Shown piece by piece: positions 1 to 41,785 of a stretch of DNA of 41,785 nt (position 1 is the first letter of the stretch; the number at the start of each line of letters is the position of its first letter). The notes under the pieces are model-generated. The model made no database searches, had not been told where the DNA came from, and was given only the letters and a program-made list of their open reading frames with translations. The position numbers and the translations under genes were made by a program. The stretch is from contig JAFUKH010000027.1 in NCBI GenBank assembly GCA_017467845.1, positions 1 through 41,785 of the forward strand, read 5' to 3'. The stretch comes from Lachnospiraceae bacterium (GTDB taxonomy: Bacteria > Bacillota > Clostridia > Lachnospirales > Lachnospiraceae).

Positions 1-1218
1 ATGGATGTTACGGATACCCAGCGGCTGGAGCAGGAGAGTATGCTTGCTTTAAAAGAAGCATTTAATTCTGCGGAAGAGGCCAACCGCGCCAAAAGTGATT
101 TCCTTTCCAGAATGTCTCATGATATTCGTACTCCTCTCAATGCCATTACCGGTATGACCAATATTGCCAAGCTTCACTTGGAGGATAAGGAAAAGGTACA
201 GGACTGTCTTTCTAAGATTGAATCCTCCAGCGGACATTTGATTAATTTGGTCAATGAAGTGCTGGATATGAGTAAGATTGAAAGCGGTAAGATGTGTCTT
301 TCTGAGGAACCCTTTGATTTGTATGCTGTAATTGCTAATATCAGTAATATTATGAGTCAGCATGCGAATGCAAAGAATATTCTTTTTGAGATTCGTCAGG
401 AGAATATCCGTCATAATATGCTGCTTGGAGATGCTACCAGACTGGAGCAGCTGGTAATCAACATCTTGAGTAATGCGATTAAATTTACTCCGGCAGGGGG
501 AATCGTGGACGTTTTGGTGGAAGAGACGATTTCCATTGTAAAGGACTATGCGAAGTTTAAAATCGTATGTAAGGATACCGGAATCGGAATGGATGAAGAG
601 GCAGTTAAGAATGTGTTTGATCCTTTTTTCCGTGCCAAGAAGTCCTCAAATAAAGTGGAGGGAACCGGTCTGGGTATGTCCATAGCGAAAAATATTGCCA
701 ATATGATGAATGGTGATATTGATATTAAGAGTACACCAGGAGAGGGAACTTGTTTTCATGTGACTGTGTATCTGAAGAGACAGCCACAGCAAGCTAAGAT
801 AGAGACAAAGTCCGGAAAGGATGAGCCTATATGCGATTATTCTCATAAGCGGGCACTTATTGTAGAGGACAATGAACTCAATATGGAGATTGCAGAGACT
901 TTACTTGGTATGACCGGAATTCAGATTGAAACGGCGACGGATGGAAGCTATGGATATTATAAGGTACTGAATTCCCCGGAGAATTACTTTGATATTGTTT
1001 TTATGGATATTCAGATGCCCAATCTCAACGGTTATGAAAGTGCGTCTGCAATTCGTTCCATTAATCGTAGCGATATTAAGGCTTTGCCCATTATTGCAAT
1101 GTCGGCCGATGCTTTTGTAGAGGATATTAATAAAGCTAAGATAAACGGTATGAATGACCATATTTCAAAGCCTATTGATATGAACAAGTTATTAAAGGTT
1201 ATGCAGAAATACCTGTAG
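1..1218 (+). CDS. Hybrid histidine kinase with receiver domain (5' end probably outside window)
   Basis: Sensor kinase that would autophosphorylate and relay phosphate to its own receiver domain. The HisKA dimerisation helix carries His40 in SHDIRTPLN. The HATPase domain has the N-box around residues 151-162, the G1 box DTGIGM near 192 and the G2 box GTGLGMS near 221. A REC domain covers about 284-405, with acceptor Asp336 in FMDIQMP and the conserved Lys390. The first residues (DVTD) look like the end of a PAS domain leading into the linker helix. The window opens exactly on this codon, so the true start and the sensory part are probably upstream. No DNA-binding output domain is present. The HD-GYP gene follows 13 bp later, which suggests co-transcription and a link to c-di-GMP signalling. 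The kinase identity is firm; the ligand is unknown. Confidence 0.93.
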   Translation: MDVTDTQRLEQESMLALKEAFNSAEEANRAKSDFLSRMSHDIRTPLNAITGMTNIAKLHLEDKEKVQDCLSKIESSSGHLINLVNEVLDMSKIESGKMCLSEEPFDLYAVIANISNIMSQHANAKNILFEIRQENIRHNMLLGDATRLEQLVINILSNAIKFTPAGGIVDVLVEETISIVKDYAKFKIVCKDTGIGMDEEAVKNVFDPFFRAKKSSNKVEGTGLGMSIAKNIANMMNGDIDIKSTPGEGTCFHVTVYLKRQPQQAKIETKSGKDEPICDYSHKRALIVEDNELNMEIAETLLGMTGIQIETATDGSYGYYKVLNSPENYFDIVFMDIQMPNLNGYESASAIRSINRSDIKALPIIAMSADAFVEDINKAKINGMNDHISKPIDMNKLLKVMQKYL

Positions 1219-1231
1219 TAGGGGTGGATAT

Positions 1232-2434
1232 ATGAGAATAATTAGAAAACATGGATTTGCAGTATTATGTTTTATTGTGACATTCATTGCAATTCACTTT
1301 TCTTATAGGGAATTGGAAAAACAGGTAGAAAGGATGAATACTGAGGTCTTTACGGAGGGAATCAGTTTGGAGACAGGTGCAGATACTTCAAAGATTATAG
1401 AGGTGTCCGCATCGATTTCTCAGTCCTGGGATGACTATGATGATGAGGGGCATTCCTGTAAGGGAGGCCAATATGATTTCACAGTGACCAATAATTCCGA
1501 TAAACCTATTCAGAATTGGAAACTTGTTTTACATCTGCCTAAGGGTGGAGAAATTGATAGCTATTGGAGCGGGGAAATATTTAACGAGGATACGGAGATT
1601 ACTTTTGTACCGGGGGAGGAATCTAAGAAGATTTTACCGGGTACTACGGAATCTTTTGGATTCGTCATGTATTCCGGAGTGCTTCGAAGGATTCAGGAAT
1701 TTACCTTTTATGGAAGTTATGAGGTGAATCTTCAGGAGTTGGAAGAATATGAGAGACTTCTGGGGTGCTTTTACCTTTGGTCTGTATTAGCAGTGGTATA
1801 TGTTGTCTTTGAGGTGATGATGTATCGGGCTGAGAAGAAACGTGAGAATGATATGCGTATTATCATTGAGACAATGGAGACATTCTCTAATTTCATTGAT
1901 GCTAAGGATTCTTATACCAAGGGACATTCCAAACGAGTATCACAGTATACCAAGCATATGGCGAAGCGTTTTAAATATTCAAAGGAAGATATTACGAAAA
2001 TTGGATACATTGCCTTGATGCATGATTGTGGTAAAATTGGTATCCCGGACAGTGTATTGAATAAGCCGGGCGCTTTGAATCCGGATGAAAGAAAGGTTAT
2101 TGAAGAGCATACTAAGGTGGGCGGAAATATTCTGGAACATTACACTGCCATTGAAGGAATTAAGGAAGGGGCACTGTACCATCATGAGAGATACGACGGC
2201 GGCGGCTATCCGGAGGGCTTAAAAGGAGACGAAATACCTTTCGTTGCCCGTATGATTTGTGTTGCGGACTCTTTTGATGCCATGAATTCAGACAGATGCT
2301 ACCGTAAGCATCTTCCCAAAGAGGTAATCATCAAAGAACTGGAGAAAAACATGGGCAAGCAGTTTGATCCGGATGTTGCAAAATGCATGATTGACTTAAT
2401 TAATGAGGGTGTCATTCCCTGCGCAGACGATTAA
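1232..2434 (+). CDS. HD-GYP phosphodiesterase with extracellular CBM2-like domain
   Basis: Probable membrane-bound c-di-GMP phosphodiesterase. Order: membrane helix at about residues 8-24; an extracytoplasmic beta-rich segment (about 55-165) rich in Trp and Gly that resembles family 2 carbohydrate-binding modules, with QYDFTVTNNSDKPIQNWKL and a DSYWSG motif; a second helix (about 176-197); then an HD-GYP domain. The catalytic motifs are intact: His254-Asp255 in HDCGKIGIPD and HHERYDGGGYP at 317-327. The start follows GGGGTGG at a good distance. Having the CBM2-like module as the sensory domain between the two helices suggests that polysaccharide binding, or a CBM2-like fold of other function, controls c-di-GMP breakdown. 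That coupling is inference; the domain order is read from sequence. Confidence 0.9.
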   Translation: MRIIRKHGFAVLCFIVTFIAIHFSYRELEKQVERMNTEVFTEGISLETGADTSKIIEVSASISQSWDDYDDEGHSCKGGQYDFTVTNNSDKPIQNWKLVLHLPKGGEIDSYWSGEIFNEDTEITFVPGEESKKILPGTTESFGFVMYSGVLRRIQEFTFYGSYEVNLQELEEYERLLGCFYLWSVLAVVYVVFEVMMYRAEKKRENDMRIIIETMETFSNFIDAKDSYTKGHSKRVSQYTKHMAKRFKYSKEDITKIGYIALMHDCGKIGIPDSVLNKPGALNPDERKVIEEHTKVGGNILEHYTAIEGIKEGALYHHERYDGGGYPEGLKGDEIPFVARMICVADSFDAMNSDRCYRKHLPKEVIIKELEKNMGKQFDPDVAKCMIDLINEGVIPCADD

Positions 2435-2451
2435 CTACCATCTACTATAAT

Positions 2452-2534
2452 AAGGGGCTATTGCATGAAAGGCTCGCCCTCCGGGGATGTATTCCCCGGA
2501 AGGCGTGTTTGTTATGCAGTAGTCCCTTATTTTG
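2452..2534 (+). terminator. Long branched hairpin terminator after the HD-GYP gene
   Basis: An outer stem (2452-2466 with 2514-2528) pairs over 15 bp allowing two G-U pairs. It encloses a second GC-rich hairpin (CGCC and CCGGGGA pairing with TCCCCGG and GGCG). ATTTTGTC follows. The two-level structure is larger than a simple intrinsic terminator but sits where one is expected. Confidence 0.7.
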
Positions 2535-2646
2535 TCACTTTTTCTAAAAAGAAAATTAAATTCGACAAAAGTAGTACAAATGTCCAGAAAAATGTGCTAA
2601 CATAATCACCGAGTTTGATGTTGGCACTTGTGAAAGAGGAGATTCA

Positions 2647-3348
2647 ATGAGTTTTGTAAGCTTTGAAAATGTACAGAAGGTGTATAAGACCGGTGAAGTG
2701 GAGATTCCGGCATTGCATGATGTGAATTTTGAGATTGAACAGGGCGAGTTTTGTGTAATCGTAGGTGCATCCGGTGCAGGTAAGACAACGATTCTGAATA
2801 TTTTAGGTGGTATGGATACCTTGACATCAGGAAAGGTATACTTAGATGGTAATGAGATTTCTGCATATAATAAGAGACAATTGACCGCATATAGAAGACA
2901 TGATGTAGGATTTGTATTCCAGTTTTATAATCTGGTGCAGAATCTGACAGCTCTGGAAAATGTGGAGCTTGCGGCACAGATTTGTAAGGAGCCTCTGGAT
3001 GCAGCAGAGGTGCTGACGGAAGTGGGGCTTGGACATCGCCTGGGCAATTTCCCGGCACAGCTTTCCGGTGGTGAACAGCAGAGAGTGGCTATAGCAAGAG
3101 CTCTTGCGAAGAATCCCAAGCTTCTTCTCTGTGATGAGCCTACAGGTGCGCTGGATTATAATACAGGAAAGGCAGTTTTAAAGCTGCTGCAGGATACCTG
3201 CAGAGAGAAGGGAAAGACGGTGGTGGTAATCACTCATAACTCTGCCCTGACTGCTATGGCAGACCGCATCATTACCGTTAAGAGTGGAACTATTATGGAT
3301 ATGTATAAGAATGACAGGATTATTAAGGTAGAGGATTTGGAATGGTAA
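2647..3348 (+). CDS. ABC transporter ATP-binding protein, MacB/LolD type
   Basis: ATPase subunit that powers the FtsX-type permease encoded next. At 233 aa it has the usual length. Walker A is GASGAGKTT (40-48), the Q-loop is FVFQFYN, the signature is LSGGEQQR (139-146), and Walker B is LLLCDEP (159-165) followed by TGALD and the switch His in VITHN. SD GAAAGAGGAG lies just before the ATG. The last 7 bp overlap the permease start, so the two are translationally coupled. This subfamily drives mechanotransmission rather than classic import. The substrate is unknown. Confidence 0.95.
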
Positions 3349-6300
3349 AGACAACTCTTAGGGAAATACGTCAAAGTCTTGGACGTTATCTGGCCATTAT
3401 GGCAATCATTGCTCTGGGTGTTGGTTTCTTTGCCGGTCTTAAGGCTACTAAGCCGGGAATGGTAAATACGGTGGAGAACTACATGATAGAGCAGAAGCTG
3501 TATGATTACCGCTTGCTTTCTACAGTGGGATTTGAGCAGGAGGATATTGACTATCTTCAGGAATTTGCACCGGAGGCAGTTGTGGAGCCGTCCATTACAG
3601 TGGATGTGCTTGTGAATGACTTTAGCTCTGATAACGGCTTTGTATTAAAGACTCATAGTATTACAGAAGGGGTCAATGAGATTTCCCTAGCAGCGGGTCG
3701 CATGCCGGAAAATGCAAATGAATGTGTGGTGGATGCGGCTGTTTATAATGAGTCCGTGATCGGAAAGAAGTTGACTTTTTCACCTGATAATGAAGAGGAT
3801 ACGTTGGGTAGCTTTGCGTATAAAGAGTACAAAATAGTAGGTATTGCCAATTCGCCGTTATATATCCAGTTTGAGCGTGGCAATACCGCATTGGGAAACG
3901 GTACGGTTACCGGATTTGCGTACCTTTTGCCTGAAGGATATGATACAGAAGTTTTTACAGAGGTGTACGTAAAGCTGGATATTCCGGACTATCCTTTATA
4001 TGATGAGGAATATGAAGCTTATCTGGAATCTGTAGAGGAAGAATGGCAGACCGCACTTAATGCATGTGTGGAAAGACGTTATCAGGATTTGTTTGTGGAG
4101 CTTGAAGATGCCAAGGAAGAGTTCCGCAGAGAAAAGGCAGATGCGGAGAAGGAGCTTTTAGATGCCCAGATAGAGCTTGAGGATGCCGCAAAGGAAATGG
4201 AGGATGCGGAAAAAGAGCTGGAGGATGGCATAAAAGAGCTGGAGGATGGTAAGAAAAAGCTGGCAGATTCCAAGGCCGATCTGGAAGAGGCTGAAAAGAA
4301 AATCGCAGAAAATGAGGCACTTTTAGAAGAAAAGAAGGCTGAGCTGGAAGAAGGTAAGGCAGAATGGGAGGAAAATTATGCTCTGGTTATGGCCGGCTAT
4401 GATGAGTTGGACATGGCAGATATTGTGATTCAGTCTCAGGAGGCACTTCTTCTTTCGGGAAAGGTACAGCTTTTAGAAGTAGATATTCTTATGAATCAGA
4501 TGAGTGGTGTCTATGATATTTTGGGTCAGCTCATGTCTGAGGAGGATAAGGAAGAGTTAGAAGGTTCTCTGGCAGAAAGCGAGATGGGTCAGCAGCTCGG
4601 ACAGCTGGAGGAAGGCAAGGCAAAGGTACAAAGTGGTGAGGCTGCATTAAATAGTGCCAAGCAGCAGATGGCAGATGCCAGAAAAGAATTGGATGATGCC
4701 TACGCCCAGCTGATGGATGCCTATGATGAGATTTTAGAAGGGGAAGCTCAGCTGATAGAGGGTGAATTGAAGCTGACCACCGGAAAAAAGGAATTAGAGG
4801 ATGGTAAAGCCCAGCTTGCGGATGCTGAGAGGGAAATGGCTGATGCTGAAAAAGAACTTCTGGATGGTCAGAAGGAGCTGGAGGAAGGTAAGCTGGAATA
4901 TGCCGATGGATTAAAGGAATATGAGGATGGTGTAAAGGAGTTTGAGGAGGAGATTACGGATGCAGAAGCAGAAATAGCGGATGCGGAAGAGACACTTCGG
5001 ACCATGAAGGAGCCGGAAGGCTATATTTTAGACCGTAGAACCAATGTGGGATATGTGTGCTTTGAAAGTGATAGTGAAATTGTAGAGAATGTGGCAGATG
5101 TATTCCCGGTATTTTTCTTCCTGGTGGCTGCACTGGTGTGTATGACCACCATGAATCGAATGGTGGAAGAGCAGCGTACCCAGATTGGTACCTTCAAGGC
5201 ACTGGGGTATAGCGACGGTGTGATTATGGCCAAGTACCTGTTTTACTCCGGAAGCAGTGCCCTGATAGGTTGTTTGGCGGGATTTGTAATCGGCTGTCTG
5301 GGAATTCCGCGAGTAATTTGGATTGCATATCAGATGATGTATATTCAGATTCCGTTCAGAGACGTGTTTATGCCGGAAATGCTTATTTTCTCTGTAGTAG
5401 TTTCCCTTTTATGTTCTGCCGGTACCACCTATGTGTGCTGTAGAAGTGAGCTGAAGGAGGTGGCGGCTCAGCTGATGAGACCTAAGACTCCTAAGGCAGG
5501 TAAGAGAATCTTTTTGGAGAAGCTCCCTTTTATTTGGAAGAGGCTTGGCTTCTTACAGAAGGTATCCATTCGTAATGTATTTCGTTATAAGAGACGTTTC
5601 TTTATGATGGTAATCGGCATCAGCGGATGTACTGCACTGGTGCTGGCAGGTCTTGGCATGGAGAATTCAGTTGCGGATGTAGTTACGGATCAGTATGAGC
5701 AGATTCAGACCTATGATATGACGGTATCCTTTTCTGAAAATCTGGAGGGAGAGCTTCTTAAGGAGCTTCAGGAGATTTTGGAGGGAAAAACGGATATTTA
5801 TATGTCCTTTGCAGAGGGTTCTTATACAATCGAATTTGAAGAACAGAGTGATACCTTGACATTGGTGATTCCGGAGAATCCGGAGCATATGGCAGAGTTT
5901 TATAATCTGCATACATTGGAGAAAGAACCTATTTCTTTCCCGCAGGATGGAGGGATTATTATCACTCATTCCATGGCAGATAAGCTGGGAATTGAAATCG
6001 GAGATACCATTGAGCTTGTAAATGATGACAGAGACAGGATTTCAGCGGTAGTATCCGGCATTAACCGTAACTTCGTCTTTGATTATGCTTATATGACCAT
6101 GGGAACCTATGAAAAGGAAATGGGAGAGGCTGCAGAGTATAATACCTCTTACATTAAACTGTCTGAGGAATATCTGGATAGTGCCCACGAACTTTCTGCG
6201 GAGATTATGGACCTGGAGGAAGTAACCAGCGTTAATATCAGTGTGGATACCCAGGCTCGTTTCAGTAGTATGATGGGAAGCTTGGATTACATCGTACTTC

Positions 6301-6683
6301 TGGTAATTGGTTGTGCGGCGGCGCTTGCATTCATTGTACTATATAATCTGACCAACATTAATATCACAGAGCGTGTAAGAGAAATTGCCACCATTAAGGT
6401 ACTTGGATTTTATAGAAACGAGACTGCAAGCTACGTGTTTAGGGAGAATCTTATCCTGACGGCAGTGGGAGCCTTTGTGGGACTTGCGCTGGGAAAGATT
6501 TTACATGCCTTTGTTATGAGTTGTATTAAGGTAGATATGGTTTCCTTTGATGTGAAGATTAATCCGGAAAGTTATGTATATGCGGTGGTTTTAACTTTTG
6601 TATTTGCATTCTGTGTCAATAAAATGATGAATAAAAAGCTGGAAGATATCAGCATGACGGAATCCTTAAAATCCGTGGATTAA
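3342..6683 (+). CDS. FtsX-type ABC transporter permease with long extracellular coiled coil
   Basis: Membrane subunit of the ABC system, 1113 aa. There is an N-terminal membrane helix (about 17-37), then a large extracytoplasmic part, a first FtsX core with three helices (about residues 585-705), a second periplasmic-type domain, and a final three-helix FtsX core (about 985-1095). Residues of about 247-350 and 420-590 are near-perfect heptads (units such as AEKELED, GKKELED), separated by a non-heptad hinge. This predicts a long antiparallel coiled-coil hairpin standing off the membrane. Similar MacB/FtsX-class proteins transmit ATP-driven motion to extracellular partners; that role here is inference. 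The gene overlaps the ATPase gene and is followed by a clear terminator. Confidence 0.92.
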   Translation: MVKTTLREIRQSLGRYLAIMAIIALGVGFFAGLKATKPGMVNTVENYMIEQKLYDYRLLSTVGFEQEDIDYLQEFAPEAVVEPSITVDVLVNDFSSDNGFVLKTHSITEGVNEISLAAGRMPENANECVVDAAVYNESVIGKKLTFSPDNEEDTLGSFAYKEYKIVGIANSPLYIQFERGNTALGNGTVTGFAYLLPEGYDTEVFTEVYVKLDIPDYPLYDEEYEAYLESVEEEWQTALNACVERRYQDLFVELEDAKEEFRREKADAEKELLDAQIELEDAAKEMEDAEKELEDGIKELEDGKKKLADSKADLEEAEKKIAENEALLEEKKAELEEGKAEWEENYALVMAGYDELDMADIVIQSQEALLLSGKVQLLEVDILMNQMSGVYDILGQLMSEEDKEELEGSLAESEMGQQLGQLEEGKAKVQSGEAALNSAKQQMADARKELDDAYAQLMDAYDEILEGEAQLIEGELKLTTGKKELEDGKAQLADAEREMADAEKELLDGQKELEEGKLEYADGLKEYEDGVKEFEEEITDAEAEIADAEETLRTMKEPEGYILDRRTNVGYVCFESDSEIVENVADVFPVFFFLVAALVCMTTMNRMVEEQRTQIGTFKALGYSDGVIMAKYLFYSGSSALIGCLAGFVIGCLGIPRVIWIAYQMMYIQIPFRDVFMPEMLIFSVVVSLLCSAGTTYVCCRSELKEVAAQLMRPKTPKAGKRIFLEKLPFIWKRLGFLQKVSIRNVFRYKRRFFMMVIGISGCTALVLAGLGMENSVADVVTDQYEQIQTYDMTVSFSENLEGELLKELQEILEGKTDIYMSFAEGSYTIEFEEQSDTLTLVIPENPEHMAEFYNLHTLEKEPISFPQDGGIIITHSMADKLGIEIGDTIELVNDDRDRISAVVSGINRNFVFDYAYMTMGTYEKEMGEAAEYNTSYIKLSEEYLDSAHELSAEIMDLEEVTSVNISVDTQARFSSMMGSLDYIVLLVIGCAAALAFIVLYNLTNINITERVREIATIKVLGFYRNETASYVFRENLILTAVGAFVGLALGKILHAFVMSCIKVDMVSFDVKINPESYVYAVVLTFVFAFCVNKMMNKKLEDISMTESLKSVD

Positions 6684-6701
6684 TAGTTTTCTGTTATACT
6701 G

Positions 6702-6736
6702 GGGTAACGTGCAAAAATATGCACGTTATCCTTTTT
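6702..6736 (+). terminator. Intrinsic terminator of the ABC/FtsX operon
   Basis: A 12-bp stem (GGGTAACGTGCA with TGCACGTTATCC, one G-U pair) around a 6-nt loop, followed by a run of T residues, begins 18 bp after the permease stop. Confidence 0.9.
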
Positions 6737-6748
6737 TATTTGGATAAA

Positions 6749-6776
6749 TTGTTACTACAATTTCTTTTCCTACTAT
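6749..6776 (+). promoter_or_regulatory. Possible sigma-A promoter for the CPBP protease gene
   Basis: TTGTTA (6749-6754) and TACTAT (6771-6776) are separated by 16 bp, about 48 bp before the start codon and just after the preceding terminator. The match is moderate; neighbouring TATGCT/TATTAT could also serve as -10. Confidence 0.35.
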
Positions 6777-6823
6777 GCTATTATATTACTGTAACTGATT
6801 AAACTTAAAAAGGGGAGAAACAA

Positions 6824-7705
6824 ATGAAAGAAAAGAAATTAAAATTCAGTGGACTTATTATGTGTCTGGTAGTGCTTCTGATTTCAGTAGTACTTCAATT
6901 TGTGGGAGGAGTATTGGGGGCACTTCCTTCCAGCATTATGTTAGGTATTGAGATTGCGCAGCAGGGAATCACCGATATGGAAGTGATTAATCAGATGTCT
7001 GCGGAAGCAACTGCCAGTGCAATCGAATTGGGTGTTGTAGTGGCACACCTTTTGATTATTCTTACCTTCGGTCTCTGGTACGGACTTGGTATCCGTAAGA
7101 AGATTCAGACTTCTATCTTGGGTGAAGTTTTTAATGCGAAGAACATCGGTGTTACATTACTGATGGCAGTATCTATTTGCTTTGCTGTGAATTTTGGTAT
7201 GGAAGTAGCAGTGTATGTGATTCCGGAATCTATTGTAGAGAGTTACGTTGAAATGATGGAGATGGCCGGATTTGGAGAAAGTCTTCTTACTACCATTGCT
7301 GCCGTATGCTTAGCACCTATCGGTGAAGAACTGGTATACCGCGGAACCTGCATGTATTTTGCAGAGAAGTTTGTGGGTGGCTTAAGTAAGAATAAAGCAT
7401 TCTGGATTGCTAATGTGATTCAGGCACTGGGATTTGGTGTTTTCCATATGAATATTATTCAGGGAACCTATGCATTCTTAATGGGGCTTTGCCTTGGCTA
7501 TCTTGTGAAGCGTTACAAGAGCATTATTCCGGCTATGATTGCACACTGCGTGATCAATGCATGCTCCAGCTTTTTATGGACTCCGGTTTATAATGTAATG
7601 CCGCAGTCAACCTTGGTATTCGGTATTTGTACCGTTGCATGTCTTGCAGTTACTGCCTTAGCTTTTAAACTTGGTGGAAATCCTATCACTGAGCAGGAAG
7701 CTTAA
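6824..7705 (+). CDS. CPBP-family intramembrane metalloprotease
   Basis: Polytopic membrane protein of 293 aa in the CAAX-protease/bacteriocin-processing (Abi) family. The three conserved motifs are present: EE-V-YRG (Glu168, Glu169, Arg173), GVFH (His208) and HCVIN (His241, Asn245). These form the predicted metal and catalytic site inside the membrane. About eight hydrophobic helices are visible. The start follows AAGGGGAGAAACAA, a good ribosome site. The gene stands alone between two terminators. In Gram-positive bacteria such proteins process or protect against peptides, or serve housekeeping roles; no bacteriocin gene is visible nearby, so the substrate is unknown. Confidence 0.92.
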   Translation: MKEKKLKFSGLIMCLVVLLISVVLQFVGGVLGALPSSIMLGIEIAQQGITDMEVINQMSAEATASAIELGVVVAHLLIILTFGLWYGLGIRKKIQTSILGEVFNAKNIGVTLLMAVSICFAVNFGMEVAVYVIPESIVESYVEMMEMAGFGESLLTTIAAVCLAPIGEELVYRGTCMYFAEKFVGGLSKNKAFWIANVIQALGFGVFHMNIIQGTYAFLMGLCLGYLVKRYKSIIPAMIAHCVINACSSFLWTPVYNVMPQSTLVFGICTVACLAVTALAFKLGGNPITEQEA

Positions 7706-7716
7706 TATGTATCCGT

Positions 7717-7767
7717 CACCTTAAGAATTCTTAACCAGTTTTAAAGAATTCTTAAGGTGTTTTTTTA
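7717..7767 (+). terminator. Intrinsic terminator after the CPBP gene
   Basis: A perfect 16-bp stem (CACCTTAAGAATTCTT and its complement at 7744-7759) with an 11-nt loop is followed by eight T residues. Confidence 0.95.
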
Positions 7768-7775
7768 TACAAGTG

Positions 7776-7804
7776 GTGATATCATTTCATTAGGCCAATA
7801 TATT
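7776..7804 (+). promoter_or_regulatory. Possible promoter of the hybrid transporter operon
   Basis: GTGATA (7776-7781) and TATATT (7799-7804) are spaced by 17 bp, immediately downstream of a terminator and upstream of the first lipoprotein gene. It is the only reasonable sigma-A-like pair there; the -35 is weak. Confidence 0.4.
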
Positions 7805-7845
7805 AGCTTATTAAAGTGAAAGGTGAGGAGAGAAAAGTAAGAGAT

Positions 7846-10167
7846 ATGAAAAAGTCTAATTTGTTTACAAAAATGATGCATGTGTGCCTTATACTTACCA
7901 TGTTGATTTCTATGGTTGGATGTGGCAGTACAGCTGAGACACAAAATACAGCATCAGAGTATGTGTATGTACCTACTTTTATGGAAATTGATGTAGAAGA
8001 GGCCGATTGGCTCAGTGATGCAATCGTAGTCGGAGATGAGTTGTATACCTCCTATAGTATCTATGATGAGGTGACCTACGAATCAGAGCAGAAATTTGTG
8101 AAAAAGAATTTAACTGACGGCAGTGGTTTTACAGAGCTTCCGATTCAGATAGTGCCTACAGTGGAAAACTATCAGACCAGCGTAAATAGCTTCTGTATGG
8201 ATGAGAATGCGAATATCTATGTATTGGCTTACGAGTATCCGAAGTATGATCCGGAGAATCCGGAAAGCTCTTATGAAGAAGTAAAGCCGGTTTATAGCGT
8301 ATTTAAGTACGATAAGGATGGCAATCAGATATTTGCTAACGATATCAGCGTCCTTTTGCAAAAGGATGAGATGAACAGCTATGTGCAGAGAATGCTGGTT
8401 GACAAAAACGGTCGCATTTTCTTATCCTCCAACAATTTAGTATTTGTGCTGGATGAGAACGGTAATGAATTATGTACCATCGATACCCAGGCTGAGTGGA
8501 TTAATTCCCTTGGTATGGATAAGGCTGGTAAAGTGTATGCTTCCATGTATGGCATGGATTATAATGGATTAGAACTGGTAGAGTTGAATGCAGATACCAA
8601 AGCGATCGGCAATAAGATTTCCGGATGCCCGGACACCAATGGTAACGGAAGCTACTATCCCGGCATTGAGGCAGGCATGTTGATTGGAGGAAGCGAGTGC
8701 TTATATGAGTTTAACCCGGCTACCGGCGAAGTAAAGGAAGTAGTTGACTGGCTTAGCTGCAACATTAACGGTAGCTATGTACAGTCCGTAAAGGCTGGTG
8801 AGGATGGTAAGCTTTATGTGTTTATCTGCGAGTACAGCAGTGAAGAGAATCGTTACGAGCTGGTTATCTTAGAGAAGAAGCCTGCAAGTGAGGTTACCGC
8901 CAAAGAGGAAATTGTAGTCGGTACCCTGTATTCTAATCAGGCCCTGCAGTCGGCTGCTGTTAAGTTTAATAAAGCAAATAGTCAGTATCAGGTAACCCTT
9001 AAGGTGTATATTCCTGATACGGTAGAATGGACAGAGACTACATACGAAGATGCACTGAAATTATTCAATGCGGATTTAACAAGTTCCAACTGTCCGGATA
9101 TTATTGATTTGTCTTTGTTTAACACAGATAATTTAGTGGCAAAGGGACTAATTGAGGACTTAACACCATATTTGGAGAAGAGCACTACCCTTTCTAAGGA
9201 TGATTTCTTAGACAACGTGATTGCAACCAGCACGGTAGACGGTGTACTTGCAACCATTCCTACCTATGTAAATCTTCAGGGCATCATCGGTAGAGCATCC
9301 CAGCTTGGAGATGTGGAGGGCTGGACCATTGATGAGTTTATCTCCTTCACTGAGCAGTATCCGGATGCTAAGGTATTTAATTATGCAACCAAAGCCAGCA
9401 TGCTTAGCATTTTCCTGAATTATTCCATTCGTGATTTTGTGGATTATTCCACAGGAAAGTGTAACTTTGATTCAGAGCAGTTTATCAAGGTACTTGAGTT
9501 CTGTAACCGCTTTGACTTGGAATACGTATATAACGAGAATGAAAGCTTCCCGGATATGGTTCAGTCAGGACAGATTCTTCTGGCAGATACCGGCTTCTAC
9601 AGTATGACTGAGTATCAGATGTACAGTCTGATGTTCCCGGAAGAAATTAAGGTAATGGGATATCCTACCACAGATGGTGAGGGTGGTATTAAGCTTTCCA
9701 GTTACAATACTTTTGCCATGACTACAAAGTCTGAAAATAAAGAAGGGGCATGGGCATTCCTTGAGAGTACCTTACAGTACGAAGAGTACGACGAGTGGGG
9801 ACACAACGGATTTCCTGTTCGCAAGGATATGTTAGAGGAAATGTTTGCCAAGGCTTCCACACCGGATTACATTTATGATGAAAACGGCGAAATCATGCTG
9901 GATGAGCAGGGTAACAAGATGGAAAATCCAAAGACCATCTGGGGATATGATAATTGGAATGCAGACATCTACGCTGCAACGAAAGAACAGTGTGATGCAG
10001 TGAGAGAACTTTTAGAAAAAGGTGAAATGACCAGTAATATGGACCAGGGATTATACGACATTATCAGTGAGGATGTGGAAGGATATTTCCAGGGACAGAA
10101 GAGTGCTCAGGATGTGGCGAAGATTATTCAGAGCAGAGCACAGATATATGTGGATGAGAATATGTAG
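7846..10167 (+). CDS. Solute-binding lipoprotein with N-terminal beta-propeller-like domain
   Basis: Extracytoplasmic binding protein of an ABC importer, of unusual length (773 aa from this start). The signal peptide ends in a lipobox (SMVGC, Cys26), so the protein should be lipid-anchored outside. The next ~350 residues show repeated short strands with D-N/K-G turns (MDENANIYVL, VDKNGRIFLS, MDKAGKVYAS), typical of propeller blades. From about residue 360 a family 1 solute-binding fold begins (EIVVGTLYSNQALQSAAVKF). A GTG 30 bp upstream is in frame, but the ATG puts the Lys-rich signal peptide at the N terminus, so 7846 is preferred. It is first in the operon and paralogous to the lipoprotein at 14825; both end in a near-identical IIQSR-Q-YVDEN tail. 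Ligand unknown. Confidence 0.88.
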   Translation: MKKSNLFTKMMHVCLILTMLISMVGCGSTAETQNTASEYVYVPTFMEIDVEEADWLSDAIVVGDELYTSYSIYDEVTYESEQKFVKKNLTDGSGFTELPIQIVPTVENYQTSVNSFCMDENANIYVLAYEYPKYDPENPESSYEEVKPVYSVFKYDKDGNQIFANDISVLLQKDEMNSYVQRMLVDKNGRIFLSSNNLVFVLDENGNELCTIDTQAEWINSLGMDKAGKVYASMYGMDYNGLELVELNADTKAIGNKISGCPDTNGNGSYYPGIEAGMLIGGSECLYEFNPATGEVKEVVDWLSCNINGSYVQSVKAGEDGKLYVFICEYSSEENRYELVILEKKPASEVTAKEEIVVGTLYSNQALQSAAVKFNKANSQYQVTLKVYIPDTVEWTETTYEDALKLFNADLTSSNCPDIIDLSLFNTDNLVAKGLIEDLTPYLEKSTTLSKDDFLDNVIATSTVDGVLATIPTYVNLQGIIGRASQLGDVEGWTIDEFISFTEQYPDAKVFNYATKASMLSIFLNYSIRDFVDYSTGKCNFDSEQFIKVLEFCNRFDLEYVYNENESFPDMVQSGQILLADTGFYSMTEYQMYSLMFPEEIKVMGYPTTDGEGGIKLSSYNTFAMTTKSENKEGAWAFLESTLQYEEYDEWGHNGFPVRKDMLEEMFAKASTPDYIYDENGEIMLDEQGNKMENPKTIWGYDNWNADIYAATKEQCDAVRELLEKGEMTSNMDQGLYDIISEDVEGYFQGQKSAQDVAKIIQSRAQIYVDENM

Positions 10168-10187
10168 TATAAGGAGTGTCTTATCTA

Positions 10188-11093
10188 ATGAAGACAAAGA
10201 CATTGGGGAAAGAGTGTAAGCAAAAGAGTAAAAGAATGAAGCGCGCAAAGAGAAGCTCGGGGCTATTTTTAGCCCCAAGCTTTCTTGGCGTTCTGTTATT
10301 TTTCGTTTTACCCTTTATGGTGGTTATTTACTATTCCCTGGTAGATAATCCCATTAGCCAGCAATTTGTATTTTTGGATAATTTCAAATATGTACTTGGG
10401 AATGGTGCGTTTAAGAGGGCAATATCCAACACCTTTCGGTTTTCGGCTATTGCAGTTCCGTTGGCAGTGGTATTGTCACTGCTTCTGGCAATCGTTTTGG
10501 AGTCTAAGATTCCTTTTAAGAGTCAGTTCAGAACCTTCTTTTTAAGCCCTATGATGGTTCCTGTGGCATCCATCGTGCTTATCTGGCAGGTACTCTTTCA
10601 TTACAACGGTGCAGTAAATGATGTGCTGCTTGCCCTTGGCGGAACACGTATCGACTGGCTGAAGTCGGAGTATTCCCATGTGGTAATCGTTATTTTATTT
10701 TTGTGGAAAAACTTAGGATACAATATGATTCTGTTTATGGCAGCACTGGCAAGTATTCCGAAGGATATTTTAGAGGTGGCAAGGCTGGAGAGTGCCACAC
10801 CGCTGCAAACCTTCTTTTACATAAAAATAAGATATTTATCATCAACCATTTTATTTGTAACGATTATGTCGCTGATTAATTCTTTCAAGGTATTTAGAGA
10901 GATTTATCTTTTGACGACAGATTATCCTTACGATACAATTTACATGTTACAGCATTTTATGAATAATACGTTTAAGAACCTGGATTACCAGAAGTTGTCC
11001 AGTGCAGCTATTATCATGAGCCTGGCAATGGTAGTGATTATCGGCGTTTTATTCCTTGTGGAAAATTATTTCGGAAGGGATGTGGAAGGCTGA
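10188..11093 (+). CDS. Carbohydrate-type ABC permease, MalF/UgpA-like
   Basis: One of two membrane subunits of a binding-protein-dependent importer (301 aa, six predicted helices). The cytoplasmic EAA loop is recognisable but divergent: EVARLESATPLQTF replaces the usual EAA-DGA core and the conserved Gly. AAGGAG at 10171-10176 lies 11 bp before this ATG. An upstream in-frame GTG at 10176 is the last base of that Shine-Dalgarno site and is rejected. The next gene overlaps by 1 bp. Its partner permease and binding protein are adjacent, but no ATPase gene is in the operon, so a shared ATPase of the MsmK type elsewhere would be needed. Substrate unknown; the family suggests sugar or glycan. Confidence 0.92.
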   Translation: MKTKTLGKECKQKSKRMKRAKRSSGLFLAPSFLGVLLFFVLPFMVVIYYSLVDNPISQQFVFLDNFKYVLGNGAFKRAISNTFRFSAIAVPLAVVLSLLLAIVLESKIPFKSQFRTFFLSPMMVPVASIVLIWQVLFHYNGAVNDVLLALGGTRIDWLKSEYSHVVIVILFLWKNLGYNMILFMAALASIPKDILEVARLESATPLQTFFYIKIRYLSSTILFVTIMSLINSFKVFREIYLLTTDYPYDTIYMLQHFMNNTFKNLDYQKLSSAAIIMSLAMVVIIGVLFLVENYFGRDVEG

Positions 11094-12016
11094 TGAAGAG
11101 AGTAAGAAGTGCGGCATCTGTCCGCAAGAAAAAGAATTTCTGGGCAAAGGTAAGAATCGGGATAGCAACTATTATTGCGGCTTTTTTTGCAATATTGTTC
11201 CTGATGCCCATTATCCTTACCATAAGTAATTCCTTTATGTCGGCTACGGAGATTTCGGCCAATTACGGTTCGGTTTTTGCGACCAGCAGCACCGGAGGAA
11301 AGGTATTTATCTCCGAGAAGGTAAATCTAAAATTTATACCGGATATGGTATCCTTTAGTCAGTATATTACGGTACTGTTAAAGAGTCCGGAGTATTTGCT
11401 AAAGTTTTGGAATTCTGTGATTTTGGTGGGTCCCATTGTAGTGTTCCAGCTGTTGGTAGCTGCATTGGCATCCTATGGCTTTACCAGATATCGCGGAAGA
11501 CTTAGGGAGATTATTTTCTTCTTATATATTATTTTGATGCTAATGCCATATCAGGTTACCTTGGTACCCAATTATATGGTGGCAAATTGGCTTCATATTC
11601 TGGATACCTACTGGTCCATATGGCTGCCGGCAATTTTTTCACCCTTTGCGGTGTTCCTTTTAACAAAGTTTATGCGGCGTATCCCTACGTCGGTGATTGA
11701 AGCGGCAGAGATTGATGGTGCAGGAGAGTGGCAGATTTTCAGACGTATCTGTATGCCTCTATGTAAGGGGGCAATGGCTTCAGCGGCGATTTTAGTATTT
11801 ATTGATTACTGGAATATGGTGGAGCAGCCACTGATACTGCTTTCAGATGAGGAGAAGCATCCGTTATCTGTATTTTTAAGTAAGATTAATGCCGGAGAAA
11901 TTGGGTTGGCATTTGCAGTAGCAACCATTTACATGGTGCCTACCCTTCTCGTATTTTTATATGGGGAAGAGTATCTGGTAGACGGTATTACATATCAAGG
12001 AGGCATTAAGGGCTAA
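11093..12016 (+). CDS. Carbohydrate-type ABC permease, MalG/UgpE-like
   Basis: Second membrane subunit (307 aa). It has an N-terminal helix (about 17-40), a periplasmic stretch and five further helices. The EAA loop EAAEIDGAGEWQIFRRICMPL is canonical, so this subunit can dock an ATPase. It overlaps the preceding gene by 1 bp and the following adaptor gene by 1 bp (TAATG), which points to strict co-translation. The periplasmic loop of about residues 40-80 is longer than in MalG, as in some oligosaccharide systems. The role as importer half is firm; the substrate is not. Confidence 0.93.
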   Translation: MKRVRSAASVRKKKNFWAKVRIGIATIIAAFFAILFLMPIILTISNSFMSATEISANYGSVFATSSTGGKVFISEKVNLKFIPDMVSFSQYITVLLKSPEYLLKFWNSVILVGPIVVFQLLVAALASYGFTRYRGRLREIIFFLYIILMLMPYQVTLVPNYMVANWLHILDTYWSIWLPAIFSPFAVFLLTKFMRRIPTSVIEAAEIDGAGEWQIFRRICMPLCKGAMASAAILVFIDYWNMVEQPLILLSDEEKHPLSVFLSKINAGEIGLAFAVATIYMVPTLLVFLYGEEYLVDGITYQGGIKG

Positions 12017-13728
12017 TGAATGAAGGAAAAAACAAGAGAGAATGGATAAAGAATGCAGTAATCGTATTCCTTGTGATTATGTTGTTACTCACATTCTTCT
12101 CTAATACAATTATGAATTATTCACTGCCGGAGGTTGCGGTACAGTATGTGGAGTCCGGCTCCATCACTGCAAAAATCCGTGGGAACGGTGTGATTGAAAG
12201 TGGTGATCCATATTATGTTACCATAGAGCAACAGCGCAAGGTAGAGGCGGTAAACGTACGTCCCGGCGATATGGTGCAGGAGGGCGATGTACTTGCTGTG
12301 CTTTCTGCCAGTGCCAGCTCCGATATGAAGACCAAGGAGCAGGAGGTTAAGGCTGCAGAGGAAGCGATGGATGCTGCACAGAAGCAGTTTGAGACATTGC
12401 TCTTAACCGGTGGCTATGATGTGTCGGTCATGAACAACGCAGGAGAGATGGCGTCGGCAGATTCCTTGGCAAAGCAGATTATTAAGCTGAAAAACAAAGA
12501 GACTGCTTTGAAGGATGATATTTCCGGATTAGAAGCGGATATTGCAGATGTGGATGAGCAGATGAATGCAATATCTCTTCAGCTCAGCATTAACTCAATC
12601 AACAATATTGGATCTGAGCAGGAATATAAGGATTATACGGATGCAGTGGCAGCATTAAGTGATGCCAATACCACCTTGGAACGTGTGCGTGTAGAGAAGG
12701 AAAATTATGAAATTCAGTATGGTTTTTCCGAGAGTGATGTAAATTCTACCTCAAATGGAGATGCGGCTTTAGACAGATATCAGACTCTGGTGCGGGATTA
12801 TAACGCAATGCAGACTCAGGTGAATTGGCTGACCTTTAATAAGAATGAGACCGAAAAGGTGCTTACGGAGAAGCTTGAGTCATCCAATACCGGCTTAAAC
12901 GGTCAGAAGAATAACTTAACCGTGCAGAAGAACAATCTGCAGAAATCTTTGGACGAAAAGAATACAGAGCTTTCTAAAGTCAGCGAGGATTTAGCGGAGT
13001 TAACCAAGAATATTACCGATTCTTCCGCACTTCAGACCGCAAGTGAGGCAATTACCAAGGCACAGGAGACTTATCAGGAATTGCTTGCTGAATATGAGGA
13101 AATGCAGGGCGTAGCCATTGATACGGAGGTAGTTGCTCCCTTTACCGGTACCATCGTATCCGTACCAATTTCCGCAGGAACCGATACTATCGACTCTCCG
13201 GGCGAAGGCAAGGGTTACACCATCGTAACCATGCAGCGTGAGGGTAGAGGTTATACCATGGAATTCTCTGTTACCAATGATCAGGCCAAGAGAATTGCGG
13301 TAGGTGATGAGGCTGAGGTTGTAAATAGTTGGAGATATGACAATATGACCCTTACCGTATCCGGAATCAAGAATGATTTAAAGAATCCGGGACAGGGCAA
13401 GGTGATTACCTTGGATGTAAGAGGAGACTATATCACTCCGGGACAAAATATCAGTGTTTCTGTGGGTGAGAAGAGTGCCAATTATGATATGATTGTTCCT
13501 AACAGTGCTATCCGTGAAGACAATAACGGTAAATTCGTACTTTTGGTAGAGACCAAGTCTTCTCCTTTGGGGAACCGTTACATAGCAACAAGAGCGGATG
13601 TAAAGGTTGTGGCAAGTGATGATACCAAATCTGCAATTACCGGAGATCTTTATGCATGGTCTTATGTAATTACCACGTCTACTGCACCGGTAGAAGCCGG
13701 ACAGCAGGTAAGATTAGCTGAGAATTAA
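12016..13728 (+). CDS. HlyD/RND-type membrane-fusion adaptor protein
   Basis: A 570-aa protein anchored by one helix (about 12-30). A split lipoyl/barrel-sandwich domain follows: first half near residues 40-95 (VEAVNVRPGDMVQEGDVLAVL), second half near 370-390 (VAPFTGTIVSVPISAGT). A long coiled-coil hairpin (about 105-365) separates the halves, and a beta-barrel and membrane-proximal region make up the C terminus. Adaptors of this class normally work with MacB-type or other exporters, not with MalF/MalG importers. Here the gene is fused by overlap to the importer permease gene and precedes a MacB-domain protein. The family call is firm; the role in this assembly is open. Confidence 0.9.
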   Translation: MNEGKNKREWIKNAVIVFLVIMLLLTFFSNTIMNYSLPEVAVQYVESGSITAKIRGNGVIESGDPYYVTIEQQRKVEAVNVRPGDMVQEGDVLAVLSASASSDMKTKEQEVKAAEEAMDAAQKQFETLLLTGGYDVSVMNNAGEMASADSLAKQIIKLKNKETALKDDISGLEADIADVDEQMNAISLQLSINSINNIGSEQEYKDYTDAVAALSDANTTLERVRVEKENYEIQYGFSESDVNSTSNGDAALDRYQTLVRDYNAMQTQVNWLTFNKNETEKVLTEKLESSNTGLNGQKNNLTVQKNNLQKSLDEKNTELSKVSEDLAELTKNITDSSALQTASEAITKAQETYQELLAEYEEMQGVAIDTEVVAPFTGTIVSVPISAGTDTIDSPGEGKGYTIVTMQREGRGYTMEFSVTNDQAKRIAVGDEAEVVNSWRYDNMTLTVSGIKNDLKNPGQGKVITLDVRGDYITPGQNISVSVGEKSANYDMIVPNSAIREDNNGKFVLLVETKSSPLGNRYIATRADVKVVASDDTKSAITGDLYAWSYVITTSTAPVEAGQQVRLAEN

Positions 13729-13740
13729 AGGAGAACCCAT

Positions 13741-14841
13741 ATGAAGAGAAATCATACTTTCTCTCTGAAGAAATTACTTTTTACAGGTAGCGTACTCCTT
13801 TTTCTGGTAATTGGAACTGTGCTTGCCATTGTTATCTCCATGCTCAGCAATAAATTGCTTCCCCAGCAGATGGCTGAGCGCTGGAGTGAGGAAAAGGACG
13901 TTGCACAGATTAGCTGTTTCTTCTCTGTGGATGCCGGGATGACGGTGGATTCCATTGAGACCTTTGAACACAATCTGGACAATGCTCTGGTGGAGGCATC
14001 CATTTATTCCACCAGTTTAAATGAAGAGGCAAGACTTTGGGCAGATGCCTATAGTGCTACCGGGAAAATAACCATATCCACGGACAGCGGAAACAGTATT
14101 ACTTCCGATGCACTGGGAGTCGGTGGTGATTTCTTTCTGTTTCATCCCTTGCAGCTTCTGGGAGGATCGTATTTTTCCGGTCATGATGTTAATCAGGATT
14201 ATGTAGTGCTGGACCGAAATGCTGCATGGAAGCTCTTTGGTAGTAATGATGTGGCAGGAATGACGGTATATATCGGTAATATTCCCCACATTATAGCCGG
14301 AGTGGTGGAAGTGGAATCCGGAAAGCTGGCGCAGGCCGGTGGTGTTAACGATACAGTGGTTTTTGTATCCTATGATTCCCTGAATAAATATGGTGTGAAT
14401 CATGGTATCAACCATTATGAGATTGTAATGCCAAGTCCTGTATCCTCTTATGCGTTTTCTTATGTAAAGGATAATATAGGAGCCTCGGAAGCAGAGATGG
14501 AGGTTGTGGAAAATTCTGAGCGTTTCAGCTTTTTTAATAGGCTGAAGCTGATCAAAGGATTCGCCTCCCGTTCTATGAATGGCAAAGCGATTATCTATCC
14601 TTATTGGGAGAATATTGCCAGAGGATATGAGAATATTCTTTCCCTGCTTACTGTGATTATGTTGCTTGTTTTTGCCTATCCGGCGACGGTTCTGATAGTG
14701 ATAATTGTAAGACTGTGGAAAAAGAAAACCTGGACATTAAAGAGTATTTTTCTTATCTGCAAGGACAAGGCAGAGAGAAAATTAGAACAAAGAAGAATGA
14801 AAAAAATGAAGGAGGAGATGGATTATGAGGATCTTATTTAA
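13741..14841 (+). CDS. Membrane protein with MacB-like periplasmic core domain, no FtsX core
   Basis: A 366-aa protein with one helix near residues 15-36, an extracytoplasmic domain (about 40-290) resembling the MacB/FtsX periplasmic core (DYVVLDRNAAWKLFG followed by an AGMTVYIG strand), one helix near 299-321, and a charged cytoplasmic tail. Full MacB-type permeases carry four helices; the three-helix FtsX core is missing here, so this is a reduced form. AAGGAGA precedes the ATG. Its 3' end overlaps the next lipoprotein gene by 17 bp. It probably partners the HlyD-like adaptor encoded just upstream; that is inference from order. Confidence 0.75.
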   Translation: MKRNHTFSLKKLLFTGSVLLFLVIGTVLAIVISMLSNKLLPQQMAERWSEEKDVAQISCFFSVDAGMTVDSIETFEHNLDNALVEASIYSTSLNEEARLWADAYSATGKITISTDSGNSITSDALGVGGDFFLFHPLQLLGGSYFSGHDVNQDYVVLDRNAAWKLFGSNDVAGMTVYIGNIPHIIAGVVEVESGKLAQAGGVNDTVVFVSYDSLNKYGVNHGINHYEIVMPSPVSSYAFSYVKDNIGASEAEMEVVENSERFSFFNRLKLIKGFASRSMNGKAIIYPYWENIARGYENILSLLTVIMLLVFAYPATVLIVIIVRLWKKKTWTLKSIFLICKDKAERKLEQRRMKKMKEEMDYEDLI

Positions 14842-17146
14842 AAAGTGTCTTGCCATCATCTTAAGCTGTAGCTTTATTGTAGGGCTCACAGCCTGCGGAG
14901 GGGGCACTGTGGCAGTGGACAGCAGCCTTGCAAAGCAGTACGTTTTCCGTGGAACGGATATTGATTTGGGAATGGATTTTGAGAATGCCAATATCAATGC
15001 CATGGAATATAAGAATGATAAGCTCTACTCAGTTGTATACGAGTACAGCTGGGATGATGAGACTGGTGAGAATACTTCTACCTTGAATTTACTGACCAGT
15101 GACATAGATGCAGGAACAACTGACCGAGTGATTTTAGAGCGTAAGGAAGGGATAATGGATATGTACATTTCCCAGGCCTGTATCGCAAATGACGGTAAAG
15201 TATACGGTCTTGTAGAGACCTACTATATGGATGAAACCAATCCGGAATACCCGGAATATAAGAATGTGACTACCTTAAATCTCTGGGATACCGATGGTAA
15301 GCTCCTTTGGGAGAAAGATATGCTGGAGTATGCAAATGAAGGAGAAACCTATATATGGTTTCGTACCATGAAGGCTCTCAGCGATGATACTGTCCGAATT
15401 TTCTCTGGTAATAATGAATATATCACCTTGGACAAGGATGGTAATGAGCTTGGTCGTGAGACGATAGAGGTTCAGAACATTGAGAACCTTAATAATATAT
15501 GGATGTTCGATGATGGAAGAGTAATGATTACCACTTATAATAATGAGTGGACCAAGCAGTCATATCAGACTTATGACAGCAAGACGGGAGCTATTACTGA
15601 GCCTGTAGAAATGCCGGAGAACGTGTACTCCTACACTATGCGTCCCGGAACTACTACAGATTTTATTCTGACCAACAGCACTGGTGTATATACCTACAAT
15701 ATGGGAGACGAAGCTCCTGTCCAGATTATGGACTATGTTAACTCTGATATTGATACCAGCAATATCAATAATCTGATTATGCTTGACAATGAAAATTTTG
15801 TAGCAAATTATTATACCAACACTGATTGGAAGCTTAAGCTTGCAAAGTTTACCTACGTAAAGCCGGAGGATATCCCCGACAAGAAGGTGCTCAGCATGGC
15901 ATGCTTCTATGTGGACTATCAGGTAAAACAGGATGTTATCGAATTCAATAAGACGAATCCGGATTATCGTATTATGATTACAGATTATTCTGTTTATAAC
16001 ACCAGCGAGAACTATACTGCAGGTGTGGAGAAGTTAAATAATGAAATTATCTCCGGAAATGTACCGGATATTTTATGTCTGGATTACAATGTAAATGTGG
16101 ACAACTATGTTTCCAAGGGACTGTTTGCAGATATTAAAAAGCTGATTGAAGCAGATGAGGAGCTTTCTCAGTTAGAGTATCTGGAGAATGTCTGGAATGC
16201 ATATTCCATTGATGGAAAGATGTATCAGCTGGTATCTTCTTTTAACGTAAACAGTTACATGGCAAAGACCTCTCTGGTTGGAGATCGTGCTCAGTGGACC
16301 ATGGAAGAGTTTAACGAGTTTATTAAAACACTTCCCGAGGATTGTGCACCATTCGGAACCGAATTGTTACGTGGCGATTTCTTACGTGTGCTTATGAATT
16401 ACTGTGGTAAGGAATTCGTGGATGTGGAGACCGGTACCTGTAATTTTAATTCTCCCCAGTTTATTGCAGCACTTGAATTTGCAGCATCTCTCCCGGAGGA
16501 GTTTAGTGAGGATTATTGGGAAGATTATGATTGGACCTTATATGAGTCCATGTATCGTGACAACAAGTCCTTATTGTGCGGGGTATATATCTACGATATT
16601 AAGAACTTGAACTATTCTATCAAGGGCCAGATGGGGGAAGACGTTACCTTCGTGGGATTCCCGGTTGGAGAAGGCAACGGAAGCTATATTCAGTCTACCG
16701 GACCATCCTTTGCACTTTCTGCAAGAAGTGCATATCAGGAGGGGGCATGGCAGTTTGTTAGACAGTATATTACTGAGGAATATCAGACTTCCAAAGAAAG
16801 TACTGCACTGTACGGTCTTCGCGTACTGAAATCTGCTTTTGAAGAAAGGGCTAAGGAAGCTTTGGAGAGACCTTATTGGCTGAATGACGATGGGGAAAAG
16901 GAATACTATGATAATACTTACTACATTAATGGTGAAGAGATTATCCTAGAGCCATTTACCCAGGAGGAAGTGGATGAAATCTGTAACTTTATCTACTCTG
17001 TAAACAAAACCTCTTACTACGATGAAGAAATCTATAAGATCATTGAGGAAGAGGCGGGAAGCTTCTTCTCCGGTGCAAAGACTGCCGCTGAAGTAGCTCC
17101 AATTATTCAGAGCCGTGTTCAGTTGTATGTAGATGAGAATCGTTAA
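14825..17146 (+). CDS. Second solute-binding lipoprotein with N-terminal propeller-like domain
   Basis: A 773-aa paralogue of the lipoprotein at 7846, with the same architecture: lipoprotein signal (LTAC, Cys25), a beta-rich propeller-like region to about residue 340, then a family 1 solute-binding domain from about 350 (KVLSMACFYVDYQVKQDVIEF). The two share SBP landmarks such as WTMEEF/WTIDEF and the terminal IIQSR-Q-YVDEN sequence, so they arose by duplication. GGAGGAG lies about 8 bp before the start and overlaps the upstream coding sequence. Two different receptors at the two ends of one operon suggest two ligands or a receptor pair for one membrane assembly. Confidence 0.88.
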   Translation: MRILFKKCLAIILSCSFIVGLTACGGGTVAVDSSLAKQYVFRGTDIDLGMDFENANINAMEYKNDKLYSVVYEYSWDDETGENTSTLNLLTSDIDAGTTDRVILERKEGIMDMYISQACIANDGKVYGLVETYYMDETNPEYPEYKNVTTLNLWDTDGKLLWEKDMLEYANEGETYIWFRTMKALSDDTVRIFSGNNEYITLDKDGNELGRETIEVQNIENLNNIWMFDDGRVMITTYNNEWTKQSYQTYDSKTGAITEPVEMPENVYSYTMRPGTTTDFILTNSTGVYTYNMGDEAPVQIMDYVNSDIDTSNINNLIMLDNENFVANYYTNTDWKLKLAKFTYVKPEDIPDKKVLSMACFYVDYQVKQDVIEFNKTNPDYRIMITDYSVYNTSENYTAGVEKLNNEIISGNVPDILCLDYNVNVDNYVSKGLFADIKKLIEADEELSQLEYLENVWNAYSIDGKMYQLVSSFNVNSYMAKTSLVGDRAQWTMEEFNEFIKTLPEDCAPFGTELLRGDFLRVLMNYCGKEFVDVETGTCNFNSPQFIAALEFAASLPEEFSEDYWEDYDWTLYESMYRDNKSLLCGVYIYDIKNLNYSIKGQMGEDVTFVGFPVGEGNGSYIQSTGPSFALSARSAYQEGAWQFVRQYITEEYQTSKESTALYGLRVLKSAFEERAKEALERPYWLNDDGEKEYYDNTYYINGEEIILEPFTQEEVDEICNFIYSVNKTSYYDEEIYKIIEEEAGSFFSGAKTAAEVAPIIQSRVQLYVDENR

Positions 17147-17148
17147 TT

Positions 17149-17799
17149 ATGGGAAGATGTATTATTGTTGCTGCCGGCGATTTAACCGTCGGCAGCGTAA
17201 AGGTAAATGATGACGACCTGGTTATTGCGGTAGATGGTGGTCTTGGATATTGTTCTGTATTGGAGCTGGAACCGGATTTGATTCTGGGAGACTTTGATTC
17301 TGTATCGGAGCAGGAGAAAGAAGCCATCGAGCTTTTGAAAGCGCAGATTCCGGAGCGGATTATCCAGTTACCGGATGTTAAGGATGACACGGATACCTTG
17401 GCGGCTATCCGTATCGGTCTGGAGAATGGTTATGACCGTTTCTTAATTTATGCCGGAACCGGTGGAAGGCTGGAGCATACCTTTGCCAATATCCAGTGTC
17501 TGTTATATTTAAAGAATCATAATGCTGTGGGATATCTCATGGATGGTAGTGGAATGATTTGTGTACTTCAAAACGAAGAAGTGAAGCTGAAGGATAATCT
17601 GGAGGGCTACCTGTCTCTGTTCTCTTTGGGAAAAGAGGCTAGGGGCGTGACCATCCGGGGTATGAAATATGAGCTGGAGGATACTACAATAACCAATGAT
17701 TTTCCGGTGGGAATCAGCAATGAATTTATTGGTCAAGAAGCTCTTGTAAAAGTAGAAGATGGGGAACTTCTGATGATTATTAATTATGTTTCTGAATAA
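17149..17799 (+). CDS. thiN: Thiamine pyrophosphokinase
   Basis: Transfers pyrophosphate from ATP to thiamine to make thiamine diphosphate in the cytosol. At 216 aa it has normal length. Family motifs are visible: AVDGG near residue 28, PDLILGDFDS near 43-52, DVKDDTDTLAAI near 76-87 and GTGGRLEHTFAN near 104-115. It starts 2 bp after the lipoprotein stop, with only a weak ribosome site, so it probably depends on translation of the upstream gene. In many Firmicutes thiN sits with rsgA and rpe; being the tail of a transporter operon is atypical and does not by itself show that the transporter carries thiamine. Confidence 0.93.
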   Translation: MGRCIIVAAGDLTVGSVKVNDDDLVIAVDGGLGYCSVLELEPDLILGDFDSVSEQEKEAIELLKAQIPERIIQLPDVKDDTDTLAAIRIGLENGYDRFLIYAGTGGRLEHTFANIQCLLYLKNHNAVGYLMDGSGMICVLQNEEVKLKDNLEGYLSLFSLGKEARGVTIRGMKYELEDTTITNDFPVGISNEFIGQEALVKVEDGELLMIINYVSE

Positions 17800-17802
17800 T
17801 GC

Positions 17803-17836
17803 AAAAGCTACAAACAATGTGGTTTGTAGCTTTTTT
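17803..17836 (+). terminator. Intrinsic terminator after thiN
   Basis: A 13-bp stem AAAAGCTACAAAC with GTTTGTAGCTTTT, short loop and T run, starting 3 bp after the thiN stop. It closes the operon that begins near 7846. Confidence 0.95.
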
Positions 17837-17872
17837 AATTGTGTAAATTTATGAAAAATAGTAAAAAAGTAC

Positions 17873-17901
17873 TTGTTTCTGTGTCATAATAATTTTATAA
17901 T
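17873..17901 (+). promoter_or_regulatory. Sigma-A promoter of the chemoreceptor gene
   Basis: TTGTTT (17873-17878), a 17-bp spacer and a perfect TATAAT (17896-17901), 29 bp before the start codon. Confidence 0.8.
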
Positions 17902-17930
17902 ATTGAAAAAAGGAAGGGAGATATAGTCCG

Positions 17931-19712
17931 ATGAAATTGAGAAAAATAAAAGATGAAATGACTGTCAAAACTATAGATGGTGCAATACAGCTTAATAATA
18001 AGTTCATGATTAGAATTATGATTGGTCTGATTGTCTTTTCTATATGCTGTCTGATGCTTCTCGGAATGTTTGCGATATGGGTAAAGGACGCCTCCAACAG
18101 TGCAATTAATATTGAAGTAGCAACCGGAGTTCAGAGTGATTGGACCAATGATATTATTATTGATTTAGTGAGTGGTAACCCTATTGATGTAGAGCTGGAT
18201 TCCCAAAAGTGTGCATTTGCGCAGATGAGAGAGGAATTAGAAGGCGGGTTGGGTATCAAGAGTGGATACACGGAGGTACAGGCTGCTTATGATGAAGCGA
18301 TGGCACTTCACGAAGAATTACACAAATTAGCACAGCAGGCAAAGAACACCAGTCCGGAAGATGCAACGGAGATGGTAAATCTTCTGACCAATACATATAT
18401 GGAGTTTTCTTCCAAAATGAGCATTGTTTCTGATTATTATATAATGAGACAGGATGCAAATTATGATTGGTATGTATTTGTAACCAATGCCAATATCATT
18501 ATTATTATTATTTTAGCTGTTGTTGCTTCTAAGTTAATCCGCAGAGTGTCCAAGAATCTTTCGCAGACGATTGCGGAGCCTATCAATGCTGTTGCGGATT
18601 GGGCTACCGATTTGGCAATGGGTTCTGATGAACTGAATTTTGAGAATACTCATACTGATCTGGAAGAAATCAGTCAGATGATTGAAGCTTTTGAAGCTAT
18701 GGCAAAGAATATTCAGGAGAATGTTCACGTAGTACAGCGAGTTGCAGAAGGTGATATGACGGCCTTCGTTAATATTCGTTCTTCAAAGGATAGTCTCTCT
18801 AAGAATCTTTACAAGATGGTTCAGACCAACGATCTGATGTTTAACGAGATCACTCAGATTGCTCAGGAGGTTGCTTACGGTGCAGATGATATCGCCAATG
18901 CAAGTAACTCTCTGGCACAGAGCTGTACCAATCAGGTACACAGTATTGCAGATTTCAAGATTGCGGTAGAGGAGACTGCAAAGCTTCTTAATGAGAACGT
19001 AGAGCTTATTGCTAAGTCCAAGAATCTCTCCGGTGAAATTAAGCAGGAGGTTGCATTAAGTAATGAGAAGATGCAGCAGCTCTTAAAAGCGATGGAGGAT
19101 ATTACACAATCTTCCGATAAGATTTTCGCAGTAATTAAGACCATCGAAGATATTGCAAGCCAGACCAATCTTCTTGCACTGAATGCTTCCATTGAGGCAG
19201 CAAGAGCAGGTGAATTGGGTAAGGGATTTGCAGTAGTTGCAGGTGAAGTAGGAAACCTTGCAGCACAGAGTGCGAAGGCAGTAGTAGAGAGTAGACAGCT
19301 GATTGAAGATACCATCCAGAAAGCAGCTATCGGTAATAAGATTACCAATGAGACCAGCGATACCTTTAAGAAAATCGTAGAGAGTATTGATGAGATTTAT
19401 GTATGTAATGATGAGATGACGGATGCAGGAAATCGTCAGAAGGAGCAGCTTGGTGTTATCGAAACTGATATTCAGGCAATCTCTGATGCTGTAGATTCCA
19501 ATGCAGCAATCAGTGAAGAAACTGCTGCATCTTGCGACTTATTAAATAGTAGTGCGGACAGCTTACGTGCAGCCATGAGTAAGTTTAATCTTCGTAAGAG
19601 AGAGCCGGGTAAGGCTTACATTCCACCTGAGAAACAGGGCGATGAAGAATTCAAGAAGCTTGCACAGCATAACTACGATGAAGCTGTAAAAGAAGGCAAA
19701 GTTCATTACTAA
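17931..19712 (+). CDS. Methyl-accepting chemotaxis protein
   Basis: Transmembrane chemoreceptor (593 aa) that would control CheA. Helix 1 is at about residues 27-52, an extracellular ligand domain of about 130 residues follows, helix 2 is at about 181-203, then HAMP (about 203-260) and a cytoplasmic coiled-coil signalling domain. The hairpin tip is recognisable at about 405-450: [20 protein letters not shown] and [13 protein letters not shown]. At the usual EVR-LA position Gly replaces Arg, a small departure from consensus. Strong AGGAAGGGAG site 11 bp before the ATG. No flagellar or che gene is nearby. The extracellular domain is not recognisable to a ligand class from sequence alone. Confidence 0.94.
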
Positions 19713-19717
19713 AACAA

Positions 19718-19887
19718 AACGGACCGTTACCCTCCGGGTAGCGGTCTTTCTTTGGCTCCACCACAAGTTTCCCTCTGTACACAACGCTTTTGAGATACAT
19801 ACCCACCGACCGACAGGAGACCACCTCCTTTTGGGGACGCTTTTGAAAAACTACGTAGAAATCTCCAAAGGCATATGTTGCGTTCCG
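19718..19887 (-). ncRNA. Candidate small RNA, left palindrome arm
   Basis: Read outward from the centre on the minus strand, this arm has a weak promoter-like pair (CTGTTT 19911-19916, 17 bp, CATAAA 19888-19893; an alternative TATACT lies a little upstream). It contains a small AGGAG/CTCCT hairpin within the conserved 28-nt block and ends in the hairpin at 19722-19746 followed by CGTTTTGTTTT, which can terminate in this direction. CCTTTGG near the 5' end can pair with CCAAAG near the 3' end to close the RNA. Its relation to the right arm supports a functional RNA, but transcription is not shown. Confidence 0.35.
19722..19752 (+). terminator. Bidirectional terminator after the chemoreceptor gene
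   Basis: An 11-bp stem GACCGTTACCC with GGGTAGCGGTC (one G-U) and a 3-nt loop, followed by TTTCTTT on the plus strand and by CGTTTTGTTTT on the minus strand. It begins 10 bp after the chemoreceptor stop. Confidence 0.85.
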
Positions 19888-20151
19888 TTTATGTCTTTTC
19901 ACCTTTCGACAAACAGGAGTATATGTCCGTGTATTGGAGACGAGAAAAATTTTCTAGCATTTCTAGGCGCGCACGTTCGCAAAGTCTGATTACATGTGAC
20001 CGAGCCCAGCTCCGTTTCACTGCGGTGGTTCTCGGTCACATGATTTTGCTCACCGCACGTGCCAAGAACTGCACGAAAATTTTTCAAAGTCATCCAATTA
20101 CACGAACATATACTCCTTGTTTGCTCGAAATCTGAAAAGATATAAATAATC

Positions 20152-20326
20152 ATAGAACGCAACGTGCCTTTGTGAGATTTAAGTAGTTTTTCAGCAGCTT
20201 CCCAAGAGGAGGTGGTCTCCTGTCGGTCGGTGGGGCGTGACGTATCGAAAACATTGTGTATAGAGGGGAGCTTGGGCCAGAGCCAAAGAAAGACCGTCGC
20301 GAAAATGCGACGGTCCGTTTGTTATT
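20152..20326 (+). ncRNA. Candidate small RNA, right palindrome arm
   Basis: Mirror copy of the left-arm candidate, transcribed outward on the plus strand. The promoter-like pair is better: TTGTTT (20117-20122), 18 bp, TATAAA (20141-20146). The conserved 28-nt block (20207-20234) with its AGGAG/CTCCT hairpin lies mid-RNA. AGCTTCCC near 20196 can pair with GGGGAGCT near 20265 with one G-U pair. A 9-bp GC-rich hairpin (20292-20315) followed by CGTTTGTTATT would end it, running into the 3' end of the opposing exporter gene. Length of about 175 nt is in the range of regulatory RNAs such as 6S, which is only a hypothesis here. Confidence 0.4.
20285..20315 (-). terminator. Bidirectional terminator after the exporter operon
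   Basis: A perfect 9-bp stem GACCGTCGC/GCGACGGTC (20292-20300 with 20307-20315) with TTTCTTT following on the minus strand, directly after the exporter stop. Its plus-strand side also ends in a T-rich tail. Confidence 0.85.
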
Positions 20327-22103
20327 ATAGTGATTGTGCCATGTAGAGGTTATAGTAGGCACCTTTCTTTTCAAAGAGTTCTCTTGCGGTACCTTGTTCT
20401 AAGATACCGCCTTCATCGATTACGAAGATGCGGTCAGCTTTCTGAATGGTACTTAAGCGGTGAGCAATTACGAAGGAGGTACGTCCCTGTAGTAAGGTTT
20501 CAATACCTTTCTGGACTAAGAGCTCCGTCTGGGTATCAATGCTGGAGGTTGCCTCATCTAAGATGAGGATGCGTGGCATGGATACGAAGGTTCTTGCAAA
20601 GGCAAGGAGCTGCTTTTGACCGATGGAGAGACCGCCGCCTCGCTCACTGAGCTCGGTGTCGTAGCCTTTTTCCAGCTTCATAATAAAGTCGTGGGCATTT
20701 ACGGCCTTGGCTGCTGCAATGATTTCCTCATCGGTTGCGTCCAGCTTACCATAGCGGATATTGTCCTTTACAGTTCCGGAGAACAGGAAATTATCCTGCG
20801 TCATAATACCCATCTGGCTGCGGAGAGAGTGGATGGTGATATCTTTTACATCATGTCCGTCAATTTTTACGCTGCCTTTCGTAGTGTCGTAGAAACGGCT
20901 GATCAAGTTCACGATGGTGGTCTTACCTGCGCCGGTAGGTCCTACGAGTGCAATAGTTTCACCGGGCTTAATCTCAAAGCTTACATCCTCTAATACCTTT
21001 ACATCCGGGGCATCAGAGTAAGCGAAGCTTACGTTTTCAAAACTTACAGCACCTTTAATAGGTGGAAGAACAGTAGCATCACTATCATCTGTAATCTCAG
21101 AAGGGGTATCTAGGATTTCAAATACACGTTCTGCTGCAGCGATATTAGTAATCAGCTGATTGTAGAAGCTGCTTAGGTTAGAAATCGGCTGCCAGAACAT
21201 GTTAATGTATGTTCCGAAAGCAAGGAGAGTACCGATAGATACAGTGTCCACTCCAAGCACTACGATGCCCACATAGTAAAGCATTACAGAGCCGATCCCC
21301 CAGCAGATATCAATGATGGAGTTAAAGGCATCGTTCATGCGCACCGCATCTTTAAAGGCTTCCCGGTGCTCCTTTACCAGAGTATCAAAGGTTTCCTCAG
21401 ATTCTTTCTGAGCATTGAAGCTCTGGATAATACGCATTCCGGCAATATTTTCATGAAGAAAAGCATTTAAGTTAGCACTTTTCTTACGGAAGATTAGCCA
21501 GCGTTTGTGAGAATACTTCTGGATGATAAACATACCAATCATCAGAAGCGGGGTAGAGCACAGAGCGGCTAATGTAAGAAGCGGATTTTTAATGACCATG
21601 ATTACCACAACGGCAGTAATGGTAATAAAGTCCGGAATTAAGGTGGTAACACTGTTACCCAGCACATCCTTTAGGGAGTTGATATCTCCCATGATACGGG
21701 AGAGAATCTTACCGGTAGGACGTGAGTCAAAAAAGTGAAAATCCAAGGTTTGGATGTGGGTGTACAGCTCCAGACGGATGGTAACCAAAATGCGGTGACA
21801 AAGCTTGTTCATGATGTACATTCGAAGCTTTATCAGAAGTACCATAATAATGTTCAGTACCGCCGCAAAACAGACGATTTTCACAAGTCCCGAAAAGTTG
21901 CCCTTTCCGATATAATTGTCAATGGCTTCTTCGATGATTAAGGGATTCATAAGGCTGACAGCCACACAGAAGCCCATGATTAACAGCACCAAAAAAATTT
22001 CTTTTTTATATATAAGCAGATAGGAGAAGAGGCGAAGCAGCGTTTTTACTTTCCCTTTTTCTCCGCCTGTCTTCTCGTCATCCTTATACGAGTTGAATGC
22101 CAT
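20325..22103 (-). CDS. Heterodimeric ABC exporter half-transporter (BmrD/LmrD-like)
   Basis: Fused membrane domain and ATPase of an exporter (592 aa). The membrane part has six helices within about residues 20-330. The nucleotide-binding domain has Walker A GPTGAGKTT, Walker B ILILDEATSS with the catalytic Glu, and the switch His in VIAHRLS. Its signature is LSIGQ, not LSGGQ. It is encoded 17 bp after the 578-aa half, with GGAAGGAGGT before the ATG. A changed signature here and a Walker B Asp in the partner together define one degenerate ATP site, the pattern of BmrCD and TM287/288 heterodimers. Substrate probably drugs or peptides; not determinable here. Confidence 0.93.
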   Translation of the reverse strand: MAFNSYKDDEKTGGEKGKVKTLLRLFSYLLIYKKEIFLVLLIMGFCVAVSLMNPLIIEEAIDNYIGKGNFSGLVKIVCFAAVLNIIMVLLIKLRMYIMNKLCHRILVTIRLELYTHIQTLDFHFFDSRPTGKILSRIMGDINSLKDVLGNSVTTLIPDFITITAVVVIMVIKNPLLTLAALCSTPLLMIGMFIIQKYSHKRWLIFRKKSANLNAFLHENIAGMRIIQSFNAQKESEETFDTLVKEHREAFKDAVRMNDAFNSIIDICWGIGSVMLYYVGIVVLGVDTVSIGTLLAFGTYINMFWQPISNLSSFYNQLITNIAAAERVFEILDTPSEITDDSDATVLPPIKGAVSFENVSFAYSDAPDVKVLEDVSFEIKPGETIALVGPTGAGKTTIVNLISRFYDTTKGSVKIDGHDVKDITIHSLRSQMGIMTQDNFLFSGTVKDNIRYGKLDATDEEIIAAAKAVNAHDFIMKLEKGYDTELSERGGGLSIGQKQLLAFARTFVSMPRILILDEATSSIDTQTELLVQKGIETLLQGRTSFVIAHRLSTIQKADRIFVIDEGGILEQGTARELFEKKGAYYNLYMAQSL

Positions 22104-22120
22104 AGGTTATACCTCCTTCC

Positions 22121-23857
22121 TTAGGTGATATCCTCAGTGCCCTGGATAAAGGCACCGTATTGAGCCATATACGTTTCGTAGTATAAGCCCTTTTCCTTTA
22201 ATAAAGTCTCATGGGTACCGCGCTCTGCGATTTCACCGTCTTTTAAGAAGATGATTTCATCCGCATGACGAACGGCACTGACACGGTGACCAATAATAAT
22301 CTTGGTAGTACCCTGCAGAGAATTCAAAGTTTCCTGAATTTCCTTCTCTGTCTCCATATCCAGAGCGGAAGTGGAATCATCCATAATTAATATGGGATTT
22401 CCTTTCGAAAGAGCACGTGCAATACTGATACGCTGCTTCTGACCACCGGAAAGACCAACGCCTCGTTCACCGATAACGGTATCATAGCCGCTTTCCAGCT
22501 TCTCAATAAAGGAGCCTGCCTGAGCTCTGTAGGAAGCTGTCTTCACCATTTCGTCAGTAATAGTGTCAGCCTTGCCCAGCTTAATGTTATCTTTAATAGT
22601 ATCCGAAAAAAGGAATACATCCTGCATAACCACTGAGATATTGCCTCGCAGCTGCTCAAAGGATAAATCTTTAATATTCACATCATCCATAAGAATTTCA
22701 CCTTCATTACAATCATAGAGTCTCTGTAATAAATGGATAATGGACGACTTACCGGAACCGGTAGCACCCATGATGCCAAGGGTCTTGCCGGGTTCTACGG
22801 TAAAGCTGATATCCTTTAAAATCCGGCTGTTACTGCGCTCAAAATCTACGTTCTTAAAGGTAATCTTACCCTTCACATCATTGATGACAGTGGGATGCGC
22901 TTTTTCCTTAATGTCTGCGGTTTCCTTATAAATCTTCTTAATTTTCTTATTGGAAGCCACAGCAGAGGAGAAGCTGTTGGTAAGCCAGCCCAACATTTCC
23001 ATAGGCCATACGATGTTCATGGAATACTGAATGAAGGCACCAAGATCACCAAGTGTCATCTCGCTTTGCAGAACCAAATAGCCGCCGCAAAGAAGCATAA
23101 CCAGCGGCAGAAGTTTGGTTACCAGCGTAAAATAGGGATGATACTTTACAAACATGCGGGATTGCTGCATGTTTAGTTCAAAGTATCTTTCGTTGTGGGA
23201 TAAGAACTTCTGAATCTCATGCTTTTCTCTGGCGAAGGCCTTTACGGTACGCACACCTCCTAAGTTCTCTTCACAGACCGTGTTGAGCTTTGCATTTTCT
23301 TCACTGATTTCCTCATAAATCTTATCCAGCTTCTTTTCAAGGAAAATTGCCAGCATACCGCAGAAGGCCATAACCACAAGTGGAATCAGTGCCAGTTTCC
23401 AGCTTAAGGTAAACATACAAAATAGTACTAGGGAAACGTGAATAACTACCTCAATTAATAGCATTCCAACGAATCCGATAGCATCCCAGATGCGGTCAAT
23501 ATCGTCCTTCACCCTCGCCATAAGTTCGCCGGTATTGTTGCGGTCGAAGAATTCTGCGGAAAGTCCCTGAATATGTGCAAAAATATCCTTTCGCATATTT
23601 CCCGCAATCTTTGCAGCTGTAACGTCGAAAGTATATTCTTTCACATACATAAAAATCATACGGCCTACACCTACTAAAAGAATTCCGCCCAGTAAGTAGG
23701 GGAGTATGGTAAGATTTCTCTGGCCGATGACATCGTCAATAATTCGCTTTGTGAGCTGGGGCGACAGCATATCCAGAGAAGTGGATATTACAAGTGCCAT
23801 GACTGCAATAAAATAGGCACCCTTATGCTCCCAGATATGAGTTCTAATTTTCTTCAT
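22121..23857 (-). CDS. Heterodimeric ABC exporter half-transporter (BmrC/LmrC-like, degenerate site)
   Basis: First gene of the exporter operon (578 aa): six-helix membrane domain, then an ATPase with Walker A GATGSGKSS, signature LSGGQKQR and Walker B ILIMDDSTSALD. The residue after the Walker B Asp is Asp instead of the catalytic Glu, the hallmark of the degenerate half of heterodimeric exporters. AAGGAGGTATGAT precedes the start. Expression is probably controlled by the leader ORF and attenuator at 23906-24067, as for bmrCD in Bacillus, where translation-inhibiting antibiotics induce the exporter. The exporter class is firm; the drug link is inference. Confidence 0.93.
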   Translation of the reverse strand: MKKIRTHIWEHKGAYFIAVMALVISTSLDMLSPQLTKRIIDDVIGQRNLTILPYLLGGILLVGVGRMIFMYVKEYTFDVTAAKIAGNMRKDIFAHIQGLSAEFFDRNNTGELMARVKDDIDRIWDAIGFVGMLLIEVVIHVSLVLFCMFTLSWKLALIPLVVMAFCGMLAIFLEKKLDKIYEEISEENAKLNTVCEENLGGVRTVKAFAREKHEIQKFLSHNERYFELNMQQSRMFVKYHPYFTLVTKLLPLVMLLCGGYLVLQSEMTLGDLGAFIQYSMNIVWPMEMLGWLTNSFSSAVASNKKIKKIYKETADIKEKAHPTVINDVKGKITFKNVDFERSNSRILKDISFTVEPGKTLGIMGATGSGKSSIIHLLQRLYDCNEGEILMDDVNIKDLSFEQLRGNISVVMQDVFLFSDTIKDNIKLGKADTITDEMVKTASYRAQAGSFIEKLESGYDTVIGERGVGLSGGQKQRISIARALSKGNPILIMDDSTSALDMETEKEIQETLNSLQGTTKIIIGHRVSAVRHADEIIFLKDGEIAERGTHETLLKEKGLYYETYMAQYGAFIQGTEDIT

Positions 23858-23905
23858 ATCATACCTCCTTGTCTTTCAAACCCTCAAAAGATGCATATAC
23901 AGACG

Positions 23906-23938
23906 TAAAAAGAGCCCATGACAGTACGTCACGAGCTC
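23906..23938 (-). terminator. Transcription attenuator in the exporter leader
   Basis: On the minus strand an 11-bp stem (GAGCTCGTGAC with GTCATGGGCTC, two G-U pairs) is followed by TTTTT, 49 bp before the exporter start. Its 3' arm and T run can instead pair with upstream RNA: AAAAGAGC (23986-23993) and AGTAC (23975-23979) are complementary to GCTCTTTT (23908-23915) and GTACT (23923-23927). The two structures are mutually exclusive. Confidence 0.85.
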
Positions 23939-23977
23939 TCTATGTGTGTTAATATATGCATGGTTAATACATATGTA

Positions 23978-24067
23978 CTATACGCGCTCTTTTGAGGTAA
24001 CTGTTGATAATGTAATCATATTTGATTTTGCATTCTCGAAAAAATTCATAGTCAAGTTAATCATCAT
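23978..24067 (-). CDS. 29-aa leader peptide of the ABC exporter operon
   Basis: A short ORF encoding MMINLTMNFFENAKSNM plus 12 further residues, preceded by an ideal ribosome site (AAGGAGG, 5 bp from the first ATG; a second ATG follows directly). Its last codons (Ser-Lys-Glu-Arg-Val-stop) overlap the RNA segment that can pair with the 3' arm of the attenuator. A ribosome that finishes the ORF would cover this segment and let the terminator form; one halted earlier would leave it free for the antiterminator pairing. Position and logic resemble the BmrB leader ahead of bmrCD. Not homologous by any visible motif; the peptide probably has no function beyond its translation. Confidence 0.8.
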   Translation of the reverse strand: MMINLTMNFFENAKSNMITLSTVTSKERV

Positions 24068-24144
24068 TGTTACCTCCTTCTTTCATATTTTTGTTGCGCC
24101 CTCGGATGACAAGTCCTCAGACTGATAAATGAATAACTGTTTGT

Positions 24145-24173
24145 AGATTACGCCTAATCTTTTTGAATGTCAA
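24145..24173 (-). promoter_or_regulatory. Sigma-A promoter of the leader/exporter operon
   Basis: Perfect TTGACA (minus strand, 24173-24168), 17-bp spacer, TAATCT (24150-24145). Transcription would start near 24138, giving an untranslated stretch of about 70 nt before the leader ORF. Confidence 0.8.
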
Positions 24174-24254
24174 GGAGGTATTTTATAAAAAATTACATTT
24201 TTTTTCATAGAATGATGGTGTAAAATAAAAAATAGTTTTATTTGAGGAGACAAT

Positions 24255-25418
24255 ATGAAGAGGAAGAAAAGAATTTTACTGTACATACTGGGAGCACTCC
24301 TATTGACCGGATGTGGAAGTGGAGAGACCTTGGCAGAGATGGCAGCAACTCAGGAATATGCTCAGGCAGAGGAAACGGCAGCTCCTACGCCCATACCTAC
24401 AGAAGTGCCTACACCGGAGCCTACGGAAGCACCAACGCCGGAGCCTACACCCAAGGTGGTAACCTTTACCCTGTCTGCAGCGGGAGATGTGACCCTGGGG
24501 AATATGCATCTGCATGGTTATGAGGGTACCTTTAATGAGATGTATGATATTCAGGATGACCCCGCATATTTCTTTGAAAATGTAAGAGATATTTTCGAAG
24601 AGGATGATATGACTCTGGTGAATTTCGAGGGGGTACTTACCACTTCCAATGAAAGAGTGGAGAAGGCCTACAATATGAAGGGGGACCCGGAATATGTGAA
24701 GATTCTCACAGCGGGAAGTGTAGAGGCTGCATCTATGGGCAATAATCATCGTATGGACTATGGTGAGCAGGGGGAGGCAGATACCGTTGCAGCTCTGGAA
24801 TCGGAAGGAATCGTATATGCCTACGATAGTGTAGTAGGTTATTACAAGACGGAGGATATTACGGTTGGCTTTGTATCAGTTAACGAGCATTATGACGGAG
24901 AAGCGGTAGAGGTCTTCTTAAAGGATGGTATCAAGAAGCTGAAAGAGGAGCAGGTTAATCTGATTATTGCCTGCTGTCATTGGGGAGAGGAACTGGCTCA
25001 CTATCCTAACGATTATCAGAAGGAGCTTGGAAAGAAGTGCATTAACTGGGGGGCAGATCTTGTGATTGGACATCATCCCCATGTTTTGCAGGGAGTAGAA
25101 GAGTATCGGGGAAAATATATTATCTATAGTCTGGGCAATTTCTGCTTTGGTGGTAATCGTAATCCCAAGGACAAGGATGCCATGATTTTCCGGCAGACCT
25201 TTACCTTTGTGGACGGCGTGAAGAAGGAGGATCAGGACATACAGGTGATTCCTTGCACCATCAGTTCGGTAGAGGACAGAAACAATTATCAGCCAACTCC
25301 GGTTTACAACAAGGATGCAGAGCGGATAATTGACAGATTGAACACATATAGTGAACCCTTCGGCATAGAATTTGATTATGAAGGTTTCCCGGTGAGGGAA
25401 AAGGAGCAGGAAGGATAA
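24255..25418 (+). CDS. CapA-family lipoprotein (PGA-synthesis-type metallophosphatase fold)
   Basis: Extracytoplasmic lipoprotein (387 aa): signal peptide with lipobox LLTGC, a Thr-Pro-Glu-rich linker (about residues 42-66, TPEPTEAPTPEPTP), then a CapA domain. Family landmarks are AAGDVTLGN, VNFEGVLTTS, NNHRMDYGEQG, CCHWGEE and GHHPHVLQG, ending with SLGNFCFGG. The His and Asp residues in these motifs form the metal site of this calcineurin-like fold. CapA proteins are tied to poly-gamma-glutamate capsule assembly, but no capB/capC is here, so another envelope role is likely. GAGGAG lies 5 bp before the start. It probably forms an operon with the next two genes. Confidence 0.9.
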   Translation: MKRKKRILLYILGALLLTGCGSGETLAEMAATQEYAQAEETAAPTPIPTEVPTPEPTEAPTPEPTPKVVTFTLSAAGDVTLGNMHLHGYEGTFNEMYDIQDDPAYFFENVRDIFEEDDMTLVNFEGVLTTSNERVEKAYNMKGDPEYVKILTAGSVEAASMGNNHRMDYGEQGEADTVAALESEGIVYAYDSVVGYYKTEDITVGFVSVNEHYDGEAVEVFLKDGIKKLKEEQVNLIIACCHWGEELAHYPNDYQKELGKKCINWGADLVIGHHPHVLQGVEEYRGKYIIYSLGNFCFGGNRNPKDKDAMIFRQTFTFVDGVKKEDQDIQVIPCTISSVEDRNNYQPTPVYNKDAERIIDRLNTYSEPFGIEFDYEGFPVREKEQEG

Positions 25419-25427
25419 GGAACATTT

Positions 25428-26534
25428 ATGAAGGAAAGAACCCGTTTGGGAATGCTGTGCGGTGGTATCGGAATAGGGCTGAATACCATACTTTTCGGTA
25501 TTAAACTGCTGGCAGGAATTATAAGTAATTCCATAGCTATTACAGCCGATGCTTTTAATAATCTGAGTGATGCAGGTTCCTCGATTATTATGTTATTCGG
25601 CTTTAAATTGGCGGATGAAGCACCGGATAAGGACCACCCCTTTGGGCATGGAAGAATTGAGTACGTTTCAGGACTGATTGTATCCGTTTTTATTTTGATG
25701 GTGGCATTTGAGCTTTTTAAGAGCTCTGTGAATAAAATGATTCAGCCGGTAGAGCTGGAAAGTTCTCCCCTTGTGGTAGGAATTTTGGTGGTGTCTGTAC
25801 TGATAAAGCTGATTATGTGGATTTATAACCGGGTGATTGGTAAGAAGATCGAAAGCAGTGCCATGCAGGCAACAGCCACGGACAGTATCAGCGATGCTGT
25901 CGCTACTTGTGTTGTTCTGATAGGAACACTGGTGGGAAGCTATACCGGATTTCAGATTGACGGATTTTTAGGTGCCCTTGTTGCCGTATTTATTTTTCTT
26001 GCCGGATTCAATGCGGCAAAGGACACCATTAATCCTTTGCTTGGAATGAAGCCGGATGAGGAGTTTGTGAAAAAAATCGAAGAAATGGTAATGTCCTATG
26101 ATTTGGTAATCGGCATCCATGATTTGATTGTACATAACTATGGACCGGGCAGAATACTGATATCCCTTCATGCGGAGGTTCCTTCCGACGGAGATCTGAT
26201 AGAGATGCATGATGTGATTGATTTGATTGAACACAGACTTCGAAGCGACCTTTCCTGTCAGGCGGTGATTCACATGGATCCGGTATGTGTTCATGATGAG
26301 CAGACCAATCGTTTGAGAGAGGTGGTGAAGGAGATGGTAGCGGAAATCAGTGGGGAACTTTCTATTCATGATTTTAGAATTGTAGTGGGGCCTACCCACA
26401 CCAATCTGGTATTTGATTTGCTGATACCCTACCGTTTTTCTAAGAGTGACAGCGAACTTGTGAAAGAGATTTCTGAGCGGATTCATGCTTATGATGAAAG
26501 CTTATATGCAGTAATTGAGATAGATAAGGAATAA
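25428..26534 (+). CDS. Cation diffusion facilitator (Zn/Fe/Mn-type efflux)
   Basis: Proton-coupled divalent-metal exporter of the CDF family (368 aa). Six membrane helices lie in about residues 10-205, with metal-site residues in ADAFNNLSDAGSS (helix 2) and SISDAVATCV (helix 5), and the conserved DHPFGHGRIEY between helices 2 and 3. A cytoplasmic ferredoxin-like C-terminal domain follows, with His residues in SLHAEVPSD and QAVIHMDP. The domain after about residue 290 is longer than in FieF/CzcD, giving a second small alpha-beta segment, as in many clostridial CDFs. It starts 9 bp after the CapA gene. The metal cannot be assigned from this alone. Confidence 0.93.
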   Translation: MKERTRLGMLCGGIGIGLNTILFGIKLLAGIISNSIAITADAFNNLSDAGSSIIMLFGFKLADEAPDKDHPFGHGRIEYVSGLIVSVFILMVAFELFKSSVNKMIQPVELESSPLVVGILVVSVLIKLIMWIYNRVIGKKIESSAMQATATDSISDAVATCVVLIGTLVGSYTGFQIDGFLGALVAVFIFLAGFNAAKDTINPLLGMKPDEEFVKKIEEMVMSYDLVIGIHDLIVHNYGPGRILISLHAEVPSDGDLIEMHDVIDLIEHRLRSDLSCQAVIHMDPVCVHDEQTNRLREVVKEMVAEISGELSIHDFRIVVGPTHTNLVFDLLIPYRFSKSDSELVKEISERIHAYDESLYAVIEIDKE

Positions 26535-26542
26535 ATTATTCA

Positions 26543-28606
26543 ATGAGATATGTTTTACTTTTTTTGAGCTTGACGTTGTTTTATTTAGAGCAGGTGTACC
26601 ATGCGATTGCTGATGGGGGAATTGTGTATAATCTGATATTCTTAGTGCCTGCGATTCTTTTGCTGGCATCCATAGAGAGTATGATGCTGGGATTTTCCGG
26701 AAAGAAGGCAAGCAGGGTATTATTTTATGTGATTCTAAGCGTAGAAATTATATTCTATTGTGCACAACTTGTGTACTTCAGCATTTTCAAGCAGCCCCTT
26801 TTATTTGCTGCCGTAGGAAATGCCGGTGCAGATGCCCTCACTACCTATTGGAGAGAGGCGTTGACCGGAATACTCAATAATTGGTACGGGATTCTTTTGA
26901 TGTTTGTGCCCTTAGTGGTGGGAATTGTTCTGGATAAAAAGGAGAAACTGACCTTTTCCCAAATGGATGTTTCAGCAGGGGTATTTTCTCTTCTGTGGAC
27001 GGTGGTGGCAGTATGTGTCAGCGGAGTGATTCTGGTCTGCGGCTATTATACTAAAGCAGAGTTTTATCATGATTATCAGGGATATTATGATCCTCTTTCT
27101 CTGGTAGAGAGTTATGGATTATCCCCAACACTTGCCAGAAGTCTGCTGGGAGATTTCTTACCGGAGGCAGAAGAAGACATTTATGTGGCAGGTTCCGATG
27201 ATGTGGTTATGTCAGGCGGACAGGAGGAGGTTTCTACAGAGACACCTGCTCCAAAAGAGACCGTTACACCACAGTCCACCGAAAGACCACCAGCTATGGC
27301 AGTACCCACGGAGGAGCCTGTGGATACTTCGCCTCACATGTTTACTGTGGATTATGAAAAGCTTTCGGGGATGGTGGATTCCAAGGAATTTCGCAAGACG
27401 GTATCTGCTTACCAGTCCTTGGAGCCCACAAACAAGAATGAATATACAGGTATGTTCGAGGGATATAATCTGATTTACCTAACTGCGGAAGGATTTTCAA
27501 CCTATGCAGTATCGGAAGCCCTTACCCCTACTTTGTATAAGCTTTTGAATGAAGGTATTATAGCTAAGAATTATTATGTTCCCTTATGGCAGACCAGTAC
27601 CAGTGATGGTGAGTATGTAAATCTGACAGGACTGATTCCGAATCAGCAGTTTAGTATGAAGCGCAGCGGTGCAAATGCCCAGCCCTATTCTCTGGGAGCA
27701 TATTTCGGAGGGGAAGGAGTTAAGTGCTACGGCTTCCACAACGGTACCATGTCTTACTATGACCGCTATATCAGTCACCCCAATATGGGGTATGATTTTA
27801 TGGCATCTTTATTGGGAGATTTGCCCAAGGAGGAGTGGGGAGATAAGGTATTCCCCATGGAAAATGCAGGATATTGGCCGGCGTCAGACTTAGATATGAT
27901 GAAGGCAACCATTCCATATTATATTAATGAAGAGCGTTTTCATGTGTATTACATGACGATTTCCGGCCATTTAAACTATAATTTCCTTGGAAACCGTATG
28001 TCATCGAAGAATAAAGATTTGGTGGCGGATTTGCCTTATTCTACGGAAGGAAAGGCATATATTGCATGTAATATAGAGCTTGACAGAGCACTGGAGTATC
28101 TTATCACAGAGCTGGATAAGGCAGGTAAGCTGGAAAAAACAGTGATTGTCATGAGTGCAGACCATTATCCCTATGGTATGGATGTGAATAATTATGAGGA
28201 GCTTGCCGGAAAAGAACTGGAGGATACCTTAGATATTTATCGTAACAGTCTGGTGTTATGGAATAGTGAGATGGAGCCTATGGTAGTGGAAAAGCCTTGC
28301 TGCTCCGTGGATGTTCTTCCTACCATACTGAATCTGTTTGGCTTTGAGTATGATTCCAGACTCTATGCAGGAAGAGATATTTTATCCGATAGCGAGGGTC
28401 TTGTTATTTTCTCTGACAGAAGCTTTATAACAGAGACGATGGAATATAACAAAAAGACCAAAGAGAAGGTCTATAAAGTGGATTCGGTAACTGAGGAAGA
28501 TTACGAAGCCATGAAAAAGCAGGTAAAGACCATTTATGATTACAGTGCAGGAATTCTCAATCAGGATTTCTATCGTTATGTGGAAGAATGCAGAATCGTG
28601 AATTAA
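26543..28606 (+). CDS. LtaS-like phosphoglycerol transferase (alkaline-phosphatase fold)
   Basis: Membrane enzyme of the lipoteichoic-acid-synthase/sulfatase family (687 aa). About five N-terminal helices lie within residues 1-190, then a Pro/Thr/Glu-rich linker (about 225-270), then the extracellular catalytic domain. Thr353 in TSTSD occupies the nucleophile position; TAEGFSTYA supplies the first metal-ligand Glu and VIVMSADHYPYG the later metal ligands. It would transfer glycerol-phosphate-type groups from phosphatidylglycerol. Only a weak AAGGA precedes the start, 8 bp after the CDF stop, so translation may be coupled. The linker is unusual for LtaS. Other members modify different polymers, so the product is not certain. 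Confidence 0.88.
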   Translation: MRYVLLFLSLTLFYLEQVYHAIADGGIVYNLIFLVPAILLLASIESMMLGFSGKKASRVLFYVILSVEIIFYCAQLVYFSIFKQPLLFAAVGNAGADALTTYWREALTGILNNWYGILLMFVPLVVGIVLDKKEKLTFSQMDVSAGVFSLLWTVVAVCVSGVILVCGYYTKAEFYHDYQGYYDPLSLVESYGLSPTLARSLLGDFLPEAEEDIYVAGSDDVVMSGGQEEVSTETPAPKETVTPQSTERPPAMAVPTEEPVDTSPHMFTVDYEKLSGMVDSKEFRKTVSAYQSLEPTNKNEYTGMFEGYNLIYLTAEGFSTYAVSEALTPTLYKLLNEGIIAKNYYVPLWQTSTSDGEYVNLTGLIPNQQFSMKRSGANAQPYSLGAYFGGEGVKCYGFHNGTMSYYDRYISHPNMGYDFMASLLGDLPKEEWGDKVFPMENAGYWPASDLDMMKATIPYYINEERFHVYYMTISGHLNYNFLGNRMSSKNKDLVADLPYSTEGKAYIACNIELDRALEYLITELDKAGKLEKTVIVMSADHYPYGMDVNNYEELAGKELEDTLDIYRNSLVLWNSEMEPMVVEKPCCSVDVLPTILNLFGFEYDSRLYAGRDILSDSEGLVIFSDRSFITETMEYNKKTKEKVYKVDSVTEEDYEAMKKQVKTIYDYSAGILNQDFYRYVEECRIVN

Positions 28607-28621
28607 TTAACAGGTAAATAG

Positions 28622-28650
28622 TTGCACGGATGGAAAATAAAGTGTATAAT
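28622..28650 (+). promoter_or_regulatory. Sigma-A promoter of gpmI
   Basis: TTGCAC (28622-28627), 17-bp spacer and a perfect TATAAT (28645-28650), giving a leader of about 50 nt before gpmI. Confidence 0.85.
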
Positions 28651-28706
28651 ACCTTCGGTAAATCGATTACATATTTGCCGCAGGCAATGTAAATAAAGGA
28701 GGACAT

Positions 28707-30245
28707 ATGAGTAAGAAACCAGTAGTTTTAATGATTCTTGATGGTTACGGATTAAATGAGAAGGCTGAGGGTAATGCAGTATCTATCGCAAAGACCCCGG
28801 TTATGGATAAATTAATGGCTGAATGCCCTTTTGTAAGAGGTAATGCCAGCGGAATGGCTGTAGGTCTTCCGGAAGGACAGATGGGTAACTCAGAGGTTGG
28901 TCACTTAAATATGGGTGCCGGCCGTATTGTGTACCAGGAGCTTACCAGAATTACCAAAGAAATTCAGGATGGTACTTTCTTTGAGAACCCTACACTTCTT
29001 GCAGCAGTTGAAAACTGTAAGAAGAATGATAGTGCCCTTCATTTAATGGGTCTTTTATCAGATGGTGGTGTACACAGCCACAACACTCACTTATACGGAC
29101 TTTTAGAGCTTGCAAAGAGAAATGGTCTGGAGAAGGTATATGTTCACTGCTTCCTTGACGGACGTGACACTCCTCCTGCATCAGGTAAGGACTTCGCTAT
29201 TGCCCTTACCGAAGAGATGGAGAAAATCGGTGTAGGTAAGATCGCATCCGTAATGGGTAGATATTACGCTATGGACCGTGATAATAACTGGGATAGAGTA
29301 AAGCTTGCTTACGATTGTATGACCGAAGGCGAAGGACTTACTGCAGCTTGTGGTATCTGCGGTATCCAGGCTTCCTACGATAAGGATGAGACTGATGAGT
29401 TTGTAAAGCCTACCTGCGCAGTAGAAGACGGTAAGCCGGTTGCAACCGTTCAGGATAAGGATTCCGTAATCTTCTTTAACTTCCGTCCTGACAGAGCAAG
29501 AGAGATTACCAGAGCATTCTGTGATGATGATTTCAAGGGATTTGAAAGAACACGTAAGGATATCGTATTCGTTGCATTCTCTGATTACGATCCTACCATC
29601 CCTAACAAGGAAGTTGCATTCCACAAGGTTGCAGTTACCAATACCTTTGGTGAGTGGCTTGCAGCAAATGGTATGACTCAGGCAAGAATCGCTGAGACCG
29701 AGAAGTATGCACATGTAACCTTCTTCTTCAACGGCGGCGTAGAGACTCCTAATGAGGGAGAGGACAGAATTTTAGTTAATTCTCCTAAGGTTGCTACCTA
29801 TGACTTAAAGCCTGAGATGAGTGCTTATGAAGTATGTGATAAGCTTACAGACGCAATCCGCAGCGATAAGTATGATGTTATTATCATTAACTTTGCTAAC
29901 CCTGATATGGTTGGTCATACCGGTGTTGTGGAAGCAGCTGTGGCAGCTTGTGAAGCAGTAGATGAGTGCGTAGGTAAGGCAGTAGATGCTATCAAGGAAG
30001 TTGGCGGTTCTATGTTTATCTGTGCTGACCACGGTAATGCTGAGCAGCTTGTAGATTATGAGAACGGAACTCCATTTACCGCTCATACTACCAACCAGGT
30101 TCCTTTCATCTTAGTTAACTATGATGAAGCTTATACCTTAAGAGAGGGTGGATGTCTTGCAGATATCGTTCCTACCATGATTGAAATGATGGGTAAGGAG
30201 CAGCCTGTGGAAATGACCGGAAAGTCATTATTAATCAAGAAATAA
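28707..30245 (+). CDS. gpmI: 2,3-bisphosphoglycerate-independent phosphoglycerate mutase
   Basis: Glycolytic enzyme interconverting 3- and 2-phosphoglycerate with two Mn ions. At 512 aa it has the family length. LMILDGYG near residue 8 gives the first metal Asp, and Ser62 in QMGNSEVGH is the phosphorylated nucleophile. Other conserved blocks are DGRDTPP, GRYYAMDRD, NFRPDRARE, NPDMVGHTG and CADHGNAE. AAAGGAGG precedes the ATG and its codon use is that of a highly expressed gene. It stands alone between its own promoter and a terminator, apart from the gap-pgk-tpi operon where gpmI often lies. Confidence 0.98.
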   Translation: MSKKPVVLMILDGYGLNEKAEGNAVSIAKTPVMDKLMAECPFVRGNASGMAVGLPEGQMGNSEVGHLNMGAGRIVYQELTRITKEIQDGTFFENPTLLAAVENCKKNDSALHLMGLLSDGGVHSHNTHLYGLLELAKRNGLEKVYVHCFLDGRDTPPASGKDFAIALTEEMEKIGVGKIASVMGRYYAMDRDNNWDRVKLAYDCMTEGEGLTAACGICGIQASYDKDETDEFVKPTCAVEDGKPVATVQDKDSVIFFNFRPDRAREITRAFCDDDFKGFERTRKDIVFVAFSDYDPTIPNKEVAFHKVAVTNTFGEWLAANGMTQARIAETEKYAHVTFFFNGGVETPNEGEDRILVNSPKVATYDLKPEMSAYEVCDKLTDAIRSDKYDVIIINFANPDMVGHTGVVEAAVAACEAVDECVGKAVDAIKEVGGSMFICADHGNAEQLVDYENGTPFTAHTTNQVPFILVNYDEAYTLREGGCLADIVPTMIEMMGKEQPVEMTGKSLLIKK

Positions 30246-30259
30246 TTTAGGGAAAAGAA

Positions 30260-30290
30260 GGGCTGTTGCGGTAACGTAGCAGCCCGTTTG
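30260..30290 (+). terminator. Terminator after gpmI
   Basis: An 11-bp stem GGGCTGTTGCG with CGTAGCAGCCC (two G-U pairs), GTAA loop, then GTTTG. The T tract is short, so read-through into the next gene is possible. Confidence 0.65.
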
Positions 30291-30312
30291 TGCAATTTGG
30301 GAGGTAGAAGAC

Positions 30313-31335
30313 ATGGGACTGGTGACACTTGGAAAGACAGGGATTATTGTTCAGAAGAATTCCTTCGGTGCACTTCCGATTCAGAGAATATCTAAGGACG
30401 AGGCGGTGAAGCTTCTTCGTAAAGCATATGATGCAGGAGTTACCTTTTTTGATACGGCTCGTTTTTATACTGATAGCGAGGAAAAGCTGGGCGAGGCCTT
30501 TGAAGGTATTCGTGAAAAGGTGTATATTGCCTCCAAAACAGCGGCAACTACACCGGAGGCTTTTTGGGCGGATTTAAATACTTCGCTGACAAATTTAAAA
30601 ACGGATTACATTGATTTATATCAGTTTCACAACCCAAGCTTTTGTCCAAAGCCGGGTGATGGCAGCGGTGTGTATGAATGTATGCTGGAAGCCAAGGAAA
30701 AAGGACTCATCAGACATATTGGTATCACCAATCATCGCTTAAATGTAGCCATGGAAGCCATCGAAAGCGGTTTATATGAGACTCTGCAGTTCCCATTCTG
30801 CTATCTGGCTACGGATAAGGATTTGGAAGTGGTAGAGGCGTGTAAAGAAGCAGGTATGGGCTTTATCGCCATGAAAGCTTTATCCGGTGGACTGATTACC
30901 AATTCTGCGGCAGCATATGCGTTTTTAGACCAATATGACCATGTACTTCCTATCTGGGGCGTGCAGAGAGAGACAGAGCTGGATGAATTCTTAAGTTACA
31001 TTGATAATCCGCCTGCCATGAATGAAGAACTGGCGGCAGTGATAGCTAAGGACCGTAAGGAGCTTTTGGGAGATTTTTGCAGAGGCTGTGGTTATTGTAT
31101 GCCTTGTCCGGTTGGGATTGAAATCAATAACATGGCACGTATGAGTCTGATGATTCGTCGTGCACCGTCTCAGGCACAGCTTACGCCCGAGATGCAGGAG
31201 AAGATGTTTAAGATTGAAGGCTGCGCAAATTGTGGTAAGTGTAAGTCAAAATGTCCTTACGGATTAGATACACCGGCACTGCTTAGAAAGAATCTGGAAG
31301 ACTATAAGGAAATCCTTGCCGGCAAGGTTTATTAA
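30313..31335 (+). CDS. Aldo/keto reductase with C-terminal ferredoxin-type 4Fe-4S domain
   Basis: NAD(P)H-linked carbonyl reductase fold (340 aa) with an added iron-sulfur domain. The AKR catalytic positions are visible: Asp in FFDTARFYTD, the Tyr in the same segment, Lys in YIASKT and His in YQFHN. Two cysteine clusters follow after about residue 255: CRGCGYCMPCPVG and CANCGKCKSKCPYG, enough for two clusters. This AKR-ferredoxin fusion is common in anaerobic Firmicutes; the physiological substrate is not known. GGGAGG sits 8 bp before the ATG. Confidence 0.93.
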   Translation: MGLVTLGKTGIIVQKNSFGALPIQRISKDEAVKLLRKAYDAGVTFFDTARFYTDSEEKLGEAFEGIREKVYIASKTAATTPEAFWADLNTSLTNLKTDYIDLYQFHNPSFCPKPGDGSGVYECMLEAKEKGLIRHIGITNHRLNVAMEAIESGLYETLQFPFCYLATDKDLEVVEACKEAGMGFIAMKALSGGLITNSAAAYAFLDQYDHVLPIWGVQRETELDEFLSYIDNPPAMNEELAAVIAKDRKELLGDFCRGCGYCMPCPVGIEINNMARMSLMIRRAPSQAQLTPEMQEKMFKIEGCANCGKCKSKCPYGLDTPALLRKNLEDYKEILAGKVY

Positions 31336-31365
31336 TTAAAATAATAATTATTGTACAAATTATCC

Positions 31366-31394
31366 TTGTAATTTAGATAATTTTGTGTTATAGT
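31366..31394 (+). promoter_or_regulatory. Sigma-A promoter of secG-rnr-smpB
   Basis: TTGTAA (31366-31371), 17-bp spacer, TATAGT (31389-31394), about 50 bp before secG. Confidence 0.7.
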
Positions 31395-31445
31395 AATAGG
31401 GCTTGACATTAGGATGAAAGTTAGGTTGAAAGGAAGAGGTTTTAT

Positions 31446-31685
31446 ATGGGAGCACTTAGAATCGTTTTAACAATTCTGTTTATTATAGTTTGTATCGCAA
31501 TGGTAGTGTTGGTACTTATGCAGGAAGGTAAGCAGGCTGGTCTTGGCGCAATCGCCGGTGCAGCAGAGACTTACTGGGGAAAGAACAAAGGTCGTTCTAT
31601 GGAAGGAACGTTATTAAAGCTTACAAAGATTTGTTCGGTTCTTTTCATCGGTCTTGCAATTGTACTTAATTTGAACGTATTTTAA
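31446..31685 (+). CDS. secG: SecG, preprotein translocase subunit
   Basis: Small membrane subunit of the SecYEG channel (79 aa). Two hydrophobic helices (about 3-24 and 60-78) flank the conserved loop with MQEGKQAGLGAIAG. AGGAAGAGG precedes the start. It leads the classic Firmicute order secG-rnr-smpB-ssrA. A small hairpin separates it from rnr. Confidence 0.96.
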   Translation: MGALRIVLTILFIIVCIAMVVLVLMQEGKQAGLGAIAGAAETYWGKNKGRSMEGTLLKLTKICSVLFIGLAIVLNLNVF

Positions 31686-31697
31686 TTGACGTAATGA

Positions 31698-31725
31698 GGC
31701 ACTCTATTGATATAGGGTGCCTTTT
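31698..31725 (+). terminator. Hairpin between secG and rnr (attenuator-like)
   Basis: A 10-bp stem GGCACTCTAT with ATAGGGTGCC (one G-U) and TGAT loop, then TTTT. Only four T residues follow, so partial termination that lowers rnr relative to secG is likely. Confidence 0.65.
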
Positions 31726-31744
31726 ATGTTGCCCAGAGGTGAGT

Positions 31745-33907
31745 ATGGAGATTAGAGATAAGAGAAAAAAAGTGATTTGTGACCTGGTAAATGATGAGTT
31801 ATATGTTCCTATGAAGGAAAAAGAGCTGGCGATGTTTTTACAGGTTTCTAAAGAGGATAGAGAAGAGTTTAAGCAGATATTGAATGAGCTTTTGGCAGAA
31901 GGAAAACTGATGCTGACCTTAAAAGGAAAATATATGAAGTCAAATGGAAAGGTGCTGACCGGTACCTTTATCGGCAATGCCAAGGGCTTTGGTTTCGTAG
32001 AAATCGAGGGAAGAGAAGAGGACTTATATATTCCGGAGGATAAGACTGGGGGAGCTTTTCATAAGGATACTGTGGAAGTTGTGCTCTTACCGCCTTCCGG
32101 TGGAAAGCGTCAGGAGGCTCAGGTTATCAAGGTGTTAAGCCGTGGGATGACTCAGGTGGTAGGAACCTATCAGAAGTCCAAGAATTTTGGTTTCGTAATA
32201 CCTGACAATACGAAGCTGTCTCAGGATATTTTTGTTCCCAAGGAGCGTTCTAAAGGAGCGGTAGACGGACATAAAGTAGTAGTAGAGCTGACCGACTATG
32301 GTAATGAGAATAAGAGTCCGGAGGGAAAAGTTGTAGAGATTCTGGGACATATTAATGACCCGGGAGTGGATATTTTATCCATCGTAAAGAATTTTGAGAT
32401 TCCTATGGAATTCCCGGAGAAGGTGATGAAGCAGGTGGAGCGTGTGGCTAAGGAAGTATCCGATGCTGACAGAGCCGGAAGACGTGACCTTCGAGATATG
32501 GTGATGGTGACCATAGACGGGGAAGATGCTAAGGATCTGGATGATGCGGTAAGCCTTTGCTATGATGGGGAAAACTTCCATCTGGGTGTGCACATTGCGG
32601 ATGTAACCAATTATGTGCAGGAGAATTCTGCGCTGGACAGAGAAGCCTTAAAGCGGGGAACCAGCGTATATCTGGTGGACAGAGTAATTCCCATGCTTCC
32701 TCATGCACTCTCTAACGGTGTGTGCTCCTTGAACGAAGGCGTGGACCGTCTGGCACTGAGCTGTCTGATGACCATTGACGGTAAGGGCGAAGTGATTAAT
32801 TATGAAATCTGTGAGTCGGTGATTAATGTGAATAATCGCATGTCCTATACCATTGTGAATCAGATATTAACCGAGGATGATGTGTATGTGAATTATCCGG
32901 AGTATAAGAAATATGAGTATCTGGATGAAATGTTCCGCCACATGGAGACCTTATCTGAGATATTGATTAATAAGCGTAGAAGACGCGGTGCTATCGATTT
33001 TGATTTTCCGGAGGCGAAGATTCTGCTGGATAAGGAGGGAACACCTCTTGCCATTAAGCCTTATGAGCGAAATGTGGCAACCATGCTTATCGAGAGCTTC
33101 ATGCTGGCAGCCAATGAGACTGTGGCACAGCATTTCTACTGGCAGGAGCTGCCCTTTGTATATCGTGTCCATGATACGCCGGATGCAGAAAGAATCGCCA
33201 AGCTGGCAACCTTTATCAATAACTTCGGTTACTATATGAAGAGTATTTCCAGAGAGGGCGTAAAGGTTTCGGACGGAGAGATTCATCCAAAGGAGATTCA
33301 GAAGCTACTTGCGAAAATTGCGGGAACACCGGAGGAGGCAATGATTAGCCGTCTTGCACTGCGCAGTATGAAGCAGGCAAAATACAGTACAGAAAGCACA
33401 GGACATTTTGGTCTGGCCTGTAAGTATTACAGCCATTTTACCTCACCGATTCGTAGATATCCGGATTTGCAGATTCATCGAATCATTAAGGAACAGCTTA
33501 GGGGAAGGCTTAATAATGATAGGATTGACCATTACCAGAACATTTTACCCGAGGTCTGTAAGCAGTCTTCTGTGACGGAGCGTCGCGCAGATGAAGCAGA
33601 GCGTGAGACAGAGAAGCTTAAGAAAGCAGAGTACATGGAAGCACATCTGGGAGAAGTCTTTGAAGGTGTGGTATCCGGTATCACCCAGTGGGGGATTTAT
33701 GTGGAACTTCCTAATACTGTGGAAGGATTAATTCATGTTGCAAAAATCCCGGGAGACTACTATTATTATAACGAAAGCACTTATGAGATGGTGGGAGAGA
33801 CAACCGGCAAGGCCTATAAGCTTGGTATGAAGGTAAAGGTCATGGCTACAGCCACCGATACTTTTACAAAGACCATTGATTTTGCGCTTGTCCAGGAGGA
33901 TGAATAA
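31745..33907 (+). CDS. rnr: Ribonuclease R
   Basis: Processive 3'-5' exoribonuclease of the RNB family (720 aa), able to degrade structured RNA and to process tmRNA. N-terminal helix-turn-helix-like and cold-shock domains precede the RNB catalytic domain. DGEDAKDLDDAVSL holds the metal-binding Asp residues, and FTSPIRRYPDLQIHR is the conserved late RNB motif. An S1 domain (EVFEGVVSGITQWGIYVEL) ends the protein, without a long Lys-rich tail. An in-frame ATG at 31694 lies beside the intergenic hairpin and lacks a ribosome site; the ATG at 31745 follows AGAGGTGAG and fits the family N terminus. smpB starts immediately after the stop. Confidence 0.96.
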   Translation: MEIRDKRKKVICDLVNDELYVPMKEKELAMFLQVSKEDREEFKQILNELLAEGKLMLTLKGKYMKSNGKVLTGTFIGNAKGFGFVEIEGREEDLYIPEDKTGGAFHKDTVEVVLLPPSGGKRQEAQVIKVLSRGMTQVVGTYQKSKNFGFVIPDNTKLSQDIFVPKERSKGAVDGHKVVVELTDYGNENKSPEGKVVEILGHINDPGVDILSIVKNFEIPMEFPEKVMKQVERVAKEVSDADRAGRRDLRDMVMVTIDGEDAKDLDDAVSLCYDGENFHLGVHIADVTNYVQENSALDREALKRGTSVYLVDRVIPMLPHALSNGVCSLNEGVDRLALSCLMTIDGKGEVINYEICESVINVNNRMSYTIVNQILTEDDVYVNYPEYKKYEYLDEMFRHMETLSEILINKRRRRGAIDFDFPEAKILLDKEGTPLAIKPYERNVATMLIESFMLAANETVAQHFYWQELPFVYRVHDTPDAERIAKLATFINNFGYYMKSISREGVKVSDGEIHPKEIQKLLAKIAGTPEEAMISRLALRSMKQAKYSTESTGHFGLACKYYSHFTSPIRRYPDLQIHRIIKEQLRGRLNNDRIDHYQNILPEVCKQSSVTERRADEAERETEKLKKAEYMEAHLGEVFEGVVSGITQWGIYVELPNTVEGLIHVAKIPGDYYYYNESTYEMVGETTGKAYKLGMKVKVMATATDTFTKTIDFALVQEDE

Positions 33908-34375
33908 ATGGCCAAGGAAACACAGAAATTAATTGCGAATAATAAAAAGGCATATCACGATTACTTCATAGATGAGACATATGAGGCGGGTATCGCCCTG
34001 CATGGCACGGAGGTGAAGTCTATGCGTATGGGAAAATGCTCCATCAAGGAGTCCTTTATCCGCATCGAAAACGGAGAGGTTTTCGTATATGGTATGCACG
34101 TCAGCCCATATGAGAAGGGCAATATCTTTAATAAGGACCCGCTCCGTGTAAAGAAGCTCCTTATGCATAAGTATGAAATCAACAAGCTTCTGGGTAAAAT
34201 AAAGGAGAAGGGCTATACTTTAGTTCCCCTTCAGGTATACTTTAAGGATGGACGCGCCAAGGTGGAAATCGGCCTTGCACGTGGTAAGAAACTCTACGAC
34301 AAGCGTGACGCTATCGCCAAGAAGGATCAGAGAAGAGAAGCAGAGAAGGAATTTAAGGTGAAGAACTTATATTAA
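33908..34375 (+). CDS. smpB: SmpB, tmRNA-binding protein
   Basis: Binds the tRNA-like part of tmRNA and brings it to stalled ribosomes (155 aa). Conserved segments are [23 protein letters not shown], the LVPL strand and [20 protein letters not shown], whose basic tail acts in the decoding site. The ATG directly abuts the rnr stop (TAAATG), so the two genes are co-translated; its partner RNA ssrA lies 245 bp downstream. Confidence 0.98.
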
Positions 34376-34392
34376 ATATTCCCGCGTTCAAA

Positions 34393-34519
34393 CAACCAAT
34401 TCTATTGTTGGGCACGCTCTCGCTACGTGAAAAACGTAGCAGTACTAAATTCGTGGTCGCATTTGCACCCACTCATTAAGTGCTGACGTTTTTCAAGTAC
34501 CCTACAATAGAACAGGTTG
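34393..34519. repeat. ~127-bp imperfect palindrome between smpB and ssrA
   Basis: Outer arms CAACCAATTCTATTGT (from 34393) and ACAATAGAACAGGTTG (to 34519) pair with two mismatches. Inside, TGAAAAACGT (34428-34437) mirrors ACGTTTTTCA (34486-34495), and GTGG near 34453 mirrors CCAC near 34469. The left arm has about 12 extra bases that create a perfect 7-bp hairpin, GCTACGT-GAAAA-ACGTAGC. There is no T tract, so it is not a normal terminator, and no ORF. Confidence 0.8.
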
Positions 34520-34572
34520 TCATCACTTGGAATATTTAATATAAGTTTTAGAAAAGTAAACCAGCAGTTTAC

Positions 34573-34601
34573 TTGAAAATACAGAATCCTTGTGTTATGA
34601 T
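34573..34601 (+). promoter_or_regulatory. Sigma-A promoter of ssrA
   Basis: TTGAAA (34573-34578), 17-bp spacer and TATGAT (34596-34601), about 19 bp before the mature tmRNA 5' end. Confidence 0.8.
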
Positions 34602-34619
34602 ACATAAGGTAATTTATCC

Positions 34620-34956
34620 GGGGTAGTCAAGGTTTCGACAGGGGTCTTGCAGCTGGAGAAGCGAGTCGCATGCAATGCGTTAAATGGCAAAATTAAAATT
34701 AAACGCTGAAGATAATTTAGCATACGCTGCCTAGTTGCAGCAGTCTGACCTAGTGCACCTACACATTAGGACCCAGGCTTCGACTATGTAGGAAACGACA
34801 CCGGCAAAGCTTTGAGCCGGTGGGCGTATTATGAAGCTACTGAAGCGGCAAGGGTGTTAATCCCCGTGTCGTAGAGGGAATGTCAATTGATTAACTACAC
34901 TCGTAGAAGTACAGGGAATGGGCTTTTGGACACGGGTTCGACTCCCGTCTACTCCA
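34620..34956 (+). ncRNA. ssrA: tmRNA
   Basis: Transfer-messenger RNA for ribosome rescue. GGGGTAG at the 5' end pairs with CTACTCC at the 3' end as the acceptor stem, and GGGTTCGACTCCC forms the T arm. CCA is not encoded. The resume codon GCA is at 34687 and the tag reads AKLKLNAEDNLAYAA, ending at TAG 34732-34734. The Ala-Ala terminus is the usual proteolysis signal. Ends were set by the acceptor pairing; the exact processing sites are inferred. Confidence 0.97.
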
Positions 34957-34977
34957 TTCAAAGAAAAACTAAAAAAG

Positions 34978-35091
34978 GTCTTTGGGGCAGGGTGCAAATC
35001 CCGACCGATGGTATAGTCCATGACTCTCCGGAAACGGAGACTGATCTGGTGAGATTCCAGAACCGACGGTATAGTCCGGATGGGAAAAGAC
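34978..35091 (+). promoter_or_regulatory. FMN riboswitch (RFN element)
   Basis: Aptamer that senses flavin mononucleotide. The conserved cores GGGGCAGGGTGCAAATCCCG, ACCGATGGTATAGTCCATGAC, CTGGTGAGATTCCAGAACCG and ACGGTATAGTCCGGATGGG are present in order, and P1 closes by GTCTTT with AAAGAC. It lies upstream of ribU, a known RFN target. The element begins only 21 bp after the tmRNA 3' end, with no obvious separate promoter between them. Confidence 0.97.
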
Positions 35092-35140
35092 GTTTTTATA
35101 TTTTTAGGGGGTGCCCTATCTTTTGGTGACCTATAAAAAT

Positions 35141-35186
35141 ATTCCCAGGCCATAGTTTAGTTTGGCTTTGGGAATTTTTTATTTTT
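35141..35186 (+). terminator. Riboswitch-controlled terminator before ribU
   Basis: ATTCCCAGGCC pairs with GGCTTTGGGAAT and is followed by a T-rich tract. Just upstream, ATATTTTTAGG (from 35098) can pair with CCTATAAAAATAT (35130-35142), overlapping the terminator's 5' arm, so a competing antiterminator is plausible. FMN binding would favour termination and reduce riboflavin uptake. Confidence 0.85.
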
Positions 35187-35199
35187 AGGAGGTCATTTT

Positions 35200-35793
35200 A
35201 TGAACAGAACAAAAAAAATAACTTTGGCGGCACTCTTTGGTGCGCTGGCATTCCTGCTGATGTTTTTCAGCTTCCCGATTCCGATTTTATCGCCTTTTGC
35301 AGAGCTGGATTTATCGGCGGTACCGGAGCTAATCGGAGCATTTATGTTAGGACCTGTGGGTGGTGTGGCGATTATTACAGTGAAGATTTTGCTTAAGCTT
35401 GTTTTCCAGGGAACCAGTTCCATGCTTACCGGTGAGGTGCAGAATTTCATCTTAGAGTGCGCTTTTGTAATTCCGGCAACGCTCTATTATCAGCGTAAGA
35501 AATCGAAAAAGAGTGCAGTTATCGGACTCATTATTGGTAGTGTAATTACCATTATTGCAGCCGTGTTGACTAATGTATACTTAATTTTCCCGGCGTACAT
35601 GAAGCTATATGGAATGAATTGGGAGTCCATCCTTGGAATATTTGCAGAGATTAATCCGATGATTAGCAATATTCCTACCATGGTTGCTTTTTCTGTGATA
35701 CCGTTTAATGTGGTGTCCAGAGTGCTTACATCAGTGATTACCATGATTCTCTATAAGAAAATCAGCAGATTAATTAAGGGTAGATTTGTTTAG
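35200..35793 (+). CDS. ribU: Riboflavin ECF transporter substrate-binding subunit
   Basis: S component that captures riboflavin and docks on the shared EcfAA'T module (197 aa). Six hydrophobic helices are visible, with an N-terminal ALFGALAFLL segment that fits the S-component docking helix with its small-residue motif. AGGAGG lies 7 bp before the ATG. Regulation by the FMN riboswitch directly upstream is the main functional evidence, together with length. No ecf genes are in the window, as is usual for group II ECF transporters. Confidence 0.95.
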   Translation: MNRTKKITLAALFGALAFLLMFFSFPIPILSPFAELDLSAVPELIGAFMLGPVGGVAIITVKILLKLVFQGTSSMLTGEVQNFILECAFVIPATLYYQRKKSKKSAVIGLIIGSVITIIAAVLTNVYLIFPAYMKLYGMNWESILGIFAEINPMISNIPTMVAFSVIPFNVVSRVLTSVITMILYKKISRLIKGRFV

Positions 35794-35810
35794 AACAGGA
35801 GGAAAGGGAT

Positions 35811-36296
35811 ATGAAATTCAGTGTAAATAAGGAGTTAACATTTGAGCAGGCTGTGGAGATTATGTTTGAGAAGTTGGGAGACTGGAAAATCATGGCGCTT
35901 GCCAGCTCTGTGAACGATTATGTAATGGTAAGAAATGTAAGCTGTCTTTTTTACGATAATAAGGTGTATTTTAAGACGGATAAGAATTTTAGAAAGACAC
36001 AGCAGCTTTATCAGAATCCTCAGGTAGCTCTTTGCTGGAGCGGCGTGCAGATTGAGGGAATTGCGGAGAATAAGGGACTGGTAGTAGAGGAACCGGATCG
36101 TAAATTTGAAAAGCTTTATAAGGAGCATCTCTGGGGTAGCTATAATAAATATTCTCATGAGGATACCGAAATCATCATTGAAGTAAGCCCTAAGTTTGTA
36201 GAAATCTGGGATACCAGCGAGGATAACTATGCGTTTCAGATTTTCATCGATTTTGAGAATGAATCGGTGGAAGTGAAGCAGTATGATGAGCAGTAA
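35811..36296 (+). CDS. Pyridoxamine-phosphate-oxidase-like split-barrel flavoprotein
   Basis: A 161-aa protein of the PNPOx-like FMN-binding split-barrel superfamily: a beta-rich core with VNDYVMVRNVSCLFYDNKVYFKTDKN and a later strand ALCWSGVQIEGIAE typical of the fold. It starts 17 bp after ribU with an AGGAGGAAAGGG site and probably shares its FMN-controlled transcript, which supports flavin binding. The substrate is unknown; members include general stress proteins and flavin reductases. Confidence 0.82.
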   Translation: MKFSVNKELTFEQAVEIMFEKLGDWKIMALASSVNDYVMVRNVSCLFYDNKVYFKTDKNFRKTQQLYQNPQVALCWSGVQIEGIAENKGLVVEEPDRKFEKLYKEHLWGSYNKYSHEDTEIIIEVSPKFVEIWDTSEDNYAFQIFIDFENESVEVKQYDEQ

Positions 36297-36399
36297 GAAT
36301 CGTGATGTCCGAGAGAAAAAGCTTTTAGATGACCGCAAGAGGAGTGGATTCCAGCTTTCGTAGAGTGGCATAGAATAGAGAGATTCTACGAATCATAGG

Positions 36400-36429
36400 T
36401 TTACTCTATCGCGAATTTTTCGTTATGCT
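36400..36429 (+). promoter_or_regulatory. Possible promoter of the XRE regulator gene
   Basis: TTTACT (36400-36405), 18-bp spacer, TATGCT (36424-36429). The rest of the 187-bp gap holds only short hairpins, for example GATTC-TAC-GAATC, and no convincing gene. Confidence 0.4.
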
Positions 36430-36483
36430 AGTGCTGTAGCTACAAAAGATTTGGAACAAAAGATTCAGATAGGAGGAAGCATT

Positions 36484-37248
36484 TTGAAGCAAGAGGAAAT
36501 CGGAAGATTTATTTCGCAGATGCGGAAGGAAAAGGATATGACCCAGAAGCAGCTGGCTGAGAAAATCGGTGTCAGTGACAAAGCAATATCACGTTGGGAA
36601 ACTGGTAAGGGTTTACCGGATACCGCAACAATGCCGGATTTGTGTGAAGCTCTTGGGATTAATGTCAATGAACTTCTTTCCGGGCAGCGCCTGTCTGATG
36701 TAGCGTATAGCGGAAAGGCGGAAGAGAATATGGTTTATTTAATGAAGGTTTCAGAGGATAAGAGATACAGTGAGAGACAGAGACTTATCAGAGTGGGCCT
36801 TGGATTTGTACTGATTGTTTTGATAATTTTGTACATGATAGTTGGGAATGGTGGAGTCAGTGCAATTACAAATTATATTGATTTTCCTTCAATGTTTGTG
36901 ATTCTGACTGTGGGAGGTCTTATCCTTGGCGTAGGTGGTGAGATGAAGCCGTTTTTGAAAGCATTTGGATATGCATTCAAGTCCCAGAAGGAAGAGGAAA
37001 TAGATGCATTAAAGGGGAATGGGGAACTGCAGAAATCTTTCTTTGCAGTACAGTATGCAATGAAGGCTTTTCTACTGATTGGAGCCCTTGGCTTCTGTAC
37101 AGGGCTGGTGGGTGTCCTGCACAGCATGTCAACTCCGCAGAATATCGGACCATCCCTTGCAATGGCTATTTTGACTCTTTTCTACAGTGTGCTGATTGAT
37201 TTCTTTTTGTTACCGGTAAGTGGCTGTCTACATAAAAAAATTTTATAG
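36484..37248 (+). CDS. XRE-family regulator with membrane-spanning C terminus
   Basis: A 254-aa protein: N-terminal helix-turn-helix DNA-binding domain (about residues 5-60; DMTQKQLAEKIGVSDKAISRWETGKGLP is the classic recognition region), a short linker, then four hydrophobic helices (about 98-240). The start is a TTG placed 7 bp after AGGAGG; an upstream in-frame TTG at 36451 has no ribosome site. Membrane-linked XRE proteins are frequent in clostridia and act as one-component regulators. It precedes the choloylglycine-hydrolase gene, so it may control it, but this is only positional. The C terminus ends abruptly at a TAG after which the frame stays open. Confidence 0.85.
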   Translation: MKQEEIGRFISQMRKEKDMTQKQLAEKIGVSDKAISRWETGKGLPDTATMPDLCEALGINVNELLSGQRLSDVAYSGKAEENMVYLMKVSEDKRYSERQRLIRVGLGFVLIVLIILYMIVGNGGVSAITNYIDFPSMFVILTVGGLILGVGGEMKPFLKAFGYAFKSQKEEEIDALKGNGELQKSFFAVQYAMKAFLLIGALGFCTGLVGVLHSMSTPQNIGPSLAMAILTLFYSVLIDFFLLPVSGCLHKKIL

Positions 37249-37356
37249 GTACGTGAAAATGCAGTTATTACCATAACAGAACTCAAACGGATTCCCTTAT
37301 ATGATGTGTCGGATGAGACTTACATGGTTTATTTTTCGAAAAAAGGTGAATGCTAG
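37249..37356 (+). pseudogene. Possible gene remnant after the XRE regulator stop
   Basis: Directly after the TAG of the XRE gene the same frame stays open for 35 codons to TAG 37354-37356. The translation (VRENAVITITELKRIPLYDV and 15 more residues) has a protein-like composition, but no start or ribosome site. It may be the 3' end of a gene lost by deletion, or a C-terminal extension cut off by a nonsense mutation. Not recognised as a family. Confidence 0.35.
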
Positions 37357-37380
37357 GAGTAAGAAAAGTGGAGGTGTTCT

Positions 37381-38355
37381 ATGTGTACAGCGATTACTTA
37401 TAAAACAAAAGATCATTATTTTGGCAGAAACCTTGATTTAGAATTCTCCTTCCATGAAACGGTAACGGTTACGCCGCGAAATTATCCGTTTCATTTCCGC
37501 AGTGTAAATGCACTTAAGACACATTATGCCATGATCGGTATGGCATATGTGGTAGAGGACTATCCTCTGTATTATGATGCGACCAATGAGAAGGGACTTA
37601 GTATGGCAGGACTGAACTTTCCGGGAAATGCAGATTATAAGGAGTATCAGCAGGGAAAGGACAATGTGAGTCCCTTTGAGTTCATTCCTTGGATTCTGGG
37701 GCAGTGCGGGAATTTAACAGAAGCCAAGGTTCTGTTGGAGCGCATGAATCTCTGGAAGGAGAATTTCAGTGAGCAGTTACCATTATCCCCACTTCATTGG
37801 ATGATTTCGGATAAGAATGGCTCCATTACGGTAGAGTGTGTGAAGGACGGTCTGAAAATCTATGAAAATCCGGTGGAAGTGTTGACCAATAATCCGCCCT
37901 TTGATATGCAGCTTTTCAATCTGAACAATTATATGGGGCTGAGTATTTCTCAGCCGCAGAATTTATTTTCAGATAAGCTGGATTTAGAGCACTACAGTCG
38001 TGGAATGGGTGCCATGGGCATGCCTGGAGATTTTTCCTCTATGTCCAGGTTCGTAAGAGCATCTTTTGTGAAGATGAATTCTCTGTCAGGTAGCTCTGAG
38101 GAAGAAAGCATTAATCAGTTTTTTCATATTCTTGGTGCGGTGGAGATGCCAAGAGGCTGCGTGCATATGGGGGAAGGAGAGTATGAGATTACCATTTATT
38201 CTTCTTGCTGCAACTCAGATAAGGGAATCTATTACTATAAGACCTACGAGAACAGTCAGATCACCGGAGTGGATATGCATAAGGAAGATTTGGAGAGTGA
38301 AAAGCTGGTGGTCTATCCACTTGTGACAGAACAGAAAATTCAGCTGGTGAACTAA
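37381..38355 (+). CDS. bsh: Choloylglycine hydrolase family enzyme (bile salt hydrolase type)
   Basis: N-terminal-nucleophile amidase (324 aa) expected to release glycine or taurine from conjugated bile acids. Met1 would be removed to expose Cys2. Other active-site positions are recognisable: Arg16 and Asp19 in FGRNLDLEF, Asn79 in GLNFPGN, Asn170-Asn171 in VLTNNPP and Arg in SRFVRASF near 223-226. The AGLNFPGNADY segment resembles bile salt hydrolases more than penicillin V acylases. No signal peptide, so cytoplasmic. GGAGG precedes the ATG. It supports a gut habitat. The penicillin V acylase or N-acyl-lactone activities cannot be excluded. Confidence 0.9.
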   Translation: MCTAITYKTKDHYFGRNLDLEFSFHETVTVTPRNYPFHFRSVNALKTHYAMIGMAYVVEDYPLYYDATNEKGLSMAGLNFPGNADYKEYQQGKDNVSPFEFIPWILGQCGNLTEAKVLLERMNLWKENFSEQLPLSPLHWMISDKNGSITVECVKDGLKIYENPVEVLTNNPPFDMQLFNLNNYMGLSISQPQNLFSDKLDLEHYSRGMGAMGMPGDFSSMSRFVRASFVKMNSLSGSSEEESINQFFHILGAVEMPRGCVHMGEGEYEITIYSSCCNSDKGIYYYKTYENSQITGVDMHKEDLESEKLVVYPLVTEQKIQLVN

Positions 38356-38422
38356 TTTTAGAAAACTAGATAAAAAGTCATAAATTTTCTAATATTTACT
38401 TCTTTTTTTGGGAAAAAAGTAT

Positions 38423-38428
38423 TATAAT
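38423..38428 (+). promoter_or_regulatory. -10 element before the GGDEF gene
   Basis: Perfect TATAAT, 38 bp before the chosen start; a poor TTCTTT lies 17 bp upstream as -35. An in-frame ATG at 38427 overlaps this element and so would not be transcribed in full. Confidence 0.6.
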
Positions 38429-38465
38429 GATGTCATGTATGGGTATATTCGAGGGGATACGATAT

Positions 38466-39782
38466 ATGAATAGGACATCAGAAATAGAAAATTTAATTAA
38501 TATAGCATTTAAAACTATGCTGGATAACACCAGGGATATGGTGTTTGTGAAGGATGTGAATTCCGTTTATGTAGCTGCTTCTATGCCTTTCGTGAAGATG
38601 GTTGGTAAGGAATGGGCGGAGGAAATCATTGGGCACACGGATTTGGAAATTTTTGAGGATAAGGATCTTGCAAAGCGTTATCTTGCGGATGATAAAAAGC
38701 TTTTTAATGGTGGCAGAGATCTGGTTGATTATATTGAACCCATTACTGACGACCACGGACAGGCCAGATATGGTTCCACCTCCAAGTTTATTTTAAGAAA
38801 CAGTAGAGGTGAGATTCTGGGGATTCTCGGTATTACCAAGGATATCACCAGAGATTATATTGCCCGTCAGCATTATCAGCGGGAGCTGAAGTATTTGTTT
38901 GAATTACCGGCGGATACTTATGCAGTTTCTTATATTGACATTGATGGTTGGCGTATTATCAGTCAGCGTAGGCAAAGTATTGATGGGAGGGAGATGAAGG
39001 CTTGCTACACGATAGAAGACCTGTGTAATGCAGCGTTAGAAGCCATTGTGGATAAAGACTGTGAGGCGGCAAAGTTTTACAGCAATTTTGCACCGGATAT
39101 TCTATGGAATATATATTCCGGAGGGAAAATGAATCTATCCTTTAAGTACCAGCTAAGATTATCCGATGATTCGATACGCTGGGTGCATAGTGAAGTTAGA
39201 TTTCTTACGGAGATAGACAGTGGACATTTATGTGCTATGCTTTCCGCCAAAGATATCGATGCAGAAAAGAAGCAGGAGCAGAAGATATATGCTGCTGCTA
39301 CCATGGATCGCATGACCATGCTTCTTAACAGAGAAACTACCATGGAATCTATTGAGGACATTTTGGAAAAAGAGCATGACAGAACTCATGTGCTTTACAT
39401 GATAGATATTGATAATTTCAAGATGCTGAACGATACTTTGGGGCATCAGGCAGGGGATGAGTTCTTGATTGCATTATCTGCTGAACTTAAGAAGGTATTC
39501 CGCGAAAGTGATGTGGTAGGACGAATCGGCGGTGATGAATTCTTTGCACTCATGCGTACAGTAAACGGAATGCATAAGATGGTAGAGAAAGCCAAGGAGC
39601 TATTGATAACAATACAGGATGTATGTAAGATGTATCCGAATATCCCTCTTTCCGGAAGTATCGGAATTAGTATTTACCCGGAAAACGGTAAGAGCCTGGA
39701 GGAGTTGTATGCGCAGGCAGATGCTGCGTTGTATCAGGCTAAGAGAAAGGGCAAGAATCAGTTCGTTTTTGCACCTTTGTAA
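38466..39782 (+). CDS. PAS-containing diguanylate cyclase (GGDEF)
   Basis: Soluble c-di-GMP synthase of 438 aa. A PAS domain lies at about residues 15-125 (MVFVKDVNSVYVAASMPF to GILGITKDIT), a second PAS-like domain at about 140-275, then a GGDEF domain. The active-site motif GGDEF is intact, and RESD five residues before it is the product-inhibition I-site. The start after GAGGGG (9 bp) is preferred to ATG 38427, which lies on the -10 element. No membrane helices, so it senses an intracellular cue. It could oppose the HD-GYP enzyme at 1232; a linked circuit is inference. Confidence 0.94.
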   Translation: MNRTSEIENLINIAFKTMLDNTRDMVFVKDVNSVYVAASMPFVKMVGKEWAEEIIGHTDLEIFEDKDLAKRYLADDKKLFNGGRDLVDYIEPITDDHGQARYGSTSKFILRNSRGEILGILGITKDITRDYIARQHYQRELKYLFELPADTYAVSYIDIDGWRIISQRRQSIDGREMKACYTIEDLCNAALEAIVDKDCEAAKFYSNFAPDILWNIYSGGKMNLSFKYQLRLSDDSIRWVHSEVRFLTEIDSGHLCAMLSAKDIDAEKKQEQKIYAAATMDRMTMLLNRETTMESIEDILEKEHDRTHVLYMIDIDNFKMLNDTLGHQAGDEFLIALSAELKKVFRESDVVGRIGGDEFFALMRTVNGMHKMVEKAKELLITIQDVCKMYPNIPLSGSIGISIYPENGKSLEELYAQADAALYQAKRKGKNQFVFAPL

Positions 39783-39802
39783 AATATAATATGTTGATAA
39801 GG

Positions 39803-39835
39803 CCTCGGATGCATGTGGAAGTATCCGAGGTTTTT
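39803..39835 (+). terminator. Terminator after the GGDEF gene
   Basis: 8-bp stem CCTCGGAT/ATCCGAGG followed by TTTTT. A TATAAT (39839-39844) lies immediately after and may serve the next gene. Confidence 0.85.
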
Positions 39836-39844
39836 CGGTATAAT
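39816..39844 (+). promoter_or_regulatory. Promoter of the acetyltransferase gene
   Basis: Perfect TATAAT (39839-39844), 28 bp before the start codon; the -35 (TGGAAG, 17-bp spacing) is weak and overlaps the preceding terminator loop. Confidence 0.5.
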
Positions 39845-39871
39845 AGTTTAAGTAGAGGAGAAGGATAAGTA

Positions 39872-40486
39872 ATGGAAATGAATCGTGTGTTGCATGAAGG
39901 AAAGTTATATCTACCTATGGGCGATGAGGTAATGAGTTTGCAGCTGAAGTGTTTGGAGAAGCTGTACGATTTTAATCAAACCAGACCCAGCCAGTTAGAG
40001 CGGCGGACAGAGCTTTTAAAAGAGATGTTTGCGGAGATTGGAGAGGGATGTTATATTGAACCGCCATTTCATTCCAATTGGGGGGGAAAGCATTGTCATT
40101 TTGGGAAGATGGTATATGCCAATTTTAATCTGACTTGTGTAGATGATACCCATATTTATGTGGGTGATTATACATTGATTGGTCCCAATGTAACGATTGC
40201 AACGGCAGGACATCCCATCCAGCCACAGATGCGTGAACAGGGATATCAGTATAATATGCCGGTTCATATTGGCAGAAACTGCTGGATTGGTGCGGGGGTA
40301 GTCATTGTTCCGGGGGTAACCATCGGTGATAATGTAGTGATTGGCGCAGGAAGCGTGGTAACGAAAGATTTGCCGGATAATGTAGTTGCTGTAGGGAATC
40401 CCTGTAAGGTTCTCAGAGAAGTGGACCAGCGGGATTATGAGTATTATTTCAAAGATAGAAGGATGGAAGGGAATATTGTAGAGTAA
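39872..40486 (+). CDS. Maltose/galactoside-type O-acetyltransferase (left-handed beta-helix)
   Basis: Acetyl-CoA-dependent sugar O-acetyltransferase (204 aa) of the Maa/LacA/NodL group. An N-terminal helical cap with ERRTELLKEMF precedes hexapeptide repeats (HIYVGDYTLIGPNV, VHIGRNCWIGAGVVIVPGV, TIGDNVVIGAGSVV). The catalytic His is in ATAGHP near residue 114. GAGGAGAAGG lies before the start. It acts in the cytosol; the natural acceptor sugar is uncertain. Confidence 0.95.
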   Translation: MEMNRVLHEGKLYLPMGDEVMSLQLKCLEKLYDFNQTRPSQLERRTELLKEMFAEIGEGCYIEPPFHSNWGGKHCHFGKMVYANFNLTCVDDTHIYVGDYTLIGPNVTIATAGHPIQPQMREQGYQYNMPVHIGRNCWIGAGVVIVPGVTIGDNVVIGAGSVVTKDLPDNVVAVGNPCKVLREVDQRDYEYYFKDRRMEGNIVE

Positions 40487-40504
40487 GGATGAACGTGGAA
40501 GGAA

Positions 40505-40615
40505 ATGGCGGATTTCTGGATGTGTGTGAAATGTAATTTGTTTCCGTTTGTGATTCGTATCAAAAAGGATGAATCAGGGTATATTGCATGTAAGGAAGAG
40601 GTATTGGAGGTTTGA
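40505..40615 (+). CDS. Putative 36-aa cysteine-containing small protein
   Basis: A short ORF fills the gap between the acetyltransferase and NUDIX genes. It has CVKC near residue 7, a third Cys near 29, and a protein-like composition (CNLFPFVIRIKKDESGYIA). The start has GGAAGG only 2 bp upstream, too close for efficient initiation, so initiation at the inner ATG 40520 or a degraded gene is possible. It ends 1 bp before the NUDIX start. Function unknown. Confidence 0.35.
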   Translation: MADFWMCVKCNLFPFVIRIKKDESGYIACKEEVLEV

Positions 40616-40616
40616 G

Positions 40617-41105
40617 ATGAAATTTACTTACTGTCCCCATTGTGGAGATAAATTGATCAAAAAAGAGATTGGTGATGAGGGGAAGATTCCCTTTTGTGAG
40701 AGATGCAGTGAGCCTATGTGGGATATGTTTCGAACCTGCATTATCACTGCGGTTGTGAACGAGGAGCAGGAAGTGGCGCTTCTTCGCCAGAATTATGTGT
40801 CCACTACTTCCTATGTCTGCGTTGCCGGTGTGATGAAGATGGGGGAATCTGCAGAAGAGACCGTTGTTAGGGAGGTAAAGGAAGAAATCGGCTTGGACGT
40901 GGAGCGTCTGGAATTTGTAAAGAGCTACCCCTATGAAAAGAAGGAGATGCTGATGCTGGGCTATAAATCGGTAGTAAAGAAAGCTGCATTTAAAACCTCA
41001 GGAGAAGTGGACTCTGTAGAGTGGGTGAAGTTTGAAGATGCACTTTCTAAGCTTCGGGAGGGAAGTATTGCCTGGCAGCTTGTGAAGAGGGTGATTGAGG
41101 GATAG
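40617..41105 (+). CDS. NUDIX hydrolase with N-terminal zinc ribbon (NudC-like)
   Basis: Hydrolase of nucleoside-diphosphate-linked compounds (162 aa). Two CxxC pairs (CPHCG, CERCSEP) form a zinc ribbon in the first 35 residues, followed by a NUDIX fold with an exact box: GVMKMGESAEETVV then REVKEEIGL. This pairing resembles the C-terminal half of NADH pyrophosphatase, without its N-terminal domain. ATG 40617 is chosen because GGAGG lies 6 bp upstream; an upstream in-frame ATG adds 16 residues with no ribosome site. Substrate not determinable. Confidence 0.92.
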   Translation: MKFTYCPHCGDKLIKKEIGDEGKIPFCERCSEPMWDMFRTCIITAVVNEEQEVALLRQNYVSTTSYVCVAGVMKMGESAEETVVREVKEEIGLDVERLEFVKSYPYEKKEMLMLGYKSVVKKAAFKTSGEVDSVEWVKFEDALSKLREGSIAWQLVKRVIEG

Positions 41106-41120
41106 GAGTTTAAGCAGAAG

Positions 41121-41657
41121 ATGAAGTTCTATCATATTACGGAAGAACCGATTAAGATTTATGGTCTTGCAGTTATGGACCGGGAGAAGAGACAGTTTTG
41201 GCGAGTTACGCCGGAAATAATGGAGGCGCTTCCTCAGTATGAATTCCTTGGAAAAAGGGCAGTTCCATTATCCGGTTCCGCCGGAGCGGATATCTATGTT
41301 GGTAAAGGAAAAGAGGCAACTTTTTTAGGTTATATTGCACCCAAAGAACACATGATGGAAGAAGTTACTGTGGAGAAGATGTTTGTTAAGAGGGCTGAGA
41401 TGGATGCGGATTTTTATAATTTCGGTTTTTCCGGTTCTGCCAGAGGAGAGATGGAATTTGCGGAGTACATAGCGGCATTGCCGGAGATAGGACTCTTTGT
41501 TTACGATTATGACCATAATGCGCCTACAAGTGGGCATTTGGAGCAGACTCACGAGAGATTTTTTCAGAGGGTACGTCAAGCACATCCGGATGTGCCGATA
41601 ATCATGCTTTCCAGACCGGATACGGACGGTGATGAAGGAAGCGTTGGAGGTGACTAG
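41121..41657 (+). pseudogene. SGNH hydrolase, truncated before the catalytic Asp-His block
   Basis: The 178-aa product matches the N-terminal part of an esterase-type SGNH hydrolase: SGSAGADIYV fits the GxDLY N-terminal domain, NFGFSGSARGE is the nucleophile block I, and VYDYDHNAP is the Asn block. After IIMLSRPD the sequence changes to a Gly/Asp-rich tail and stops. The usual C-terminal third, with the D-x-x-H catalytic pair, is missing. Neither other frame restores it in the remaining 128 bp, although one frame stays open for about 13 codons. It therefore appears truncated by deletion or insertion at about 41620. A start-side ribosome site is weak. Confidence 0.7.
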
Positions 41658-41785
41658 CTATTAAAAGTCAAGGGATTTTACTAAAAAAGATGCTTCCTAA
41701 AAAAGGGTAACCTTAATAAACCTTTCAACAGATGTGTTTGAAAGATTGGATTTATATATTACTAATTGCCACTACTCAATTAGCG
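41658..41785. other. AT-rich tail of the window
   Basis: No ORF, RNA gene or terminator is recognised in these last 128 bp. Composition is more AT-rich than the preceding genes, which fits a junction of inserted or rearranged DNA after the truncated SGNH gene. Confidence 0.5.

What the first reader, a model, noticed from the sequence alone, without database searches (positions are those of the whole stretch)
19713..20323. 610-bp imperfect palindrome filling a convergent gap: two mirrored, diverged arms
The arms share many blocks at mirrored positions, including an identical 28-nt block and a perfect 12-bp centre, while the sequence between blocks has diverged. This pattern suggests selection on specific segments, not a fresh duplication. 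It replaces what should be a short terminator region between two convergent genes. Possible meanings: a pair of paralogous small RNAs, a foldback element, or a cruciform-forming boundary.
Basis: seen in the sequence. Interest (0 to 1): 0.85.

Follow-up and report, generated by a model that had tools for sequence, protein, structure and literature searches.

The report
Giant mirrored DNA hairpins ending genes
The odd mirrored stretch is one of about thirty related giant hairpins scattered through this gut bacterium's genome, found at the ends of genes, whose two halves tend to change together over evolution in a way that suggests the DNA copies one half onto the other.

Summary
Window 19713-20324 is an imperfect palindrome (fold z -28.5 and -33.2). 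It is one copy of a dispersed non-coding family: 35 places, 30-35 sites, in its own genome. Copies are about 0.2-0.9 kb foldbacks with one or two homologous ~160-bp units per arm. The strands of a unit carry different motifs ('A', 'B'), and types alternate in 9 of 9 elements with all four half-sites. In 16 of 16 elements tested the nearest opposite arm is the own partner, though in 6 a same-type arm of another copy is nearer still. Of 84 inner pairs, 36 show two-sided changes; G-T mismatches barely exceed A-C, so DNA-level arm copying fits better than selection on one RNA. All 36 copies examined face a gene's 3' end; 23 lie between convergent genes, none between divergent ones. Matches occur in 3 of 101 genus genomes and in one genome of another genus. 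No partner transposase or plasmid or phage copy was found, by limited searches. Best reading: a lineage-restricted foldback repeat family at gene ends; function is inferred, not shown.

The parts
19713..20324 (.). whole foldback element between the stop codons of two convergent genes
19721..19747 (+). terminator-like hairpin for the + gene, inside the left end of the palindrome
   Evidence: mirrored by 20291-20316
20291..20316 (-). terminator-like hairpin for the - gene, mirrored; outer stem and CTTTCTTTG tail shared with the left one, inner stem different
   Evidence: by eye a similar terminator follows the matching gene in G098, where no such palindrome was found
19742..19793 (.). outer arm block, left (partner 20245-20296)
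20245..20296 (.). outer arm block, right
19802..19835 (.). near-perfect arm block, left (contains the 28-nt identical block)
20201..20234 (.). near-perfect arm block, right
19847..20192 (+). conserved unit (B arm ... A arm) shared with the rest of the family
   Evidence: model R1 match, 121 bits, E 1e-26; R1 was built without this copy
19853..19869 (+). B half-site (ACGTAGAAATCTCCAAA)
20169..20186 (-). A half-site (CTACTTAAATCTCACAAA on the - strand)
20147..20154 (-). TATGATTA stretch on the A strand with no counterpart on the B strand
19924..19929 (+). tip motif, B side (TGTCCG); C19927 stands opposite A20105
20103..20108 (+). tip motif, A side (CGAACA; TGTTCG on the - strand), seen in most aligned G000, G098 and G008 copies and in G237
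19993..20042. central perfect 12-bp stem with 26-nt loop; the inner unit of this copy (346 nt) is longer than those of the 12 others (180-217 nt)

Best explanation
The stretch is one member of a lineage-restricted, non-coding foldback repeat family. Each copy is a long DNA palindrome built from one or two homologous ~160-bp units per arm, with strand-specific motifs, lodged at gene 3' ends. SHOWN: the family, its architecture, arm partnership with two-sided changes, the 3'-end location and the narrow distribution in the genomes searched. INFERRED: (1) copies spread in the past as non-autonomous elements, or by recombination among copies, and survive where they break nothing; some end in terminator-like hairpins or T-rich tails, so they can serve as bidirectional transcription ends. 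(2) Arms stay complementary chiefly because replication through the hairpin occasionally copies one arm onto the other (template switching or intra-palindrome conversion). (3) Motifs that stay unequal between strands (A versus B) are kept by selection, probably as a recognition site for a transposase, recombinase or other DNA-binding protein not yet identified.
For: Dispersed copies: 35 places in the own genome, 10 at contig ends; the complete copies examined are palindromes. Architecture: strand types alternate in 9 of 9 elements with all four half-sites; of the other 5 of 14 examined, 3 have three sites and are compatible, 2 have one unit. Arms: own partner ranks first among 16 opposite arms in 16 of 16 elements. 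36 of 84 inner pairs have two-sided changes, against a shuffled mean of 16.8 and 5-12 when partners are slid by 1-3 columns. Of 89 Watson-Crick double-changed cells 42 cannot pass through G-U; G-U cells are 27, A-C 11, other mismatches 18, of 917. Over 28 whole elements G-T 275, A-C 220. Template switching as a source of paired changes: PMC8794818 (outline with abstract, and passages). Location: 16 of 25 own copies and 7 of 11 relatives' copies in convergent gaps, the rest co-directional, none divergent; 22 other neighbouring pairs in the same loci: 0 convergent, 18 co-directional, 4 divergent. PMC1590033 (passages) gives convergent spaces as 8-12% of intergenic space in practically all species it tested. 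Outward T-rich tails (6 or more T in 8) at 25 of 58 ends, 6 of 58 read inward, 27% in shuffles.
Against: In 6 of the 16 elements a same-type arm of another copy is nearer than the own partner, and 2 tie, so arm partnership is incomplete. Arms differ at about 15% of aligned positions, so copying is not efficient. G-T exceeds A-C mildly, and selection on both strands could also give two-sided changes. No clean empty site was found, and no partner transposase, though the only test was a pattern search in a genome 86% complete. T-tails are absent at most ends. ORF calls were simple and some element bounds were set by hand. No expression data.
Confidence: 0.55

Rival explanations
1. A structured RNA: the hairpin is transcribed (as an sRNA or as the shared 3' end of both neighbouring mRNAs) and selection on RNA folding keeps the arms paired.
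For: Strong covariation with recurring internal loops; the 36 copies examined face gene 3' ends; mild G-T over A-C excess, 275 to 220, and 27 to 11 in the inner units on a structure predicted from one strand.
Against: A-C mismatches are nearly as many as G-T over whole elements; 42 of 89 double changes cannot go through G-U. No Rfam match of the element at gathering. One promoter-like site in 19500-20500 against 1.2 in shuffles, and in the window copy a terminator-like hairpin on each side precedes the core.
Confidence: 0.2
2. A chromosomal DNA site (cruciform or hairpin) bound by a host protein, with a cellular role such as organising the nucleoid or insulating convergent transcription; the unequal A/B motifs mark strand polarity.
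For: Seven columns in which A and B arms carry different majority letters, each in at least 75% of the 16 G000/G098 elements; tip motif recurs in G008 and G237; by eye the two-unit alternation recurs in G008 (G8C9); at the one orthologous site seen, the element end is 95.1% identical over 103 positions, the flank 85.3% over 1334.
Against: 98 of 101 genus genomes gave no match, so it is hardly a general cellular need; no candidate protein known.
Confidence: 0.15
3. Ordinary MITEs of a recent or extinct insertion sequence, with the long hairpin as neutral cargo.
For: A subset shares TIR-like ends near GGG(A/G)CTGTTGCAAAATA, and a ~100-bp form with such ends but no unit exists.
Against: Other copies have different ends (C11 and C65 terminator-type; several G008 copies and C73b another type). 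No two of the 10 TIR-pattern hits share a contig, so no flanked transposase was seen (one mismatch allowed, so diverged ends are missed). Neutral cargo does not predict own-arm partnership together with recurring A/B motifs.
Confidence: 0.1

Closest known systems
Bacterial MITEs (QMITE, Chunjie, SPRITE, BOX, RUP)
   Same: dispersed, non-coding, intergenic, hairpin-forming; SPRITE is terminator-like (PMC10969869, passages)
   Different: that review gives 50-500 bp; here up to about 0.9 kb, with two-unit arms, unequal strand motifs and partnered arms; partner transposase and target duplication not established
REP/BIME and REPIN with RAYT transposases
   Same: palindromic intergenic repeats; in BIMEs units lie in alternating orientations (abstract of PMC2817692 in a listing)
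   Different: REPs are 20-40 bp (abstract of PMC3733652 in a listing); units here are ~160 bp inside one hairpin; RAYT was not searched for
Eukaryotic foldback (FB/TU) elements (recalled, no call)
   Same: long inverted repeats made of repeated sub-units
   Different: bacterial, no gene in the middle seen, strand types alternate
Integron attC sites (recalled, no call)
   Same: imperfect palindrome with unequal strands and structure kept better than sequence
   Different: far longer, not in cassette arrays; no integrase identified (not searched for)
Bidirectional intrinsic terminators
   Same: stem with outward T-rich tails between convergent genes at some ends
   Different: arms up to several hundred bp with recurring internal motifs; most ends lack a clear T tract

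Membership tests
MITE | terminal inverted repeats shared across copies | tested here: inconclusive
   shared by one subset; other copies have other ends
MITE | target-site duplication | tested here: inconclusive
   looked at by eye for C1 and C72 only, none seen; no clean empty site
MITE | partner transposase with the same ends | tested here: inconclusive
   10 TIR-pattern hits, no two on one contig; the pattern misses diverged ends and the genome is 86% complete; no transposase family was searched
REP/REPIN | 20-40 bp palindromes | tested here: not met
   copies are about 0.2-0.9 kb
REP/REPIN | RAYT transposase | not tested
   no search run
Intrinsic terminator | GC stem followed by T-rich tail | tested here: inconclusive
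   window copy: met at both ends; across 29 elements 25 of 58 ends T-rich against 27% in shuffles
Structured RNA family | known Rfam family | tested here: not met
   no element match at gathering; two sub-threshold matches in 19600-20450
Structured RNA family | covariation with strand-specific G-U tolerance | tested here: inconclusive
   covariation strong, G-U preference weak
Structured RNA family | transcript | not testable with these tools
   no RNA-seq
attC-like recombination site | cognate recombinase acting on a folded single strand | not testable with these tools
   no candidate enzyme in hand
Phage- or plasmid-borne element | copies on mobile replicons | tested here: not met
   one copy (C68 core) had no match in plasmids or phages; 10 viral contigs held a half-site pattern, best model match E 0.32

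The most novel reading that the evidence does not exclude
A new class of mobile or chromosomal structured-DNA element: long foldbacks whose folded form, read through unequal strand motifs repeated every ~160 bp in alternating polarity, is recognised by an unknown enzyme (attC-like in logic, not in kin), while replication-driven arm copying keeps the fold intact as the sequence drifts.
Probability: 0.2. Interest if true: 0.85.

Novelty: new variant of a known kind. Interest (0 to 1): 0.6.

Why it matters
It offers about 30 replicate long palindromes in one bacterial genome whose arms change together with few G-U intermediates. That is a natural test bed for the question whether hairpins are kept by compensatory selection or by template switching. 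It also warns that strong covariation in a bacterial intergenic alignment need not mean a functional RNA.

Tried and rejected
Rfam at gathering and at relaxed thresholds: no element match at gathering. Small-RNA pair: not supported, as above. Fresh inverted duplication: rejected, because own-arm partnership coexists with recurring A/B differences and with relatives in other genomes. Assembly artefact: unlikely, as arms are only about 75% alike and the architecture recurs in separate genomes (G000, G098, G008, and a one-unit form in G237). C2 site: I first thought the palindrome ran into both coding ends; partly similar letters stand at those gene ends in G098, which has no palindrome there, so I dropped it. 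Empty sites: the C2 flanks lie 9 kb apart in G098 and the neighbour of the window's ABC gene differs there, so no insertion footprint could be read; the C68 query found no pair of flanks. G098:C27 looks mis-binned; it entered a count only in the totals. An earlier count said alternation in 12 of 12; the count with all four sites is 9 of 9. One search counted 16 elements; 10 G008 rows were aligned but not counted, and other G000 copies were not included. One search covers 25 of the 35 own places; the 10 at contig ends were left out.

Full report
OBSERVATION. Window 19713-20324 lies between convergent ORFs 17931-19712 (+) and 20325-22103 (-) and is an imperfect palindrome as described. Both strands fold far better than shuffles (z -28.5 and -33.2, 20 shuffles each). 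Terminator-like hairpins sit inside both outer ends: four terminator-like sites in 19500-20500 against 0.9 expected.

A DISPERSED FAMILY. A search of the own genome with the element found relatives on many contigs. The complete ones examined are themselves palindromes. Model R1, built from 11 inner units that exclude the window copy, gave 55 hits at E up to 1, both strands included; 150 of 993 first-look candidates were scored. An end-sequence search added more. I count 35 places, 10 at contig ends where two half elements may be one, so 30-35 sites. The window copy scores 121 bits, E 1e-26.

ARCHITECTURE. Arms carry homologous half-sites: B (GCGTAGAAATTTCCAAA, then ...CGTTC) and A (CTGCTTAAATTTCACAAA, then ...CGTTCTATGATTA). 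Of 14 elements examined, nine have four half-sites and all nine alternate; C41, C74 and C40 have three, compatible with truncation or deletion; C11 (window) and C65 have a single unit. Neighbouring half-sites lie about 150-170 bp apart. Beyond the core, ends differ by copy: TIR-like ends in one subset, terminator-like ends in C11, C65, C88, C83 and C2, and another end type in several G008 copies and C73b (by eye). C11 and C65 share both ends (42 of 44 and 40 of 41 positions), with one two-sided change in the outer terminator stem.

ARMS CHANGE TOGETHER. Seven columns with different majority letters in A and B arms (each in at least 75%) were removed; in the rest, the own partner is the nearest opposite arm in 16 of 16 elements. 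Against a simple reading, a same-type arm of another copy is nearer than the own partner in 6 of 16 and ties in 2, so partnership is strong but incomplete. In A1, 36 of 84 pairs show two-sided changes, and none of 500 shuffles reached any of the five measures; partners slid by 1-3 columns give 5-12. Shuffles do not remove relatedness. Of 917 cells, 89 are Watson-Crick double changes, 42 of which cannot pass through G-U; G-U cells are 27, A-C 11, other mismatches 18. That structure was predicted on one strand and leans to G-U. Self-alignments of 28 whole elements give G-T 275, A-C 220 and transversion-type 728; the last figure includes the unequal motifs. In A2, which adds G098 and G008, 29 of 45 predicted pairs show two-sided changes. 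Template switching is known to make such paired changes (PMC8794818: outline with abstract, and passages). Copies also look mosaic: C19 and C72 are 96.6% identical in the tip but 83-88% beside it, whereas C72 and C78b are 84.3% in the tip and 90-93% beside it, which suggests exchange between copies.

LOCATION. With simple ORF calls and some hand-set bounds, 16 of 25 own-genome copies and 7 of 11 relatives' copies lie between convergent genes. The other 13 are co-directional and none is divergent, so each faces at least one gene 3' end. The 22 other neighbouring pairs in the same loci give 0 convergent, 18 co-directional and 4 divergent. T-rich tails outward occur at 25 of 58 ends, 6 of 58 inward, 27% in shuffles.

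DISTRIBUTION AND AGE. R1 matched 3 of 101 genus genomes (G000, G098, G008). R2, built from G000, G098 and G008 units, found one further carrier, G237 in another genus, with one match, among 397 family genomes, and only the own genome among 392 order genomes. These large scans use stricter filters and score few candidates per genome, so weak or further copies can be missed. G008 copies keep the tip and TATGATTA motifs despite strong divergence. One site, G000:C79 and G098:C71, carries the element end at the same position in both genomes; it is 95.1% identical over 103 positions while the flank is 85.3% over 1334, so that copy predates the split. At the C2 and window sites no such palindrome was seen in G098, but gene order differs there. 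Plasmids and phages gave no match to one copy, and the 10 viral contigs with a half-site pattern gave no model match better than E 0.32.

MECHANISM AND NOVELTY. I take it as a foldback repeat family living at gene ends, with arm complementarity kept chiefly by DNA copying and unequal motifs kept by selection for an unknown binder. Spread by transposition is inferred. The TIR-like pattern gave 10 hits in the own genome, 8 at unit-bearing copies, 1 at the ~100-bp form, 1 elsewhere, no two on one contig; transposase families were not searched. Literature searches listed no description of this family; they cover an open-access library only. I saw the outline with abstract and passages of PMC8794818, passages of PMC10969869 and PMC1590033, and listings of the rest. 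The names FB/TU and attC are recalled.

Noticed in passing
L057 (G098:C27, 3272-bp contig): One half 95.8% identical to the G000:C72 side, the other 99.5% to G000:C10, while other G098 genes compared are 84-86%: likely a mis-binned contig with a recombinant or chimeric join inside the element.
   Followed up: partly
L115 (G000:C10) and L007 (G000:C40): Elements in which one arm seems shortened by roughly 150 bp between homologous units, as if by recombination, deletion or misassembly.
   Followed up: no
L106 about 1730-1832 (G000:C63): A ~100-bp palindrome with the same TIR-like ends but no unit, in a convergent gap; either ancestral mini-form or deletion product. The other 100 genus genomes gave no match at E 1e-4.
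   Followed up: partly
window 34620-34959 and 34974-35095: tmRNA gene closely followed by an FMN riboswitch.
   Followed up: no
window 23850-23880 / 24162-24192: 31-nt inverted repeat (81%) in the gap between divergent ORFs, each arm holding an AGGAGG-like stretch.
   Followed up: no
G000 and G098 gene order around elements: At the two sites checked in G098 (window site and C2) the neighbours are rearranged, so copies may promote rearrangements.
   Followed up: partly
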